Translations under genes and position numbers: made by a program
Notes under the pieces: generated by a model
Database searches by the model: none
The model's input: the letters and a program-made list of their open reading frames with translations, nothing else
Told to the model about the DNA's origin: nothing
Shown here: piece by piece, positions 1 through 64,000 of the stretch
How the letters are laid out: each line of letters begins with the position of its first letter
Numbering within the stretch: position 1 is the first letter of the stretch
Source of the DNA: Psychromonas sp. Urea-02u-13
GTDB lineage: Bacteria; Pseudomonadota; Gammaproteobacteria; Enterobacterales; Psychromonadaceae
Assembly: GCF_002835995.1 (NCBI RefSeq)
Contig: NZ_PJBZ01000044.1
Location: 62,001-126,000, forward strand
Reading direction: 5' to 3'
DNA: 64,000 bases

Positions 1-512
1 CAGAACTAACTGCTTATATTAACTCTTATTCAGAGCAAACTGGGGTGACGATGTCAGGTACCGCAGCTGCAGGTTATCAGTTCTCAGCTGAAGGTGGTCG
101 TAGCATTGAAATTTCTTCGGGTGCAGACACGCAAGCTGGGCGTGCAAAAGCTTTAACTGCCTTAGGTATGCAAAGTGAAATGGGCGGAAAAGTGATTGAT
201 GGTTTAGGGACTAACGTACGTACGGTTCAAGGTGCATCAAGCACCTTGAATAAAATAGATGCTGCTTTACAGCAGATTTCAGAGTCTCGTGCTGGCTTAG
301 GTGCGGTGCAAAACCGTTTAGGGTCTACGATTTCTAACTTAGAAAACGTATCGCAAAACTTATCGGCGTCAAACTCACGTATCCAAGATGCCGATTTTGC
401 TGCGGAAACATCTAAAATGAGTAAAGCACAGATTCTGCAACAAGCAGGTACCTCTATGCTTTCGCAGGCTAATGCAAGTACTCAAAATGTACTGTCATTA
501 TTACAAGGATAA
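1..512 (+). CDS. Flagellin, C-terminal part (5' end outside window)
   Basis: The reading frame is open from base 3 to the TAA at 510-512, so the gene starts before the window. The product is the C-terminal part of a flagellin, the subunit of the flagellar filament. The last ~90 residues ([34 protein letters not shown], ending NVLSLLQG) are the conserved D1/D0 helices that pack in the filament core. They are nearly identical to the end of the flagellin at 1423-3375, so the two are paralogues in tandem. The segment [19 protein letters not shown] is also shared with the paralogue, so part of the variable outer domain is related as well. A terminator follows at 642-668. The first ATG in the window (45) is internal. 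Confidence 0.95.
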
Positions 513-641
513 AGTGAGGTGGTAAATCAACGTTAATAAACGGCAATAATTGCCACATTAATTTGATATACCATTACAGGTAAAATGGGTGAAGGTTTCG
601 TAGGTTTTTACTCTCATTTTCTCCTCAAGTTCCACCCATTT

Positions 642-668
642 AAAGGTAGCTTCGGCTACCTTTTTCGG
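642..668 (+). terminator. Intrinsic terminator after first flagellin
   Basis: The stem AAAGGTAGC / GCTACCTTT is closed by a TTCG tetraloop and followed by a T run. It lies 130 bases after the flagellin stop. The stretch before it also has an AAATGGGTG / CACCCATTT inverted pair. Confidence 0.9.
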
Positions 669-727
669 TTTTAGTCTTTTATTATCTTCCTCTCTTTAAT
701 TATTCACTCGCAAGCAAACACGGCCAG

Positions 728-770
728 TTCACCACGAAGGGCACAGAGAACGCGAAGAAAACTCAAATAA
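728..770 (+). repeat. CCACGAAG-family repeat, half unit
   Basis: The sequence begins TTCACCACGAAGGGCACAGA and continues with GAACGCGAAGAAAA. It matches the left arm of the fuller palindromic units at 807-920 and 950-1053. No coding potential was seen. Confidence 0.7.
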
Positions 771-806
771 TCGGTTTTACTCATAACGGTAAACACACAA
801 GAAATT

Positions 807-920
807 AACCACGAAGCCGCTGCGCAGCACAGAGGACACGAAGAAAATCAAAAGAATTAGGAATTAGGGGCAGGTTTTAGCTTTTAACTTCCTCTTCCTT
901 CGTGCTTTGGTGGTGAATTG
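807..920. repeat. CCACGAAG-family palindromic repeat unit 1
   Basis: The left arm (AACCACGAAGCCGCTGCGCA, then CACAGAGGACACGAAGAAAA) is followed after a ~40 base spacer by an imperfect inverted copy (CTTCGTGCTTTGGTGGTGAA), so the unit can fold into a long imperfect hairpin. It is one of several copies in this 910-base intergenic region; another lies at 15883-15966. Confidence 0.8.
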
Positions 921-949
921 CTTTTGATCTTGCTTACCGCAACAAAAAA

Positions 950-1053
950 TTCACCACGAAGCCGCTACGCTACACAGAGGACACCAAGAAAATCAAAAGA
1001 GTCTAGGGGTTTTAACTTCTTTGTCCTTCGTGCCTTGGTGGTTAATCGCTTTG
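950..1053. repeat. CCACGAAG-family palindromic repeat unit 2
   Basis: This has the same organisation as unit 1: left arm TTCACCACGAAGCCGCTACG, then CACAGAGGACACCAAGAAAA, and an inverted right arm CCTTCGTGCCTTGGTGGTTA. The two units differ at several positions, so this is not a recent exact duplication. Confidence 0.8.
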
Positions 1054-1226
1054 GTACGGGGTTATCATGAGCGCTTCCTCGCTCTAAAAAGATCATTTTT
1101 ATTTTCTTTAGATCCTATTAGATCCTGATCTAAGCGTTTTTAAGTATACTATATGAATATTTATGGTATTTAAAATCAACTAGTTAAAGTTTTATGTTTT
1201 TAATTTTAAAAAATAGCCCTTTTTTC

Positions 1227-1253
1227 TAAAGTTATTAGACTGCTGGTCGATAA
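1227..1253 (+). promoter_or_regulatory. Sigma-28 (FliA) promoter, distal
   Basis: TAAAGTTA, 11 bases, GTCGATAA is an almost exact match to the flagellar sigma-28 consensus (TAAAGTTT, N11, GCCGATAA). It lies about 170 bases upstream of the flagellin start at 1423. Confidence 0.85.
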
Positions 1254-1320
1254 GGTTATTAAGTCAGCACATCGACTGTTTTGAAAATGAACCGTTAGAT
1301 AAAGAATTTTTAAAAAACAT

Positions 1321-1347
1321 TAAAGTTATTTTTTAAGCGGTCGATAA
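1321..1347 (+). promoter_or_regulatory. Sigma-28 (FliA) promoter, proximal
   Basis: TAAAGTTA, 11 bases, GTCGATAA has the same -35 and -10 octamers as the distal site, 94 bases further downstream. The predicted start gives a leader of about 70 bases before the flagellin ATG. Confidence 0.9.
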
Positions 1348-1422
1348 GTAAATTATAACCAACTAAATCGGTACTTAAGCTTTATAAAAACTTAAGTCAG
1401 AATATAAACTAAGGAGCACATC

Positions 1423-3375
1423 ATGGCTGCAGTAGTAAACACAAACGTAATGTCATTGAACGCACAGCGTCAATTAGGCAAATCACAAGCAACTTCTAAC
1501 CAAGCAATGGAACGTTTATCTTCTGGTTTACGTATCAATAGTGCTAAAGATGATGCTGCTGGTCTTGCAATCTCAACGGGTATGCAATCACAAATCAAAG
1601 GTATCAACCAAGCAGTACGTAACTCAAACGATGGTGTGTCAATGGCACAAACTGCAGAGGGTTCAATGGATGAGATGACTAACATCTTACAACGTATGCG
1701 TGAACTATCGGTTCAATCTGCCAATGATACAAACTCATCGTCTAACCGTGAATCAATCCAAAAAGAAGTTGACCAATTACACAGTGAGCTTGACCGTATC
1801 GCATCAACAACTGAGTTTAACGGTACTAAACTGTTAGATGGTAGTGCCGGTAAAACAACACTACAAATTGGTGCCAACTCAGGTCAAACATTGAGCTTCT
1901 CAATTGATTCCGTAACCACTAATGATTTAGGTTTAAACGGTAATTTAAACAAAGGCGAACTTAATGGTGGTCGTGTTACTACAGCCACTACCGGTACAGC
2001 TGGTGAAATGCTCATCAATGGTGTTGATGTGCCTGCTTCAGACACTGGCTCTGCTGCTGATATTGCGAAAGCCATTAATGTTAAAACGGCAGAGACAGGT
2101 GTGACAGCAAATGCTTACAATGTTGTTCAAGGTGATCATGCAAGTGCATCAGTAACTGGCGTAACAGATGGTATGACCATTAAAGTTGGGGGGGCAGACG
2201 CGGTAACATTAAGTGCAACCTCTTCAATGGATAACTTAGTTGAGACTATTAACCGTGATGTAGCAGGGGTCACTGCCTCTAAGGGTGATGATGGTGAGTT
2301 AATCATGACCAATGATACGGGTGAAGATATTGCCGTTACTAAAGGGCAAGCTGCCGGTATTGTCAGCACCGATAGTGCAACTCAAGCTGCTATTTCTACA
2401 GCAAATGGAACGTTAGCTACCGCAGTTGGTGTACAAGATGGTCTAACGACTACTTATGATGCAGCTGTAGTTACTCGTGATGTGGCACAGGCTGTATTTG
2501 ATGCAAGCCCTCAAGCTGCTGGTGATGCAGCGACTCTTACTGCCGCATTGACTGCTTTTGATGGTGAACAAACTACATATGATGCTGGCGTAGTTACACT
2601 GGCGACAGCACAGGGTGTGTTTGATGGTGCTAAAGAGACTGCTTTAAATGCAGCACCTGCAGAAACTTTTTCTGGTTATGTCGCCTTAGATAGCGCTGAT
2701 GACACGCCTATTGCCGTGACGGGCACTGATTCTGCTAATGCGGGTTTTGAAAAGTCCAATGGTGCAGATTCATTTTCAGTGGCCACTGCTGGAGCAGGTA
2801 CCAGTGCGATTACAGCCGCTGATAAACTGAATATTAATGGTATTGATATTACCGCTGCTGTAACGACGAATACAGCGGGCTTAGTAGACCACATCAATTC
2901 GTTCAGCAACGAAACAGGTGTGACAGTAAGCGCTGACGGAAAAACATTCTCTGCAGAAGAGGGGCGTGGTATTGAAATCACTTCAAGTGCCGATACACAA
3001 GCTGGACGTAAAACCGCATTAGCAAAATTTGGTATTAGCAACGAGATGGGTGGTAAATCTATCGATAGCTTAGGGACTAATGTATCAACAGCTGCAGGTG
3101 CAGCAAGTACCATTGAGAAAATTGATGAAGCATTAAACCGAGTAACTGAATCTCGTGCAGGCTTAGGTGCGATTCAAAACCGCCTAAGCTCAACCGTATC
3201 TAACTTAGAAAATGTATCACAAAACTTAGCAGCGTCTAACTCGCGTATTCAAGATGCTGACTTTGCGGCAGAAACGTCTAAAATGAGTAAAGCACAGATT
3301 TTACAACAAGCGGGTACATCAATGCTTTCACAAGCAAATGCATCAGCACAAAGTGTATTATCGCTTCTTGGTTAA
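1423..3375 (+). CDS. Flagellin (650 aa, large variable domain)
   Basis: Complete flagellin, the exported subunit of the filament. The start is supported by AAGGAG seven bases upstream. Residues 1-165 are the conserved N-terminal D0/D1 domain (VNTNVMSLNAQRQL, RLSSGLRINSAKDDAAGLAI) and residues ~560-650 the C-terminal partner domain. The ~400 residues between are the surface-exposed D2/D3 region, much longer than in many polar flagellins of 375-380 aa. This region is rich in Ala, Thr, Gly and Asp and has an internal repeat: TYDAAVVTRDVAQAVFDAS (344-362) and TYDAGVVTLATAQGVFDGA (385-403), 41 residues apart. Two sigma-28 promoters drive the gene and a terminator follows, so it is probably monocistronic. 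It is a paralogue of the partial flagellin at 1-512. Confidence 0.97.
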   Translation: MAAVVNTNVMSLNAQRQLGKSQATSNQAMERLSSGLRINSAKDDAAGLAISTGMQSQIKGINQAVRNSNDGVSMAQTAEGSMDEMTNILQRMRELSVQSANDTNSSSNRESIQKEVDQLHSELDRIASTTEFNGTKLLDGSAGKTTLQIGANSGQTLSFSIDSVTTNDLGLNGNLNKGELNGGRVTTATTGTAGEMLINGVDVPASDTGSAADIAKAINVKTAETGVTANAYNVVQGDHASASVTGVTDGMTIKVGGADAVTLSATSSMDNLVETINRDVAGVTASKGDDGELIMTNDTGEDIAVTKGQAAGIVSTDSATQAAISTANGTLATAVGVQDGLTTTYDAAVVTRDVAQAVFDASPQAAGDAATLTAALTAFDGEQTTYDAGVVTLATAQGVFDGAKETALNAAPAETFSGYVALDSADDTPIAVTGTDSANAGFEKSNGADSFSVATAGAGTSAITAADKLNINGIDITAAVTTNTAGLVDHINSFSNETGVTVSADGKTFSAEEGRGIEITSSADTQAGRKTALAKFGISNEMGGKSIDSLGTNVSTAAGAASTIEKIDEALNRVTESRAGLGAIQNRLSSTVSNLENVSQNLAASNSRIQDADFAAETSKMSKAQILQQAGTSMLSQANASAQSVLSLLG

Positions 3376-3405
3376 ACCAATAGGGTTGCTAACTAGTTGA
3401 TTGAT

Positions 3406-3432
3406 AGCTCCCTAGCAATAGGGGGCTTTTTT
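3406..3432 (+). terminator. Intrinsic terminator after flagellin
   Basis: Stem AGCTCCCTA / TAGGGGGCT (one G-T pair), loop GCAA, then six T. It is placed 31 bases after the flagellin stop. Confidence 0.88.
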
Positions 3433-3502
3433 GCTTTTTTGCTTATTAGCTTTTGCTTATTAATTTTTCTAATTATTGTTTTTGGATTACGTGAGGTCAA
3501 TT

Positions 3503-3892
3503 ATGTCGGAATTAAATAATGTTGCTCTATCATCATCAGGCTTTGTTGGTATTGAGAAAGAAAGTAGCGTCACCAATAGTTTACAAGAGATAGCCACTCA
3601 GCCAAAAATAGCGGAGTTTGATGGTCAGGCGATTGCGCCGCAAGCAGAAAAGAAAGAGGGTGAACTTAGCCCTGCACAGGTAAAAGAAACCGTGCAAGAG
3701 GTGAACGATATTTTACATAATATGAATCGTAATTTATCTTTTACGGTTGACGAGCAATTAGGGCAAAGTGTCATTTTGGTGAAAGACGCGGAAAGTGATG
3801 AGATTATTCGCCAAATTCCATCAGAGGAGTTGGTGGTATTACGCAAAAAAATGGATGATGTAGTGGGTATTTTGTTTGATACCAAAGTGTAA
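3503..3892 (+). CDS. flaG: FlaG family flagellar protein
   Basis: A 129-aa FlaG-type protein. In related polar flagellar systems FlaG lies between flagellin genes and fliD and affects filament length. The C-terminal half (NRNLSFTVDEQLGQSVILVK, then ESDEIIRQIPSEELVVL) carries the conserved FlaG signature; the N-terminal half is polar and probably disordered. An upstream in-frame start at 3476 exists, but ATG 3503 has a GTGAGG ribosome-binding sequence six bases before it and gives the usual family length. It is followed by an intergenic region with a large inverted repeat (3970-4021) and the fliD sigma-54 promoter, so flaG and fliD appear to be separately promoted. Confidence 0.9.
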   Translation: MSELNNVALSSSGFVGIEKESSVTNSLQEIATQPKIAEFDGQAIAPQAEKKEGELSPAQVKETVQEVNDILHNMNRNLSFTVDEQLGQSVILVKDAESDEIIRQIPSEELVVLRKKMDDVVGILFDTKV

Positions 3893-3969
3893 GGAAACTG
3901 AGTAACCTTCCCCTGTTGCGTCTATTCCAATACTAATGTCTGTCATAAGGGGGGTTCGAACTTGAAAAA

Positions 3970-4021
3970 GATAAAATAGCACTAGGCTATGATTGATCTT
4001 ATAATTTAATGCTATTTTATC
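3970..4021. repeat. Perfect 12-bp inverted repeat upstream of fliD promoter
   Basis: GATAAAATAGCA at 3970-3981 pairs perfectly with TGCTATTTTATC at 4010-4021, with a 28-base loop. It ends nine bases before the sigma-54 promoter of fliD. It could be the 3' end structure of the flaG transcript or a protein-binding site; the sequence alone does not decide. Confidence 0.7.
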
Positions 4022-4029
4022 TGTGTAAG

Positions 4030-4045
4030 TGGCTTAATTCTTGCA
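4030..4045 (+). promoter_or_regulatory. Sigma-54 promoter of fliD
   Basis: TGGCTTAATTCTTGCA has the invariant GG and GC dinucleotides at exactly -24/-12 spacing (consensus TGGCACGN4TTGCA). It lies about 50 bases upstream of the fliD ATG. Control by the FlrA or FlrC activators encoded at 7.5-11.8 kb is inferred. Confidence 0.85.
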
Positions 4046-4094
4046 TTTTTTTTGACTCTCTAGTGAATAATAAATACAGTAGTAAGGAGTTATC

Positions 4095-6152
4095 ATGTCT
4101 TCAATCACTTCAACAGGGCTTGGCTCTGGTCTTAAAATTAATGATATAGTAGAAGCAATAGTAGGGGCTGAAAAAGATCCTGCATTAGCGAAGATGATAA
4201 AATCATCAGGGCAAGCAACGGCGATGATTTCAGCTTATGGCATGCTAAACAGTGAACTCTCTGCATTTAAAGACTCTTATAAAGACCTTGGTCGTACTTC
4301 TACTTTTTCAGCTGCCACAGCGACCAGCAGTGATAGTACAATCCTTGATGCTAAACTTGGCATTGGTGCTGTGGCGGGCAGCTGGGAATTTGAAGTACAG
4401 CAACGTGCCCAAGCGCAAACCGTCGTTTCTTCTGTTGATACTTCTTACGCAGAAGCAACCTCAGAGGTGGGTACCGGCACAATTACCTTCACCTATGGAA
4501 CCTATAACGATGACGGTTCTTTCTCAGTTAACCCTGATAAAGCACTAGAAACCTTATCCATTGATTCTGCTAATAATTCACTTGATAAAATGCGAGATGC
4601 GATTAACGAAGGTGATTATAGTGTCTCTGCTTCTATTATCAATGATGGTACTAACTATCGTTTAGTGCTGACTAATAAAGAAACGGGCGAAGCTAACGCC
4701 ATGCAAATAACAGTGGTTGATGGTGATGGAGATAACAGTGATGCATCAGGTTTATCATCTCTCACTTACTCTCCTACAGTTAAACATATGGAGTCAACCT
4801 CCACAGCACAAGATGCAAAAATTGAGATGAATGGTATTACAATCACACGTGATAGCAATGAAATTTCCAATGTGATCGAAGGGGTGACACTCAATATTAA
4901 TGGCGAAACTGAAATGAATAAAAAAGTGTCATTAACGATTAAACAAGATAACAGCGTTGTGGAAGAACAATTAAAGGCTTTTGTTGAAAACTACAATAAT
5001 ACCATCACTAAAATGAATTCGTTAACTGCTGATGGTGGTGGGCAAGGTTCTGATGGTGCTTTGAATGGTGACTCAACGGTGCGTAATATCCAAAATCAAA
5101 TGCGTGGTGTATTAAATACATCACTAACCCATATTGGTGGAGCGGTACAAAGTTTTGCCGATTTAGGCATGCTAACCAATCGTGATGGCACGTTATCACT
5201 AGATGCAGATAAGCTTTCAGGTATCATGAAAAATGATATGCAAAGTGTGGCAAATTTCTTCACTGCTTCAGGTGCTGCTAATGATTCATTTATCGATTTT
5301 GAAAGTAATAGTAGTTTAACTAAACCGGGTACTTATGATATTGAAGTGACTAAACTGGCAACGCAAGGCCAGTTAACTGGCGCTATTCACGCTGGCTTTC
5401 CAATGACCATTGATGCCTCTAACGATACCTTTAAAATGCGCCTAGATGGTTTCCTGTCAGAAGATATTATACTTTCATCGCAAACTTATAATTCAATCGA
5501 AGAGCTCACCACGGAATTACAATCTAAAATTAATTCAGATCCTAATTTTGTAGAAAATGGGCTAAATGTGAGCATTATCGAAAGTGCTGGCGCTTTTTCA
5601 ATAACGTCTAATAGTTATGGGTCTTCATCAACCGTTGCCTTCACCGAGATAGAAGATCCTAGTTTTACTACATTATTAGGTTTCGCTGTCAGTGGTGGTG
5701 TTAATGGTGAGGATATTGAAGGGCTCATTGATGGTAAAGCCGCTTATGGCGATGGTCAGTTCCTACTTTCTGAAAGTGGGGATTCAACCGGCATAAAAGT
5801 GAAAGTTGATGGCGGTCCTTTAGGGGAACGTGGGCAGGTAACTTATGCAGAAGGCATGAGCACTGTCATGAACGATATGCTTGACGGTATGATCGATATA
5901 AATATCAGTTCGACAAAAGGTGATATTGAAAGTAGTGGCAGTATTATCGATGGTAAAGTTGACTCATTGTATAAAAAAATCAACCAAATCGATGAACAAC
6001 AAGCCAGCTTGATGTACAAGATGGATAAAATGGAAGCACGTTTATACAAGCAGTTTAATGCAATGGATATGGCAGTTTCTAGTTTGAATAATACCAGGGA
6101 ATATCTAAAATTAAGCCTGGATGCCTTACCGGGTTATACCAGAGATAAATAA
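4095..6152 (+). CDS. fliD: Flagellar hook-associated protein 2 (filament cap) FliD
   Basis: FliD forms the cap at the tip of the growing filament and folds incoming flagellin. The N-terminus (SITSTGLGSGLKINDIVEAI) is the typical FliD_N start. The C-terminal ~100 residues are heptad-rich (INQIDEQQASLMYKMDKMEA) with the family ending where helices lead into the tail (LYKQFNAMDMAVSSLNNT). At 685 aa it is longer than the ~470-aa enteric protein but within the range of polar-flagellum species, the extra length lying in the central domains. AAGGAG precedes the ATG. A sigma-54 promoter lies at 4030. Unlike the Vibrio order, the next genes (fliT-like, fliS) are on the opposite strand. Confidence 0.95.
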   Translation: MSSITSTGLGSGLKINDIVEAIVGAEKDPALAKMIKSSGQATAMISAYGMLNSELSAFKDSYKDLGRTSTFSAATATSSDSTILDAKLGIGAVAGSWEFEVQQRAQAQTVVSSVDTSYAEATSEVGTGTITFTYGTYNDDGSFSVNPDKALETLSIDSANNSLDKMRDAINEGDYSVSASIINDGTNYRLVLTNKETGEANAMQITVVDGDGDNSDASGLSSLTYSPTVKHMESTSTAQDAKIEMNGITITRDSNEISNVIEGVTLNINGETEMNKKVSLTIKQDNSVVEEQLKAFVENYNNTITKMNSLTADGGGQGSDGALNGDSTVRNIQNQMRGVLNTSLTHIGGAVQSFADLGMLTNRDGTLSLDADKLSGIMKNDMQSVANFFTASGAANDSFIDFESNSSLTKPGTYDIEVTKLATQGQLTGAIHAGFPMTIDASNDTFKMRLDGFLSEDIILSSQTYNSIEELTTELQSKINSDPNFVENGLNVSIIESAGAFSITSNSYGSSSTVAFTEIEDPSFTTLLGFAVSGGVNGEDIEGLIDGKAAYGDGQFLLSESGDSTGIKVKVDGGPLGERGQVTYAEGMSTVMNDMLDGMIDINISSTKGDIESSGSIIDGKVDSLYKKINQIDEQQASLMYKMDKMEARLYKQFNAMDMAVSSLNNTREYLKLSLDALPGYTRDK

Positions 6153-6404
6153 AAATTGAAATTTAGACCCCTCTCCCATTCACAATATATTATATAATGC
6201 CCTCTAATTAAATTTTTTTAATTGAAGGGCTGTACCTCAGAACTATCAGCCGAAAAATTATTATCGAATAGATTATTTTTAAAACGACTTATACAGAGCA
6301 GGTTATAGGTAACTACTAGAGAAAGGTGAACCCTATAGAGTGATCTAAGACAATAAGTGTATAGGAATTATAAAACTTCTTTTCTGCTATTATTGAAATT
6401 TTTC

Positions 6405-6457
6405 GTAACTACTCAGCACCCGCCTAAAACGGGTGCTTTTTATACGAAAGTAGTTAC
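6405..6457. repeat. Mini-element with GTAACTACT terminal inverted repeats
   Basis: GTAACTACT (6405-6413) and AGTAGTTAC (6449-6457) are perfect 9-bp inverted ends around a strong hairpin with a short T run. The same GTAACTA(C/T)TCAG ends occur at 29921 and 33022. The rest of 6153-6511 holds only an AT-rich imperfect hairpin near 6200-6232. Confidence 0.65.
6415..6443 (+). terminator. Intrinsic terminator between convergent fliD and fliT-like genes
   Basis: Stem AGCACCCG / CGGGTGCT, 7-base loop, then TTTTTAT. It sits inside the inverted-repeat element at 6405-6457 and would stop fliD transcription before it runs into the opposite-strand genes. Confidence 0.75.
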
Positions 6458-6511
6458 AATTTTTCTAGGTCAAAAAACTGCATTCGTTTTATCATTAATT
6501 GAGGCTGATAT

Positions 6512-6811
6512 TTATTTATATGCTTTTATTTTACTTTTATTACGTCGTTGTAATAAAGACTTTTCTTTTAATTGCAGAAAATACACATTAGAACGTTGTT
6601 GTAATAATTCAACCGCATTTTCAAGGCGTTGAAGCTGGCTAATTACTCTCAGCATCTCTTCTTCAGGGCTATTATCAAGCAAGTATTTTATCTGTGCACT
6701 GAATTGGTCTTGTTGCGGTAAGAATTCTTCGTACCGTTCTTCATCAAGTAAAATATTAAGCTCTTTTTCAAGTTCAAATAGTCGCTCAAGTTGGGCTTGT
6801 GTCGTGTTCAT
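6512..6811 (-). CDS. FliT/FlaI-like flagellar chaperone (putative)
   Basis: A 99-aa, highly charged, almost fully helical protein directly downstream of fliS (22-base gap). Size and position match the FliT-like protein called FlaI in Vibrio, a presumed export chaperone for the FliD cap. Family sequence conservation is low, so the call rests on context, length and predicted helices (LERLFELEKELNILLDEE and the Leu/Gln-rich QLQRLENAVELLQQ). AAGAGA precedes the ATG. The C-terminus is Lys/Arg-rich. The opposite-strand reading frame at 6357-6632 is judged a shadow. Confidence 0.6.
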   Translation of the reverse strand: MNTTQAQLERLFELEKELNILLDEERYEEFLPQQDQFSAQIKYLLDNSPEEEMLRVISQLQRLENAVELLQQRSNVYFLQLKEKSLLQRRNKSKIKAYK

Positions 6812-6833
6812 GTCAGTCTCTTACTTGGTGATT

Positions 6834-7229
6834 TTATTTGTTATATTGCTGGCGAATTTCTTGAGGAATACCATCCCAACCAGATTTTATTTCGGAAATT
6901 AAGGAGATAACTTCTGTTAGTGGCTCTGGAGAATTTGTAAAGTTAGCCTTTGATACTTGAGTAATCATATAAGTATATAAGTTATAGAGATTCTCGGAAA
7001 TTTCACCGCCTTTTTCCATGTCTAAACTGTCTTGTAATTCACCAATTAAACCAATGACCTTACCTAACATTTTATTTTTATTTTCGATTTCTTTACGATC
7101 AATTGCCCCTTTAGCGCCCGCTAAATTACCTAATATATGCTGCATAATGAGTGAAATAAGGGTATGAGGATCAGCTTGCTCAACGAATGCCAGATTATTG
7201 TTTTGATATTTCTTGATAGAGCCACGCAT
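6834..7229 (-). CDS. fliS: Flagellar export chaperone FliS
   Basis: FliS binds the C-terminal helix of flagellin in the cytosol and prevents premature polymerisation. The 131-aa product has the family features: early QADPHTLISLIMQHILGNLA, the charged IDRKEIENKNKMLGK segment, and SLDMEKGGEISENLYNLYTYM, all helical. AAGGAA precedes the ATG. It is the first gene of a two-gene minus-strand operon with the FliT-like gene. A candidate sigma-54 promoter is seen at 7376-7391. Its orientation, opposite to fliD and flrA, differs from the co-directional order typical of Vibrio. Confidence 0.93.
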   Translation of the reverse strand: MRGSIKKYQNNNLAFVEQADPHTLISLIMQHILGNLAGAKGAIDRKEIENKNKMLGKVIGLIGELQDSLDMEKGGEISENLYNLYTYMITQVSKANFTNSPEPLTEVISLISEIKSGWDGIPQEIRQQYNK

Positions 7230-7375
7230 AATTATTTTCCTTGCTACTATTTTATTTACACAGGACAGTTTACGTCTGCTTTTTATAAATGCATCATTAT
7301 TATAATAACTGCGTAATGTTTGACGTAATATTATGATTCAGTGCACTGTTATGGTTTAACTATACACCTTAATAA

Positions 7376-7391
7376 AGCAATATTCATTCCC
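7376..7391 (-). promoter_or_regulatory. Candidate sigma-54 promoter of fliS
   Basis: On the minus strand, GGGAATGAATATTGCT has GG and GC at the exact 12-base offset of a -24/-12 promoter, with a good -12 half (TTGCT) but a weak -24 half. It would give a ~135-base leader. The 323-base region 7230-7552 between fliS and flrA otherwise shows no clear element. Confidence 0.4.
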
Positions 7392-7552
7392 GTTTTATAG
7401 TGCTTGCTTAGGAAAAGTTTATTATAGAATTATCAATCGAATAGCAATACAAGCGTCATGATATGGACATCGTCATGTTTTTGACTTTAATCATGTGCAA
7501 TTCTTCAAAATTGTCCTAAACTTGCGATAATTAAATTTTAAGAGTGAATTTT

Positions 7553-8998
7553 ATGCAACAGAGAGCCCCTGTCTATTTGGTTGGTATTGAACCTAAACAG
7601 TCTGAAACAATAAAAACCGTATTACAATTTGTTGGCGAACAGTGTGAGGTCGTTGAAAGTGATCGTTTATTAAACAGTGTTAATGACTGTAAACCACTGG
7701 CTGTTATTTACGGCGGAAGCATCTCTGCTACATTATTAAAGAACTTCTCAACAGTCCCCTTTTTAACCTTGAGTGGTGTTGAAAGCGAACTTAAAGATAA
7801 TCATCTTGGTTTATTAACATTGCCTATTGTGTATGAACAATTGACGCAGTTATTACATTATTGTCAATCATTCCATAATCCGGGTAAAAAATTACAAAAA
7901 GCCAATAGTTATCTGACTAAATCGTTAGTGGGGCGTGGTTTACGTATTCAAGAGATCCGTTACTTAATTGAACAGGTCTCTGATAGTAAAGCCAATGTAC
8001 TTATATTAGGTGAGTCAGGCACAGGTAAAGAAGTGGTTGCACGTGCTATTCACGAAGTATCGTTACGCAAAAAAGGCCCTTTTGTGCCTATTAACTGTGG
8101 CGCAATTCCTGCTGAATTATTAGAAAGTGAACTTTTTGGTCATGAAAAAGGGGCTTTTACTGGTGCATTTTCAGCACGTAAAGGACGTTTCGAATTGGCT
8201 GCTGGTGGGACTATCTTCCTCGATGAAATTGGTGATATGCCAATGCCGATGCAAGTTAAGTTATTGCGTGTTTTACAAGAGCGTACTTTCGAGCGAGTGG
8301 GTGGCACTAAAACGTTACAGGCTGATGTGCGTGTTGTTGCGGCTACACATCGAAATTTAGAAGATCTGATTGAAAAGGGATTTTTCAGAGAAGATCTTTA
8401 TTATCGACTCAATGTATTCCCAATTGAAAAGCCAGCACTGCGCGAACGACAAGAAGATATCCCGCTTTTATTACAAGAGTTATTATCACGCTTAGAAGGC
8501 GAGCATAAAGCGACACTGCGCTTTACACAGCGCGCGCTTGACTCTTTGATGCAACATAGCTGGCCGGGCAATGTACGCGAGTTATCAAACTTGTTAGAAC
8601 GTTTACTTATTTTGCACGCTAATAAAATTGTTGATTTAGGTGACTTGCCTATTAAATACCGTTATTTGGATGCGCAGGGTGAGGCTGTAGAGAAAATTCA
8701 ATACAGTGAAGAGGAAGAGTCTCTTGCTGAGCGTGATGCACTATGTGGCATGTTTGGTGATGCGCCTATTGTGGCGGATGAGTCAGAGGCATTTGATGAG
8801 TCACTCGGTTTCCTTGGGCATCTTCCAACGGAAGGCATGAATTTAAAAGACAAGATAACTGAGTTTGAAATTGAAATGATTCGACAGGCGCTAGATAGTC
8901 AAGATGGTGTGGTTTCACATGCTGCTGAGTTACTGTCTATGCGTCGTACCACACTGGTTGAAAAAATGAAAAAATATGGATTAAATAAAGACGGCTAA
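7553..8998 (+). CDS. flrA: FlrA/FleQ-type sigma-54 activator, flagellar master regulator
   Basis: Activator of RNA polymerase sigma-54 at the top of the polar flagellar hierarchy. Residues 1-110 form an atypical receiver-like domain without a clear phosphoacceptor Asp, as known for FlrA/FleQ. The AAA+ domain follows: Walker A GESGTGKE (153-160), the sigma-54 contact loop GAFTGA (200-205), Walker B FLDEIGD (222-228) and the VRELSN segment. A Fis-type helix-turn-helix ([20 protein letters not shown]) closes the protein. A GTG at 7544 is in frame, but ATG 7553 has AAGAG at the right distance and is preferred. A long terminator hairpin follows at 9049-9128. In FleQ orthologues the AAA+ domain binds cyclic di-GMP; that is not visible here. 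Confidence 0.95.
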
Positions 8999-9048
8999 TC
9001 CATCTTACTGATTAATATTAACTATTTATATTAACTATTCATTACTAC

Positions 9049-9128
9049 AAGCCCATTTAGTGAACTGCCCCTATAGTTGGAAAGCAATATTGTTTTTTAA
9101 TGGGGGCACTTCATAGATGGGCTTTTTT
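9049..9128 (+). terminator. Long-stem intrinsic terminator after flrA
   Basis: AAGCCCAT pairs with ATGGGCTT, continuing inward through AGTGAA / TTCAT-like pairs and GCCCC / GGGGC, then a T run. It separates flrA from the independently promoted flrBC. Confidence 0.8.
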
Positions 9129-9188
9129 GTCTGTCATTTTTGTGTCACTAAGTTCGTAAGTTACTGTTGTATAATTGAAATAACCTGT

Positions 9189-9204
9189 TGGCACAAATAC
9201 TGCT
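9189..9204 (+). promoter_or_regulatory. Sigma-54 promoter of flrBC
   Basis: TGGCACAAATACTGCT carries the consensus -24 TGGCAC and a -12 GC at exact spacing, about 40 bases upstream of the flrB start. It is presumably activated by FlrA, as in Vibrio cholerae. Confidence 0.88.
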
Positions 9205-9242
9205 TAATAGCTTGTAAGAGCAAATTTTAAGCAGGTGATAAC

Positions 9243-10358
9243 ATGACCCATTATAACCCTAAAGCGATTTTACAAAATGACACGCAGCCACTAGAGCAAG
9301 AGTCGTTTGCAGGTGAGCTTCAGCAATTACGTGCGCAAGCCGCTTACAGAGATCAACTTTACAACGAATTACCTTCTGGATTGATTGTTATTGATGGTAA
9401 TGGCGTGGTTGATCAAGCGAATCGTGTGGCATTATCCCTGCTTGGAGAGCCTTTAGAAGGACAGTTATGGAGTGACATCATTGGACGTTCATTTGCGCCA
9501 AAAAATGATGATGGCCATGAAATATCGCTAAAAAATGGTCGTCGTATTCAGTTATCTATCTCCTCTTTAAACGGCCAGCCTGGACAACTTATTTTATTAA
9601 CGGATCTGACTGATACACGTCAACTGCAAGAGCATGTTGCTAAGTTAAAACGTCTTTCATCACTCGGTAAAATGGTTGCGTCCTTAGCACACCAAATCAG
9701 AACGCCACTTTCAGCTGCTATGCTGTATGGCGCTAATCTTGCGAATAAAACCTTAACTGAAAGTTCACGATCACGTTTTCAAGGCAAGTTGATGAATCGC
9801 TTAAGTGATTTAGAAACGCAGGTAAATGATATGCTACTTTTTGCGCGTAGTGGCGATCAAAAAATTATCGAAGAAGTCTCGTTGGTTACCTTACTTGAAG
9901 AGGTGCAAGATGCGAGCGAAACTATGTTACAACAAGTGAATGGTCACCTTCAATGTCGCTTTCCTGATCCTGATTTACTCATTATGGCTAATAAGAGTGC
10001 ACTTGCTAGTGCGATAACAAACCTCATCTCTAATGCAGTAGAAGCGACAGGTAAAGGCGTTAAATTGTATATCAGCACGCAACGCCGTGGTGAAGATAAA
10101 GTAGAGATATCGGTGATGGATAATGGCCCTGGTATTGAAAAAGGTAAGATAGCGAAGGTAATGGAAGCATTTTATACCACTAAGTCTCAGGGGACCGGAC
10201 TTGGCTTAGCGGTTGTACAGTCTATTGCGCAAGCGCATAAAGGCTCAGTTGAAGTAAAATCTGAATTCTCAAAAGGCAGCTGTTTTACATTAGTATTACC
10301 GTTACATCGTGTTGGTGATTATAAAAGCATCGCACTTAATCAAGTGGTAGGAGGTTAA
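9243..10358 (+). CDS. flrB: Flagellar sensor histidine kinase FlrB
   Basis: A soluble kinase that phosphorylates FlrC. No membrane segment is seen. A PAS-like domain (~35-125, NELPSGLIVIDGNGVVDQAN) is followed by the HisKA helix pair with the phosphorylated His150 in ASLAHQIRTPLSAA, then the HATPase domain with an N box (NLISNAVEAT), G1 box (DNGPGI) and G2 box (GTGLGLAVVQSI). Its stop is one base from the flrC ATG, so the two are translationally coupled. In Vibrio and Pseudomonas the FlrBC/FleSR pair turns on class III (basal body-hook and core flagellin) genes. Confidence 0.95.
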   Translation: MTHYNPKAILQNDTQPLEQESFAGELQQLRAQAAYRDQLYNELPSGLIVIDGNGVVDQANRVALSLLGEPLEGQLWSDIIGRSFAPKNDDGHEISLKNGRRIQLSISSLNGQPGQLILLTDLTDTRQLQEHVAKLKRLSSLGKMVASLAHQIRTPLSAAMLYGANLANKTLTESSRSRFQGKLMNRLSDLETQVNDMLLFARSGDQKIIEEVSLVTLLEEVQDASETMLQQVNGHLQCRFPDPDLLIMANKSALASAITNLISNAVEATGKGVKLYISTQRRGEDKVEISVMDNGPGIEKGKIAKVMEAFYTTKSQGTGLGLAVVQSIAQAHKGSVEVKSEFSKGSCFTLVLPLHRVGDYKSIALNQVVGG

Positions 10359-10359
10359 T

Positions 10360-11757
10360 ATGTCGCAAGGTAAATTATTAGTTGTTGAAGATGATGCAGG
10401 TTTACGTGAGGCATTGATCGATACCTTGTTATTAGCAGGCTACCAGTGTGTCGAAGTAGACAGCGGAGAAGCTGCGCTAATCACCCTCAATCAACAGAAG
10501 TTTGATATGGTGATCAGTGATATCCAGATGGGCGGTATGTCTGGTTTAACGCTATTACAAAATATTAAAGATAAATTTCCAAGCTTACCGGTTTTATTGA
10601 TGACCGCTTATGCAACGATTGATGATGCCGTTAATGCGATTCGTGATGGGGCGATTGATTATCTTGCTAAGCCTTTTTCACCGGAAGTGTTATTAAGCCA
10701 GGTCAGTCGTTATGCGCCGGTTAATAAAGTGGAATCATGCACGCCTATCTATGGTGATAGCAGTACCGAAAAAATGTTTAAAATGGCAGAGAAAGTTGCG
10801 TTAAGTGACGCCTCTGTCATGATCACGGGCCCAAGTGGCAGTGGTAAAGAGGTATTGTCTCGTTATTTACACGATAAATCATCACGCAGTGAAGAGGCCT
10901 TTGTCGCGATTAACTGTGGGGCGATTCCCGATAGTATGCTTGAGTCGACCTTATTCGGTTATGAAAAAGGTGCATTCACGGGGGCTGTTCAGGCGTGTCC
11001 TGGTAAGTTTGAGCAAGCACAAGACGGTACTATTTTATTAGATGAAATTACCGAGATGCCGCTGGAATTGCAGGTTAAGTTATTACGTGTTTTACAGGAA
11101 CGAGAAGTTGAGCGTTTAGGCTCTCGAAAAACCATTAAACTTAATATCCGCGTATTAGCAACCAGTAACCGAGATCTCAAAAAAGCAGTTGAAGCCGGTA
11201 CGTTCAGAGAAGATCTTTATTACCGTTTAAATGTATTTCCATTGCAATGGTTGCCTTTAAGTAAACGAAAGGGTGATATTTTCCCACTTGCAGAGCATCT
11301 TTTATCACGCCATGCGTTAGCACAATCTCAAGCGATTCCTGTATTGAGCGCAGAAGCTAAAGCGTTATTACTGGCTTATCCTTGGCCGGGTAATGTGCGT
11401 GAGTTAGATAACGTTATGCAACGCGCCTTAATTTTATGCGATGGTCAAAAAATTGACGTGCAGTCTCTTATCTTAGAAGATATTCAGTTTGAGCATATGT
11501 GTGCTGAACCTGAAGTAGATGAAAGTGAAGCAATTACGCCTGTTAGTGAAGTGCTAGACGTTACTCAAGCGTTACAGGAAGAATCGGCAGAACTGGGAAA
11601 GGGTTTGAAAGATCAGGAGCAGAAAATCATTCTGCAAGCACTGCAAAGTTGTGCGGGTAAACGAAAAGATGTCGCTGAATTGTTAGGTATTAGCCCACGA
11701 ACATTACGTTATAAATTGGCGAGAATGAAAGACCAAGGCATCGCATTACCGGCGTAA
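10360..11757 (+). CDS. flrC: Flagellar sigma-54 response regulator FlrC
   Basis: Response regulator partner of FlrB. The receiver domain (1-120) has the acidic pair E10/D11-D12, phosphoacceptor Asp54 (VISDIQM) and Lys104 (YLAKPF). The AAA+ domain has Walker A GPSGSGKE, the sigma-54 loop GAFTGA and Walker B LLDEITE. The C-terminal Fis-type helix-turn-helix reads AELLGISPRTLRYKL. GGAGG precedes the ATG, overlapping the end of flrB. Little room follows before the convergent EIIB gene (26 bases) and no strong terminator is visible there. Confidence 0.95.
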   Translation: MSQGKLLVVEDDAGLREALIDTLLLAGYQCVEVDSGEAALITLNQQKFDMVISDIQMGGMSGLTLLQNIKDKFPSLPVLLMTAYATIDDAVNAIRDGAIDYLAKPFSPEVLLSQVSRYAPVNKVESCTPIYGDSSTEKMFKMAEKVALSDASVMITGPSGSGKEVLSRYLHDKSSRSEEAFVAINCGAIPDSMLESTLFGYEKGAFTGAVQACPGKFEQAQDGTILLDEITEMPLELQVKLLRVLQEREVERLGSRKTIKLNIRVLATSNRDLKKAVEAGTFREDLYYRLNVFPLQWLPLSKRKGDIFPLAEHLLSRHALAQSQAIPVLSAEAKALLLAYPWPGNVRELDNVMQRALILCDGQKIDVQSLILEDIQFEHMCAEPEVDESEAITPVSEVLDVTQALQEESAELGKGLKDQEQKIILQALQSCAGKRKDVAELLGISPRTLRYKLARMKDQGIALPA

Positions 11758-11782
11758 TGCGAATTAGCATGGTTTTGTGTTT

Positions 11783-12025
11783 TTAAGCCACTAGGTTTTT
11801 AAGTACTTCCGCTGCTTTTTGCGCTTTGCCTGGACCTAAAACAATTTGTAATTGTTGGTCTGTTTCAATGACGCCAAATACACCACTAATACGCTTTATT
11901 TGTAGATGGTCTGCGTTATTTTTATCTTTTAATGATAAACGCAGACGTGTCATACAGTTAGTACAGCTATCGATATTATCTTTACCACCAACAGCATTGA
12001 TTACTTCTTGAATTGTTTCTTCCAT
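11783..12025 (-). CDS. Stand-alone PTS EIIB domain (glucose/sucrose-type)
   Basis: An 80-aa protein that is a single EIIB domain of the glucose superfamily of the phosphotransferase system. The phosphorylatable cysteine is C24 in TNCMTRLRLSL, which matches the conserved C-x-T-R-L-R active-site loop. ISGVFGVIETDQQLQIVLG is the conserved second half of the fold. No EIIA or EIIC domain or sugar gene is adjacent: its neighbours are flrC (convergent) and the iron transporter (divergent). It could accept phosphate from a distant EIIA and serve an EIIC elsewhere, or act as a regulatory phosphocarrier. Function beyond phosphotransfer is not known from this sequence. Confidence 0.85.
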   Translation of the reverse strand: MEETIQEVINAVGGKDNIDSCTNCMTRLRLSLKDKNNADHLQIKRISGVFGVIETDQQLQIVLGPGKAQKAAEVLKNLVA

Positions 12026-12127
12026 GTTTTACACCTTACAAGTAAATTGACAGCTAAATAGTATACTAAAAATCAACGATGAAGCGAAAATACCGATCCC
12101 ATTGTTATTATAAAAACAAAATAACTG

Positions 12128-12156
12128 TTGCAAACACGAATCATTCTCATTATAAT
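12128..12156 (+). promoter_or_regulatory. Sigma-70 promoter of the iron transporter operon
   Basis: TTGCAA, 17 bases, TATAAT: a near-perfect housekeeping promoter about 40 bases before the fbpA-type ATG. The Fur box overlaps its spacer and -10. Confidence 0.85.
12138..12156 (+). promoter_or_regulatory. Fur box
   Basis: GAATCATTCTCATTATAAT reads ATTATAATGAGAATGATTC on the other strand, close to the Fur consensus GATAATGATAATCATTATC. It overlaps the promoter spacer and -10, the classic position for repression by Fe-Fur. Confidence 0.82.
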
Positions 12157-12197
12157 CTAGTTAATATTGATAACTACGACTATTTGGATGACTACTT

Positions 12198-13214
12198 ATG
12201 TTTGCTAAAAAAATGTTTACTCGTGGTGCTGCATTAATTGCACTAACAACGGCTTCGTTTTCAACATTGGCTGAAGAGGTTAACATCTACTCATTTCGCC
12301 AAGCATTTTTGATTGAACCTATTATGGAAAAATTCACTCAAGAAACGGGCATTAAAGTAAATGTTTTATTTGCTAAAAAAGGACTTATCGAGCGAGTTAA
12401 ACGTGAAGGTGAATTATCGCCTGCAGATTTAGTATTAACGACGGATATTAGTCGTCTTGTAAAACTAACTAGCCAAGATTTAACACAATCAGTAAACAGT
12501 GACATTCTCAATAAAAACATTCCAAGCCAGTACCGTGACCCTGAAAACCAATGGTTTGCATTAACAACACGTGTGCGTAACATTTATTCTTCAGCTGATC
12601 GTGTTGGACCGGTTGATGTGACTTATCAAGATTTAGCAACACCTGCATTTAAAGGTAAAATCTGTACGCGTTCAGGCAAACATCCGTATAATGTTTCTTT
12701 AGTTGCATCTGTTATTGCACATGAAGGCGAAGCAAACGCTAAAGTATGGCTTGAAGGTGTAAAAGCTAACCTTGCTCGTAAACCACAAGGTAACGATCGC
12801 GCACAAGTTAAAGCCGTTAAAGATGGCCTTTGTGATTATGCGTTAGGTAACAATTATTACTTAGGTAAAATGTTAGCAAATCCGAAACAAGTGGCTTGGG
12901 CTGAAGCGGTAAGCATCAATTTCCCAAATCAAAAAACAACGGGTTCACATGTTAATGTAAGTGGTGTTGTTTTAGCTAAATACGCACCTAACAAAGAAAA
13001 TGCAGTTAAATTGATGGAATTCTTGTCAGGCGATGTTGCACAACAGATGTATGCTGAAGTTAATTATGAATACCCAGTAAAAGTAAGTGTACAACCGTCA
13101 AAATTGGTTGCATCATGGGGACAATTCAAAGCTGACGTTTTACCTCTTGCTGAAATCGCAAAGAATCACGAAGCTGCTGTTAAATTATTGGATGAAGTGA
13201 AGTTTGACCTCTAA
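12198..13214 (+). CDS. fbpA: Fe(III) ABC transporter substrate-binding protein (FbpA/IdiA/FutA family)
   Basis: Periplasmic ferric-iron-binding protein. A signal peptide occupies residues 1-25 (cleavage after STLA) and the mature protein starts EEVNIYSFRQ, the family start with the first Tyr. The C-terminal iron-binding Tyr cluster is in MYAEVNYEYPVK. KFTQETGIKVNVLFAKKG and TRVRNIYSSA are further family signatures. Length (338 aa) is standard. A Fur box and strong promoter lie directly upstream. The stop overlaps the TTG start of the permease gene by 11 bases, so the three-gene operon is translationally coupled. Confidence 0.93.
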   Translation: MFAKKMFTRGAALIALTTASFSTLAEEVNIYSFRQAFLIEPIMEKFTQETGIKVNVLFAKKGLIERVKREGELSPADLVLTTDISRLVKLTSQDLTQSVNSDILNKNIPSQYRDPENQWFALTTRVRNIYSSADRVGPVDVTYQDLATPAFKGKICTRSGKHPYNVSLVASVIAHEGEANAKVWLEGVKANLARKPQGNDRAQVKAVKDGLCDYALGNNYYLGKMLANPKQVAWAEAVSINFPNQKTTGSHVNVSGVVLAKYAPNKENAVKLMEFLSGDVAQQMYAEVNYEYPVKVSVQPSKLVASWGQFKADVLPLAEIAKNHEAAVKLLDEVKFDL

Positions 13215-14838
13215 GAAATTTTCGTTTTATAAGTTACTCCCTTGGGGGGTAACTTTTTTATTAGTAATGCCAATATTAGCACTCGTGATGAGTGCTTTTT
13301 CCGTTGATGAGAGTGGTAGTTTTCAGCACCTTATTGACACTGTTTTATTGGATTATACCTTAACCACACTGCATGTTATCGCAGGCGTGTTGTTATTAAG
13401 CTTTTGCTTTGCACTGCCAAGTGCATGGTTTATTGCATGCTGTGAATTCCCAAGCAGGGGCATTTTACAGTGGGCATTAATGTTACCGTTGGCACTTCCC
13501 CCCTATATTATTGCCATCGTTTATACCGACTTTCTCGATTTCAGCGGGCCAGTTCAACAATTATTACGCCACCTTATGCATTGTCAATCGGTGAATGATT
13601 ATTACTTTCCCGATATTCGTACCACCAATGGTGCGATTGTTATTTTAAGTTTATCGCTGTATCCCTACCTTTATCTGCTATTACGAGGTGCTTTTCTTGG
13701 TCAATCGGGTGGTTTGTTTCAGGCTGCTCGAACACTGGGTTTATCGCCTTTACAAGCATTCAGACGTGTTTCACTCCCACTTTCTCGTTCTGCAATGGCG
13801 GTTGGATTATCCTTGATAGCGATGGAAACCTTAGGGGATTTTGCAACGGTAAATTACTTCGCTGTCAGTACACTGACCACGGCCGTTTATGATACATGGC
13901 TTGAATTGGGAAGTTTAACAACCGCTGCTAAAATATCGTCAATTATGTTGTTAGCGCTGGTTATTTTAATTAGCTTAGAAAGTTATAGTCGACACAAGCA
14001 AATGATATATCAGCGTAGTGGTGCGACACACACAGATCTACGTTTTGTATTAACACACTGGAAAAAATGGGCGGTATTAGTTTTTCTCTGGAGTTTACTA
14101 TCTTTTGCTTTTGTATTGCCGATTGGTGTATTGGTTTATTATGCCATTGGGTATTTTTCAGAATCGTTAAATTCACAACTTTGGCAATATACGTTAAATA
14201 GTTTTTGGCTGGCGATTATTGTTGCCTCATTAGCCTTAGTTGTTGCATTACTGGTTAACTTTTACCAACGTTTATCACCGGGGATATTTTCAAAAATGTC
14301 TATCCGTTTGTCATCGCTTGGTTATGCCGTACCAGGAACCGTGGTGGCAATTGGTGTATTGATTCCTTTTACTAGCTTAGATTTATGGATCAATAGACAG
14401 CTGGTGGAGTTTGGTTTTTCACGTGTCGGGCTTATTTTTTCCGGATCTCTGTTTATTCTTGTGTTCGGGTATTTAATGCGTTTTAGTGCGATTGCAGTCG
14501 GCAGTATAGACAGTAGCCTAGCGCAAGTATCACCAACGCTGGATCTTGCTTCGCGTTCATTAGGGCAGAGTGCAGGGCAAACCATCGCTCGTATTGATTT
14601 ACCTTTAATTAAGAAGGGTATGTTAACCGCCTTTATTCTGGTTTTCATTGAAGCGATGAAAGAGCTTCCGGCAGCCCTTTTATTACGTCCCTTTAATTTT
14701 GAAACATTAGCCACCTATGTTTATCAATTTGTCTCTGATGAGATGATTGAATACGCCGCATTACCTGCATTGTTAATTGTTTTGATGGGACTTATTCCCT
14801 TTATTGTTGTTAATCGTTTATTAGAGAAGGACTGTTAA
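13204..14838 (+). CDS. fbpB: Fe(III) ABC transporter permease (fused two-domain)
   Basis: Inner-membrane permease of 544 aa with two fused six-helix domains. Each half carries an EAA loop that contacts the ATPase: AARTLGLSPLQAFRRVSLPL in the first and ASRSLGQSAGQTIARIDLPL in the second. The start is a TTG at 13204 inside the end of fbpA; no ATG or GTG is available before residue 22, and TTG gives the expected N-terminus (TSKKFSFYKLLPWG) ahead of the first membrane helix. Its stop and the ATPase start share TAATG. Confidence 0.92.
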   Translation: MTSKKFSFYKLLPWGVTFLLVMPILALVMSAFSVDESGSFQHLIDTVLLDYTLTTLHVIAGVLLLSFCFALPSAWFIACCEFPSRGILQWALMLPLALPPYIIAIVYTDFLDFSGPVQQLLRHLMHCQSVNDYYFPDIRTTNGAIVILSLSLYPYLYLLLRGAFLGQSGGLFQAARTLGLSPLQAFRRVSLPLSRSAMAVGLSLIAMETLGDFATVNYFAVSTLTTAVYDTWLELGSLTTAAKISSIMLLALVILISLESYSRHKQMIYQRSGATHTDLRFVLTHWKKWAVLVFLWSLLSFAFVLPIGVLVYYAIGYFSESLNSQLWQYTLNSFWLAIIVASLALVVALLVNFYQRLSPGIFSKMSIRLSSLGYAVPGTVVAIGVLIPFTSLDLWINRQLVEFGFSRVGLIFSGSLFILVFGYLMRFSAIAVGSIDSSLAQVSPTLDLASRSLGQSAGQTIARIDLPLIKKGMLTAFILVFIEAMKELPAALLLRPFNFETLATYVYQFVSDEMIEYAALPALLIVLMGLIPFIVVNRLLEKDC

Positions 14839-15875
14839 TGTCTGCGTTAGTTGTTAAGAATTTAAACTGCTTTTACCAAGAAAATAAAATATTAAAAAAT
14901 CTTGATATCAACCTACAAGACAATGAAATTGTTTGTTTATTGGGTGAAAGTGGATGTGGAAAAACAACGCTATTACGTGTAGTCGCAGGGTTACAACCGG
15001 ATACAACGGGTGACATTACAATTAATGGTAATGTTGTTGATAGTGACAATGTTAACGTCGCACCTGAAAAACGTAAAGTTGGCCTGATTTTTCAGGATTA
15101 TGCGCTTTTTCCACACCTTAATGTATTTGATAATGTCGCGTTCTCATTAACAAAAATGAGTAAAGAAGAGAAGAAAAAATCAGTAGAGGAAGTGCTAGCA
15201 TTAGTGCAATTAAGTGATTATAGCGAGCGCTTTCCACATCAGCTATCTGGCGGGCAACAACAGCGTATTGCGATTGCACGTGCGCTTGCCTATCAACCTG
15301 AATTGATGTTACTCGATGAACCGTTTTCTAATCTTGATCAGCATGTACGTTTTCAGCTAATAAAAGATATTCGTTTGTTATTAAAAAAACGTGCCATGAG
15401 TGCGCTATTTGTAACTCACTCTAAAGAAGAAGGTTTTGCCTTCGCCGATAAAATTGCGTTAATGCAGTCGGGTAAAATCATACAAATTGGTGTGCCACAA
15501 CAATTGTACAATGCACCTGAGTCTCGTTATGTAGCCGATTTTATGGGCAAAAGTAATTATGTTGAAGTGCAAGTAGCTGGTCCAAATAGCTATCAATCTG
15601 CGTTTGGTTTGTTAAACAGTGAGACTGTTATTGAGGCGCCAAAAGGGACAACGTTACAGTTATTAATACGCCCTGAACAACTTACCCTTACTGTCTGTGA
15701 ATATGGTCCTGCGAATATTATAGAAATTGATTTTTTAGGGGCGTTCCAGCAATTAACGGTGAGCTTCAAAAATAAAAATTATCTGGTTAAGCAAAACAAC
15801 CAACAAGCAGGTTATCAAGTGGGTGATAAGGCTGAACTTATTATAACCGATCATAGTTTTGTGTTGTTTAGTTAA
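14838..15875 (+). CDS. fbpC: Fe(III) ABC transporter ATP-binding protein
   Basis: ATPase that powers the iron importer. Walker A GESGCGKT lies at 36-43, the Q loop is in FQDYALFPHLNVFDN, the ABC signature LSGGQQQR, Walker B LMLLDEPFSNLD, and the switch His in FVTHSKEE. Residues ~240-345 form the extra C-terminal (TOBE-like) domain typical of FbpC/PotA-type ATPases. The ATG overlaps the permease stop by one base. It is the last gene of the operon: a repeat and a bidirectional terminator follow. Confidence 0.94.
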   Translation: MSALVVKNLNCFYQENKILKNLDINLQDNEIVCLLGESGCGKTTLLRVVAGLQPDTTGDITINGNVVDSDNVNVAPEKRKVGLIFQDYALFPHLNVFDNVAFSLTKMSKEEKKKSVEEVLALVQLSDYSERFPHQLSGGQQQRIAIARALAYQPELMLLDEPFSNLDQHVRFQLIKDIRLLLKKRAMSALFVTHSKEEGFAFADKIALMQSGKIIQIGVPQQLYNAPESRYVADFMGKSNYVEVQVAGPNSYQSAFGLLNSETVIEAPKGTTLQLLIRPEQLTLTVCEYGPANIIEIDFLGAFQQLTVSFKNKNYLVKQNNQQAGYQVGDKAELIITDHSFVLFS

Positions 15876-15882
15876 CTCGGCT

Positions 15883-15966
15883 TTACTTCGTGGTTAATCG
15901 TGATTTTTTAAACTGAAAGCAACGAGTTACCACGAAGTCGCTAACCGACACAGAGAATACGAAGAA
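15883..15966. repeat. CCACGAAG-family repeat, copy at fbpC-glnD junction
   Basis: An inverted arm (TTTACTTCGTGGTTAATCGT) is followed by a direct arm (GTTACCACGAAGTCGC, then CACAGAGAATACGAAGAAAA). It is clearly related to the units at 728-1053, 15 kb away. Confidence 0.75.
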
Positions 15967-15970
15967 AACC

Positions 15971-16000
15971 AAAAGCCTAAGAAAGTATGCTTAGGCTTTT
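15971..16000. terminator. Bidirectional terminator between fbpC and glnD
   Basis: Perfect 11-bp arms AAAAGCCTAAG / CTTAGGCTTTT with an 8-base loop provide a T run on both strands. It is placed between two convergent genes. Confidence 0.9.
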
Positions 16001-16043
16001 GAATTTACTGACAACTGAAAGCTAACAGCTAATAACTGATTTT

Positions 16044-18653
16044 TTATTCTGGACTTAACTCGGCAATTAAATTGGCCTTTAGGTTCTCTTCCTGTTGCTC
16101 TGTTAACGAATCTCCATCTTCTGTCGAAACAATAAATAGATCCTCTGCGCGCTCGCCAATGGTGGTGATTTTTGCCGTATGGAGCATCAAACCACTACTT
16201 CGAAATATGTCACCAATATCGGCTAATATTCCTGGCGCATCAAAAGCAACCACTTCGAGCTGAGTACGTTTACGTTTGGTCGGTAAAAAAGTAACTTTAG
16301 GTTCAAATTTGAATTGACGTTTAATACGTGTAAGACGTGTTTGCTGACAATTCACCTTCTCTGGAGAGAGTAGCGCCATCTCAATCGCATGTTTTAAGCG
16401 TTGTATTTTATCGGGATCAATATGTTCGCCATCTTGTTCTAAAACGGTAAACGTACTAAGCGAAAAGTCATCTCGGCTAGAGAGGATTTTGGCGTCATGC
16501 ACACTGAGTTTTTTGTTATCGATTTCTTTCACTACCGATGAAAACAACGCCGGCATATCTTTATGGTAAACAAAAATTTCAGTCGCACCCAGATGGTTTT
16601 GATCGCTGATCAATACCATAGGTTGGCTATGATCTTGATGCTTTAACATATTAACCGTGTGCCATACAATTTGCGCTGAATTATAACGGAAAAAGTAGTT
16701 TAACTTGAAGCGTCGCCAAAGTGGTTTCACATCTTGCTTGGTAATGTTGAGATCCAGCAATAGCGACAATGTTTTGTGTTGTCGATCGCGAATTCTATCG
16801 CGGATATCGCGTGGATTCTCTAACCCTCTGCGCAGTGCTTTTTGGGTACTATGATAAAGCTCACGCAGCAAGGTGCCTTTCCAGCTATTCCAAGTACCTT
16901 CATTGGTTGCGCAAATGTCAGCCACGGTTAAGCAGTAAAGAAAGTTAAGGTGTTTCTCATCACTTACTTTTTTTGCAAATTCAGTAATAACCAGTGTATC
17001 GCTTATATCACGACGCTGAGCGGTCACAGACATGGTTAGGTGTTCTTTTACTAACCAGGCTACAAATTTACTTTCGTAACGGCTTAATCCGTGTAATTCA
17101 CAGAATGCGACAGCATCAACAGCACCTAATGTTGAATGATCACCTTTTTGACCTTTGGCGATATCATGAAAGATAGCTGCTAAAAAGAGTAATTCAGGTT
17201 TTTCTAAATAGCTGTAGATCTGATGCGCAAGTGGATGTGTTTCTTTGCTCTCAGGGTAGCGATAGATGTATTTAACTAATCGATGTGTATGTTCATCGAC
17301 CGTATAAGCGTGGAACAGGTCAAATTGCATCTGACCAACAATACGGCTCCACTGCGGAATATACGCACCTAGTACCCCATATTCATGCAGCAATGTGAAT
17401 GCATGACCCATACCACGAGGATGTTGCAATATTTCCATAAAAATAGCGCGGCATTCGGGAATGTTTTGTAACCATTGTGTTAAGCAGCGTCTGGCTTCAC
17501 GTAATTCTCGGATAGTTGGTGAATAAATACCGATAATACGTGGGTCTTTTGCGATGTATAAAAACATCTGCAACATCATTTCAGGGCGGTCGCTAAACAG
17601 AGTCGCTGTTTTAAGTTCTATCATATGACCGCGTAATTGGAAATGGTCATCAATAGTTTCAATATGTTGATTAAGATTACCTAAAATAGCTTCATCGAAA
17701 TATTGTAATAACATCTCATTAAGCTCTTTCACACGATGAATGGTTTGATAAAAAGCTTTCATCATCTGTTCAATTGCTTGATTAGCCACACCGGTATAAC
17801 CCAACAAGCTGGCAACATCATTTTGAAAATCAAACAGAAGGCGGTTATCGGGGCGATTAGTGACAGTATGTAACGCAAAACGGATGGTCCAGAGAAACGT
17901 TTGGCAATCAGCAAGTTCGCGATACTCTCCCGGGGTAATGTAATTAAAGCTAGTGAGGTCTAATAAGCTATTGACGTTAAAATGGCACTTTGAAATCCAC
18001 GCGACGGTTTGAATATCACGTAATCCGCCAGAGCCATTCTTGAGATCCGGCTCTAAGCTATAACCATCGCCATTACACATTTTGTGTCTTGCTTGTTGTT
18101 CTTCTTTTTTGGCAATAAAAAATTTATCGGAAGGCCAGAACGCTTTGCTTTCAAGTGTGACTTGCAACTTTTCAAAGGTATCTTCATTACCGACCAAAAA
18201 TCGTGCTTCTAGCATGCTGGTCGCAACGGTTATATCTGCTTGTCCTTGTTCATAACAGTCTTTAATGGTGCGTACGCTTTGGCCTATATCTAATTTCAAA
18301 TCCCAAAGAAAAGTGACTAATTGGCTGATTTTCTTTTCTGATTGTTCGCTGAAACCGGACTCAGAAAGAATTAATAGATCCACATCAGATTTAGGATGTA
18401 ATTCCCCACGGCCATAACCGCCCACAGCAATCAGTGAAATATCATAACTTTCAGTTAACCCGACTAAATCCCATAAACGTATCAGTAATTCATCAATATA
18501 ACGGGCACGTTGTTGCACAAGCAAAGTAATGTCTTGTTTGTCTTTAAAAGAAAATAGTTGCCAGTCATTGAACTGTTGAATATGTATTTTAAGGTAGGAT
18601 AGCGTTAAGTTGTCTGGTTTTATTTTGACAGGAGAATATGGTTCGAAATCCAT
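16044..18653 (-). CDS. glnD: Bifunctional PII uridylyltransferase / uridylyl-removing enzyme
   Basis: GlnD senses glutamine and adds or removes UMP on PII proteins, setting nitrogen assimilation. The nucleotidyltransferase motif GGYGRGELHPKSDVDLLIL is at 78-96, the PII-uridylyltransferase linker domain follows, the HD hydrolase domain has HD at ~496-497 (AAIFHDIAKGQKGDHS), and two ACT domains make up the last ~190 residues (TFTVLEQDGEHIDPDKIQ; LEVVAFDAPGILADIGDIF). At ~869 aa it is full length. A GTG at 18659 is in frame, but AGAGG is spaced properly for ATG 18653. map lies just upstream on the same strand. Confidence 0.96.
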   Translation of the reverse strand: MDFEPYSPVKIKPDNLTLSYLKIHIQQFNDWQLFSFKDKQDITLLVQQRARYIDELLIRLWDLVGLTESYDISLIAVGGYGRGELHPKSDVDLLILSESGFSEQSEKKISQLVTFLWDLKLDIGQSVRTIKDCYEQGQADITVATSMLEARFLVGNEDTFEKLQVTLESKAFWPSDKFFIAKKEEQQARHKMCNGDGYSLEPDLKNGSGGLRDIQTVAWISKCHFNVNSLLDLTSFNYITPGEYRELADCQTFLWTIRFALHTVTNRPDNRLLFDFQNDVASLLGYTGVANQAIEQMMKAFYQTIHRVKELNEMLLQYFDEAILGNLNQHIETIDDHFQLRGHMIELKTATLFSDRPEMMLQMFLYIAKDPRIIGIYSPTIRELREARRCLTQWLQNIPECRAIFMEILQHPRGMGHAFTLLHEYGVLGAYIPQWSRIVGQMQFDLFHAYTVDEHTHRLVKYIYRYPESKETHPLAHQIYSYLEKPELLFLAAIFHDIAKGQKGDHSTLGAVDAVAFCELHGLSRYESKFVAWLVKEHLTMSVTAQRRDISDTLVITEFAKKVSDEKHLNFLYCLTVADICATNEGTWNSWKGTLLRELYHSTQKALRRGLENPRDIRDRIRDRQHKTLSLLLDLNITKQDVKPLWRRFKLNYFFRYNSAQIVWHTVNMLKHQDHSQPMVLISDQNHLGATEIFVYHKDMPALFSSVVKEIDNKKLSVHDAKILSSRDDFSLSTFTVLEQDGEHIDPDKIQRLKHAIEMALLSPEKVNCQQTRLTRIKRQFKFEPKVTFLPTKRKRTQLEVVAFDAPGILADIGDIFRSSGLMLHTAKITTIGERAEDLFIVSTEDGDSLTEQQEENLKANLIAELSPE

Positions 18654-18720
18654 GTACACCTCTAGGGTTGGGAGCGATTAGCACCCACCCAAGAGAGTGG
18701 GTGAAGGTTATAAGGCTGAA

Positions 18721-19509
18721 TTAATCGTGGTTGATAATACGCTCAATGGTTTCTTCTGGACGTAATGTTAAAATTTCAACACCTGTTTCAGTCACTAATA
18801 ATGTGTGTTCCCACTGTGCTGATAATTTTTTATCTTTAGTGATGACTGTCCAATCATCTTTTAATACCTTACAAGCACGCTTACCGGCATTAACCATAGG
18901 TTCGATAGTGAAACATTGGCCTACCTGTAATGTTTCGCCAGTGCCTTTTTTACCGTAATGCAAAACTTGTGGCTCTTCATGGAAACCCGCACCAATGCCG
19001 TGACCACAATATTCACGTACTACTGAATAACTATGATCTTCTGCATGTTTTTGAATGGCAGCACCAATATCACCTAAGCGAGCGCCTGGCTTAACCAGTT
19101 TAATACCAATGTATAAACACTCTTGCGCAACACGTGATAAACGCTCTGCTAGAATTGAGGTTTTTCCAACCATAAACATTTTAGAGGTATCACCGTGGAA
19201 ACCATTCTGAATAACGGTGATATCTACATTAATAACGTCGCCGTCTTTTAATGCTTTGTCGTTAGGAATACCGTGACAAACAACATAATTCAAAGAAGTA
19301 CAAATAGACTTTGGAAAACCGTGGTAGTTAAGCGGCGCTGGAATACCACCTTGCTCATTAACGATAAAATCGTGGCAACGTTGGTTTAATTCGTTAGTCG
19401 TTACACCAATTTGAATGAAAGGTTCAATCATGGCTAGTACGTCTGCTGCTTGTTGCCCCGCAATACGCATTTTTTCTATTTCGTCATTTGTTTTTATGAT
19501 CGCTGGCAT
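18721..19509 (-). CDS. map: Methionine aminopeptidase type I
   Basis: Removes the initiator methionine from nascent proteins. Metal ligands lie in NVDITVIQNGFHGDTSKMF (two Asp), the His in YCGHGIGAGFHEEP, and Glu residues in FTIEPMV and SAQWEHTLLV. Starting at ATG 19509 (MPAIIKTNDEIEKMRIAGQ) gives 262 aa, close to the E. coli length of 264. Earlier in-frame starts at 19578 and 19524 would add a non-conserved tail and lack a suitable ribosome-binding site. It is divergent from rpsB, the conserved enteric arrangement. Confidence 0.95.
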   Translation of the reverse strand: MPAIIKTNDEIEKMRIAGQQAADVLAMIEPFIQIGVTTNELNQRCHDFIVNEQGGIPAPLNYHGFPKSICTSLNYVVCHGIPNDKALKDGDVINVDITVIQNGFHGDTSKMFMVGKTSILAERLSRVAQECLYIGIKLVKPGARLGDIGAAIQKHAEDHSYSVVREYCGHGIGAGFHEEPQVLHYGKKGTGETLQVGQCFTIEPMVNAGKRACKVLKDDWTVITKDKKLSAQWEHTLLVTETGVEILTLRPEETIERIINHD

Positions 19510-19655
19510 CAGGTTTCTCTTCATTAATATGCTTAGGTAATTTAAGAGTAGAACTATACAAGAAATAGGGGGTTCCACGCTAGTGGAGTTTGACCATTTT
19601 ATTAATAAGGGAATACCGAGTGCAATTCACAGTTTTAAAATTTTTAGGACATTAT

Positions 19656-19684
19656 TTGAGTTGATTTTGTATATGTGATATAAA
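19656..19684 (+). promoter_or_regulatory. Sigma-70 promoter of rpsB-tsf
   Basis: TTGAGT, 17 bases, TATAAA, followed by a GC-rich discriminator (GCGCATCG), a feature of stringently controlled ribosomal promoters. The leader would be about 210 bases. The remaining map-rpsB spacer (19510-19655) shows nothing clear. Confidence 0.75.
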
Positions 19685-19796
19685 GCGCATCGAGATTAAT
19701 AGTTCAATTTTAGCTATCAATACTCACTTAACCTATTAACGGTATTTGTGCCTTTTTCTTCTATGAAGAAAAGATCAAAACGTTAATTACTATAAC

Positions 19797-19895
19797 ACAC
19801 ACGTATCGACACGTAACTCGGGGTGCTGCTTTCAATTTTATTGAAACTGGTCGAGTTTATGGGGTACGTGGAGGCCTAACCCCTACTAAAGGAAA
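19797..19895 (+). promoter_or_regulatory. rpsB 5' leader, probable S2 autoregulatory RNA
   Basis: The leader contains CGTAACTCGGGGTGCTG and the hairpin GGGGTACGTGGAGGCCTAAC with its closing CCCC next to the ribosome-binding site AAAGGA. This resembles the conserved rpsB leader of gammaproteobacteria, where S2 represses its own synthesis. The fold is inferred by eye. Confidence 0.6.
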
Positions 19896-19901
19896 TTCAA
19901 A

Positions 19902-20639
19902 ATGGCAAATGTATCAATGCGCGATATGCTACAAGCTGGCGTTCACTTCGGTCACCAAACTCGTTACTGGAATCCAAAAATGAAGCCATTCATTTTCGGT
20001 GCTCGTAATAAAGTTCATATCATCAACCTTGAGCAAACTGTTCCAATGTTCAACAAAGCACTTAACTTTTTAGAAGCAAAAGCAGCTAAAAAAGGTAAAG
20101 TTCTTTTTGTTGGTACTAAACGTGCAGCTTCAGAAGCGGTTAAAGAAGCAGCTATTGCTTGTGACCAATTCTATGTTGATCACCGTTGGTTAGGTGGTAT
20201 GTTGACTAACTGGAAAACAGTTCGTCAATCGATCAAACGTCTGAAAGACCTTGAAGTTCAAAGCCAAGATGGTACTTTTGATCAGCTTACTAAGAAAGAA
20301 GCGCTTATGCGTACTCGTGAATTAGAGAAGCTTGACAAAACGCTTGGTGGTATCAAAAACATGGGCGGTATCCCAGATGTAATCTTCGTAATCGATGCAG
20401 ATCACGAGCACATTGCAATTAAAGAAGCAAATAACCTAGGTATCCCAGTTATTGCTATCGTTGATACTAACTCATGCCCAGACAACATCGATTTTATTGT
20501 TCCTGGTAATGATGATGCTATCCGTGCTATCAAACTGTATTTAGATGCAGCTGCACAGACTGTTAAAGACGGTCGTCAAGCAGATGTTGTTGTTGCAGCA
20601 GAAGCAGACGGTTTTGTTGAAGAAACAGCTGAGAAATAA
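19902..20639 (+). CDS. rpsB: 30S ribosomal protein S2
   Basis: Essential small-subunit ribosomal protein, 245 aa. The start [20 protein letters not shown] and the internal [32 protein letters not shown] and [16 protein letters not shown] are diagnostic. Codon use is biased as in highly expressed genes. It heads the rpsB-tsf operon behind a strong promoter and a probable autoregulatory leader. A terminator-like hairpin separates it from tsf and probably lowers tsf expression. Confidence 0.98.
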
Positions 20640-20690
20640 GTCCTTCTAATTTAGAAGCTCTTATTAATTAATCAAATGATGATTAGTTAT

Positions 20691-20719
20691 CAGGGGAGTT
20701 TAGGCTCCCCTTTTTTTTG
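20691..20719 (+). terminator. Attenuating hairpin between rpsB and tsf
   Basis: AGGGGAG / CTCCCCT with loop TTTAGG and eight T follows. It lies inside the operon, 26 bases before the tsf start, so partial read-through must feed tsf unless tsf has its own promoter. Confidence 0.85.
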
Positions 20720-20744
20720 TAGATCAAATATTAGGAATTCGACA

Positions 20745-21617
20745 ATGGCTATTACAGCTAAGCAAGTTAAAGAACTTCGTGACCGCACTGCTGCGGGTAT
20801 GATGGATTGTAAAAAAGCACTCGTTGAAGCTGAAGGCGACATCGAGCTTGCAATTGAAAACATGCGTAAATCTGGCGCAATCAAAGCAGCTAAAAAAGCT
20901 GGCCGTATCGCTGCTGAAGGTGTTGTTTTAGCAAAAACTGCGGGCACTATCGCACTAATCGCTGAAGTAAACTGTGAAACAGATTTCGTAGCAATGGATA
21001 AAAGCTTCTTAGCATTTGCTAATCAAGTTGCTGATATCGCACTTGCAAACAAAGTTTCTGACGTTGCTGCATTAAGCGTTTTAGCTTACGACGACATCAC
21101 TGTTGAAGAAGCACGTGCTAACTTAGTCGCTAAAATCGGTGAAAACATCTCGATTCGTCGTTTACAAATCGTTGAAGGTGAAAACCTTGGCGCATACGTA
21201 CACAGCGGCAAAATCGGTGTTATCTCTGTATTAACTGGTGGCGATGCAGATCTTGCTAAAGATATTGCTATGCACGTTGCAGCTGCTGCACCTACTTACG
21301 TTAAGCCGGGCGATGTTCCTGCTGAAGTAGTTGCTAAAGAGAAAGAAATTCAGCTACAAATCGCTATCGACAGCGGTAAACCTGCTGAGATCGCTGAAAA
21401 AATGGTTACTGGCCGTATGGCTAAGTTCACTGGTGAAGTAAGTCTTACTGGTCAACCATTTGTTAAAGATCCTTCAATTAAAGTTGCTAAGCTTCTTAAA
21501 GATGCTGGTGCTGACGTTGAAACATTCATCCGTCTAGAAGTGGGTGAAGGTATCGAGAAGAAAGTAGAAGATTTTGCTGCTGAAGTTGCTGCAACTATGG
21601 CCGCTGCTGGTCAATAA
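20745..21617 (+). CDS. tsf: Elongation factor Ts
   Basis: Nucleotide exchange factor for EF-Tu, 290 aa. The N-terminal UBA-like domain ([30 protein letters not shown]) and the conserved [13 protein letters not shown] and [10 protein letters not shown] define it. The start is ATG 20745, preceded by AGGAATTC; a longer frame from 20676 runs back through the terminator hairpin and is rejected. A terminator follows at 21655-21686. Confidence 0.98.
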
Positions 21618-21654
21618 TCGACGCTATTAACAATAAATAACTATTTATTGTAAA

Positions 21655-21686
21655 AAAAGAACCGTGGCTAGATCTGCGGTTCTTTT
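21655..21686 (+). terminator. Intrinsic terminator after tsf
   Basis: AAGAACCG / CGGTTCTT with a ~12-base loop and a T run, just after tsf and before pyrH. Confidence 0.85.
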
Positions 21687-21782
21687 ATATTTAGAATACG
21701 GTAATTTTATCAATAAGTTGTTTAGCTTTTAGACATTTTATTAATACAATCGCAAACAGCCCTACATAGAGGAATGAATTTT

Positions 21783-22514
21783 ATGAGCACCAATCCAAAA
21801 TCAGCATATCGTCGTATTTTACTTAAATTAAGTGGTGAAGCCCTAGTCGGTGAAGAAGGGTTTGGTATTGATCCAACCGTCTTAGACCGTATGGCATTGG
21901 AGATTAAATCGCTGATTGAAGCGGGTGTACAAGTGGGTCTTGTTATCGGCGGTGGCAACATTTTCCGTGGTGCAGGTCTTGCTGAAGCGGGAATGAACCG
22001 CGTTGTAGGTGACCACATGGGTATGCTTGCAACCGTAATGAATGGTTTAGCAATGCGTGATGCATTACACCGTTCTCACGTTAACTCTCGTCTTATGTCT
22101 GCTATTCCATTAAATGGCGTATGTGATGATTACAACTGGGCTGAAGCAATTAAACACCTTAAATTAGGTACGGTTGTTATTTTTGCTGCTGGTACAGGTA
22201 ATCCATTCTTCACAACGGATTCTGCTGCTTGTTTACGTGGTATTGAAATTGAAGCTGATGCTGTTTTAAAGGGCACAAAAGTAGACGGTGTTTACGATGC
22301 TGACCCAGTTAAAAATCCAGAAGCAATGCTTTATAAAGAGATTGATTATTCGGTTGTTCTTGAAAAAGAATTACAGGTAATGGATCTAGCTGCCTTTACA
22401 CTAGCCCGTGACCATAGCCTGCCAATCCGTGTATTTAACATGAACAAACCTGGCGCATTAAGCCGTGTTGTTCTGGGTGAAGATGAAGGTACAACAATTA
22501 CGCATTGTGCATAA
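21783..22514 (+). CDS. pyrH: Uridylate kinase (UMP kinase)
   Basis: Phosphorylates UMP to UDP; the hexameric bacterial enzyme is regulated by GTP and [43 protein letters not shown] and [16 protein letters not shown] are signature motifs. Two close starts exist; AGAGG fits ATG 21783 (10 bases) better than ATG 21774 (one base), and the resulting N-terminus [11 protein letters not shown] aligns with E. coli. It is followed by frr, as in most bacteria. Confidence 0.96.
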
Positions 22515-22560
22515 GTTGTTAGCTACAAAATAAATACTATTAAAAATTTGGGAAAAGATA

Positions 22561-23118
22561 ATGATCAATGAAATTAAAGATGATGCACAAACACGCATGG
22601 GTAAAAGTATCGAGTCGTTTAAAAGCCAATTAGCTAAAATTCGAACTGGTCGTGCGCATCCAAGTCTTTTAGATGGCATTATGGTGCCTTATTACGGAAG
22701 TAATACACCACTTCGCCAAGTGGGTAACGTATCTACTGAAGATTCTCGCACATTAACGGTGACTGTATTTGATGCAACATTAATCGCTGCTGTTGAAAAA
22801 GCGATCATGGGTTCAAACCTTGGCTTAAACCCAATGTCTGCAGGTACTGTGATTCGTATTCCTTTACCACCATTAACAGAAGAACGTCGTAGAGACTTAA
22901 TTAAAGTCGTACGTGGTGAAGCTGAAAATACACGTATCGCAATTCGTAACATTCGTCGTGATGCTAACGGTGACTTGAAAGAGTTGGAAAAAGAAAAAGA
23001 AATCAGTGAAGACCAACAGAGTAAAGGTGAAGAATTAGTTCAAACTGCGACTAATAGCAGTGTAAAACTGGTTGATGATCTACTTGCTGTAAAAGAAAAA
23101 GAGTTAATGGAAGTTTAA
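22561..23118 (+). CDS. frr: Ribosome recycling factor
   Basis: Works with EF-G to split post-termination ribosomes. The 185-aa protein has the standard length and motifs: [20 protein letters not shown] at the N-terminus, [31 protein letters not shown] and a C-terminal coiled arm ([14 protein letters not shown]). It lies 46 bases after pyrH and is probably cotranscribed with it. Confidence 0.98.
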
Positions 23119-23213
23119 TCTGAATACGAGCAGATAGACTTTTGTCATGTAAAAGGAAGTAGTACGTGGCATGAGTCTTATTCTCTGCTCATTTGATTAT
23201 ATTAGGAATTAAA

Positions 23214-23954
23214 GTGACAACAGTAACTGTACAACAAAGCTTGCCAAAACATGTTGCGATTATAATGGATGGCAACGGGCGTTGGGCAGAAAGTAAAGGT
23301 AAGCACCGTGTCTTTGGGCATAAGCATGGGGTGAAGTCATTACGCAGAGCAATTAGTTTTGCCAGTGAAAAACAGATTCAAGCATTAACTATTTATGCCT
23401 TCAGTAGTGAAAACTGGAAACGCCCAGAAAAAGAAGTGACCATGTTGATGGAGCTTTTTTTTACTGTATTGGGCAGCGAAGTCAAAAAGCTACATAAGCA
23501 TAATATTAAATTAAAAATCATTGGTGAAGTCTCTGGTTTTAGTGAACGCATACAGAAAAAAATAGCCCAAGCAGAAAAGCTGACTGAAAATAATAGTGGC
23601 CTTGCATTAAATGTCGCCGCTAACTATGGTGGGCGTTGGGATATTACTCAAGCTGCTAAACAGCTTGCTGGCCTAGTTCAAAAGGGTGAATTAACCCTTG
23701 ATGAAATCACTGAAGATAGACTATCAAGTGCTATTAACTTAGATCAACTGCCTGCTGTAGATTTAATGATTCGTACTGGTGGTGACCACCGTATTAGTAA
23801 TTTTTTATTATGGCAACTTGCCTACGCAGAGCTTTATTTCAGTGATATTTTATGGCCAGACTTTAACGCCCAAGCATTTCAGGATGCACTGGATGTTTTT
23901 TCTGGCAAAGAAAGACGTTTTGGACAAACCAGTGAGCAAGTCGCTCTTGGCTGA
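23214..23954 (+). CDS. uppS: Undecaprenyl diphosphate synthase
   Basis: Cis-prenyltransferase that makes the C55 lipid carrier for peptidoglycan and O-antigen. The catalytic Asp lies in [37 protein letters not shown] and [19 protein letters not shown] are family motifs. The start is GTG 23214, preceded at the proper distance by AGGA; the TTG at 23193 is less likely. It begins the long envelope-biogenesis block shared with enterics. Confidence 0.96.
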
Positions 23955-23985
23955 TTTTTATAACTCAATTCAATAGGGTGTTTCT

Positions 23986-24840
23986 GTGAAACAAAGAATT
24001 ATAACAGCGCTTGTTTTGGCGCCACTTGCCATTGCGGGCATTTTTTTATTACCACTTAAATTTTTCATGCTAGCGATCGCTGCGATATTTTTGTTAGCGA
24101 GTAAAGAATGGGGCCGTTTTGTAAACCCTAAATCCACATCAAGTACTGTTTTTTATGTTTTTGGCTTTGTATTAGCCATCACGTTAATGTTGTTACCGAT
24201 AGAGCAACTTTGGAATGCCGGTGGTATTCACAGCGCCGTGTACAGTGGGTTAATTGTTACCGCTGTGTGGTGGTTCGTTTCGTTAATTTTAGTGGCTAGT
24301 TACCCTAAAACGTCGCCATTATGGGCGCGCAGTAAAGCGGTTAAAGCATTATTCGGTTTATTCACCTTAATTCCATTTTTCTGGGCAATGATTGTTTTAC
24401 GCTCAGTTAATATTCATCATGATTTTTATTATGGTGGCGCATTATTAATGTTTGTTTTCTTATTAGTATGGGCCGCTGATACCGGTGCGTATTTCTGTGG
24501 GAAACGTTTTGGTAAACATAAACTCGCTCCAAACGTAAGCCCGGGTAAAACAATTGAGGGTTTTGTTGGTGGTGCGGTTAGCTCAATGATTGTTGCATTT
24601 ATCGGTAGTATTTTATTTGATATTCCATCAGAAAAAATGGGACTGTTTTTTGCTGCCGCATTAATCACTACCTTGGTTTCTGCGCTTGGTGACTTGAGTG
24701 AAAGTATTTTTAAACGTGAAGCTAACTTAAAAGATAGTGGTAACTTATTACCGGGACACGGTGGTATTTTAGATCGTATCGACAGTTTAACGGCTGCTGT
24801 TCCTGTTTTTGCGCTTACTTACCTTCTATGGTTAATGTAA
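23986..24840 (+). CDS. cdsA: Phosphatidate cytidylyltransferase
   Basis: Integral membrane enzyme making CDP-diacylglycerol, the precursor of all phospholipids. Several hydrophobic helices span the protein; the C-terminal signature DSGNLLPGHGGILDRIDSL is diagnostic. Starts with GTG 23986, preceded by AGGG. It sits between uppS and dxr as in E. coli. Confidence 0.96.
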   Translation: MKQRIITALVLAPLAIAGIFLLPLKFFMLAIAAIFLLASKEWGRFVNPKSTSSTVFYVFGFVLAITLMLLPIEQLWNAGGIHSAVYSGLIVTAVWWFVSLILVASYPKTSPLWARSKAVKALFGLFTLIPFFWAMIVLRSVNIHHDFYYGGALLMFVFLLVWAADTGAYFCGKRFGKHKLAPNVSPGKTIEGFVGGAVSSMIVAFIGSILFDIPSEKMGLFFAAALITTLVSALGDLSESIFKREANLKDSGNLLPGHGGILDRIDSLTAAVPVFALTYLLWLM

Positions 24841-24843
24841 TCG

Positions 24844-26043
24844 ATGAAAAATTTAGCGGTTTTAGGTGCAACGGGATCTATTGGTGATAGTACGCTCAGC
24901 GTCTGTCGTAATAACCCTGAGTTGTATACTGTAAAGTTATTGGTTGCTTCAACGAGTGTCGATAAGATGCTGTCGTTGTGCCTCGAGTTTAACCCTAGTT
25001 ATGTTGCTATGAGTTGCCCGAATGCCACTGCTGAATTAGCGTTTAAATTAAAACAAGAAAATAGCGCGTCACAGGTTTTAAATGATGAAGATGAGTTATT
25101 ACAACTATTAAGTAGTGCTGAAATTGATTCAGTCATGGCCGCTATTGTTGGTGGTGCGGGTTTAAAAACAACACTCGCCGCCGTTAAAGCAGGCAAAGAA
25201 ATATTCCTGGCAAATAAAGAGTCGCTGGTGATGTCGGGTCAGTTATTCATTGATGCCGTTAAGCTGTCTGGTGCTAAATTGTGGCCTGTTGATAGCGAAC
25301 ACAATGCCATTTACCAAGCATTATCCCCAATCTTACAAGATTGCATTGGCCATTGTGACTTAACGGCACAGGGCGTTTCTAAAATATTATTGACCGGTTC
25401 CGGTGGGCCCTTTCTTAATACTCCCCTTGATAGCTTCAATACCATTAGCCCTGCACAGGCGGTTAAACATCCGAATTGGTCAATGGGCCAAAAAATATCT
25501 ATTGATTCAGCAACTATGATGAATAAAGGCCTTGAGTATATCGAGGCACGTTGGTTATTTAATGCTTCTCGTGAACAGCTTCAAGTTATTATTCATCCAC
25601 AATCTGTTATTCACTCTATGGTGCAATATATAGATGGCAGTGTAATTGCACAAATGGGTAACGCAGATATGCGTATTCCAATCGCACATGTTATGGGTGG
25701 CGCTAAACGAATCGAAAGTGGTGCGGGAAATTTTGATTTTTTTACCTCTCCTGAATTTAGCTTTATGGCACCAGATTATGATCGTTATCCTTGCCTTAAA
25801 TTAGCCATTGATGCTTGTTATCAAGGGCAACATGCAACAACCACATTAAATGCAGCTAATGAAATTGCGGTAGATGCATTTCTAAATGGCAATATCTTAT
25901 TTACACAAATTTCTCAGTTGGTCGATCGCGTTTTGCAAAAAACCAAGACACAATCGATTAGTTCAATAGAGCAACTGATGGAGATTGATCTGATTGCAAA
26001 AGTGAGCGCCCGTGAAATTATCCAACGAGATCTTTTATGTTAA
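24844..26043 (+). CDS. dxr: 1-deoxy-D-xylulose 5-phosphate reductoisomerase
   Basis: Second step of the MEP isoprenoid pathway, supplying precursors to UppS in the same cluster. NADPH-binding start LAVLGATGSIGDSTL; metal and substrate motifs FLANKESLVMSG, WPVDSEHNAIYQ, LLTGSGGPF and DSATMMNKGLEYIEA. Length is 399 aa, as expected. Its end overlaps the rseP start by seven bases. Confidence 0.97.
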   Translation: MKNLAVLGATGSIGDSTLSVCRNNPELYTVKLLVASTSVDKMLSLCLEFNPSYVAMSCPNATAELAFKLKQENSASQVLNDEDELLQLLSSAEIDSVMAAIVGGAGLKTTLAAVKAGKEIFLANKESLVMSGQLFIDAVKLSGAKLWPVDSEHNAIYQALSPILQDCIGHCDLTAQGVSKILLTGSGGPFLNTPLDSFNTISPAQAVKHPNWSMGQKISIDSATMMNKGLEYIEARWLFNASREQLQVIIHPQSVIHSMVQYIDGSVIAQMGNADMRIPIAHVMGGAKRIESGAGNFDFFTSPEFSFMAPDYDRYPCLKLAIDACYQGQHATTTLNAANEIAVDAFLNGNILFTQISQLVDRVLQKTKTQSISSIEQLMEIDLIAKVSAREIIQRDLLC

Positions 26044-27392
26044 CGATGTTATGGAATTTAGGCGCATTTATTGTTGCTTTGAGTATTTTAGTTGCGATTC
26101 ATGAATACGGTCATTTTTGGGTTGCGAGACGTTGTGGTGTAAAAGTCCATCGTTTTTCTATCGGTTTTGGTAAGGTATTATTCAAACGAACAGACAAACA
26201 AGGGACTGAGTTTGCCATTGCTGCTATTCCACTCGGTGGTTATGTAAAAATGCTCGACGGACGAGTAGAAAACGTACCGGAAGAACTTCAACAATTTGCC
26301 TTCGATAAAAAAACAGTGTGGCAACGTATTGCGATTGTGGCCGCTGGTCCGCTAGCCAATTTTGCTTTGGCTATTGTTGCATTCTGTCTGATGTACATGA
26401 TTGGTATTAATACTGCTAAACCGATTGTAAAAGGTGTTATTGCCGATTCGCCTATGTCCGTCATCACCACAGATCAACGTTTTCAGATTATGGCGATTAA
26501 CGATCGTCAAGTGGGGGATTGGGAAGCATTAAATCTCGCGCTGGTTAGTCAAATTGGTGAGAATGAGTTTGATATCACAATTAAAGAACTAACAAACAAT
26601 ACAATTGAACCAATCTCTAGCTATCGAGTCTCAATGGAAAGTTGGAAATTTGATCCTAAAACAGAATCAATCATTAACAGTTTAGGTCTTTCTCCTTACC
26701 GTCCTGTTGTACATCTGCAAGTCGCTCAGGTTTCACAAGGGGGAGCAGGTAATGACGCGGGATTAAAAGCGCAAGATAAGTTACTCGCTATTGATGGCAA
26801 AGCACTCATTGATTGGGCTGATTTTGTTGAACTGATTCAAACTAATGCTAATGCACAATTAGCGTTAAAAATAGAAAGAGACGGGAAATTATCAACGCTT
26901 TTATTAACACCTAAATTAAACGCAGATACAAACAAAGGTTATATCGGTGTTGCACCAGTTGTTGAACCTTATCCTGAAGAATATAGGGTAACGTTACAAT
27001 TTGGCGCTTTTGATGCATTTGTAAAAGGCGTTGAGAAAACGGGCCAATTAACTAAATTAACCTTTGATACGTTAATTAAGTTAATTACCGGAGATATTTC
27101 CGTTAAAAACCTCAGTGGACCTGTTTCAATTGCAAAAGGTGCTGGAGCCAGTGCTGATTATGGCATTGAATACTTTTTGGGGTTTTTAGCGTTAATTAGT
27201 GTTAATTTAGGGTTAATGAACTTAATTCCATTACCCGTGTTAGATGGTGGTCATCTACTTTATTATTTTGTAGAAGTACTCACTGGAAAACCCGTGCCTG
27301 AAAAAATTCAAGAGTTCGGTTTTAAAATTGGTGGTGCTGTTTTAATGACATTAATGACAATCGCTATATTGAATGATTTTAATTTACTGTAA
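26037..27392 (+). CDS. rseP: Site-2 protease RseP
   Basis: Intramembrane zinc metalloprotease that cleaves the anti-sigma factor RseA and clears signal peptides. The HExxH motif is in AIHEYGHFWVARRCGV, the second metal motif in NLIPLPVLDGGHLLYY near the C-terminus. Two PDZ-type domains lie between (~115-290), the second around GGAGNDAGLKAQDKLLAIDG. ATG 26037 overlaps dxr; ATG 26046 is an alternative. Confidence 0.96.
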   Translation: MLTMLWNLGAFIVALSILVAIHEYGHFWVARRCGVKVHRFSIGFGKVLFKRTDKQGTEFAIAAIPLGGYVKMLDGRVENVPEELQQFAFDKKTVWQRIAIVAAGPLANFALAIVAFCLMYMIGINTAKPIVKGVIADSPMSVITTDQRFQIMAINDRQVGDWEALNLALVSQIGENEFDITIKELTNNTIEPISSYRVSMESWKFDPKTESIINSLGLSPYRPVVHLQVAQVSQGGAGNDAGLKAQDKLLAIDGKALIDWADFVELIQTNANAQLALKIERDGKLSTLLLTPKLNADTNKGYIGVAPVVEPYPEEYRVTLQFGAFDAFVKGVEKTGQLTKLTFDTLIKLITGDISVKNLSGPVSIAKGAGASADYGIEYFLGFLALISVNLGLMNLIPLPVLDGGHLLYYFVEVLTGKPVPEKIQEFGFKIGGAVLMTLMTIAILNDFNLL

Positions 27393-27492
27393 TATCTTTG
27401 ATAATCATTATATTGAAAGCAATTTAAGAAAATTATAAAATACAGACTTATATCAAAACACAGCATAAGTGTTGCAAAGGATTCGAAAAAAG

Positions 27493-29916
27493 ATGTTTAA
27501 GAGATATTTAGTAGTAACAGCATTTGTATTCAGTAGTTGTTTTTCAATGCTCTCATTCGCTGAAAAATTTACCATTTCAGATCTACAGTTTGAAGGATTA
27601 CAACGTGTAACCTTAGGTGCCGCGTTATTAAGCTTACCCATCCGAGAAGGTGATGAGGTTGATAGCTATCAACTTTCTCTCGCCCTTAAAAAACTTTATG
27701 CAAGTACTCACTTTGAGACTATTGAATTAGAGCATGAAGGTACGGTATTGATTTTCAAAGTAAAAGAACGCCCAACGATCAGTAATGTGGGGTTGACTGG
27801 TAATGATAAATTAACTGAAGAGCAGATATTAGATTCGCTTAAATCATCGGCCATTCAAGTCGGTGACCCCCTTGATAGAACCACACTTTCTGGCATTGAA
27901 AAAAGTTTAGAAGATTTTTATCACAGTGTAGGTAAGTACAGCGCACAAGTAGAAGCCATTATCACACCGCTTCCGCGTAATCGTGTTTCTATCCAGTTTG
28001 TTTTTCGTGAAGGCCTAACGGCTAAAATAGAACAAATCAATGTAGTTGGTAATGAAGTTTTTCCAGATTCACAATTACTGAAACGTCTGACACTTAGCGA
28101 CTCTGCTGGTTGGTGGGACTTTTTTGCTGATGATAATTACCAAAAGCAAAAACTAGCCGGTGACTTGGAAGTGATTAAAAGTTATTACCTAGACAGAGGT
28201 TATATTCGTTTTGAGATTGAAGATACACAGGTTGCGATAACACCGAGCAAAAAAGGCGTGTACGTAACGGTTAACGTCAATGAAGGTGATATTTATAAAA
28301 TTGGCGGTGTACAGTTTATTGGTAACCTTTTAGGTAACGATGAAGATATAAAGTCATTAGTCCCTTTTATTGAAGGGGATGTATATGCCGCCTCTGATGT
28401 GGCTTACTCAGAACAAAGTATTCGTAAATACTTTGGGCGTTTAGGTTATGCCTATCCAGAAATAACCACTTATCCTGAAGTGGATGATGAAACGAATACC
28501 GTGGTTGTTAACTTTTCTGTTGAGCCAGGACAGCGTGGTTATGTACGTAATATTAATATTTCAGGTAATACGCTGACCGCAGATGTGGTATTACGTCGAG
28601 AATTACGCCAAATGGAAGCGGGTTGGTTGTCCAGTGAAAGCATTGAACTCTCTAAAAACCGTTTAAATCGTTTAGGTTTCTTTTCAAAAGTTGATATTAA
28701 TACCGAACGTGTAAGTGAAGATTTAGTTGATTTAAACGTTAATGTAGAAGAACAAGCTTCAGGTTCATTTAACGCAGGTGTAGGTTACGGTACAGAGTCT
28801 GGTTTAAGTTTAAGTGGTGGTATTAGCCAAGATAACTTTTTAGGCACAGGTGATAAAGTTGGTTTTGAAGTTAAATTTAATGATTATAGTAAAAGTACCA
28901 ATGTAAATTACACAACACCTTACTTGACCAAAGATGGTGTAAGTGGTGGTGCAAGAGTGTTTTATGACCTATTTGAAGCCGGTGAGGCGAATATCGTCGA
29001 TTACACTAATACGACCTATGGTATTCGCTTTAATATGGGCTTTCCTGTGAACGAAATTAACCGTTTAGGTTTCAGTCTCGGTTGGGAAAGTAACGGTATT
29101 GCACAGTTAAAATCTTATGAGCAACTGCGCCAGTTTTGGGATATTTATGGGTCTCAGCTTGATGAGGACGGCTCTGTTAATTTTCAAAATATCGATGTAA
29201 CCGCTAAATGGACACGTAATAATCAAGATAAAGGTCGAATGGCAACGCAGGGTATGAAACACAACCTGTGGGCAAAAATGACTATCCCAAGCTCAGATTT
29301 ACAATACTTTAAAATAAATTTTGATATTAGTAATTACCAACGTATTACTGACGATGGCGAATGGACAACACTACTGCGTGGTACATTAGGTTACGCAAAT
29401 GGTTATGGTCAATTTGATGGTAACGACCAAATCCTACCTTTCTTTGAAAACTACTATGCCGGTGGTTACCGCACATTACGTGGTTTCTCAAGCAATACGG
29501 TTGGGCCACGTGCGATGTATACTAGTGGAGGAAATGATGGTAATAGCACAATGACATTAACTGATAATGCTGTTGGTGGTAATGCCAAATATACAATGAG
29601 TGCTGAAGTGATCTTCCCGGTGCCTTTTCTTGATGAAGCTTACACACGTCAAGTACGTAGCAGTGTATTTGTTGATGCCGGTGAAGTATGGGATACAGAG
29701 TTTAATTACGATTATTATAGCCAGCTAAGTTGTTCATATAACTGTGAATATTTTGGTGATTATTCAAAACCAGGTAGAATACGTGTTTCAATGGGTACGC
29801 AGTTAACTTGGATATCACCAATGGGGCCGTTAGTATTTACCCTAGCAGTACCGTTAAAAGAGTATGAGGGTGATAGAACAGAAACCTTCTCGTTTAATAT
29901 CGGTGATACATTCTAA
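27493..29916 (+). CDS. bamA: Outer membrane protein assembly factor BamA
   Basis: Core of the BAM complex that inserts beta-barrel proteins into the outer membrane. A signal peptide (MFKRYLVVTAFVFSS to SFA) is followed by five POTRA repeats (to ~residue 420) and a 16-strand barrel with the conserved LRGF motif (YRTLRGFSSNTVGPRAMY). The end ...TFSFNIGDTF has the C-terminal aromatic signature. Length is ~807 aa. ATG 27493 is preferred over the GTG at 27469 because it starts the signal peptide. It is followed by a repeat element and then skp. Confidence 0.97.
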   Translation: MFKRYLVVTAFVFSSCFSMLSFAEKFTISDLQFEGLQRVTLGAALLSLPIREGDEVDSYQLSLALKKLYASTHFETIELEHEGTVLIFKVKERPTISNVGLTGNDKLTEEQILDSLKSSAIQVGDPLDRTTLSGIEKSLEDFYHSVGKYSAQVEAIITPLPRNRVSIQFVFREGLTAKIEQINVVGNEVFPDSQLLKRLTLSDSAGWWDFFADDNYQKQKLAGDLEVIKSYYLDRGYIRFEIEDTQVAITPSKKGVYVTVNVNEGDIYKIGGVQFIGNLLGNDEDIKSLVPFIEGDVYAASDVAYSEQSIRKYFGRLGYAYPEITTYPEVDDETNTVVVNFSVEPGQRGYVRNINISGNTLTADVVLRRELRQMEAGWLSSESIELSKNRLNRLGFFSKVDINTERVSEDLVDLNVNVEEQASGSFNAGVGYGTESGLSLSGGISQDNFLGTGDKVGFEVKFNDYSKSTNVNYTTPYLTKDGVSGGARVFYDLFEAGEANIVDYTNTTYGIRFNMGFPVNEINRLGFSLGWESNGIAQLKSYEQLRQFWDIYGSQLDEDGSVNFQNIDVTAKWTRNNQDKGRMATQGMKHNLWAKMTIPSSDLQYFKINFDISNYQRITDDGEWTTLLRGTLGYANGYGQFDGNDQILPFFENYYAGGYRTLRGFSSNTVGPRAMYTSGGNDGNSTMTLTDNAVGGNAKYTMSAEVIFPVPFLDEAYTRQVRSSVFVDAGEVWDTEFNYDYYSQLSCSYNCEYFGDYSKPGRIRVSMGTQLTWISPMGPLVFTLAVPLKEYEGDRTETFSFNIGDTF

Positions 29917-29920
29917 TTTT

Positions 29921-30124
29921 GTAACTATTCAGCACTTCACAAAATTTGAGGTGCTTTTATACACTGCAGACAGTAGCGGCTCAGGGCTAAGCCATTTATG
30001 TATAATTCAAGGCAGGAAAGCGAAGTTTAGTAGTTTAAATGAGCATTTCCTAACACGGTTATCGTCAGATAACTGAAGTTTTACCTTGAACAGACCTTAA
30101 ATGGCAAGGACCTGAGTAGTTAAC
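29921..30124. repeat. GTAACTACTCAG-ended intergenic element, copy A
   Basis: It begins GTAACTATTCAGCAC and ends CTGAGTAGTTAAC, giving imperfect terminal inverted repeats. Its core at ~29980-30050 (CTCAGGGCTAAGCCATTTAT; GAAGTTTAGTAGTTTAAATG; AGCATTTCC) matches the inverted element at 33022-33136. It has no coding potential. Confidence 0.75.
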
Positions 30125-30195
30125 TAATTTTTAAAGTTAAGGTATAACCTTATCGTTTTTTAATAACAATAATATTTTATTTACGGAGTAACAAC

Positions 30196-30705
30196 ATGAA
30201 GACCTTTTTAAAAGCAGCAACTTTAGCAGTAGCAATGATTTCAGTGCCAGCAGTAAACGCTGCAGAAGTACAAAAAGTAGGTGTTGTTTTTCCTTCTAAA
30301 ATAATGAAAGAGTCGCCACAACGTGAACGCATTATTAAAAAATTAGAAGCAGAATTTAAAGCGCGTTATGAAGCATTACAATCACTTGAAAAAGAGATCA
30401 CTAAACTTGAGAAAAGTTTAAAACGTGATGCAGAATTAATGAATAATGACGAAGTAACAGCGATGCAACGTAAAGTGGAAGTTAAGCTTTCTGAATACAA
30501 ATTAAACCGTAAAGCATTCGAAGAAGATAACCGCCGTCGTCAAGGTGAAGAGCAACAAAAAGCACTTGTTGTTGTACGTGATGTGATTGATGCAGTTGCG
30601 AAAGAGCAAGGTTACGACATTATCTTAAACGGTGAGCAAATTGTTTTTGCTAAACCTGCTTATGATATTTCTGATGTTGTTATCGAAGAAATTAGTAAAA
30701 AATAG
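30196..30705 (+). CDS. skp: Periplasmic chaperone Skp (OmpH)
   Basis: Trimeric chaperone that carries unfolded outer-membrane proteins to BamA. The signal peptide covers ~1-22 (ending VNA), and the mature part is a long charged helical segment (residues ~45-120, LEAEFKARYEALQSLEKEI) forming the tentacles. At 169 aa it has the normal length. ACGGAGTAAC precedes the ATG. A 10-base gap to lpxD indicates cotranscription. Confidence 0.95.
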   Translation: MKTFLKAATLAVAMISVPAVNAAEVQKVGVVFPSKIMKESPQRERIIKKLEAEFKARYEALQSLEKEITKLEKSLKRDAELMNNDEVTAMQRKVEVKLSEYKLNRKAFEEDNRRRQGEEQQKALVVVRDVIDAVAKEQGYDIILNGEQIVFAKPAYDISDVVIEEISKK

Positions 30706-30714
30706 GTTCTAAAA

Positions 30715-31737
30715 ATGACACAAACATTAGCGCAATTAGCTACGTTATTAGGCGCGCAAGTAACTGGCGATACGTCGTTAGTTATAAAGCGCTTGGCAAC
30801 GTTTGATAATGCCAATGACGGCGACATCACCTTTGTTTCCGATAAAAAACTATTAACACAGCTTGAGCAATGTAAAGCCAGCGCGATTGTTTTGCCAACG
30901 ACGGTAAAAGAAGGTTATCAAGGTAATGCCCTGTTTATGGATAACCCCTACGTCGGTTATGCTATGCTCGCATCCATTTTTGATACAACACCCAATTTGC
31001 AGGTTAATATTGCACAGTCAGCGATTATTCATGAAAGCGCTAAAATTGGTGAAAATGTTGCGATTGCTGAAAATGTAGTGATTGGGGCCGGTGTAGAAAT
31101 TGCTGATAATTGCCAAATATTCGCCAATGTCGTGATCGGGCAACAGGCTAAAATTAGTAAAAATTGTAAAATATATCCTAATGTCACTATTTATCATGAC
31201 TGTATTGTCGGCGAACGTGTCATTGTTCATGCTAATACTGTGATAGGTAGCGATGGGTTTGGCAATGCGCCTTACCAAGGAAAGTGGGTTAAAATCCCTC
31301 AGATCGGTACTGTGGTTATTGGTGATGATGTAGAAATTGGTTCATCAACAACCATTGATCGTGGTGCGCTTTCAAATACTATTATTAGTAATGGTGTAAA
31401 AATAGATAATCAGTGTCAAATTGCACATAATGTATTTATTGGTGAGCACACTGCTATTGCAGGCGGATCAAATATCGCTGGTAGTACCAAAATTGGTAAA
31501 AACTGTATTGTTGGTGGTAGTGTTGCAATGAATGGACACCTGACTATTACTGATAATGTCGTTATCACCGGAGATAGTATGGTCATGCGTAATATTAGCG
31601 AGGCCGGTATTTATTCTTCTGGTGTGCCAGCTATCAGTAACAAACAGTGGCGAAAAAATACGGCTCATACGTTCAAAATAGGTGATCTATTTAAACGTGT
31701 GAAGCAACTTGAAAAACAACTACAAGAAAAAGATTAA
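30715..31737 (+). CDS. lpxD: UDP-3-O-(3-hydroxyacyl)glucosamine N-acyltransferase
   Basis: Third step of lipid A synthesis. An N-terminal uridine-binding domain (~1-100) precedes a left-handed beta helix of hexapeptide repeats ([20 protein letters not shown]) with the catalytic His in [19 protein letters not shown]-terminal helix ends the protein ([16 protein letters not shown]). Length is 340 aa. It lies within the skp-lpxD-fabZ-lpxA cluster. Confidence 0.97.
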
Positions 31738-31747
31738 GGAATATTCC

Positions 31748-32200
31748 GTGACTAACGAATTAAACAGTTTAGATATTAAAGAGATCATGGATCTTCTACC
31801 ACATCGTTACCCATTTTTATTAATTGACCGTGTTGTCGATTATGTGCCTGGTAAAACGTTACAAGGCTTTAAAAATATTTCATTTAATGAGCCTCAATTT
31901 CAAGGCCATTTCCCAGGCACTCCGGTATTTCCTGGTGTGATGATTATTGAAGCATTAGCACAAGCAACAGGTGTTTTAGCGTTTGCAACTTACGGAAAAC
32001 CTGCTGAAAATGAGCTATATTTTTTAGCGTCGGTTGATAAAGTGCGTTTTCGTAGACCTGTTGTTCCGGGTGATGTACTTGAACTTGAAGTTATCTATTT
32101 AAAAGAACGTCGTGGCATGGGAAAATTTGAGTGTATTGCAAAAGTTGATGGCCAAGTCGCTTGTGAAGCAATGATCATGTGTGCAAGAAGAGAGATCTAA
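31748..32200 (+). CDS. fabZ: 3-hydroxyacyl-[ACP] dehydratase FabZ
   Basis: Dehydratase of fatty acid elongation. Catalytic His in [14 protein letters not shown] and catalytic Glu in [15 protein letters not shown], with the [11 protein letters not shown] loop. GTG 31748 is the start: AAGGA lies seven bases before it and the length (150 aa) fits. An upstream TTG at 31709 lies inside lpxD and is rejected. The stop shares TAATG with the lpxA start. Confidence 0.96.
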
Positions 32201-33018
32201 TGACAAATACAGCTGCTCAAACATTAGGAAAGATCCACGAAACTGCAAAAGTTCATCCAACGGCGATTGTTCATGAAACAGCAATCATCGGGGAAAACGT
32301 AGAGATCGGCCCTTATAGCATTATCGGTGCTCGTGTTGAAATTGGTGACAATTGTTGGATTGCCCCACACGTTGTTATGAATGGCCCAACAAAAATGGGT
32401 AAGGGTAATAAAGTATTTCAATTCGCATCGGTCGGCGAAGATTGCCAAGACTTAAAATATGATGGTGAAGAAACCTTTTTAGAGATTGGCGATAATAACG
32501 TCTTTCGTGAAAGCTGTACTATTCATCGTGGTACAGCACAGGATAACGGCACAACAACCATTGGTAATAATAACCTGTTGATGGCTTACGTTCATGTTGC
32601 ACACGACTGCGTACTGGGTGACAATATTATCCTTTCTAATAATGCAACATTAGCTGGGCATACTAAATTAGCTAATAATGTCATTATTGGTGGTTTGTCG
32701 GCTTTACACCAATTTACACGTGTTGGTGAGTTTGCAATGATTGGCGGTTGTTCTGCGGTAAATAAAGATATACCTCCTTACTTCATGGCATCTGGAAACT
32801 ATGTACAAGCACAAGGCATTAACTCGGTGGGTTTGAAACGCCGTGGGTTTAGCAGTGCCGCTATCATGGAAATAAAGCGTGCTTATAAAGCTTTATGTCG
32901 TGATGGAAACAGTTTAGAAGATGCAAAAGCGCTTATTGCTTCAAAAGTTGAGGATTGCCCTGAGCTTAAAGTCTTACATGACTTTTTAAATGAAGAAAGT
33001 CGCGGTATCGTAAGGTAG
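32200..33018 (+). CDS. lpxA: Acyl-ACP--UDP-N-acetylglucosamine O-acyltransferase
   Basis: First committed step of lipid A synthesis. Hexapeptide left-handed beta helix in the N-terminal two thirds; catalytic His in the AYVHVAHDCVLGDNI segment; C-terminal helical domain (GFSSAAIMEIKRAYKAL). ATG 32200 overlaps the fabZ stop and gives 272 aa; an upstream GTG at 32179 is within fabZ. Instead of running straight into lpxB as in E. coli, there is a 212-base gap with a repeat and a terminator. Confidence 0.96.
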   Translation: MTNTAAQTLGKIHETAKVHPTAIVHETAIIGENVEIGPYSIIGARVEIGDNCWIAPHVVMNGPTKMGKGNKVFQFASVGEDCQDLKYDGEETFLEIGDNNVFRESCTIHRGTAQDNGTTTIGNNNLLMAYVHVAHDCVLGDNIILSNNATLAGHTKLANNVIIGGLSALHQFTRVGEFAMIGGCSAVNKDIPPYFMASGNYVQAQGINSVGLKRRGFSSAAIMEIKRAYKALCRDGNSLEDAKALIASKVEDCPELKVLHDFLNEESRGIVR

Positions 33019-33021
33019 TTT

Positions 33022-33136
33022 GTAACTACTCAGACCGTCGCCATTTAAAGCTTACTTCTGCGTTGGAAATGCGCATTTAAACCACTAAACTGCGCCTTTC
33101 CGCCTTAAATTAAGCATAAATAACTTAGCTCTGAGC
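33022..33136. repeat. GTAACTACTCAG-ended intergenic element, copy B (inverted)
   Basis: It starts GTAACTACTCAGACC and ends near AGCTCTGAGC. Its reverse complement matches copy A at 29921-30124: CTCAGAGCTAAGTTATTTAT, GCAGTTTAGTGGTTTAAATG, GCATTTCC, then TTTAAATGGC and CTGAGTAGTTAC. It lacks the ~35-base segment present near 30052-30088 in copy A. Confidence 0.78.
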
Positions 33137-33178
33137 ATTTATCCTTTATCTTATAAAAATCATATATCAGTATTATCG

Positions 33179-33205
33179 AAAAGGCTCATTAGAGCCTTTT
33201 TTTTT
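33179..33205 (+). terminator. Intrinsic terminator between lpxA and lpxB
   Basis: AAGGCTC / GAGCCTT with loop ATTA and nine or more T. It suggests that lpxB-rnhB-dnaE are expressed at least partly from another promoter or by read-through. Confidence 0.88.
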
Positions 33206-33230
33206 CAAAGCATTTTATGAGTACATTATT

Positions 33231-34385
33231 ATGGCTAAACCATTACGAATCGGTTTAATTGCGGGTGAAGCATCGGGTGATATCTTAGGTGAAGGGCTTA
33301 TCAAAGCACTCAAAGTTCACTACCCTGATGCCATTTTTGAGGGTATTGCAGGACCCAAAATGATAGCGCAAGGCTGTACTGCATTGCACCCTTTAGAAGC
33401 ACTTTCAGTGATGGGGTTTGTAGAGGTATTAGGTAAGTTACGCAGTATTCTCTCTATTCGAAAATCTATTACTCAGCACTTTATTAATAACCCCCCTGAT
33501 ATATTTATTGGTATTGATGCACCTGACTTTAATTTAACCGTAGAACTTAAATTAAAAGCACAGGGTATAAAAACGATTCATTATGTGAGCCCTTCTGTAT
33601 GGGCTTGGAAGCAGTGGAGAATTCATAAAATAGCCAAAGCGACCCATTTAGTGCTGGCATTTTTACCCTTTGAAAAAGCATTTTACGATCGTTTTAATGT
33701 GCCTTGTCAATTTGTAGGTCATACCTTAGCTGATCAGTTACCGCTGATTCGTGAAAAAGATAAAGCCCGAGCAGTATTAGAATTGGATAATAGTGAAAAG
33801 CTATTAGCTATTCTACCTGGTAGTCGTAAAGCTGAAGTTGCTATGCTTGGGCCTCTATTTTTGAAAACGGCTAAAATAATCCATCAAAAACACCCTGAAT
33901 ACCGCTTTATTGTGCCGATGGTAAATGATCGTCGTAAGCAACAGTTTATGGAGCAGATCAAAGAGGTCGCGCCTGATTTACCCATTACTCTTTTTGACGG
34001 TCATTCAAGTGATGTTTTACAGTCTGCGGATTTAGTCTTGTTAGCATCCGGCACCGCTGCACTTGAAGCAATGCTAGCTAAAGCCCCGATGGTGGTGGCT
34101 TATAAAGTAAGCGCGCTAACTTACGTCATTGCAAAATCATTATCGAGTGTGAAATATACTTCATTACCAAATTTGATTGCTGACAAAGAAGTGGTCAAAG
34201 AACTGAGCCAGTATGATTGTACTGTTGAAAATATGGTTGAAGAATTAGAACGTTTAATTGGTATCGGCGGTGAGCAGATGATTGAAACCTTCACTGAATT
34301 ACACAAATTAATTAAATGTGATGCCGATACAAAAGCGGCGCAAGCGGTAGTTGATTTGTTAGCGCTAAAATTGGAAACAGAATAA
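33231..34385 (+). CDS. lpxB: Lipid-A-disaccharide synthase
   Basis: Glycosyltransferase condensing UDP-diacylglucosamine and lipid [43 protein letters not shown] and [13 protein letters not shown] are family motifs. Length is 384 aa. The stop overlaps the rnhB ATG (TAATG), so the two are coupled. Confidence 0.97.
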
Positions 34386-34999
34386 TGAGTAAAGAAAAAG
34401 TTGTATTTCCTGATGTGATCTACCCAAATTTTAATTTAATTGCCGGGGTTGATGAAGTTGGCCGTGGTCCGCTCGTGGGTGATGTAGTTACTGCTGCTGT
34501 TATTTTAGATAAAAATAATCCTATCGAAGGTTTAGCGGATTCTAAAAAACTCAGTGAAAAGAAACTGGCGTTCATGTTTGATGAAATTCAACAAAAAGCA
34601 CTGTGTATTTCAGTGGGTCGCGCTTCACCAACAGAGATTGATGAAATTAACATTTTGCAAGCGACTATGCTGGCAATGCAACGTGCAGTAGAGGGGCTTG
34701 AAATTCAGCCTGAATTTGTATTCATTGATGGTAATCGTTGCCCAGCGCTTAATATACCTAGTGAAGCGATTGTTAAAGGGGATGCGCGTGTTGCCGAGAT
34801 AAGTGCTGCCTCTATTATTGCAAAAGTAACACGTGATCGCGAAATGGAAGCGCTTGATAAGTTACATCCTGAGTATGGCTTTGCGAAACACAAAGGTTAC
34901 CCTACTAAAGCGCACTTTGAAGCATTAGAGAAGCACGGTGCAATTGCAGAATACCGTAAAAGCTTCAAACCCGTTAAAAAAGTATTAGGCCTTTTATAG
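34385..34999 (+). CDS. rnhB: Ribonuclease HII
   Basis: Cleaves RNA in RNA-DNA hybrids and at single misincorporated ribonucleotides. The catalytic D23-E24 pair is in [23 protein letters not shown] and [13 protein letters not shown] supply the remaining acidic residues. Length is 204 aa. The inverted repeat AGCCGA / TCGGCT around 35009-35033 lies between it and dnaE. Confidence 0.97.
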
Positions 35000-35067
35000 C
35001 TGTCAGCCGATAGCTATCAGCTGTCGGCTTACTCCCAGTTCGCCCTTAAATTAGATAGTATAATCAT

Positions 35068-38000
35068 ATGTCCGAGTTAGTTGTTCAACACGATCCTAAA
35101 TTTATTCATCTACGTGTCCATAGTGACTTTTCAATGGTAGATGGCCTGACAAAGGTAAAACCTTTGATCGCAAAAACGGCAGCGATGGGTATGCCTGCGC
35201 TAGCGATTACCGATCAAACAAACTTTTGTGGTCTGGTTAAGTTCTATGGAGCAGCCCATGGTGCGGGTGTAAAACCATTAGTAGGCGCTGACTTCTGGGT
35301 ACAAAGTGAGTTATCCGAGGGTGAACAGTTTCGATTAACCGCTATGGCGATGGATAATGACGGTTATAAAAATGTCACTGAACTGATTTCCAAGGCTTAC
35401 TTGCGTGGTCACGTAGGTGGACGTGCAATTATCGATCAAGATTGGCTGATTGAACATAATAAAGGCATTTTATTATTATCGGGTGCTAAAGAGGGCGATT
35501 TAGGTAAAGCGCTATTAAAAGGGCATGTTGAGATTGCCAATGAAATAACGCTCTTTTATCAAACACATTTTGCGCAACGTTATTACCTTGAGTTAATTCG
35601 TACTAATCGTGTAAATGAAGAGAATTACCTTCATTTGGCACTCGATTGGGCTGAGCAACATCAGTTGCCTGTTGTGGCCACTAACCAAGTTATTTTCATT
35701 AATAAAGAACTCTTTGATGCACATGAGATTCGTGTTTGTATCAACCAAGGTTATACATTAGGGGATGACAGGCGTCCTAAGGATTATAGCCCTGAGCAAT
35801 ACCTACGTAGCGAAGAGGAGATGTGTGAACTGTTCTCGGATATTCCAGAGGCGCTACAAAACAGTGTGGAGATAGCAAAACGCTGTAATGTAACATTACG
35901 TCTTGGAGAGTATTTCTTACCTGATTTCCCTACTGGAGGTAAGCATATCAATGAGTTCTTCTCTGATGTCTCACGAGAAGGCTTACAAGCACGTTTAGAG
36001 TTTCTTTTTGACAAAGATAGCCCGGAATTTGCGGCTATTCGTAAACCCTACGACGAGCGTTTACAGATTGAACTCGATGTTATCAATAAGATGGGATTTC
36101 CGGGTTATTTCTTGATTGTAATGGAGTTCATTCAGTGGAGTAAAGATAATCTCATTCCCGTTGGTCCTGGCCGTGGTAGTGGTGCTGGTTCACTGGTTGC
36201 TTACGCACTTAAAATTACCGATCTTGACCCATTAGAACTTGAGTTACTGTTCGAGCGATTCTTAAACCCTGAACGTGTTTCCATGCCCGATTTCGATATC
36301 GATTTTTGTATGGATAGACGTGATGAAGTTATCGATCACGTTGCAGAGCTCTACGGGCGTGATGCGGTATCGCAGATCATTACCTTTGGTACTATGGCGG
36401 CTAAAGCGGTTATTCGAGATGTAGGTCGAGTACTCGGGCATCCTTATGGCTTTGTTGATGGTATTTCTAAATTAGTACCACCTACACCGGGTATGACACT
36501 CACTAAAGCCTTTGAAGAAGAGCCTCGTTTACAAGAGCGTTACGATGGCAGTGAAGAAGTACGCGATCTTATCGATATGTGTCGTACTTTAGAGGGCACA
36601 ATTCGTAATGCCGGTAAACATGCCGGTGGTGTGGTTATTTCACCAACTACTATTACTGATTTCGCGCCATTGTATTGTGATGACGAGGGTAAAAATCCAG
36701 TAACACAATACGATAAAAATGATGTCGAAACAGCCGGTCTCGTTAAATTCGATTTCTTAGGTCTAAGAACACTGACTATAGTGCAGTGGGCGATAGACAT
36801 GGCCAACGATCATAATAAAGAAGATGGCAAAGATCTAATTGATATCGAACGTATTAGTTTGACTGAGCCACTTTGTTTTGAGTTATTGAAGCGTTATGAA
36901 ACGACTTCTGTTTTCCAGTTAGAGTCGCGCGGGATGAAAGATTTGATCCGCCGATTACAGCCGGATTCTTTCGAAGATATGATCGCATTAGTGGCACTAT
37001 TTCGTCCTGGGCCTTTAAGCTCAGGCATGGTAGATAACTTTATCGAGCGTAAACATGGTCGTGAAGCCGTTTCTTACCCCGATGAAAAATGGCAGCATGA
37101 ATCACTTAAAGAGATTTTAGAACCGACCTACGGCATCATCTTGTATCAGGAACAAGTTATGCAGATTGCACAGGTACTTTCCGGTTACACCTTGGGTGGT
37201 GCGGATATGTTACGTCGTGCAATGGGTAAGAAAAAACCAGAAGAGATGGCAAAGCAGCGTAGTACCTTTGAAGAAGGCGCGATTAAAAACGGTGTTGATG
37301 GCGAGCTTGCCATGAAGATCTTCGATCTAGTTGAAAAATTTGCCGGTTATGGTTTTAACAAATCTCATTCGGCCGCTTACGCATTGGTTTCTTACCAAAC
37401 ATTATGGATGAAAACCTTTTACCCTTCTTACTTTATGGCAGCGGTAATGTCGGCGGATATGGATAACACTGAAAAAATCGTTATTCTAGTTGCTGAGTGT
37501 CAGAACATGGGATTAAACCTTTGTCCTCCTGATGTTAACGAAGGTTTATTCAAATTTAATGTCGATAAAAATTATCGTATTATTTATGGTATTGGCGCTG
37601 TTAAAGGAGTCGGTGAAGCACCTGTTGATGCGATTATTGAAGCACGTACTGAAGGTGGTAAGTTTAAAGATCTCTTTGATTTTTGCACCCGAATCGATTT
37701 GAAACGCTGTGGTAAACGTATCCTAGAAAAGTTAATTCTTGCAGGTGCATTAGATAATTTAGGGCCACATCGTGCGGCTTTAATGGCTAACTTACCCAAT
37801 GCACTAGAAGCGGCTATTCAGCATAAAAAAGCGGAATCATTTGGGCAATCGGACCTGTTTGGTGTGTTGGTGACGGACAGTGATGAAATAGAAAATAAAT
37901 TTTCACTTGTTGAAAAATGGCCTGAAAAACAATGGCTAGCAGGTGAGAAAGAAACGCTTGGTTTATACTTAACGGGTCATCCTATTGATCAATATGAAAC

Positions 38001-38580
38001 ACATATTCGCGCGTTTCATTGTACTAAAATTATTGATTTAACGGCTAATCGTCGTGGGCAAAATAGCCGTATCGCGGGATTGGTTTTAGGTATGCGTGTG
38101 ATGGTCACTAAAGCCGGTAAACGTATGGGTATTATCACACTTGATGATAAAAGCTCGCGCTTAGAAATTACTGTATTTGCAGATCTTTTAGACCAATATG
38201 AAAACTTATTAGTCGCTGATAATATTATTATCTTACAGGGTCAGGTCAGTGAAGATTTCTTCAATGGCGGATTAAAGATGAATGCCCGTGAAGTGATGAG
38301 TATTGATCAAGCACGTGAGCGTTTTGCTTCTAAATTGCGTTTGAAGGTCAATGCGAATAACGTCGGTGCAAACTTTCAAGATAAACTACAAAGCGCACTA
38401 GAGCCTGAAATAGGCGGTGTTTGTCCTGTATTTATCGAATATACCAATGCCACTGCACAGGCGGAGCTTTCTTTGGGATTATCTTGGGCGATTACGCCAA
38501 CAGATGACTTATTATTTGCGCTTGCGAAACTGGTTGGTGAAGAAAATGTAAAACTACATTTTGATCATATCAATAGTTAA
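35068..38580 (+). CDS. dnaE: DNA polymerase III alpha subunit
   Basis: Catalytic subunit of the replicative polymerase, 1170 aa. N-terminal PHP domain ([20 protein letters not shown]), polymerase palm with the catalytic Asp in [15 protein letters not shown] (~400-415), the thumb and finger region with [16 protein letters not shown], and C-terminal helix-hairpin-helix and OB domains ([20 protein letters not shown]). The E. coli neighbour accA is absent here; tilS follows after 72 bases. Confidence 0.98.
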
Positions 38581-38652
38581 CGATTGCTCTTACTGTAGAT
38601 CGGCATTGATGTCGCTTGTATAAAGATAAAGATAAAAAATGAAAAATAAAAA

Positions 38653-39966
38653 ATGAAAAATAGCGATCTACTTAATCAATTTAAAGCACAACTTAGCGCG
38701 TTGACCACGACAGACGCCAAGTTCACCATTGCACTCAGTGGGGGGCTTGATTCCGTTGTTTTATTACATCTATTTTCGCGTGTAAAAAATATAAGTGTGA
38801 CAGCGCATCATGTGCACCATGGCTTGAGCCATAATGCCGATTATTGGGGGAAATTTTGCCAACAAGTCGCAATAGGGTTAAACATCAAGTGCAGCGTGAG
38901 CAAGGTTGAGATTGATAAAAAGAATCGTGTGAGTTTAGAAGCGTTAGCACGTGAAAAACGTTATGTCATTTTAAAAGAAAACCTGACCGATAATAGTTAT
39001 TTAGTAACGGCGCATCATCAAGACGATCAACTAGAAACATTATTACTGGCCCTAAAACGAGGGGCGGGTCTAACGGGGTTACAAGGCATCGTTGCAAAAC
39101 AAACGCTTGAAAAAGGTTACTTGATAAGACCACTTCTTGATTTCTCTCGTGAGCAATTAGAAGTGTATGCAAAGCAGTTTGAGTTACAGTGGATAGAAGA
39201 TGAAAGCAATGCAGATCAACGATTTGATCGTAACTTTATTCGTCATAGCATCACACCATTGTTAAAAGAACGCTGGCCTTCAATCGCTAAAACCGTTGCA
39301 CGTAGCGCTTCTCATTGTCAGGCACAACAAACCCTGATTGATGAAATAACCGATGCGGATTACCAGCTTTGTCAGCTTAGCCCATTAGTTTTAAATATTG
39401 ATAGTTTAAAACAACTGAGTGACGCGCGTAGAAAAAATGTATTACGCGATTATTTCAAAAGATCCTTATTAAACTACCCGTCAACCCAGCAATTAAATAC
39501 TATTTGGGAGAGTATTGCGCTCGCCCAAGCAGATGCAGAGCCTAAGCTTCAATTACAAGAACATACCATTTGTCGTTATCGTAATGCGCTTTATCTGTTT
39601 AAATCTGATGATTTTTCTGAGGCTTTTTCTGAAGGTTCTGAGAAGTTACTTTGGCAAGGAGAAAGCGAATTATTATTATGTAACGGTAAGGTAAAGCTCA
39701 AAATAGAAGTAGATACACAGGCGTTAAATCAACTGCCTTCTATTGAAGTCTGCTTTCGACATCATTTACCTACTGATTTTAAATGCAAACCTATTAACAG
39801 AGATAAAAGTCGTAGCATTAAAAAACTGTTCCATGAGTATCATGTGCCACCTTGGAAGAGAGGGCTGGTGCCCTTTATTTTTGTAGAGGGTGAGTTACTT
39901 GAAGCTGTTGGTGTTTTTCGATGCGAAATGGCTTTATCCCACTCATTTCGCATCGAAATTATTTAA
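38653..39966 (+). CDS. tilS: tRNA(Ile)-lysidine synthase
   Basis: Modifies C34 of the AUA-reading tRNA-Ile to lysidine. The PP-loop ATP motif SGGLDS is at 29-34; HHVHHGLS, TAHHQDDQLETLLLALKRG and NFIRHSITPLLKERW are family motifs; the C-terminal domain follows to residue 437. Just upstream, ATG AAA AAT AAA AAA TGA encodes a 5-residue leader that overlaps the tilS start as ATGA, with ATGAAAAAT repeated. Its stop overlaps the convergent GGDEF gene by four bases. Confidence 0.94.
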   Translation: MKNSDLLNQFKAQLSALTTTDAKFTIALSGGLDSVVLLHLFSRVKNISVTAHHVHHGLSHNADYWGKFCQQVAIGLNIKCSVSKVEIDKKNRVSLEALAREKRYVILKENLTDNSYLVTAHHQDDQLETLLLALKRGAGLTGLQGIVAKQTLEKGYLIRPLLDFSREQLEVYAKQFELQWIEDESNADQRFDRNFIRHSITPLLKERWPSIAKTVARSASHCQAQQTLIDEITDADYQLCQLSPLVLNIDSLKQLSDARRKNVLRDYFKRSLLNYPSTQQLNTIWESIALAQADAEPKLQLQEHTICRYRNALYLFKSDDFSEAFSEGSEKLLWQGESELLLCNGKVKLKIEVDTQALNQLPSIEVCFRHHLPTDFKCKPINRDKSRSIKKLFHEYHVPPWKRGLVPFIFVEGELLEAVGVFRCEMALSHSFRIEII

Positions 39967-40853
39967 CTGCTACTGCTATTCCGCTTTACTGAATATAAAT
40001 TTCTATCGGCAATGGCAAAAAGTGCATTTGCATCTTCACCCATTTGCCAATGCGCAACCCCTGCACTGGCCGAGAAATTTAAATTGCTTAAAAACAGTGT
40101 ATTAGCAATCTCTGTTAATAGACGCTCATTAATTTTATCCACTGACTGTTGATCGCCTGGTTGTAAAATAAGCGTAAATTCATCCCCACCTAAGCGGAAA
40201 ACCATATCAGACGTACGCACTATTTTAGTTAAAATAGCGGCAAAGTGCTGTAATACTTGGTCACCTTTAAGGTGGCCAAAGTTGTCGTTAATGATTTTGA
40301 AATCATCAATATCAAACACCATCAAAGACAATGATTGATGTCCACGACTACTTTGCTCAATAGCTCGTTGCAAACTTTCATCGTAATAAGCACGGTTACC
40401 TATATTCGTTAAATGGTCTTTGAAGACCATCGCGCTTAGCTCTGAAAACTTTAAAGCGTGGCGTAAATTAGGTATAAGTAATTGATGTAATTCAATTAAC
40501 ACTCTGTTTTCATCTGCTGTTAAAGCATCATCACTTTGATAAGTAATAGAGCCAATACGTGGGCTTTTTGATGAAAGCGGTAAATTAAAGGTATTACTAA
40601 AATTATATTTTTTTCTATTATTTAAACTAAATAAGCCGTTTGCTGATTGAAAGCGCACATTAAAAGGGCGGACAAAGTTTGCCACCATAGAGGCAAAGTT
40701 TGTCAGTAGCTCTTTTAGGTCTAAACTTTCCTGTAGTAGCTCCAAACACTCAAATCTATTTTCCGATGTCAGTGTAGGATCATTGGAAATGAGCGTAAAT
40801 AACTTATCACTACAAGGGTAAGTCGATAATGCTGAATTATTGGTTGCTTCCAT
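39963..40853 (-). CDS. Diguanylate cyclase (GGDEF domain)
   Basis: Predicted synthase of cyclic di-GMP, 296 aa. The active site GGDEF is intact at 222-226 and an inhibitory I-site RxxD (RTSD, 213-216) lies five residues before it. The domain entry DHLTNIGNR is at 146-154. Residues 1-135 form an unassigned sensor region, possibly GAF-like, with no membrane helix. GGAGG sits at an ideal distance from ATG 40853; the longer frame from 40901 is rejected. Cyclic di-GMP could feed into the FlrA-controlled flagellar genes of the same window, but this is only inference. Confidence 0.92.
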   Translation of the reverse strand: MEATNNSALSTYPCSDKLFTLISNDPTLTSENRFECLELLQESLDLKELLTNFASMVANFVRPFNVRFQSANGLFSLNNRKKYNFSNTFNLPLSSKSPRIGSITYQSDDALTADENRVLIELHQLLIPNLRHALKFSELSAMVFKDHLTNIGNRAYYDESLQRAIEQSSRGHQSLSLMVFDIDDFKIINDNFGHLKGDQVLQHFAAILTKIVRTSDMVFRLGGDEFTLILQPGDQQSVDKINERLLTEIANTLFLSNLNFSASAGVAHWQMGEDANALFAIADRNLYSVKRNSSSS

Positions 40854-41141
40854 AATAGTACCTCCATTCCTTTTTAATTTATTATAAATAGCAATTTTCA
40901 ATAATATAAAAGCAGATTTTATGCCAACTTGTGCTTTTGTATTTGATTTATAGATGACAATGGTTTTTTTACTTGGTTTTCGATTAGGATTCTTTTTAAC
41001 TGATTGTTTTAAATGCTTAATGTTTTTCTATTTTATTTGCAGGCTTTATTAAAGCCTTCCTATTGCTAAGTTTACAGATAGCGGTTTATTGACATTACGA
41101 TTCTGGTAACGGGTTATTGGCTATATAGAAGGGGAGTAGCA

Positions 41142-43106
41142 GTGTTAGCTGATTTATTATTATTACTCTTTTTTGCAATCATTAGTGTGATTGTATTTAG
41201 GTGGTTGCATCTATCTAATATTGTTGCTTATCTTTTTACTGGTTTTGTACTTGGCCCTTCCCTATTTAATTTTTTAAACGCCTATCATGAGATAGAGCTG
41301 ATCGCTGAGTTCGGTATTGTATTTCTGATGTTCTCATTAGGGCTAGAATTCTCATTAAATAAGTTGATTGAGATGCGCCGTTCTGTTTTTGGACTCGGTG
41401 CATTGCAGGTGATTGTTTCCTTTTTTATGTTTTATTTCCTCAGTCAACTATTTGATATGAGCTGGCAGCAATCGTTCACGGTGGCGGGTATTTTGACCAT
41501 GTCATCAACGGCAATTATTGTCAAAGTCCTTTCTGATCAACAGCAATTACACTCCTTGCGTGGCAGGTTAGCGATTGCTATTTTATTGTTTCAAGATCTT
41601 GCCGTTGTGCCCTTTTTAATCATTATTCCTATTATTGCGATGCCACAACTTGAAGGTGGCATTGTAATACCTCTTATTGTGGCTTTTGTAAAAGGTGCTT
41701 TTGCCGTCACGGTTTTGTTAGCCATTGGTCGTTGGGTATTGCCACGATTTTTTGATGAAATGGGCAAGGTTCGTTTCGATGAAATATTTATTTTGTCCAA
41801 TCTTTTTGTCACCTTGTTAGCCGCTTGGTTTACCCAAGCATTGGGGTTATCAATGGCACTTGGTGCTTTTCTTGCGGGTATGATGCTTGCAGAAAGCCAT
41901 TATCGGCATCAGTTATCCGCTGATATTCGCCCTTTTAAAGATATTTTAATGGCGATATTTTTTATCTCTATTGGCACCTTGCTGAGTTTTGAAATTTTGC
42001 GTGATAATTTAGGGCTCTTATTAATGATGGTCGTTGGCATGATGCTGGCAAAAATTCTAACCATTACCTTTGCCGCCTTAATAATGAAAGAAAAATTGGT
42101 CACTTCATTGGGTGTTGGTATTGCATTGGCACAAATGGGTGAGTTTGGTTTTATCTTGGTGGCGCTGGCCAGTAAGTATGAATTGTTAGGGCAAGAGTTA
42201 TCATCACTGCTTATTGCAACAGGTGTCATTAGCATGTCGCTAACCCCTGTTTTGGTAAAATATAGTCAGAAAATTCCTCGAGAAGTTTTACATCACTATG
42301 AAAAGGTTTTCCGTTTACAAAAAACATTACCAGGGCAATTTAGTGATCACATTATTATTTGTGGTTATGGGCGTGTTGGGCAAATTGTGTCACGTTTTTT
42401 ACGCACGGAATCATTACCCTTTATTGTTTTAGACAGAGATCCTATGCGTGTCAAAGAGGCACGAGAGGGCGGTGAAAAAATAGAATTTGGTGATGCAAGT
42501 CGCCGAGAGATTTTACTGGTTGCTGGCATCGAAAAAGCCAAATTGTTGATCATTACCTTTAACGATTTACAGCGCTCGTTGGCCTTGCTTGGGCAGATTC
42601 GTGCCATTAATCCGGACGTGAAAGTCTTAGTGCGCACTAAAGACGATAAAGGTTTAGACGAACTTTATGAAACGGGCGCAACGGAAGTGGTCCCCGAAGT
42701 CTTAGAGGGCAGTTTAATGCTGGTGGCACATGTGCTGTTTTTGTCCGGTATTCAAAGGAAAAAGATAATGCATCGGCTTGATTGCGAGCGCAGAATAAAA
42801 TATCAACATCTGCATGGTTTCTATTATGGAGAGGATACTGAAATAGGTAAAAACACCTGGGCTATTGAGCAAATCCATGCAGTGGTGTTACCTGCTTCAT
42901 CAAAATTAATTGATAGCTTTGCTCTGTTATTTCATTTTAATGGCGTAACGATCAAGTCAATACATCGTCAAACGGGTGATGAGGTGTCTATTTCAGAAAA
43001 AACCCGCTTTAAAGCGGGTGATATGGTTTTATTGCAAGGCGAGAAACCTGACCTATTAAAAGCTGAGCAAGCATTACAAGGAAAAAACTATGATTCTCCA
43101 GTTTAA
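41142..43106 (+). CDS. Kef-type potassium/proton antiporter (CPA2 family)
   Basis: Monovalent cation:proton antiporter-2 protein of 654 aa. Residues ~1-390 hold about 12 membrane helices with the CPA2 motifs (GLEFSLNKLIEMRR; TMSSTAIIVKVLSD; LLFQDLAVVP). A TrkA-N/RCK nucleotide-binding domain follows (HIIICGYGRVGQIVSRFL), then a TrkA-C domain at the end (LLQGEKPDLL). The GTG start at 41142 has GGGGAG upstream. No KefF/KefG-like ancillary gene is adjacent, so glutathione gating is not supported. The 288-base spacer upstream holds a GGCTTTATTAAAGCC palindrome. Confidence 0.92.
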   Translation: MLADLLLLLFFAIISVIVFRWLHLSNIVAYLFTGFVLGPSLFNFLNAYHEIELIAEFGIVFLMFSLGLEFSLNKLIEMRRSVFGLGALQVIVSFFMFYFLSQLFDMSWQQSFTVAGILTMSSTAIIVKVLSDQQQLHSLRGRLAIAILLFQDLAVVPFLIIIPIIAMPQLEGGIVIPLIVAFVKGAFAVTVLLAIGRWVLPRFFDEMGKVRFDEIFILSNLFVTLLAAWFTQALGLSMALGAFLAGMMLAESHYRHQLSADIRPFKDILMAIFFISIGTLLSFEILRDNLGLLLMMVVGMMLAKILTITFAALIMKEKLVTSLGVGIALAQMGEFGFILVALASKYELLGQELSSLLIATGVISMSLTPVLVKYSQKIPREVLHHYEKVFRLQKTLPGQFSDHIIICGYGRVGQIVSRFLRTESLPFIVLDRDPMRVKEAREGGEKIEFGDASRREILLVAGIEKAKLLIITFNDLQRSLALLGQIRAINPDVKVLVRTKDDKGLDELYETGATEVVPEVLEGSLMLVAHVLFLSGIQRKKIMHRLDCERRIKYQHLHGFYYGEDTEIGKNTWAIEQIHAVVLPASSKLIDSFALLFHFNGVTIKSIHRQTGDEVSISEKTRFKAGDMVLLQGEKPDLLKAEQALQGKNYDSPV

Positions 43107-43164
43107 GGGAGCATTAGTCATCCGTTGTTTGCTTTCAGTCTTGTTACTTCTCGCCTTCAATTTT

Positions 43165-44358
43165 CTAACCTGGGCGTTTATCTGCGCGTGCAGAGAGCAA
43201 CATTTTTGCATAAAACAAGACAAACAGCGTAAAGGCACTGCACCAAAATAGAATGCTTATCCAATATGCTATTATAAGCAGTTCAGGCATTAACAGTGGA
43301 AATGTCACTCTCACTAATCCTGAAATCGCAGTTGCAATAAAAGCAATACTCATCCATTTTGAGGGAATTAATGCATTGCCTGTGTGACCAAGCGATACAC
43401 GACTTATCATGGCTAAAATAACCCCACCAAATCCCGCTATAGCCGTTAAATGAATCATGGTTGTGGCGTTAATACTGGGAATAAATAGTGCCAGTGCATA
43501 AAAAATTAAACCTGCTGAAAGTAGAAGGTAACTTAAATGCAACGACCAAAGTAGCGCGACAGGCAGTGTTAATAGTGGTTTCCAGCGAATGACTCGGATT
43601 AAATTAGCTGCGCCAGTTAATAATGCAAGCGCACCGGAAATAATAGTAAGGCTTGGAAACCAGATTAAAACTGCGAGTAATAATAACGGTGCTAACGCTA
43701 AATATTCTAAAACTTGAATCGGTTGTACTTTTTCAGTAGCTGTTCCTTTTGAAGTAAAGAAAGGAATAACACGCCCGCCCATCACTGCAATAATAAAGAA
43801 CACTAAAAATAACATGCTCCAGATTGCCTGTTGCGACATGATGTAATCATAACTTTTAAAACCCACTAAACTCACTGCGTTTAAAACACTCATCGCTAAT
43901 AATAGCGGCACAAAAAATAGGTTCTTCCATTGTTTTGCATGTAATACCGCTTGTGCTAAAACGAGGGCTGCTAATGGCATCCAAGTTAGCTCTAATATCA
44001 TGGTTATCCAAAATAGATCTGGCGGTAATAGGAACATCGCAAAACGCGCTAATAGCCAAATTGTAAACAAGAGCGCTAATTTTTTTCCTTTTAAGCCTGG
44101 GTAGCCAGTCCAATTTTGAACGGCGGTGAGTAAAAAACCTAGAATAATGGCTCCCGCAAAACCAAATAACATTTCATGGGCATGCCACTGAGTGCTTGGC
44201 AATTGCGAACCCAGTGTTATTTTACCGGAAAGCAATAAGCCCCATAAAAACATACTGATAACGGCAAAAAGCGCGCCAGCTAAAAAGAAAGGGCGAAATC
44301 CTAAACGAAAGAAGGGCAATAATTGCTGTTCTTGAGCATTATCGGTAATCTGTATCAT
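43165..44358 (-). CDS. NnrS family membrane protein
   Basis: A 397-aa protein with about 12 hydrophobic segments. RLGFRPFFLAGALFA, WHAHEMLFGFAGAIILGFLL and QNWTGYPGLKGKKL are typical of NnrS, a haem- and copper-binding membrane protein linked to nitric oxide stress and denitrification. No nitrite or NO reductase gene is nearby. It is divergent from frsA with only 32 bases between the start codons, and convergent with the antiporter. Confidence 0.88.
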   Translation of the reverse strand: MIQITDNAQEQQLLPFFRLGFRPFFLAGALFAVISMFLWGLLLSGKITLGSQLPSTQWHAHEMLFGFAGAIILGFLLTAVQNWTGYPGLKGKKLALLFTIWLLARFAMFLLPPDLFWITMILELTWMPLAALVLAQAVLHAKQWKNLFFVPLLLAMSVLNAVSLVGFKSYDYIMSQQAIWSMLFLVFFIIAVMGGRVIPFFTSKGTATEKVQPIQVLEYLALAPLLLLAVLIWFPSLTIISGALALLTGAANLIRVIRWKPLLTLPVALLWSLHLSYLLLSAGLIFYALALFIPSINATTMIHLTAIAGFGGVILAMISRVSLGHTGNALIPSKWMSIAFIATAISGLVRVTFPLLMPELLIIAYWISILFWCSAFTLFVLFYAKMLLSARADKRPG

Positions 44359-44390
44359 CTTTTTTCCTATTTTATTGATAGTGAGTAATT

Positions 44391-45647
44391 ATGTCTGAAA
44401 ATTTATCCGAAAAATTGTTTGCTCAGAAATCTAACACGCAAGAGACTTCAACAATTATCGCTAATTCTAGCTCGAAAAAAAACCATAAACTGGGCAATGT
44501 TATTATGGATGGCGAGTCTCAAGATGGTTGGTATCGTTTATTAAAGTTTATGTTGTGGGCATGGCAGGGTGTCGACCTGATTGATTGTTATGATGTACTT
44601 TCCCATATTAGCGCGTCAAAGAACGCGCGTAGTGATGAGTCTATTTTAGATAGTGTAATTGGCTTTCGCTCTGGTAACTGGAGTTACGAGTGGACTCAAA
44701 AGGGTATGAGCTACCAAAAAAAGGCCAATGAGTTTGCTAATCTAGGTCATGAAAATTTAGCTAAAGAAGCTTATTACAGTGCATCACAATGTTATAGCGT
44801 TGCCAGTTATCCGAATTTAAGAGGTGATGAACTGAGCATACAGGCGCAAGTATTAGCCTTTAATAATTATAAAAAATCATTTCAACACAACAAAAATGCA
44901 ATATTAAAAGAGATAAAAGTGCCTTTTCAAGGCAAGCAAGTGAGCTGTTATCTTCACCTTCCTCATACAGAGACGATTCTGCCAGTTGTGATTGTGAGCG
45001 GCGGATTAGATACCTTGCAATGTGAGTTACTACCTTTGTTTGAAAAAGATCTCGCGCCTGCGGGTATTGCGATGTTAACCGTTGATTTACCGGGCATTGG
45101 TCACTCATCGAAAATAAAGCTCGAGCAAGACTCTTCGAATTTACATCAAGCAATAATTCATCATTTGAAAAAAGTGCCTTGGGTTGACCATGATCGCATT
45201 GCGTTAATGGGTATGCGCTTTGGTGGCAATATTGCCACGCGGTTAGCGTTTATTGAGCCCACTTCAGTTAAATCAGTCGTTGCTGTAGGGGCGGCTGTTG
45301 GCTCTGTTTTTAATAATATCGAGAATTTCAAAAAACTACCGCCTATGATGCTTGACTGTATTGCTTCTCGTATGCAAGTTAAAAACTCTGATACGGATAT
45401 CATCTATCAACACTGTGTCCCCCTCTCGTTGACCAAGCAGGGGCTGTTTCGTAGACGCATACAAACACCGCTACTGAGCATCGGTCATAAAAACGATATT
45501 GTGTGTAATGAAGATGATTTGAAGATGATTGCACTGGCGAGCCGTCAAGGGGAGTCACGTATTATTGATAAAGCTCCCATTTTTGACTCATACTTAAACT
45601 CTTTAAGTTATTCTGCCCAGTGGTTAACAAGACATCTTGCAGAGTGA
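44391..45647 (+). CDS. frsA: FrsA-like alpha/beta hydrolase
   Basis: Member of the FrsA (YafA) family, reported in enterics as a fermentation-respiration switch protein binding unphosphorylated EIIA-Glc, and in Vibrio studied as a cofactor-independent decarboxylase candidate. The N-terminal helical part (NWSYEWTQKGMSYQKKANEF) precedes an alpha/beta hydrolase fold (VVIVSGGLDTLQ, MLTVDLPGIGHSS, IALMGMRFGGNIATRLAF). At 418 aa it is full length. The order frsA-crl-proB-proA is shared with E. coli. Confidence 0.9.
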   Translation: MSENLSEKLFAQKSNTQETSTIIANSSSKKNHKLGNVIMDGESQDGWYRLLKFMLWAWQGVDLIDCYDVLSHISASKNARSDESILDSVIGFRSGNWSYEWTQKGMSYQKKANEFANLGHENLAKEAYYSASQCYSVASYPNLRGDELSIQAQVLAFNNYKKSFQHNKNAILKEIKVPFQGKQVSCYLHLPHTETILPVVIVSGGLDTLQCELLPLFEKDLAPAGIAMLTVDLPGIGHSSKIKLEQDSSNLHQAIIHHLKKVPWVDHDRIALMGMRFGGNIATRLAFIEPTSVKSVVAVGAAVGSVFNNIENFKKLPPMMLDCIASRMQVKNSDTDIIYQHCVPLSLTKQGLFRRRIQTPLLSIGHKNDIVCNEDDLKMIALASRQGESRIIDKAPIFDSYLNSLSYSAQWLTRHLAE

Positions 45648-45691
45648 GTGGTAGATTAGATGCTTATTCTTTTTTTAGGAAATAGACCAAT

Positions 45692-46084
45692 ATGACTTCA
45701 GCGTTACCGCTATCCCCGTCTAGAGGGCGTATATTTAAACTGTTCACAGATTTAGGTCCCTATTTTAGAAAGTTACAATCGACAGAGAGCTCTTTCTTTT
45801 TTGATTGTTTAGAAATTTGTGTTGATGATAAAAAAGAACCTGAAGAACGTCAATTTTATGGCTGGTGGTTAGTTGTAACACGTGATGAAAATGGTTTTGA
45901 TTACGAACGTTACGACGGCTTATACAACCTAGAAGGTGATTGGGTTGTGCATAAAATTAAAAAGAAAGACCAGAAGCAACTTGATGATTCTTTTGAACTT
46001 TTTATTGAACGATTAAAATCACTTATCGAAGTAGAAACTGGATTTTGTTTGGCGCCATTAGAGGTCGCATTAACAGAGGCTTAA
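45692..46084 (+). CDS. crl: Sigma factor-binding protein Crl
   Basis: Crl binds sigma-S and helps it form holoenzyme. The 130-aa product shows the family core (GRIFKLFTDLGPYFR, FFFDCLEICVDDKK, FYGWWLVV, GLYNLEGDWVVHKIKKKD). It lies between frsA and proB as in E. coli, which supports orthology. A strong terminator follows at 46115. Confidence 0.93.
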   Translation: MTSALPLSPSRGRIFKLFTDLGPYFRKLQSTESSFFFDCLEICVDDKKEPEERQFYGWWLVVTRDENGFDYERYDGLYNLEGDWVVHKIKKKDQKQLDDSFELFIERLKSLIEVETGFCLAPLEVALTEA

Positions 46085-46114
46085 ATTTTACACTTAAAAA
46101 TGATATACTTTTAA

Positions 46115-46146
46115 ACAGTAACGATTATGTCGTTGCTGTTTTTTTT
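46115..46146 (+). terminator. Intrinsic terminator after crl
   Basis: ACAGTAACGA / TCGTTGCTGT (one G-T pair) with loop TTATG and eight T. It is placed 30 bases after the crl stop. Confidence 0.9.
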
Positions 46147-46184
46147 CGCCCCTGTTTTTTTCTCCCCTAATAAATGACTGTGAT

Positions 46185-47312
46185 ATGAAAACAAATATTA
46201 GAAATAAGAGTAAAACAAAAACCATCGTTGTAAAACTAGGCACCAGCGTATTAACTAGCGGCACGGCAAAATTAGACCGTGCGCATATGGTTGAGATAGC
46301 TCGTCAATGTGCAGTTTTACACAATCAAGGACATCGTATTGTCGTTGTAACATCTGGCGCGGTAACAGCTGGTAAAGAGCATCTCAATATGCCCGATATC
46401 ACACTCACTGTTGCTAATAAACAGATGTTAGCCGCTGTTGGCCAAGGTCAACTCGTGCGCGAATGGGAAAATCTATTTAAGATATACGGATTACATGTAG
46501 GGCAGATGCTGCTTACTCGTGCCGATCTCGATGATCAACTTCGTTTTATTAATGCACGTGATACATTAAGCATGTTGTTACATCATCGTATTATCCCGTT
46601 AATTAATGAGAATGACGCGGTAGCAACGCGTGAAATTAAAGTCGGTGATAACGATAACTTATCGGCTTTAGTTGGATTGTTAGCAGATGCTGACCAATTG
46701 TTATTATTAACCGACCAAGTTGGTTTATTTACCGCAGATCCTCGTAGCAATCCCGATGCTAAATTAATTCCTGAAATTTCTGAAATTACAGAGGATATTC
46801 ATGCTCTCGCTGGCGACAGTGTTGGCGGATTAGGCACCGGTGGTATGGCAACAAAAATTGAATCTGCTGTTGTTGCACATCGTGCGGGTATTGAAGTTGT
46901 TATTGCCTCTGGGCATAAAAAGAATGTGATATTAGATGCGGCTAAAAACAAACCCGTCGGTACACGTTTCTCTTCAGAATATAATCGCTTAGAAATGCGT
47001 AAAAACTGGATCTTTGCTGGTTCTAAAGTCGTGGGTAAAATCATTATTGATGCCGGTGCTGAAGAAGCTTTGATTAGCAGTGGCGCGAGCTTGTTACCAA
47101 CGGGTGTTATTAACACACGAGGTAATTTCTTACGTGGTTATGTTGTGTCTGTTTGTAACAAAGCAGGTGATGAATTAGCACGTGGTATTGTTCGTTATAA
47201 GAGTGTTGATATTAAAAGAATTAAAGGATTACACTCAGAGCAAATTGAAGAGCTGTTAGGTTTTGAACACGGTACTGTAGTTATTCATCGTGATGATTTG
47301 GTCTTGTTATAA
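46185..47312 (+). CDS. proB: Glutamate 5-kinase
   Basis: First enzyme of proline synthesis, feedback-inhibited by proline. Amino acid kinase domain with VVKLGTSVLTSG, VTSGAVTAGKEHL, NENDAVATREIKVGDNDNLS and GTGGMATKIESAVVA; a C-terminal PUA domain (GKIIIDAGAEEALISSGASL). Length is 375 aa versus 367 in E. coli. It is followed by proA after 73 bases that include the AT-rich inverted pair AAAGTAAT / ATTACTTT. Confidence 0.97.
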   Translation: MKTNIRNKSKTKTIVVKLGTSVLTSGTAKLDRAHMVEIARQCAVLHNQGHRIVVVTSGAVTAGKEHLNMPDITLTVANKQMLAAVGQGQLVREWENLFKIYGLHVGQMLLTRADLDDQLRFINARDTLSMLLHHRIIPLINENDAVATREIKVGDNDNLSALVGLLADADQLLLLTDQVGLFTADPRSNPDAKLIPEISEITEDIHALAGDSVGGLGTGGMATKIESAVVAHRAGIEVVIASGHKKNVILDAAKNKPVGTRFSSEYNRLEMRKNWIFAGSKVVGKIIIDAGAEEALISSGASLLPTGVINTRGNFLRGYVVSVCNKAGDELARGIVRYKSVDIKRIKGLHSEQIEELLGFEHGTVVIHRDDLVLL

Positions 47313-47385
47313 AGTAATGCTATAAAGTGATTACTTTACTTTGGCCTATGGCTAAGTTGAACGCAATTAGAAATAGAGGGAAATA

Positions 47386-48633
47386 ATGAGTTTATTAGAG
47401 ATTGGAAAATTAGCGCAACAAGCAAGTTATGAATTAGCGATTGCAGACAGTACGACAAAAAATAATGCGCTTGAAAACATCGCATTAGCACTAGAAGCTA
47501 ATGAAGCGGTGATTGTTGAAGCGAATAAAAAAGATATCGAAGCGGGCAAACAAGCTGGCTTAACCGATGCGTTATTAGATCGCCTTTTATTAGATGAAAC
47601 TCGCCTTGCTGGCATCATCGGTGATTTACGCAGCGTGATTAATTTAAGCGACCCGGTGGGTGAAGAGTTTGATAGCAAGCTGTTAGAAAATGGCTTAAAG
47701 CTAAGTAAACGTCGCGTACCCGTGGGTGTTATTGGCGTGATTTATGAAGCGCGTCCAAACGTAACGATTGATATTGCAGCACTTTGTTTAAAAACAGGTA
47801 ATGCGAGCATCTTACGTGGTGGTAAAGAGACAATTAACTCTAATCTAGTGTTAGTGAAGGTTATTCAAGATGCGCTTGTTGCTTCTGGTTTGCCGAAAAC
47901 CGCTGTGCAATACATTGAGAATACAGATCGCGCACTCGTTGGCGAACTGCTTAAAATGGACCAATACGTGGATATGATTATTCCACGCGGTAATTCAGGT
48001 CTACAACAGTTCTGTAAAGAGAACAGCACAATCCCTGTGATTATCGGTGGCATCGGTATTTGTCATTTATACGCTGAAAAATCAGTGGATATGGATAAAG
48101 CCTTAGCGATTATCGAAAACGCAAAAGTACAACGTCCTTCGGTTTGTAATGCGTTAGACACATTATTAGTTGAAGAAAGCATTGCTGCTGAGTTTTTACC
48201 CAAGTTGGCTGCTCTATTATTACCACAAGGTGTTACCTTAGTGGCTGAGCCAAAAGCGAAAGCGATTTTAGGTGAAAATGCGGTTGTTGCACAGGAAGGT
48301 GACTTCTCTCGTGAATGGCTATCACTACACTTAGGTGTAAAAGTGGTTGCTACATTAAGCGATGCTTTAGTACATATACGTGAACATAGTTCGCAACATT
48401 CTGATGGCATTTTAACCAATGACTTCACTGTTGCTAACCAGTTTGTTAACGCAGTTAATTCTGCTGCTGTTTATGTAAATGCAAGCACACGTTTTACTGA
48501 TGGTAGTCAGTTTGGTTTAGGCGCTGAAGTGGCTGTTTCAACACAGAAACTACACGCTCGTGGTCCAATGGGATTACAAGAATTAACCACTTACAAGTGG
48601 ATTGGTATTGGTGAGTACTTAGTAAGAAACTAA
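47386..48633 (+). CDS. proA: Gamma-glutamyl phosphate reductase
   Basis: Second step of proline synthesis; reduces the acyl phosphate made by ProB. Aldehyde dehydrogenase-like fold with [28 protein letters not shown], the catalytic Cys in [14 protein letters not shown], and [13 protein letters not shown] at the end. Length is 415 aa. AGAGGGAAATA precedes the ATG. Confidence 0.97.
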
Positions 48634-48672
48634 TTTTTTACTACTCTATGTAACACTTATCATTAATACCCT

Positions 48673-48704
48673 AGGTCCATCGCAATTGCATGGGCCTTTT
48701 TTTT
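48673..48704 (+). terminator. Intrinsic terminator after proA
   Basis: AGGTCCAT / ATGGGCCT with a 9-base loop and eight T; ends the proBA operon before mazG. Confidence 0.88.
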
Positions 48705-48736
48705 ACCTTTATTTTCATCGTACAGCCGGAGTTATT

Positions 48737-49555
48737 ATGCAAAGCACAGATCCATTAGCGTCATTATTAAATATCATGCACAGTCTACGAGACCCTGAAA
48801 CGGGCTGTCCATGGGATAAAAAACAAACCTTTGCTTCCGTTGTGCCACATACCATTGAAGAAGTTTATGAGTTGGCGGATGCTATCGAGCTAAACGACTT
48901 TTCTGATTTAAAAGGTGAGTTAGGTGATTTGCTGTTTCAAGTGGTGTTTTATGCACAAATCGCGAAAGAACAGGGGCTGTTTGAATTTTCCGATATATTA
49001 GAAACACTTAATGAAAAGTTAATACGTCGTCATCCGCACGTGTTTGCACAAACAGCGTTTACTGATGAGCAAGCGGTGCATGCTAATTGGGAAAAAGAGA
49101 AACAAAAAGAACGTCTTAAAAAATCTACCTCTATGAATCAACAAGAAAGTGTTTTAGATAATATCCCATTGGCCTTACCTGCCTTAAATCGTGCCTATAA
49201 GATTCAAAAGCGATGTGCCAACGTAGGTTTTGATTGGGCTGAACTTGAGCCGGTTGTGGCTAAAATTCATGAAGAGATTGATGAAGTATTAGTAGAAGTA
49301 AAACGTACTGATTTAACTGATGAGCAAAGAAAAATTCGCATTGAAGATGAACTCGGCGACCTACTTTTTGCTAATGTAAATTTAGTCAGGCATTTGAGTG
49401 CAGATCCTGAAACTGTCTTACGCCAAGCGAACAAAAAGTTTGAAAAGCGTTTTCGCTTAGTTGAGCAAACCGTGATTAAACAAGGTAAGCAGATGCAGGA
49501 TTGCTCTTTAGAGGAATTAGAAGCGATTTGGGTTGAAGTCAAAAAGCTAGATTAA
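48737..49555 (+). CDS. mazG: Nucleoside triphosphate pyrophosphohydrolase MazG
   Basis: Hydrolyses NTPs and dNTPs to monophosphates and diphosphate. Two tandem MazG domains are present, with acidic metal-binding helices HTIEEVYELADAIE and KIHEEIDEVLVEVK; the N-terminus LLNIMHSLRDPETGCPWDK is diagnostic. ATG 48737 with GGAG upstream gives 272 aa; the earlier frame start at 48686 passes through the proA terminator. In enterics mazG is followed directly by pyrG; here the Ter island lies between. Confidence 0.95.
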   Translation: MQSTDPLASLLNIMHSLRDPETGCPWDKKQTFASVVPHTIEEVYELADAIELNDFSDLKGELGDLLFQVVFYAQIAKEQGLFEFSDILETLNEKLIRRHPHVFAQTAFTDEQAVHANWEKEKQKERLKKSTSMNQQESVLDNIPLALPALNRAYKIQKRCANVGFDWAELEPVVAKIHEEIDEVLVEVKRTDLTDEQRKIRIEDELGDLLFANVNLVRHLSADPETVLRQANKKFEKRFRLVEQTVIKQGKQMQDCSLEELEAIWVEVKKLD

Positions 49556-49656
49556 CAATGTGTTCTGACATTGCGTCTTTAAATCATAAATGATGTAATG
49601 AAGCACTATATTACAAACCATTTACGCATCTTTGGTGAATTCAAAAGCAGTCATTT

Positions 49657-51276
49657 ATGAAACTAATTGTTGGACAAAATATCTCAATTGAGCAACCCAG
49701 TACGATCGATATTGATTTTGCTTGGCGTAGTTTAGAAAGTAACTTGAACTTAACGGTGCATGCTTTTGCGTTTACTAATGGCAAAATAGCTGACCTTGGG
49801 CAAGTGAACCCTAATAAGATAAAGCTACCAGATGGGGTGCTTCGTGATAGCTCTGATCGTCATTTTGAGGTGTTATTTCCAGCATTAGCGGCGGATGTTG
49901 ATCGCATCGCTTTTTATGGTCTATTACCCGAAAAGAGTGACTTTTCGTTACAGGCAATGAGCCACTTTCAAATTCGCATTAATCATCAGCAAGGCGATAG
50001 AATCGCAGTCATTGATGTTGATGCTTTTTCTAAAAAGCACAAAAGCGCTTTGTTCTTTGAGCTGTATAAGCATAACAATAGCTGGAAATTAGCGTATAAA
50101 TTACAGCCATTAAATACCCATCGAGTACAAACATTAGAGCAGCTGGGTTTACAGGTTGTTAAAAAAAACATTAAGAAAGTAACACCGGCTGCAGCGCAAT
50201 CTAAGCCTAAGCCACAACAACAAAACCAACAGCAAAGCCCGCTATTAGCGAGTGAACCTGCGTTGACTGAGGCTGAAATACTTGCCGGTATTAATCTAAA
50301 AAAGGGACAAAACATATCCCTCACAAAGCATTTTAAATATTGTGCTTCAATCACTTGTAAATTAAATGTTGTACCCAAAATAGAAGATTTAGACCTTAAT
50401 GTAATCGCGTTAAATAGTAATAACACCTTACATAACGTGAAAGATTTTTTATACCGTGAAAATACCTTGTTACGCGGCGATGGTGTTAAGTTGCATAAAG
50501 ATCATGTGCTTATTAATCTTGCTGACATACCAGCCGATGTGAACAAAATTCAATTGTTAATCACGCGCCGTTCGGGTGGCAAACGTATTAGTAGTGCTGA
50601 TTTTATTGAACTGGATTTAACCGGTACCCATACCGAGCAAAAAATAGCGAAGTATGTATCAGAAACCTCCGATAAAAATTACAACACTATGGTGCTGTTA
50701 GATATTTATCGCCAAGCAGAGGGCTGGTCTATTCGCGCTGTGGGGCAAGGTTTCTCTGGAGGTTTAGACAAAATTGGTGAGCGTTATAAATTCTCTCCAC
50801 CTAAATTACGCGCCATTGCACAAGCACCTGTTAATGAAAACGAAGCGCTGAACGCTGTCGCCATTGATAATAGTGAAGATCATGCCAAGCACAAAAAACA
50901 ACAGACCCTTTCTTATTATTTGATGGGCGCAGCTGGTGTTGTTTCACTGTTTGCCTTAAGTCGTTTACTGTTATTACCTTTGGCTGCTATTTTAGCGGGC
51001 TTAGGTTGGTTTATGTATCAGCGCTCCTCTAAAGCTCTGAGCTCTGTGCATGAAGAGCAACTAGAGCGTTTAGTATTAAATATCATTAAAGCGAATAATT
51101 ACCAAATAACCGCTTTTGAAATAGCGGCGAATCATCCGGTGAATATTGAACAGTCAACCAAAGTGCTCGATAAGTTATGTGATAAAGGATTAGGCTCAAC
51201 GGCCTTTAATGAAGAGGGGTCTGTTTATTACGATTTCTCTCGTCTGAAAAGTACGGCTGACAAAAATCATTGGTAG
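49657..51276 (+). CDS. Membrane-anchored protein with two TerD-like domains and C-terminal helix-turn-helix-like region
   Basis: A 539-aa protein, not a standard named Ter gene. Residues 1-150 are a divergent TerD-like domain (LIVGQNISIE; ALFFELYKHNNSWKLAYKLQ), followed by a Gln/Pro/Lys linker (173-200, PKPQQQNQQQSP). A second TerD-like domain spans ~212-375 (LKKGQNISLTKH, INLADIPADVNKIQLLI, MVLLDIYRQAEGWSIRAVGQ, GFSGGLDKI). Residues ~418-455 are strongly hydrophobic, one or two membrane helices. The last ~80 residues (EEQLERLVLNIIKANNYQIT, FEIAANHPVNIEQSTKVLDK, YYDF) look like a winged helix. Neither TerD domain has the Asp-rich loop seen in TerD/TerE. It opens the Ter island after mazG. A membrane stress sensor or scaffold is inferred. 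Confidence 0.75.
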   Translation: MKLIVGQNISIEQPSTIDIDFAWRSLESNLNLTVHAFAFTNGKIADLGQVNPNKIKLPDGVLRDSSDRHFEVLFPALAADVDRIAFYGLLPEKSDFSLQAMSHFQIRINHQQGDRIAVIDVDAFSKKHKSALFFELYKHNNSWKLAYKLQPLNTHRVQTLEQLGLQVVKKNIKKVTPAAAQSKPKPQQQNQQQSPLLASEPALTEAEILAGINLKKGQNISLTKHFKYCASITCKLNVVPKIEDLDLNVIALNSNNTLHNVKDFLYRENTLLRGDGVKLHKDHVLINLADIPADVNKIQLLITRRSGGKRISSADFIELDLTGTHTEQKIAKYVSETSDKNYNTMVLLDIYRQAEGWSIRAVGQGFSGGLDKIGERYKFSPPKLRAIAQAPVNENEALNAVAIDNSEDHAKHKKQQTLSYYLMGAAGVVSLFALSRLLLLPLAAILAGLGWFMYQRSSKALSSVHEEQLERLVLNIIKANNYQITAFEIAANHPVNIEQSTKVLDKLCDKGLGSTAFNEEGSVYYDFSRLKSTADKNHW

Positions 51277-51277
51277 T

Positions 51278-51383
51278 GATAGCAATTCCACTAACTAATC
51301 AATCTCACGGGTTAAAAGAAGCTATTTCCGCGTTGTAAGTTTTGTAAGGGGGGTAACCATTTACTTATCCAGATTGCTATGAC
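51278..51383. repeat. Intergenic segment with TGATAGCAAT / ATTGCTAT inverted ends
   Basis: GATAGCAATTCC near 51280 and AGATTGCTATG near 51371 form inverted ends of a ~105-base non-coding segment that includes a GGGGGG run. It resembles a small dispersed element, but only one copy is in this window. Confidence 0.4.
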
Positions 51384-51408
51384 GACATAAAAATAAATAC
51401 AACCCCTT

Positions 51409-51436
51409 TTGACATTAAATGTCTTGGTGGTATGAT
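51409..51436 (+). promoter_or_regulatory. Sigma-70 promoter upstream of cation exchanger
   Basis: TTGACA, 16 bases, TATGAT: strong hexamers. The predicted start is near 51443, only about 8 bases before a terminator hairpin. Confidence 0.75.
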
Positions 51437-51450
51437 GCGCCATTATATAT

Positions 51451-51485
51451 TGCCTTTGAATACTTCAAGGGCATTTTTTTATTTT
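51451..51485 (+). terminator. Terminator/attenuator in the exchanger leader
   Basis: TGCCTTTGAA / TTCAAGGGCA (one G-T pair) with loop TAC and a long T run. It ends about 20 bases before the exchanger ATG and downstream of the only strong promoter, so it must be read through for expression. Confidence 0.82.
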
Positions 51486-51504
51486 TAATCAGTTAAGGAA
51501 AACC

Positions 51505-52590
51505 ATGGAACTTTTTGATGCAACTTGGCCTTTCGCGCTAATTTTAGTCGCTTGTTACATACTAAAATATTCATGTGATACTTTTGAGCAATCTGCCGCT
51601 TACCTTGGGCGTAATATGCCAGCCGGTGTAAAAGGCGCCACAGTAAACGCAGTGGGTTCAAGTATGCCTGAAATGTGTGTGGTTATTTCTTGTCTGTTTT
51701 TCTTTGATGATCCTGCGATGGTAATGGTGGGTTTAGGTGTTACTGCGGGCTCTGCTATTTTTAATGGCTGTGTAATCCCGGCTTTATCTATCCTGCTCGC
51801 AAAAGATGAACAAGGTAATAAAGTAAAATCTATTCAATTGGATAAAAAATCACTGTTACGCGATCTGTTTTGGGTAATTACTGCTGAAATTGCATTGGTT
51901 GCTTTCTTAGGCTTTGATGCATTTACCGTGATGATGGCTGTTGCCTTAAACGCAGTCTATGTCGGTTACGCTGTTCATTTATACATTGATAGTCGTGGGC
52001 ATGAAGCAGATGAAGATGCTTATGAATATGAAGACATTGAATGTAGAGGCCTTATTGGTAACATCTTTACTTTTAATTTTAATAGCTTATTTTTTGGCAA
52101 TAAAGACTTCAGCTTAACTCGTGCGATTGTAGTGTTAGGTTTGGCTATTCTGATTATTTCTGCTGCATCACACCTATTAGTTGAAGGTGTTGTTGGCGCT
52201 GCTGATGTGATGGGAGTTCCTGCGTTCTTTTCTGGATTAATACTTGGTTCGGCTGCATCGTCTATTCCTGATTTAATTTTATCAGTAAAAGATGCACGTA
52301 AAGGTAACTATGAAGATGCGGTAGCAAATCCATTAGCATCAAATACATTTGATACAACCATCGCATTCGCTTTACCATTATTAGTTTGGTTTGGTTTGAA
52401 CGGTGTTGATTCATTAGCGATTGAACAAAGTGAAGGTTTGACTTTATTACGTTGGTCAATTATTGGTGTGACGGTTGCTGTTGGTGCAAGTTTATTATTT
52501 AAGCATACTAACGTCACTAAAAACGTCGCATTTTTGCTTTTATCCATCTTTGTTGTATGGGCAGGAACAATGACCTATTTAATAGGCTAA
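51505..52590 (+). CDS. CaCA-type (sodium/calcium exchanger-like) cation antiporter
   Basis: A 361-aa membrane protein with about ten hydrophobic helices. The two alpha repeats of the cation/Ca exchanger superfamily are visible: NAVGSSMPEM with TAGSAIFNG (47-88) and GSAASSIPDL with AVANPLASNTFD (248-283); the conserved acidic residues are E56 and D256. A charged loop around 163-182 (HEADEDAYEYEDIE) lies between the halves. Direction and ion (Ca, Na, Mn or other) cannot be read from the sequence. AAGGA precedes the ATG. Its place in a Ter cluster that lacks terC suggests it supplies the membrane ion-transport part. A perfect-arm terminator follows. Confidence 0.85.
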   Translation: MELFDATWPFALILVACYILKYSCDTFEQSAAYLGRNMPAGVKGATVNAVGSSMPEMCVVISCLFFFDDPAMVMVGLGVTAGSAIFNGCVIPALSILLAKDEQGNKVKSIQLDKKSLLRDLFWVITAEIALVAFLGFDAFTVMMAVALNAVYVGYAVHLYIDSRGHEADEDAYEYEDIECRGLIGNIFTFNFNSLFFGNKDFSLTRAIVVLGLAILIISAASHLLVEGVVGAADVMGVPAFFSGLILGSAASSIPDLILSVKDARKGNYEDAVANPLASNTFDTTIAFALPLLVWFGLNGVDSLAIEQSEGLTLLRWSIIGVTVAVGASLLFKHTNVTKNVAFLLLSIFVVWAGTMTYLIG

Positions 52591-52594
52591 ACAT

Positions 52595-52633
52595 AAACTT
52601 GCTAACATTAATCATTTTAGTGTTAGCAAGTTT
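52595..52633. terminator. Strong hairpin terminator after exchanger gene
   Basis: Perfect 13-bp arms AAACTTGCTAACA / TGTTAGCAAGTTT with a 13-base loop, directly after the stop. The T run after the arm is short, so efficiency is uncertain. Confidence 0.75.
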
Positions 52634-52760
52634 CTCCCTTATTTACCTTTAACATCCCCTTATTATTGACTCTCTAAATCTCCATTATTGATTTTCTGGG
52701 AAGTCATATCTTGTAAAAAAGTTGTTTCCTTTAAAATTAATTCGCTAGATTTATTTTGCA

Positions 52761-52779
52761 ATAACGCTACATGCGTTAT
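52761..52779. promoter_or_regulatory. Candidate operator palindrome before Ter metabolic operon
   Basis: ATAACGC TACAT GCGTTAT is a perfect 7-5-7 palindrome about 45 bases before the first gene of the metabolic operon. No confident promoter was found in 52634-52823. Confidence 0.4.
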
Positions 52780-52823
52780 GGTGCTATCTATTCTCCTTTA
52801 TTCATCATTAAACGGTATTCTCT

Positions 52824-53954
52824 ATGACCGAAAAAACATACAAAATCACCACCGGTGACTTAACCGTGAAAGTAACCAAAGGCGCTGATCGTTTAGCTGA
52901 CTTTATTGACGTTGCACAACGTAAAAATCCGAAAAGACCTTTCTTATTTGTGAGTAAAGTCTTGGGTCGACATATTCCCGTTAAACCATCGGTGATGGCG
53001 CAAACTTACGATGAATTAGCGGAGGGTATTATGGCTAATTTAAGCGGGCCAATCGCGGTGGTTGGTATGGCTGAAACGGCCGTTGGTTTAGGCGCAGGTG
53101 TACATCAGGCGTTATTAGCGCGTGGCTGTGAAAGTGTGTATTTATCAAGTACTCGCCACCCGATGGACAGTCCTGTTTTTTGTGAATTCAAAGAAGAACA
53201 TAGCCATGCTATGTCGCATTATTTACATGAACCCGTGGATGAAAAAGCGAAACAAAACTTCATTCATGCAAGCACATTAGTATTAGTTGATGATGAAGCG
53301 ACGACGGGTAATACCTTTGCAAACCTTGCAAAGGCATTAGCCGAAGCCGGTTTACAAGACTTAAGCTCATTAGTCGCGGTGACCTTAGTTGATTGGTCAC
53401 AGGGCGCGTTGTTAGAAAAATTAAAAACCAATGAAGTCACCAAGCAATGGCAAGTACATTCTCATGCCTTGATTGAAGGTAGCTGGGATTGGCAAGCAGC
53501 AGGCGGCATTGCGCCATTAGCTTTGCCAAGTGATGTGCAAGCGACACAAAAAACAGCGCCTATATTATTTAGCGAAAAAAGTTGTCGTGCCGGCCTGATT
53601 GAAAGTACGCCATTTAAAACCTGCCCAACGATAAAAGCCGGAGAAAAGGTCTTAGTGCTAGGCAGTGGCGAGTTTGTTTGGCAACCTTATCTGTTAGCAA
53701 AACAATTAGAAGATGCAGGTCATGACGTGTATTTCAGCGCCACAAGTCGTTCGCCAGTGACTGACGGCTATGCGATGAAACATAGTCTCGCTTTTCATGA
53801 TAATTACGGTGAAAACTTTGCGATGTACGCCTATAACATTGATGCACAGATTTACGATCGTATTCTTATCTGTTCTGAAACGTCAGCGCAAGCATGGGAC
53901 AAAACCTTATTATCGACACTAAGCCAAGCTGAGGTAGTGGAATATGACGTATAA
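52824..53954 (+). CDS. Phosphoribosyltransferase / TRSP domain protein of Ter cluster
   Basis: A 376-aa protein with an N-terminal phosphoribosyltransferase-like domain: the PRPP loop is VLVDDEATTGNTF (153-165), preceded by VGMAETAVGLGAGVHQALLA (80-99). The C-terminal ~130 residues (CRAGLIESTPF, VLVLGSGEFVWQPYLLAKQL, FSATSRSPV) match the TRSP-type domain known to accompany these enzymes in tellurium-resistance gene neighbourhoods. Comparative genomics predicted that such genes make a nucleoside-like metabolite; the product is unknown. It heads a four-gene operon and overlaps the next gene by 11 bases. Confidence 0.85.
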   Translation: MTEKTYKITTGDLTVKVTKGADRLADFIDVAQRKNPKRPFLFVSKVLGRHIPVKPSVMAQTYDELAEGIMANLSGPIAVVGMAETAVGLGAGVHQALLARGCESVYLSSTRHPMDSPVFCEFKEEHSHAMSHYLHEPVDEKAKQNFIHASTLVLVDDEATTGNTFANLAKALAEAGLQDLSSLVAVTLVDWSQGALLEKLKTNEVTKQWQVHSHALIEGSWDWQAAGGIAPLALPSDVQATQKTAPILFSEKSCRAGLIESTPFKTCPTIKAGEKVLVLGSGEFVWQPYLLAKQLEDAGHDVYFSATSRSPVTDGYAMKHSLAFHDNYGENFAMYAYNIDAQIYDRILICSETSAQAWDKTLLSTLSQAEVVEYDV

Positions 53955-54738
53955 GAAAGCCATTATCCTTAGCGATCTTGATGACACTTTTTTTCAAACT
54001 AAACGAAAAATGTTAGAAGCGGATATCACGCCTCATAAAATGGCCGCATTAGACAGAGAAGCAAAACCGCGTAGCTTTATGTCTGAGCCTCAAACTAATT
54101 TAGTCGATTGGTTATTAGCAACAAGTGAAGTGATTCCGGTTACCGCAAGAGGCAGTGATGAATTTGCACGCATTGATATTAAATTTTCATCTTACAAAAT
54201 AGCGTGTCACGGTGCGGTTATTCTAAACCCTGATGATACTCCTAACGCTGGCTGGCAAAAAATAGTTGAGCAATATATTACGCGCTTAACACCGAAAATA
54301 TTGGCGCTAAAAAGTAAAGTTGAACAGTTGATTGATGATTCAGAATCACTTTGTAATAAGAAGATAGATGCGTGGGCACGTATTAACGAAGAAAATGGTT
54401 TGCCGATATATTTAGTGTGTAAAGTCCGCGATTCTCTGCAAGAGGCTGATTTAGCGGTATTAGCTGAGATGGTTGAAAAAGAGTTTGATCTTAGTGACTT
54501 TTACATTCATCGTAATCGTAATAACTTGGCTTTTTTACCAAAACTAATTGCCAAAGAAAACGCCACTAAATACCTGTTAGAGCATTTAGTTGAGACCGAA
54601 GGGCGTCCTATTTTGTCTTTTGGTGATAGTTTTAGCGATTTACCTTTTATGGCATTAGGTGACTTTATTTGTGTGCCTCGTCATAGCCAAGTTGCTGAGA
54701 ACAAGAATCTTATTGTGGAGGGCAATCATGTCGATTAA
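53944..54738 (+). CDS. HAD family phosphatase of Ter cluster
   Basis: A 264-aa HAD hydrolase. Motif I LSDLDDTFFQT supplies the nucleophile D11 and acid/base D13; motif II Thr is in VIPVTARG; motif IV is in LSFGDSFSDLPFM. The cap between motifs II and IV resembles the Cof/sucrose-phosphatase type (C2). It probably dephosphorylates an intermediate of the pathway encoded by its neighbours. It overlaps both the upstream and downstream genes by 11 bases. Confidence 0.85.
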   Translation: MTYKKAIILSDLDDTFFQTKRKMLEADITPHKMAALDREAKPRSFMSEPQTNLVDWLLATSEVIPVTARGSDEFARIDIKFSSYKIACHGAVILNPDDTPNAGWQKIVEQYITRLTPKILALKSKVEQLIDDSESLCNKKIDAWARINEENGLPIYLVCKVRDSLQEADLAVLAEMVEKEFDLSDFYIHRNRNNLAFLPKLIAKENATKYLLEHLVETEGRPILSFGDSFSDLPFMALGDFICVPRHSQVAENKNLIVEGNHVD

Positions 54739-55825
54739 ACCATTTTCAGGCAGTTATCCTGATCCGGATGTTACTTTTTTATTAACGCCATTAGACATGG
54801 AAATGACCGATGTAAAAACCAAAGAAGCGTTAATCCAAAGTGGTAAAAAGCATTACTCAGAAATGCTCTCTTTGGAAAACCCCCCTTCTCAATTACATTT
54901 AGATATTTTCGAGCAAGCTCTAGTGCTTGGCGGAAAACGCATGGCGAAAGAAACATTAGTGCTGGCCCAAGCATTGGCTGATTCAATCGACAGTCGCCCG
55001 TTAGTATTAGTCTCACTCGTACGTGCTGGTGTGCCGATGGCCGTCTGCTTGATGCGCGCGTTACGCCTATTAGATATTGAAGCCGTGCATTACGGCATTT
55101 CAATCATTCGTGATCGCGGTATCGATACCGTTGCCCTGGATAAAATAGAAAAAAAACATGGCACAGAGGGCATCTGCTTTATTGATGGCTGGACAGGTAA
55201 AGGCGCGATTGCAGGTGAATTAAGCAAAGCGTTGATTAATAGACCCGGTTATCCTGAAAAACCACGTTTAGTGGTGTTAGCCGATCCCGGTGGTTGTAGT
55301 TGGCTTGCTGCCAGTGGTGACGATTGGTTGATTCCTTTTGGTGTGATGGGCGCGCCCATTTCTGGTTTAGTCAGCCGCTCTGTGTGGCATGCCACTGATT
55401 TACATGGCTGTGTGGTTTACGATAATTTACGTGAATATGATTGCTCTAGTCGTTTTGTTGATCAGATAGAAGCACACATGAAAGTACAGCTAACAAAAAC
55501 AGCTGAGTCAAAAGAGATACCAACAAAGACACCGATTTTAGACGAGCAGATAAAGGCTCGATTACAAACACAGTGTCACGAAGTGATAGAAACACTTGCT
55601 CAGCAATATCAAATAAGCTCAATTAATCGTATTAAACCGGGTATTGCAGAAGCAACACGTGCGGTAATGCGCCGCGTGCCTGAACATGTTTTAGTGCGTG
55701 ATAAAAGCGATGCCGATGTACAGTTATTATTGTACTTAGCGGAAAAAGTCGGTGCGCCTGTTACTGAGGTGGGCGAGCTGACTGGGAATTATCGCGCTAT
55801 TACTATTATCAAACAGGTCGTGTGA
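54728..55825 (+). CDS. StiP-like phosphoribosyltransferase-fold protein with PELOTA domain
   Basis: A 365-aa protein. The N-terminal ~270 residues match the family labelled PRTase_1 or cysteine protease StiP, found in Ter gene clusters: SLVRAGVPMAVCLMRAL (96-112), the PRPP-loop-like FIDGWTGKGA (151-160) and ADPGGCSWLA. The C-terminal ~65 residues (PGIAEATRAVMRRVPEHVLV, VGAPVTEVGELTGNYRAITI) form a PELOTA-like putative RNA-binding domain. Whether it is a transferase or a protease is not settled by sequence. ATG 54728 with GGAGGG upstream is chosen; the longer frame from 54659 lies inside the HAD gene. Confidence 0.85.
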   Translation: MSIKPFSGSYPDPDVTFLLTPLDMEMTDVKTKEALIQSGKKHYSEMLSLENPPSQLHLDIFEQALVLGGKRMAKETLVLAQALADSIDSRPLVLVSLVRAGVPMAVCLMRALRLLDIEAVHYGISIIRDRGIDTVALDKIEKKHGTEGICFIDGWTGKGAIAGELSKALINRPGYPEKPRLVVLADPGGCSWLAASGDDWLIPFGVMGAPISGLVSRSVWHATDLHGCVVYDNLREYDCSSRFVDQIEAHMKVQLTKTAESKEIPTKTPILDEQIKARLQTQCHEVIETLAQQYQISSINRIKPGIAEATRAVMRRVPEHVLVRDKSDADVQLLLYLAEKVGAPVTEVGELTGNYRAITIIKQVV

Positions 55826-56748
55826 TGAACAATATAAATCCCTATGCGCTGGGTGCAACACTTTACGTACCTGCAGTTAAAGATGACCTATTGAATATTG
55901 TCACTGGGCGAAAATATCCTTTATTACGCTCTGTGGTTATTTGCCTTGAAGATGCCATAAGTGACAATGAGGTTGAGCAAGGTTTAGCTAATTTACAACA
56001 GCTATTACTGGCCTTGCCAACTTGTCTTACTGGTCAACGTCCGCTGTTGTTTGTTCGCCCACGTAATGTTGAGATGGCCATTCAAATTATTGCTAGCATG
56101 CCATTATCGCAACTTTGTGGTTTTGTCTTACCCAAGTTTGATATTGATTCGTTAAATGCATGGAATGAGGCGTGTCGAGGAACAGATTTATTATGGATGC
56201 CAACGCTTGAGACAGCGCAAGCACATGATGCGATTGCGATGCGTGAGCTGGCTATTGAGCTCGACAAACACGATTTACAACAACGTATTATCGCGTTAAG
56301 AATCGGTGGTAATGATTTATTGAGTTGTTTAGGTGTGAGGCGTATGGCGCAGCAAACCTTATATGAAGGGCCCCTCGCTTATACAATCTCAATGCTAGTA
56401 TCGACTTTTTCTCCTCGTCAATATGCACTCAGCGCGCCGGTATTTGAACGCTTAGATGATTTCCCGACCTTGCAACGCGAATTACAGCAAGATTTAGCCT
56501 TTGGTTTAGTGGGCAAAACGGCGATTCACCCTTCACAGTTATTACCCATCCAAAATGCTTTTCGAGTGCCTCTCTCGGATTATCAAGCTGCGATGCAAAT
56601 ATTAAACAGCGAGAAAGCGGTTTATAAGTGGGATAACGTTATGGCAGAGCCGGCAACGCACAAAAACTGGGCGGGGAAAATATTATTACGCGCAGAAGAG
56701 TATGGTGTGTTAGATCTACAATCTTGCCGGACAGAGCTAAACGCTTAA
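55825..56748 (+). CDS. HpcH/HpaI aldolase / CitE-like protein of Ter cluster
   Basis: A 307-aa TIM-barrel enzyme of the citrate lyase beta/HpcH family. LYVPA (13-17), VVICLEDAI with metal-binding acids near 42-43, FVRPRN, VLPKFD and PTLET are the conserved strand ends. It would make or cleave a C-C bond of an acyl intermediate. The ATG overlaps the previous TGA by one base. It is the last gene of the metabolic operon; the ATP-grasp gene often found with this set is not present. Confidence 0.88.
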   Translation: MNNINPYALGATLYVPAVKDDLLNIVTGRKYPLLRSVVICLEDAISDNEVEQGLANLQQLLLALPTCLTGQRPLLFVRPRNVEMAIQIIASMPLSQLCGFVLPKFDIDSLNAWNEACRGTDLLWMPTLETAQAHDAIAMRELAIELDKHDLQQRIIALRIGGNDLLSCLGVRRMAQQTLYEGPLAYTISMLVSTFSPRQYALSAPVFERLDDFPTLQRELQQDLAFGLVGKTAIHPSQLLPIQNAFRVPLSDYQAAMQILNSEKAVYKWDNVMAEPATHKNWAGKILLRAEEYGVLDLQSCRTELNA

Positions 56749-56891
56749 AGTTCAATCAAGTTAATGCCTGGTTGAGCAATTAGAAAGCGTATTTTTTACT
56801 CCTAAGTGGGTATTTATAGCGATCTGTTTTATTTTTTGTTTTGTGTGCTAAAGCACTATTTAAACAAGGTTCTATCTGATAAATTGACATA

Positions 56892-56926
56892 GTAAGTCAT
56901 GCTGTAGAAACAATATTGTAAGTCAT
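56892..56926 (+). promoter_or_regulatory. Direct repeats GTAAGTCAT upstream of ter operon
   Basis: GTAAGTCAT at 56892-56900 and again at 56918-56926 are in phase at 26 bases. They follow a TTGACA hexamer at 56884. They may be activator half-sites or promoter parts; no good -10 matches that hexamer. Confidence 0.4.
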
Positions 56927-56976
56927 CACATTGTTATTCAGCATCAAACCCCAATAACTATAATAAGGAACGATTA

Positions 56977-57585
56977 ATGAGTATTTCTTTAGAGAAAGGC
57001 CAACGCATCAGTTTAGAAAAAAACGGCAACAAACTTGATTCTGTTTGTGTCGGTGTTAACTGGGGAGCTATTGAGAAAAAAGGTTTTTTTGGCACTAAAA
57101 AAGTAGCTGTCGATTTAGATGCAAGTATCAGCCTACATGGTGTTGATAAACAACCTATGGATGTTGTGTTTTACGGACAGCTAAGCAGTAAAGACGGTTC
57201 TATCAAGCACAGCGGTGATGATTTAACCGGCGATTTAGACGGTGATGATGGCTTAGATAACGAAATCATTACGATTAACTTAAGAAAAGTGCCTGCATCA
57301 GTTGAAAAGTTAGCGATTGTTTTAAATAGCTTCCAAGGCCAAGATTTTTCACAGATTCCATTTGCTAGTGTACGTCTATACGAAGGTACACCGACACGTG
57401 TTGATTCTGTTATGGCAAGTTACAACATTGCAAGAGAAGACAAGTTCAAAGGGTCTGTATCGATGATTCTTGGCATCTTGTACCGCAATAAAGATGATTG
57501 GAAATTTAAAGCGGTTGGTGAACCAACAAAAGACCGTAAATTACAAGATACGATTAAAACAGTATCAGATAGCTTCCTAAATTAA
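56977..57585 (+). CDS. TerD-family protein (TerZ/TerX-like)
   Basis: A 202-aa member of the TerD fold, a cytosolic beta-sandwich that binds calcium in studied members. The N-terminus ISLEKGQRISLEKNG and the segments VCVGVNWGAI, VDLDASISLHG and the acidic GDDLTGDLDGDDG loop are family features. The stretch KKGFFGTKK and the 40-residue C-terminal extension (SVSMILGILYRNKDDWKFKA, KLQDTIKTVSDSF) set it apart from TerD/TerE. It opens the structural ter operon in the terZ position. Its exact subfamily name is uncertain. Confidence 0.85.
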   Translation: MSISLEKGQRISLEKNGNKLDSVCVGVNWGAIEKKGFFGTKKVAVDLDASISLHGVDKQPMDVVFYGQLSSKDGSIKHSGDDLTGDLDGDDGLDNEIITINLRKVPASVEKLAIVLNSFQGQDFSQIPFASVRLYEGTPTRVDSVMASYNIAREDKFKGSVSMILGILYRNKDDWKFKAVGEPTKDRKLQDTIKTVSDSFLN

Positions 57586-57645
57586 ATTGAGCAATATGCT
57601 CTAAACGTTTATGACTATGTGATTAATACGCCTGAGGAAATGCCT

Positions 57646-58719
57646 GTGAGTAAGCTTGTTATTGGAGAGAACATTGTTATTTCTAGTCTTGCTGCTTACC
57701 GTTTGCAGTTATCCTTAGGTGAGTGGGACTGGGGTTGCCTTCTTTTTAACAAAGGGGCTGCGCCAATTCACTTTAAAGAAGCGCCTGGACTGGTTATTAA
57801 TGATAAGGCGTTATTAATACACGGTGCTGATATCGAAGATGACTTTGAAAAGTTGCTTGTGTATATCAATATTGACAATAAAAAACCAAATCAAACAATC
57901 AATGCGCAATTAACTGAATTGTTGTCGGGTTCGATTACCGCCAGTATGCAATTTTCGAACGATGAGTTGCCACAAAGCGCATTCGTGTTGCTTGAACTAT
58001 ATCGACATAAAGAACAGTTAAAATTACGTTGTATTGGTCAAGGTTTCGCACAAGGTATCAGCAAGTTATTTGCTAGCTATGGTGTGACTGAGGCAAGTGT
58101 TCACAAAGAAGCTATGTCGTCTACCTCCGCTAAGTCAGTAACCGTTAGTAATACTCAACTTGATGACATATTGGTTAATATGCATTGGGATACCAAGCAA
58201 TCAAGCGTCCATCATGGTGCTAATTTGTTTGTTGGTGAAAATTTTAAACCTATGACTGATTTACGTGTCGGATGTTTATACGAACTGCATAACGGTCAGC
58301 GAGGTCTTGTACAAACGATTGGTGAAGATCTATTAGGATCTTTTCATGGTGTGCCTTATGTTGAAGCGTTACGTTCAGAAAATAGTCATGTAGAACAATT
58401 AGCCATCAATGCAAAGTATCAACACAAATTACATCGATATTTGATTTACGCATTGATGGCAGAAGGGCATAATAATTGGTCGGCATTAAATGTCGAGATT
58501 GAGTTTCAATTAGCTCAATCACAAAAGAGGTGCTTTTCACCCGATACGTTAATGATGAAACCAATTTATGCGGTTGCCATGCTTGAATTTGAGCAAGGCG
58601 AAATAACAATAACAGCACTTAACGAATACTTTGAGAACCTACCTGAGCTAGACCAAGCTTATGGTTGGGGATTAGCGTGGCGTTATCAAAATCAATCAGA
58701 GAATGAGGAACAAGAATGA
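57646..58719 (+). CDS. terA: TerA-like protein
   Basis: A 357-aa protein with two divergent TerD-like halves. The first (1-~150) ends in FVLLELYRHKEQLKLRCIGQ. The second carries the TerA hallmark LRVGCLYELHNGQRGLVQTI followed by GSFHGVPYVEAL. A linker of Ser/Ala lies near 160-175. GTG 57646 has GAGGA seven bases before it and yields an N-terminus (SKLVIGENIVIS) parallel to the protein at 49657; GTG 57619 and ATG 57640 fit less well. It overlaps terB by four bases (ATGA). Confidence 0.82.
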   Translation: MSKLVIGENIVISSLAAYRLQLSLGEWDWGCLLFNKGAAPIHFKEAPGLVINDKALLIHGADIEDDFEKLLVYINIDNKKPNQTINAQLTELLSGSITASMQFSNDELPQSAFVLLELYRHKEQLKLRCIGQGFAQGISKLFASYGVTEASVHKEAMSSTSAKSVTVSNTQLDDILVNMHWDTKQSSVHHGANLFVGENFKPMTDLRVGCLYELHNGQRGLVQTIGEDLLGSFHGVPYVEALRSENSHVEQLAINAKYQHKLHRYLIYALMAEGHNNWSALNVEIEFQLAQSQKRCFSPDTLMMKPIYAVAMLEFEQGEITITALNEYFENLPELDQAYGWGLAWRYQNQSENEEQE

Positions 58720-59168
58720 GTTTTTCTAATTTTTTATCAAGCGTTAAACAAAAGACAAGTGAATTAAAAGGCGAAGTATTGAAGTTCAAAAATAAGAACT
58801 TCTTAAACGCAGCCACAGCAGGATCTGCACTTATCGCAATGGCAGACGGTTCATTAGATTCAGAAGAAAAGAAAAAGATGGTGCGTTTTATTGAAAGCAA
58901 TGATGCGTTATCTGTTTTCAAAACAAGTGAAGTGATTGGTAGCTTTAAAGATTATGTCGATAACTTTGAATTTGACCAAGATATTGGCGAATCAAAATGT
59001 TACGAAGCACTAAGTCGTTTAAAAGGTAATGAAGTTGAGTGTCGTACGGTGATGCGTTTGATTATATCAATTGCAGCTGCTGACGGTGACTTCGATGATT
59101 CAGAAAAAGCCGTTGCGCGTAAAATCGCTATTGAGCTCGGTTTACCTGCTTCAGATTTCGAACTTTAA
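58716..59168 (+). CDS. terB: Tellurite resistance protein TerB
   Basis: A 150-aa helical protein, same length as enteric TerB (151). GSALIAMADGSLDSEEKKKM and IAAADGDFDDSEKAVARKIA are the two acidic helix-loop segments that make up the TerB metal-binding fold; the ending LGLPASDFEL matches. In E. coli TerB binds the inner-membrane protein TerC; no TerC is encoded here, so its partner may differ. Translation is coupled to terA. Confidence 0.94.
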   Translation: MSFSNFLSSVKQKTSELKGEVLKFKNKNFLNAATAGSALIAMADGSLDSEEKKKMVRFIESNDALSVFKTSEVIGSFKDYVDNFEFDQDIGESKCYEALSRLKGNEVECRTVMRLIISIAAADGDFDDSEKAVARKIAIELGLPASDFEL

Positions 59169-59242
59169 CACTTATTCGGCCAATCATATTTTGAATATGT
59201 AGGGTCGATAATTAATAAATATTTAACAGAAGGAAAATTTCA

Positions 59243-59815
59243 ATGGCTATCAGCTTAGCAAAAGGCGGACGCGTTAATTTAGAGAAAGAAGCGCCGGGTT
59301 TAAAAACATTAAAAGTAGGCTTAGGTTGGGATGTGCGCATTACTGACGGCATTGATTTTGATTTAGATGCTAGCCTATTCATGTTAAATGCTGCTGGTAA
59401 AGCAGAAAATGAAGCGTCATTTATCTTTTACAATAACAAGAAATCAGCCTGTGGTTCAGTTGAGCATTTAGGTGATAACTTAACGGGTGAAGGCGAGGGT
59501 GATGACGAGTCTATTCTAATCAACCTTGAATTAATCCCTGCTGGCATCGAAAAATTAGTAGTTGCAGTGACAATCCATGATGCTGACGGTCGCCGTCAAA
59601 ACTATGGACAAGTTGATAATGCGTTTATTCGTATTGTGAACGATGCAAATTCAGAAGAAGTGGTACGTTACGACTTAACAGAAGATCACTCAACGGAAAC
59701 ATCACTTATCTTTGCTGAGTTATACAAAAAAGACGGTGAATGGCGTTTTGTTGCTAAAGGCGATGGTTTTGCTGGTGGTCTAAGCAAGTTACTAGAAGTG
59801 TACGGGTTAGCTTAA
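59243..59815 (+). CDS. terD: Tellurium resistance protein TerD
   Basis: A 190-aa TerD-domain protein. The calcium-site motifs are complete: [45 protein letters not shown] and VRYDLTEDHSTETSL. The start SLAKGGRVNLEKEAPGLK is typical. Preceded by GAAGGAAAATTTCA. It is separated from terB by 74 bases where enteric clusters have terC. Confidence 0.93.
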   Translation: MAISLAKGGRVNLEKEAPGLKTLKVGLGWDVRITDGIDFDLDASLFMLNAAGKAENEASFIFYNNKKSACGSVEHLGDNLTGEGEGDDESILINLELIPAGIEKLVVAVTIHDADGRRQNYGQVDNAFIRIVNDANSEEVVRYDLTEDHSTETSLIFAELYKKDGEWRFVAKGDGFAGGLSKLLEVYGLA

Positions 59816-59895
59816 TTTAAATAATTTAAACTAAATAACTTGAACTAAATAACTCAAACTCAAATTAAATAATTTAAACTAAATACTATTGGAGA
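59816..59895 (+). repeat. AT-rich tandem repeat between terD and terE
   Basis: Imperfect repeats of AAATAA(C/T)TTAAACT run from the terD stop to just before the terE ribosome-binding site GGAGAT. It could be a slippage-prone spacer. No terminator is seen. Confidence 0.7.
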
Positions 59896-59901
59896 TACAA
59901 A

Positions 59902-60480
59902 ATGGCAGTTTCTTTACAAAAAGGTGGCAATGTTTCTTTAGAGAAAGTTGCACCGGGTATGACTCGTTGTATTGCTGGCTTAGGCTGGGATACACGCGTA
60001 ACAGATGGCGTAGACTTTGATTTAGACGCTTCTGTTTTTATGATTGGTGAAGATGGTAAAATTCGCAGCGATGCTGACTTTATTTTCTATAATCAACTTG
60101 TTTCAGGCTGTGGTTCTGTTGAACATACGGGTGATAACTTAACAGGTGAAGGCGACGGCGATGATGAAGCTGTTAAAGTTGACTTAACTAAGATTCCTGC
60201 TGATGTTGCTAAGCTAGTATTGGGTGTAACCATTCATGATGCTGATGCAAGAAAACAAAATTTTGGCCAAGTATCTAATGCCTTTATCCGTGTTGTAAAC
60301 GAAAGCAATAGCGAAGAAGTGGTTCGTTATGACCTTTCTGAAGATTACTCAACGGAAACTGCGTTAGTATTTGGCGAATTCTACCGTCACAATAACAGCT
60401 GGAAATTTAAGGCTATTGGTCAAGGTTTCGCTGGCGGTTTACGCCCAATGGCATTGCAATACGGTGTTAATGTAGGTTAA
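59902..60480 (+). CDS. terE: Tellurium resistance protein TerE
   Basis: A 192-aa TerD-domain protein, closer to enteric TerE in [35 protein letters not shown] and [16 protein letters not shown]. The acidic loop [15 protein letters not shown] is intact. It is a paralogue of the preceding terD (both share VRYDLxEDxSTE). It is the last gene of the operon; a terminator follows. The usual last gene terF is absent. Confidence 0.92.
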
Positions 60481-60506
60481 TAAAACCTGCAAAAGTAAAA
60501 GCCAAT

Positions 60507-60533
60507 AAAACGCATCATTTGATGCGTTTTTTT
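60507..60533 (+). terminator. Intrinsic terminator of ter operon
   Basis: AAAACGCATCA / TGATGCG-TTTTTTT: 7 GC-containing pairs extended by A-T pairs, a 2-base loop and seven T. Confidence 0.88.
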
Positions 60534-60702
60534 ATGCCTGTCATTTAAGTATTTACTGAGGTAAATAGATTTATTTTTGCGATGCAGTTAAAAGAATCAA
60601 AAGTGAACCGCTAAGTTATTTATCTTTTTTTTATAATGTAAATATACTTGATGTTCCTCACTTGTTTGTACAGTGATACTTTTAACTAGCTTAGGAAGAG
60701 TC

Positions 60703-62667
60703 ATGAATATAATACGCTCCTTTATTATTGCTGGATTAACCTCAGTCGTGTTGCCGGGTTTAGCTGCAACAGAGGCGAAACCAGCAACAAAATATACCAT
60801 CGAATCTAACCAAAAAGTTTTACAATCGTTGCCTTTTACTGATAAACAAGATTTTGAAGATGCAACACGTGGGTTAATCACTAAACCCGATGTACTGACT
60901 ATTACCGATAAAGACGGTAAAGCAGTTTGGGATTTAGAGGCCTATAAAAAATTCATTGCAATTGATAAACAATCCCCCGATACGGTCAACCCTAGTCTGT
61001 GGCGTAATTCGCAACTGACCATTCAATATGGTTTGTTTGAAGTCACTGAAAATATATTCCAAGTACGTGGTTACGACCTTTCTAATATCACTTTTGTAAA
61101 AAGTAAAACGGGGTGGATCGTGTTTGATCCTTTGATCTCTCCAGAAACTGCAAAAGCCGCGTTAGACTTAATTAATAAAGAACTGGGCGAGCGACCTGTT
61201 GTTGCGATTATCTACAGCCATAGCCACATAGATCATTATGGTGGTGCAACGGGCATTGTGACGCAAGAGGATGTGGACGCGGGTAAAGTGCATATTATTG
61301 CACCAGAGCATTTTGCTGAACATGCGGTTTCTGAAAACGTAATTGCCGGTAACGCAATGGGACGACGTGCCATTTATATGTACGGCGCACTATTACCTCG
61401 TAATGCCAAAGGCGGTATTAATGGTGGGCTTGGTATGACCACATCAACCGGTGTCGCTGGATTGATATTACCGACACGTGAAATTAGCCGTAGCGATGAA
61501 AAGCTAAAAGTTGATGGCGTGGAAATGATTTTTCAAATGACACCGGGCACTGAAGCACCTGCTGAAATGAATACTTGGTTCCCACAGTGGAATGCCTTAT
61601 GGATGGCAGAAAATACCACTAATACTATGCATAACATTTTAACGTTACGTGGAGCGCAAGTGCGTGATGCCTTGAAGTGGGCTTATTACCTGAATGAAAC
61701 CATTGAAAAGTGGGGCGCTAAAGTTGAAGTTAAGTTTCAAAGTCATCATTGGCCAGTGTGGGGTAATGACAACATCATTCCTTATTTTGAAAAACAGCGT
61801 GATATTTACAAATTTACTCATGATCAGTCGGTTCGATTAATGAATCAAGGTTATAGCGGTGAAGAGATTTCTGAAATGATCACTTTACCTGAATCTTTAG
61901 AGAACAACTGGGCAACAAGGGGCTATTACGGCACATTACGCCATAACAGCCGTGCAGTTTATCAGCGTTACATGGGCTGGTATAACGGTAACCCATCAGA
62001 TTTAAACAACTTACCCGATGAAATGGTGGCTGTGAAATACATGGAGTTCATGGGCGGTGAAAAAGAGGTATTGAAAAAATCACAGGTTTCCTTTGATAAA
62101 GGTGAGTATCGTTGGGTTGCAGAAGTAATGAAACATGCGGTTTTTGCTAACCCCGAGAGCACTGATGCAAAAGAGTTATTAGCGGATGCTTATGAGCAAT
62201 TAGGTTACCAATCTGAATCTGGCCCATGGCGCTCTGTATACTTGCAAGGTGCTTATGAGTTACGTAATGGTGTTCCTGCTGCTGGTGGCACTCAAACGGC
62301 AACAGAAGACACTATTCGCGCAATGAAGGCGGGTATGTTGTTTGACTATTTATCAGTACGTTTGAATGTTGATAAAGCGGCCGGTAAAGATTTTAAAATC
62401 AATGTTAACTTTACCGATACTAAGAGCAACTATACGCTGAGTGTCAAAAACTCAGTGTTAAACCACACCACTAAACAAGCAAAGAAAGCTGACGTGACTA
62501 TCTCATTAAGCATGGATACTATGCATGAGATTCAATTAAAAGAGACTGACTTTGACCGCGCTATTAGTGATGGAAAAGTTAAACTAAGCGGAGATAAAGC
62601 TATTTTAGATGATTTCCTCGCGATGTTGGATGACTATAACTTCTGGTTTAATATTGTGACGCCATAA
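60703..62667 (+). CDS. Alkyl-sulfatase-like metallo-beta-lactamase-fold hydrolase (SdsA1/YjcS type)
   Basis: A 654-aa secreted protein with an N-terminal signal peptide (residues 1-~21, ending GLA). The di-zinc motif YSHSHIDHYGG is at 171-181, further ligands are in AENTTNTMHN (302-311) and QSHHWPVWG (346-354), as in alkyl sulfatases. A dimerisation domain (~375-525) and a C-terminal SCP2-like domain (~535-654) complete the SdsA1 architecture. Substrates may be primary or secondary alkyl sulfates; the sequence does not decide. ATG 60703 has AGGAAGAG upstream. It is flanked by terminators, so monocistronic. Confidence 0.9.
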   Translation: MNIIRSFIIAGLTSVVLPGLAATEAKPATKYTIESNQKVLQSLPFTDKQDFEDATRGLITKPDVLTITDKDGKAVWDLEAYKKFIAIDKQSPDTVNPSLWRNSQLTIQYGLFEVTENIFQVRGYDLSNITFVKSKTGWIVFDPLISPETAKAALDLINKELGERPVVAIIYSHSHIDHYGGATGIVTQEDVDAGKVHIIAPEHFAEHAVSENVIAGNAMGRRAIYMYGALLPRNAKGGINGGLGMTTSTGVAGLILPTREISRSDEKLKVDGVEMIFQMTPGTEAPAEMNTWFPQWNALWMAENTTNTMHNILTLRGAQVRDALKWAYYLNETIEKWGAKVEVKFQSHHWPVWGNDNIIPYFEKQRDIYKFTHDQSVRLMNQGYSGEEISEMITLPESLENNWATRGYYGTLRHNSRAVYQRYMGWYNGNPSDLNNLPDEMVAVKYMEFMGGEKEVLKKSQVSFDKGEYRWVAEVMKHAVFANPESTDAKELLADAYEQLGYQSESGPWRSVYLQGAYELRNGVPAAGGTQTATEDTIRAMKAGMLFDYLSVRLNVDKAAGKDFKINVNFTDTKSNYTLSVKNSVLNHTTKQAKKADVTISLSMDTMHEIQLKETDFDRAISDGKVKLSGDKAILDDFLAMLDDYNFWFNIVTP

Positions 62668-62708
62668 TGCCTGTGCGTTTAATTGTACTGTCTTAAAAGT
62701 GAACGAAT

Positions 62709-62739
62709 GCTGATCTGTAAAGGATCAGCATATTTTTTT
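62709..62739 (+). terminator. Intrinsic terminator after the sulfatase-like gene
   Basis: GCTGATC / GATCAGC, loop TGTAAAG, then a T-rich tail. Confidence 0.9.
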
Positions 62740-62757
62740 CTTAATGTGTATAAAAGA

Positions 62758-62786
62758 TTGTCCAAAATGAGAGGTTTTGCTATACT
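62758..62786 (+). promoter_or_regulatory. Sigma-70 promoter of pyrG
   Basis: TTGTCC, 17 bases, TATACT, followed by a C-rich discriminator (GCCTCCCC). It implies a leader of ~140 bases before the pyrG ATG. Confidence 0.82.
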
Positions 62787-62901
62787 GCCTCCCCATCTAA
62801 ATGTTCTAATTTCTTCTAATTTAAAAACCGCTATTAAAGTCATCACTTATGTAATGTAAGCTGGTGTTTTTTGTGTTTTTGATAAATAGAAAATTAATTA
62901 G

Positions 62902-64000
<1,099 letters not shown>

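Follow-up and report, generated by a model that had tools for sequence, protein, structure and literature searches.

An apparently mosaic Ter cluster of Psychromonas in which a CaCA-family exchanger probably does the job of TerC

Gene content of the ter cluster

The window analyzed is a stretch of 64,000 nucleotides from Psychromonas sp. Urea-02u-13 (contig NZ_PJBZ01000044.1, positions 62,001 to 126,000). Eleven Ter ORFs were confirmed at 49657-60480, all on the plus strand, without internal stops and with the limits given in the original prediction, which had spoken of nine co-directional genes; the common direction holds, the count does not. The features of the region are:

49657..51276, +, twin-TerD membrane protein (Pfam TerD), 539 aa, with a pair of TerD-like domains, helices predicted at about 394-479 and a C-terminal domain
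51409..51436, +, weak promoter-like site after the twin-TerD gene; 11/12 match, TG before the second hexamer
51451-51473, terminator-like stem between this site and the CaCA gene
51505..52590, +, CaCA-family (Na+/Ca2+ exchanger-like) transporter, 361 aa; assigned by Pfam and fold, Ter-linked
52824..53954, +, PRTase_2 + TRSP enzyme (Pfam); nearest to the TerC-type lineage
53944..54738, +, HAD-family phosphatase (Pfam); nearest to the TerC-type lineage
54659..55825, +, protein with StiP and PELOTA, probably starting at the ATG near 54728; nearest to the TerC-type lineage
55822..56748, +, CitE-like C-C bond lyase (Pfam), directly after StiP
56977..57585, +, TerZ-like TerD protein, CaCA-type; 70% identical to G471/G524
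57619..58719, +, TerA-like protein (Pfam TerD domain)
58716..59168, +, TerB, CaCA-type (Pfam, 71.9 bits)
59243..59815, +, TerD, Ca1-site residues kept
59902..60480, +, TerE; gapless alignment to the solved TerD 2kxt, 80% identical to G524
60507..60530, no strand assigned (listed for the minus strand), near-perfect terminator-like palindrome 3′ of terE
60673..62667, +, alkylsulfatase-like metallo-beta-lactamase gene between terE and pyrG

G471 and G524 are genomes from another family of the same order. Promoter-like sites are no more numerous in the region than in shuffled sequence, hence the low rank of the site at 51409..51436. The palindrome at 60507..60530 may mark the end of the ter transcript.

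Pfam found the TerD domain in the twin-TerD protein, TerZ, TerA (residues 62-154 only), TerD and TerE; the other domains of the cluster are Na_Ca_ex, PRTase_2 with TRSP, HAD, StiP with PELOTA_1, C-C_Bond_Lyase and TerB. With these domains present and TerC, TerF and ATP-grasp missing, the locus is a Ter-type cluster with a non-standard gene set, as had been proposed. The twin-TerD protein is 55-57% identical to proteins of three congeners; its structure model was poor (pLDDT 55.8) and unfit for a fold search.

Residues of the Ca1 Ca2+ site, as listed in PMC8779313, are kept in TerD and TerE, nearly so in TerZ, and mostly lost in the twin-TerD protein and TerA; the Ca2 list matched poorly, with W at position 29. 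TerD proteins bearing the Ca2+ site, TerB and the PRTase/TRSP-HAD-StiP/PELOTA-CitE enzymes are all present, which places the locus in the general Ter stress-response system.

The mazG-pyrG site

The cluster lies between mazG and pyrG, as predicted, except that the alkylsulfatase-like gene (60673-62667) also precedes pyrG. The junction was compared among congeners, not enterics: the gap holds no gene in 12 of the 19 in which mazG and pyrG are linked, so the arrangement is not that of all relatives. In three congeners (G003, G009 and G017) the twin-TerD gene stands alone between mazG and pyrG while the main ter cluster occupies another locus, and in G006 the alkylsulfatase gene is the sole occupant. 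This difference in cargo identifies mazG-pyrG as a recurrent insertion site. Judged by gene position, the twin-TerD gene is separable from the remaining cluster and the alkylsulfatase-like gene is a separate resident of the gap; a single inserted island, as originally envisaged, does not agree with the finding of each gene singly at this site in other congeners.

Variable cargo, together with the mosaic look of the cluster described below, could be explained if a hot spot among housekeeping genes had simply received a recombinant Ter island of the ordinary kind, serving tellurite or metal resistance only, with an exchanger that exports surplus calcium or toxic metal. We consider this unlikely, as the association of CaCA with TerB and TerD, in bacteria and phages alike, has a specificity beyond that of ion export in general.

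A search for marks of mobile elements gave no tRNA and no convincing end repeats. Among 72,556 plasmid records the CaCA protein had no match at E<=1e-20, and matches to the twin-TerD protein covered at most 40% of the query. A riboswitch (e.g. of the Mn type) was rejected, the only RNA at gathering scores in the window being t44 (19778-19880), as was a known defence system: of the ten proteins given to PADLOC, one was matched, weakly, to PRTase_III-A (E 0.005).

TerC, TerF and ATP-grasp genes in the genome

The assembly (G000) is a draft of 320 contigs with completeness rated at 100%. Neither TerC nor ATPgrasp_Ter was found over cut-off in it; the single matches below cut-off were a LysE protein and a carbamoyl-phosphate synthase, respectively. 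All six TerD-domain stretches of the genome lie inside the ter cluster and none is accompanied by a vWA domain, which excludes TerF. The predicted lack of terC, terF and the ATP-grasp gene thus extends to the whole draft genome at these profile cut-offs, with no linked locus elsewhere. Lack of ATP-grasp is in itself ordinary and not strictly defining, since it was detected in 60 of 80 enteric-type loci and went undetected in the other 20, some of which are ended by contig edges.

These absences had been read as one compact island with the minimal set of Ter functions. Such a reading agrees with the failure to find the three genes in the genome, and is nevertheless very improbable in view of eleven genes, a composite site and a transporter where TerC is missing; in addition, one phage has TerB adjoining CaCA, and the 29 kb examined there contain no further gene named as Ter. 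TerC appears to be replaced rather than dropped.

A CaCA exchanger as the probable substitute for TerC

In the window exchanger Pfam recognizes two Na_Ca_ex repeats, and the ion-ligand motifs are conserved. Fold search gave 27 matches at E<=0.001, all of them CaCA-superfamily exchangers, with TM (query) of 0.54-0.73. The repeats and fold are shared with the structurally solved members NCX_Mj, YfkE, VCX1, CAX and NCLX, from which the protein differs by an identity of 12-21% in the fold matches and by its place in a Ter-linked subfamily. Positions E56, N87, D256 and D283 are invariant in 13 proteins; ligand positions were assigned in part after the NCX_Mj sites.

At E<=1e-20 the exchanger was present in 8 of 365 genomes. 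TerD domains occur in 26 of the 365, these eight included, and in each of the eight a TerD domain lies within about 5 kb of the exchanger (Fisher p 2e-10 over the 365 genomes, kinship ignored). Distant CaCA relatives in G140 and G061 have no Ter genes nearby. TerC (E<=1e-6) was detected in one of the eight CaCA-positive genomes and in 17 of the 18 that have TerD and no CaCA. Such local counts can undercount TerC, because Pfam found a divergent TerC that the local model had missed; it belongs to the second ter locus of G009, a genome with CaCA and TerC at separate loci. A Pfam search of whole genomes placed TerC in none of the eight CaCA clusters.

We typed 106 clusters, with 5 of them entering the count twice: TerC alone occurs in 94, CaCA alone in eight, both in none and neither in four. 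The set is biased, in that 80 clusters were retrieved because their StiP resembles that of the window, 5 of the remaining 18 have DNA in common with members of this group of 80, and the eight CaCA clusters come from two genera only. TerC and CaCA are mutually exclusive within the Ter clusters typed here. By this comparison the CaCA protein is a Ter-linked membrane protein: the clusters that hold it lack TerC and contain TerB and proteins of the TerD family.

The window has CaCA within a few genes of TerD and TerB and no TerC, which is the CaCA type of Ter cluster; having no TerC, no TerF and no Ter-type ATP-grasp, it is not of the classical TerC type. With the CaCA-type clusters of five congeners and G471/G524 it shares the absence of TerC and ATP-grasp and similar core proteins (CaCA 64-71%, TerZ 58-70%, best TerE 75-80%). 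It differs from them in its enzymes, which are distant (TRSP 29-32%, HAD 26-30%, StiP 37-40%), in the position of the TerA-like gene, which four congeners have outside the core, and in the gene after StiP: a second HAD phosphatase, a trait of CaCA-type clusters, takes the CitE position in seven of eight, and the window is the exception, with CitE. Classical Ter, represented by 80 named loci, comprises terZABCDEF with TRSP/HAD/StiP/CitE, often with ATP-grasp genes on the other strand. The window resembles it in the TerD-family proteins, in TerB, in having a protein like TerA, and in the order TRSP-HAD-StiP-CitE, with StiP identities that reach 61%. It departs from it in having CaCA in place of TerC, no TerF or ATP-grasp, one strand throughout, and a TerB, TerZ and TerE whose closest relatives belong to another lineage.

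Phage Ter modules

In Vibrio phage D69 three TerD genes and a 139-aa gene are followed by CaCA; in Vibrio phage BUCT194 two TerD genes and a 139-aa gene are followed by TerC and TerB. The partner genes of the two phages are 52-55%, 36% and 49% identical. Judged from gene order and identity, this is the same swap of TerC and CaCA, with the neighbour genes kept and the transporter changed; the phage search for TerC used a single Shewanella query, so that divergent TerC may be missed. TerD, TerB or vWA-TerF (Pfam) was found in all eight phage or viral CaCA neighbourhoods examined. Phage modules such as those of D69, D517 and D93 are like the window in having a CaCA protein (38-56% identical) beside TerD, TerB or vWA-TerF, and unlike it in being phage-borne and in that the stretches examined have no gene annotated as TRSP, HAD, StiP or CitE. 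The 139-aa gene of BUCT194 is annotated as TerB (Pfam E 0.037); hhalign gave no support for regarding the phage partners of 139-153 aa as genuine TerB.

It could be argued that the exchanger is an accessory with its own role in some Ter clusters and that TerC was lost independently, with no equivalence between the two. TerC is scarce in the genus (over cut-off in 6 of 24 genomes, five of these six without TerD genes), CaCA and TerC belong to different Pfam families, and CaCA-type clusters differ further, in the second HAD that replaces CitE. This explanation nonetheless seems improbable to us, given that none of the 106 clusters has both transporters, that the two second-family clusters show this pattern too, and that the D69 and BUCT194 blocks keep their neighbours and change the transporter.

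Apparent mosaic ancestry of the cluster

The nearest relatives of the exchanger, TerZ, TerB and TerE are in CaCA-type Ter clusters of congeners and of the second family, and those of PRTase-TRSP, HAD, StiP and CitE are in the classical TerC lineage. The cluster looks like a mosaic of a CaCA-type core and a TRSP-HAD-StiP-CitE cassette nearest to TerC-type clusters. TerB is 71% identical to G471/G524 and at most 42% to every other row, and a clade of the other CaCA-type rows without the window was rejected (p-AU 0.005). The same arrangement was not rejected in the TerZ and TerE trees (p-AU 0.41 and 0.70, respectively), and the CaCA tree has the window branching off first within the cellular clade. 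For the enzymes, grouping of the window with G471/G524 was rejected (p-AU 8e-5); a branch with the window and all CaCA-type rows on one side was not rejected (p-AU 0.144), and early branching of the enzymes could therefore take the place of import.

TerD, at 57-64% identity to both kinds of cluster, is uninformative on origin. The TerA-like protein is 24-28% identical to longer TerA-like matches, which occur in genomes of both kinds; a lack of TerA in CaCA-type genomes was considered and rejected, four congeners having TerA-like genes outside the core cluster.

Proposed role of the exchanger

We regard the locus as a mosaic CaCA-type Ter stress-response cluster in which the exchanger does the job of TerC, with a probability of roughly two in three. 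Driven by an ion gradient, the exchanger would extrude Ca2+ or a different divalent cation from the cytoplasm; it would set or follow the ion level sensed by TerD, TerE and TerZ with their Ca2+ sites and would thereby fill the role held elsewhere by TerC; the enzymes of the cluster may produce the small-molecule part of the response. If the exchanger acts in the role of TerC, what Ter systems need throughout would be a divalent-cation transport activity that is coupled to TerB and TerD, not TerC itself.

In PMC8779313 Ca2+ binding is reported for TerD of K. pneumoniae, the central Ter unit is proposed to be a complex of TerC and TerB, TerC is linked to manganese, and tellurite resistance is said to arise only from combinations with terCD or terCE; the window cluster has no terC. 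The same text suggests that TerC, as the sole membrane protein of terZABCDE, may be irreplaceable. Given this link of TerC with manganese, and possible transport of other ions by CaCA members, the ion may be one other than Ca2+. A description of a Ter-exchanger pairing was absent from the titles and abstract openings of the matches listed; the PMC4823308 passages about TerD, an antiporter and Ca2+ are unrelated to it, the one paper that has both TerD and a calcium exchanger is about colon cancer, and no paper was found for Psychromonas with tellurite and TerD.

A broader and more tentative suggestion, for which we put the chances at slightly below even, is that Ter has two interchangeable membrane classes, TerC and CaCA, of which the latter circulates among marine bacteria and their phages. 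Separate swaps in cells and in phages would point to a shared job, the extrusion of a divalent cation, likeliest Ca2+, tied to TerB and Ca2+-binding TerD.

The connection between the exchanger and the missing TerC, which the original prediction did not draw, is the main point of this analysis. A CaCA-for-TerC swap common to this bacterium and marine phages hints at the function of TerC: natural replacement by a transporter family of known ion chemistry turns the role of TerC into a plain swap question, for which the D69/BUCT194 pair offers a natural control.

Gene content of the cluster

Annotation of the region from 49657 to 60480 revealed eleven ORFs, all located on the + strand, in the following order (Pfam assignments):

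49657..51276, + strand, twin-TerD protein (two TerD-like domains and predicted helices)
51505..52590, + strand, Na+/Ca2+ exchanger-like transporter (CaCA)
next, + strand, PRTase_2-TRSP, HAD, StiP-PELOTA and a C-C bond lyase (CitE-like)
next, + strand, TerZ-like, TerA-like, TerB, TerD and TerE

The TRSP, HAD, StiP and CitE genes overlap end to end, and so do TerA and TerB. A palindrome is present 3′ of terE, and an alkylsulfatase-like gene stands between terE and pyrG. Between twin-TerD and CaCA, at 51409-51473, a near-consensus promoter-like site is followed immediately by a terminator-like hairpin just 5′ of the CaCA gene; this pair could be an attenuator, and the number of promoter-like sites in the cluster region is not above chance. 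Most Ca2+-site residues have been lost from the TerD domains of twin-TerD, and its C-terminal part (residues ~394-539) consists of long predicted helices and a small domain with no Pfam match over cut-off. Elsewhere in the window, a t44 RNA (Rfam) was found at 19778-19880 on the + strand, directly 5′ of the ORF at 19902.

The original prediction that terC, terF and the ATP-grasp gene are missing was confirmed by searches of the whole genome, a 4.75-Mb draft in 320 contigs. The single TerC match was below cut-off, in a protein assigned by Pfam to LysE (107.8 bits), and the single Ter ATP-grasp match, also below cut-off, was in carbamoyl-phosphate synthase. All six TerD stretches of the genome lie inside the Ter cluster; no TerF was found, the vWA domain being absent from all TerD-domain proteins.

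Ter clusters with TerC or with CaCA

The order was sampled evenly with 365 genomes; TerD domains were detected in 26 of them and a close relative of the window CaCA in eight. All eight are among the 26, with CaCA no further than about 5 kb from a TerD gene. A class sample of 369 genomes added two distant CaCA relatives (40% and 32%), with no adjoining Ter genes as judged by eye and by local profiles (4 kb examined for one of them). At a Pfam threshold of E<=1e-6, only one of the CaCA genomes has TerC (G009, within a second ter locus), as against 17 of the 18 TerD-bearing genomes without CaCA, a figure inflated by TerC paralogues outside ter clusters. This second locus of G009 (L215, G009:C1:225000-244900) is divergent and carries TerC, TerB and three TerD genes.

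For the typing of individual clusters, profiles were derived from the loci that had been fetched. By these profiles TerC and ATP-grasp are absent from all eight CaCA clusters. Conversely, 79 of 80 named enteric-type loci have TerC and none has CaCA; among 18 other order-sample clusters, 15 have TerC, none has CaCA and three lack both, two of the three being close to the end of a contig. Five of the 18 have DNA in common with named loci and are identical records, which leaves about 101 distinct clusters in total. TerC and CaCA thus exclude each other in the samples typed. Since ATP-grasp was found in only 60 of the 80 enteric-type loci and eight of the 18 other clusters, its absence from the window is not special. 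The sole ATPgrasp_Ter match over cut-off in the genus (L031:2307-3218, G018:C326) resembles PylC at its N-terminus and is surrounded by apparent polysaccharide genes.

In seven of the eight CaCA clusters (L026-L030, L211, L212) StiP is followed by a second HAD phosphatase, at the position held by the CitE-like lyase in the window and in TerC-type clusters; this difference may reflect a separate enzyme swap. G003, G005, G012 and G017 carry TerA-like genes that are not part of the core cluster; in G003 and G017 the distance is about 5 kb. In G005, away from the main ter cluster, a TerD domain is fused to HSDR_N_2, which resembles the N-terminus of type I restriction enzyme R (L217:9336-10622).

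The CaCA transporter

The window CaCA contains two Na_Ca_ex repeats (Pfam). A single-sequence search against PDB gave no match; a profile search matched NCX1 and NCX_Mj. The fold of the predicted model (pLDDT 77.9) matches NCLX, NCX_Mj, YfkE, VCX1 and CAX. Residues E56, N87, D256 and D283, ion-ligand positions according to the NCX1 alignment and the NCX_Mj site, are invariant in 13 of 13 sequences, including the unlinked G140 copy. The repeats, the exchanger fold and the invariant ligand positions support a working divalent-cation exchanger, whether for Ca2+ or for another such ion.

Phage Ter modules

With the window CaCA as query, 38 records in a phage set of 50,697 were matched (37 from Vibrio and one from Pseudoalteromonas; 38-56% identity over 93-99% of the query), as were two IMG/VR contigs; in PHROGs neither the window CaCA nor two phage CaCAs had a match. 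Surroundings were examined for six of the 38 records and both contigs, and all eight contain Ter genes near CaCA. In D517 and K479 TerB is immediately 5′ of CaCA or one gene away; D93 and 1.084.O have three TerD genes each, J2-1 has vWA-TerF and TerD, one contig has vWA-TerF and the other two TerD genes. CaCA in D69 is preceded by three TerD genes (with Pfam scores of 100, 88 and 26 bits) and a 139-aa gene, small ORFs being interspersed among them.

A Shewanella TerC query matched 172 phage records, only four of them from Vibrio (PhiImVa-1, MS02 and BUCT194 twice), and none of the four is among the CaCA records. The order in BUCT194 and MS02 is TerD, TerD, 139-aa gene, TerC, TerB, the second TerD of BUCT194 being unannotated (Pfam 46 bits). 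Two D69 TerD proteins are 52% and 55% identical to the same BUCT194 protein, the second TerD is 36% and the 139-aa product 49% identical. TerD genes related between the two phages and the 139-aa gene precede CaCA in D69 (L243:10813-15083) and TerC in BUCT194 (L250:6153-9014). A midpoint-rooted tree of CaCA proteins places the eight cellular Ter copies in a single clade beside D69, D517 and K479, with the window copy as the first branch of that clade.

According to PMC8779313, Klebsiella pneumoniae TerD binds Ca2+, a TerC-TerB complex is put forward as the central Ter unit, tellurite resistance was conferred solely by gene sets with terCD or terCE, and TerC is possibly irreplaceable. A review (PMC7824862) describes Ter as signal synthesis, sensing by TerB and TerD, and TerC at the membrane. 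We suggest that the CaCA exchanger takes over the job of TerC by transporting Ca2+ or a similar ion, and that its activity may be coupled to TerB and to TerD, TerE and TerZ, which bear Ca2+ sites. No description of a CaCA-type Ter system was found in the literature searched, the founding Ter paper being outside that search.

Mosaic origin of the window genes

The window CaCA is 64-71% identical to those of other clusters. TerZ is 70% identical to TerZ of G471 and G524, genomes of another family of the order with CaCA-type clusters, versus at most 44% to clusters without CaCA. TerB is 71% identical to theirs versus at most 42% to all others (36-38% for CaCA-type TerB of congeners), and TerE 80% at best versus at most 71% to TerC-type clusters; TerD, 57-64% identical to both kinds, is uninformative. 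The enzymes point the other way: StiP is at best 61% identical to TerC-type versus 37-40% to CaCA-type proteins, TRSP and HAD about 47% at best (tree sets) versus 29-32% and 26-30%, and CitE, which other CaCA-type clusters lack, is 51% identical to TerC-type CitE.

Grouping of the three window enzymes with G471 and G524 was rejected (447 log units, p-AU 8e-5), as was a TerB tree in which the other CaCA-type TerBs group without that of the window (p-AU 0.005). Placing the enzymes beside all CaCA-type rows was not rejected (p-AU 0.144), nor was a clade of the other CaCA-type rows without the window in the TerZ and TerE trees. On these comparisons a mosaic make-up is well supported for TerB versus the enzymes, and the data are most simply read as the transporter travelling with TerB, TerZ and TerE and not with the enzymes. 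The window locus, originally proposed as a possible minimal set, is instead a mosaic member of a CaCA-type Ter system.

The mazG-pyrG site in congeners

The original prediction, mostly right as an observation, had also read the cluster as one insertion between mazG and pyrG. Among 24 genomes of the genus, 20 junctions were fetched, with the two genes linked in 19 and unlinked in G008; outside this set were G019 (separate contigs) and G010 and G020 (no mazG match). In 12 of the 19 linked junctions the gap is 204-399 bases between aligned ends and no gene was found, so the insertion is not common to all relatives. The other gaps hold a twin-TerD homologue (G003, G009 and G017; 55-57% identity), an alkylsulfatase (G006; 89%), a porin (G005), or an amino-acid-type ABC operon (G013, by Pfam, and G021, as judged by eye). 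In G003, G005, G009, G012 and G017 the main ter cluster is located away from mazG-pyrG. The nearest kin of the window genome by mazG and pyrG (G004, G006 and G011) are all without TerD genes. In the mazG and pyrG tree, twin-TerD occupies the junction in four of six ter-bearing versus none of 14 ter-free genomes (Fisher p 0.003, kinship ignored).

A single insertion is not supported, since twin-TerD and the alkylsulfatase each stand by themselves at this site in other congeners. The differing gap contents, together with main ter clusters located elsewhere, indicate that the mazG-pyrG site collects cargo and that the Ter "island" is a composite. In G019 (C54:7837-8641) the mazG match is fragmented and interrupted by stop codons.
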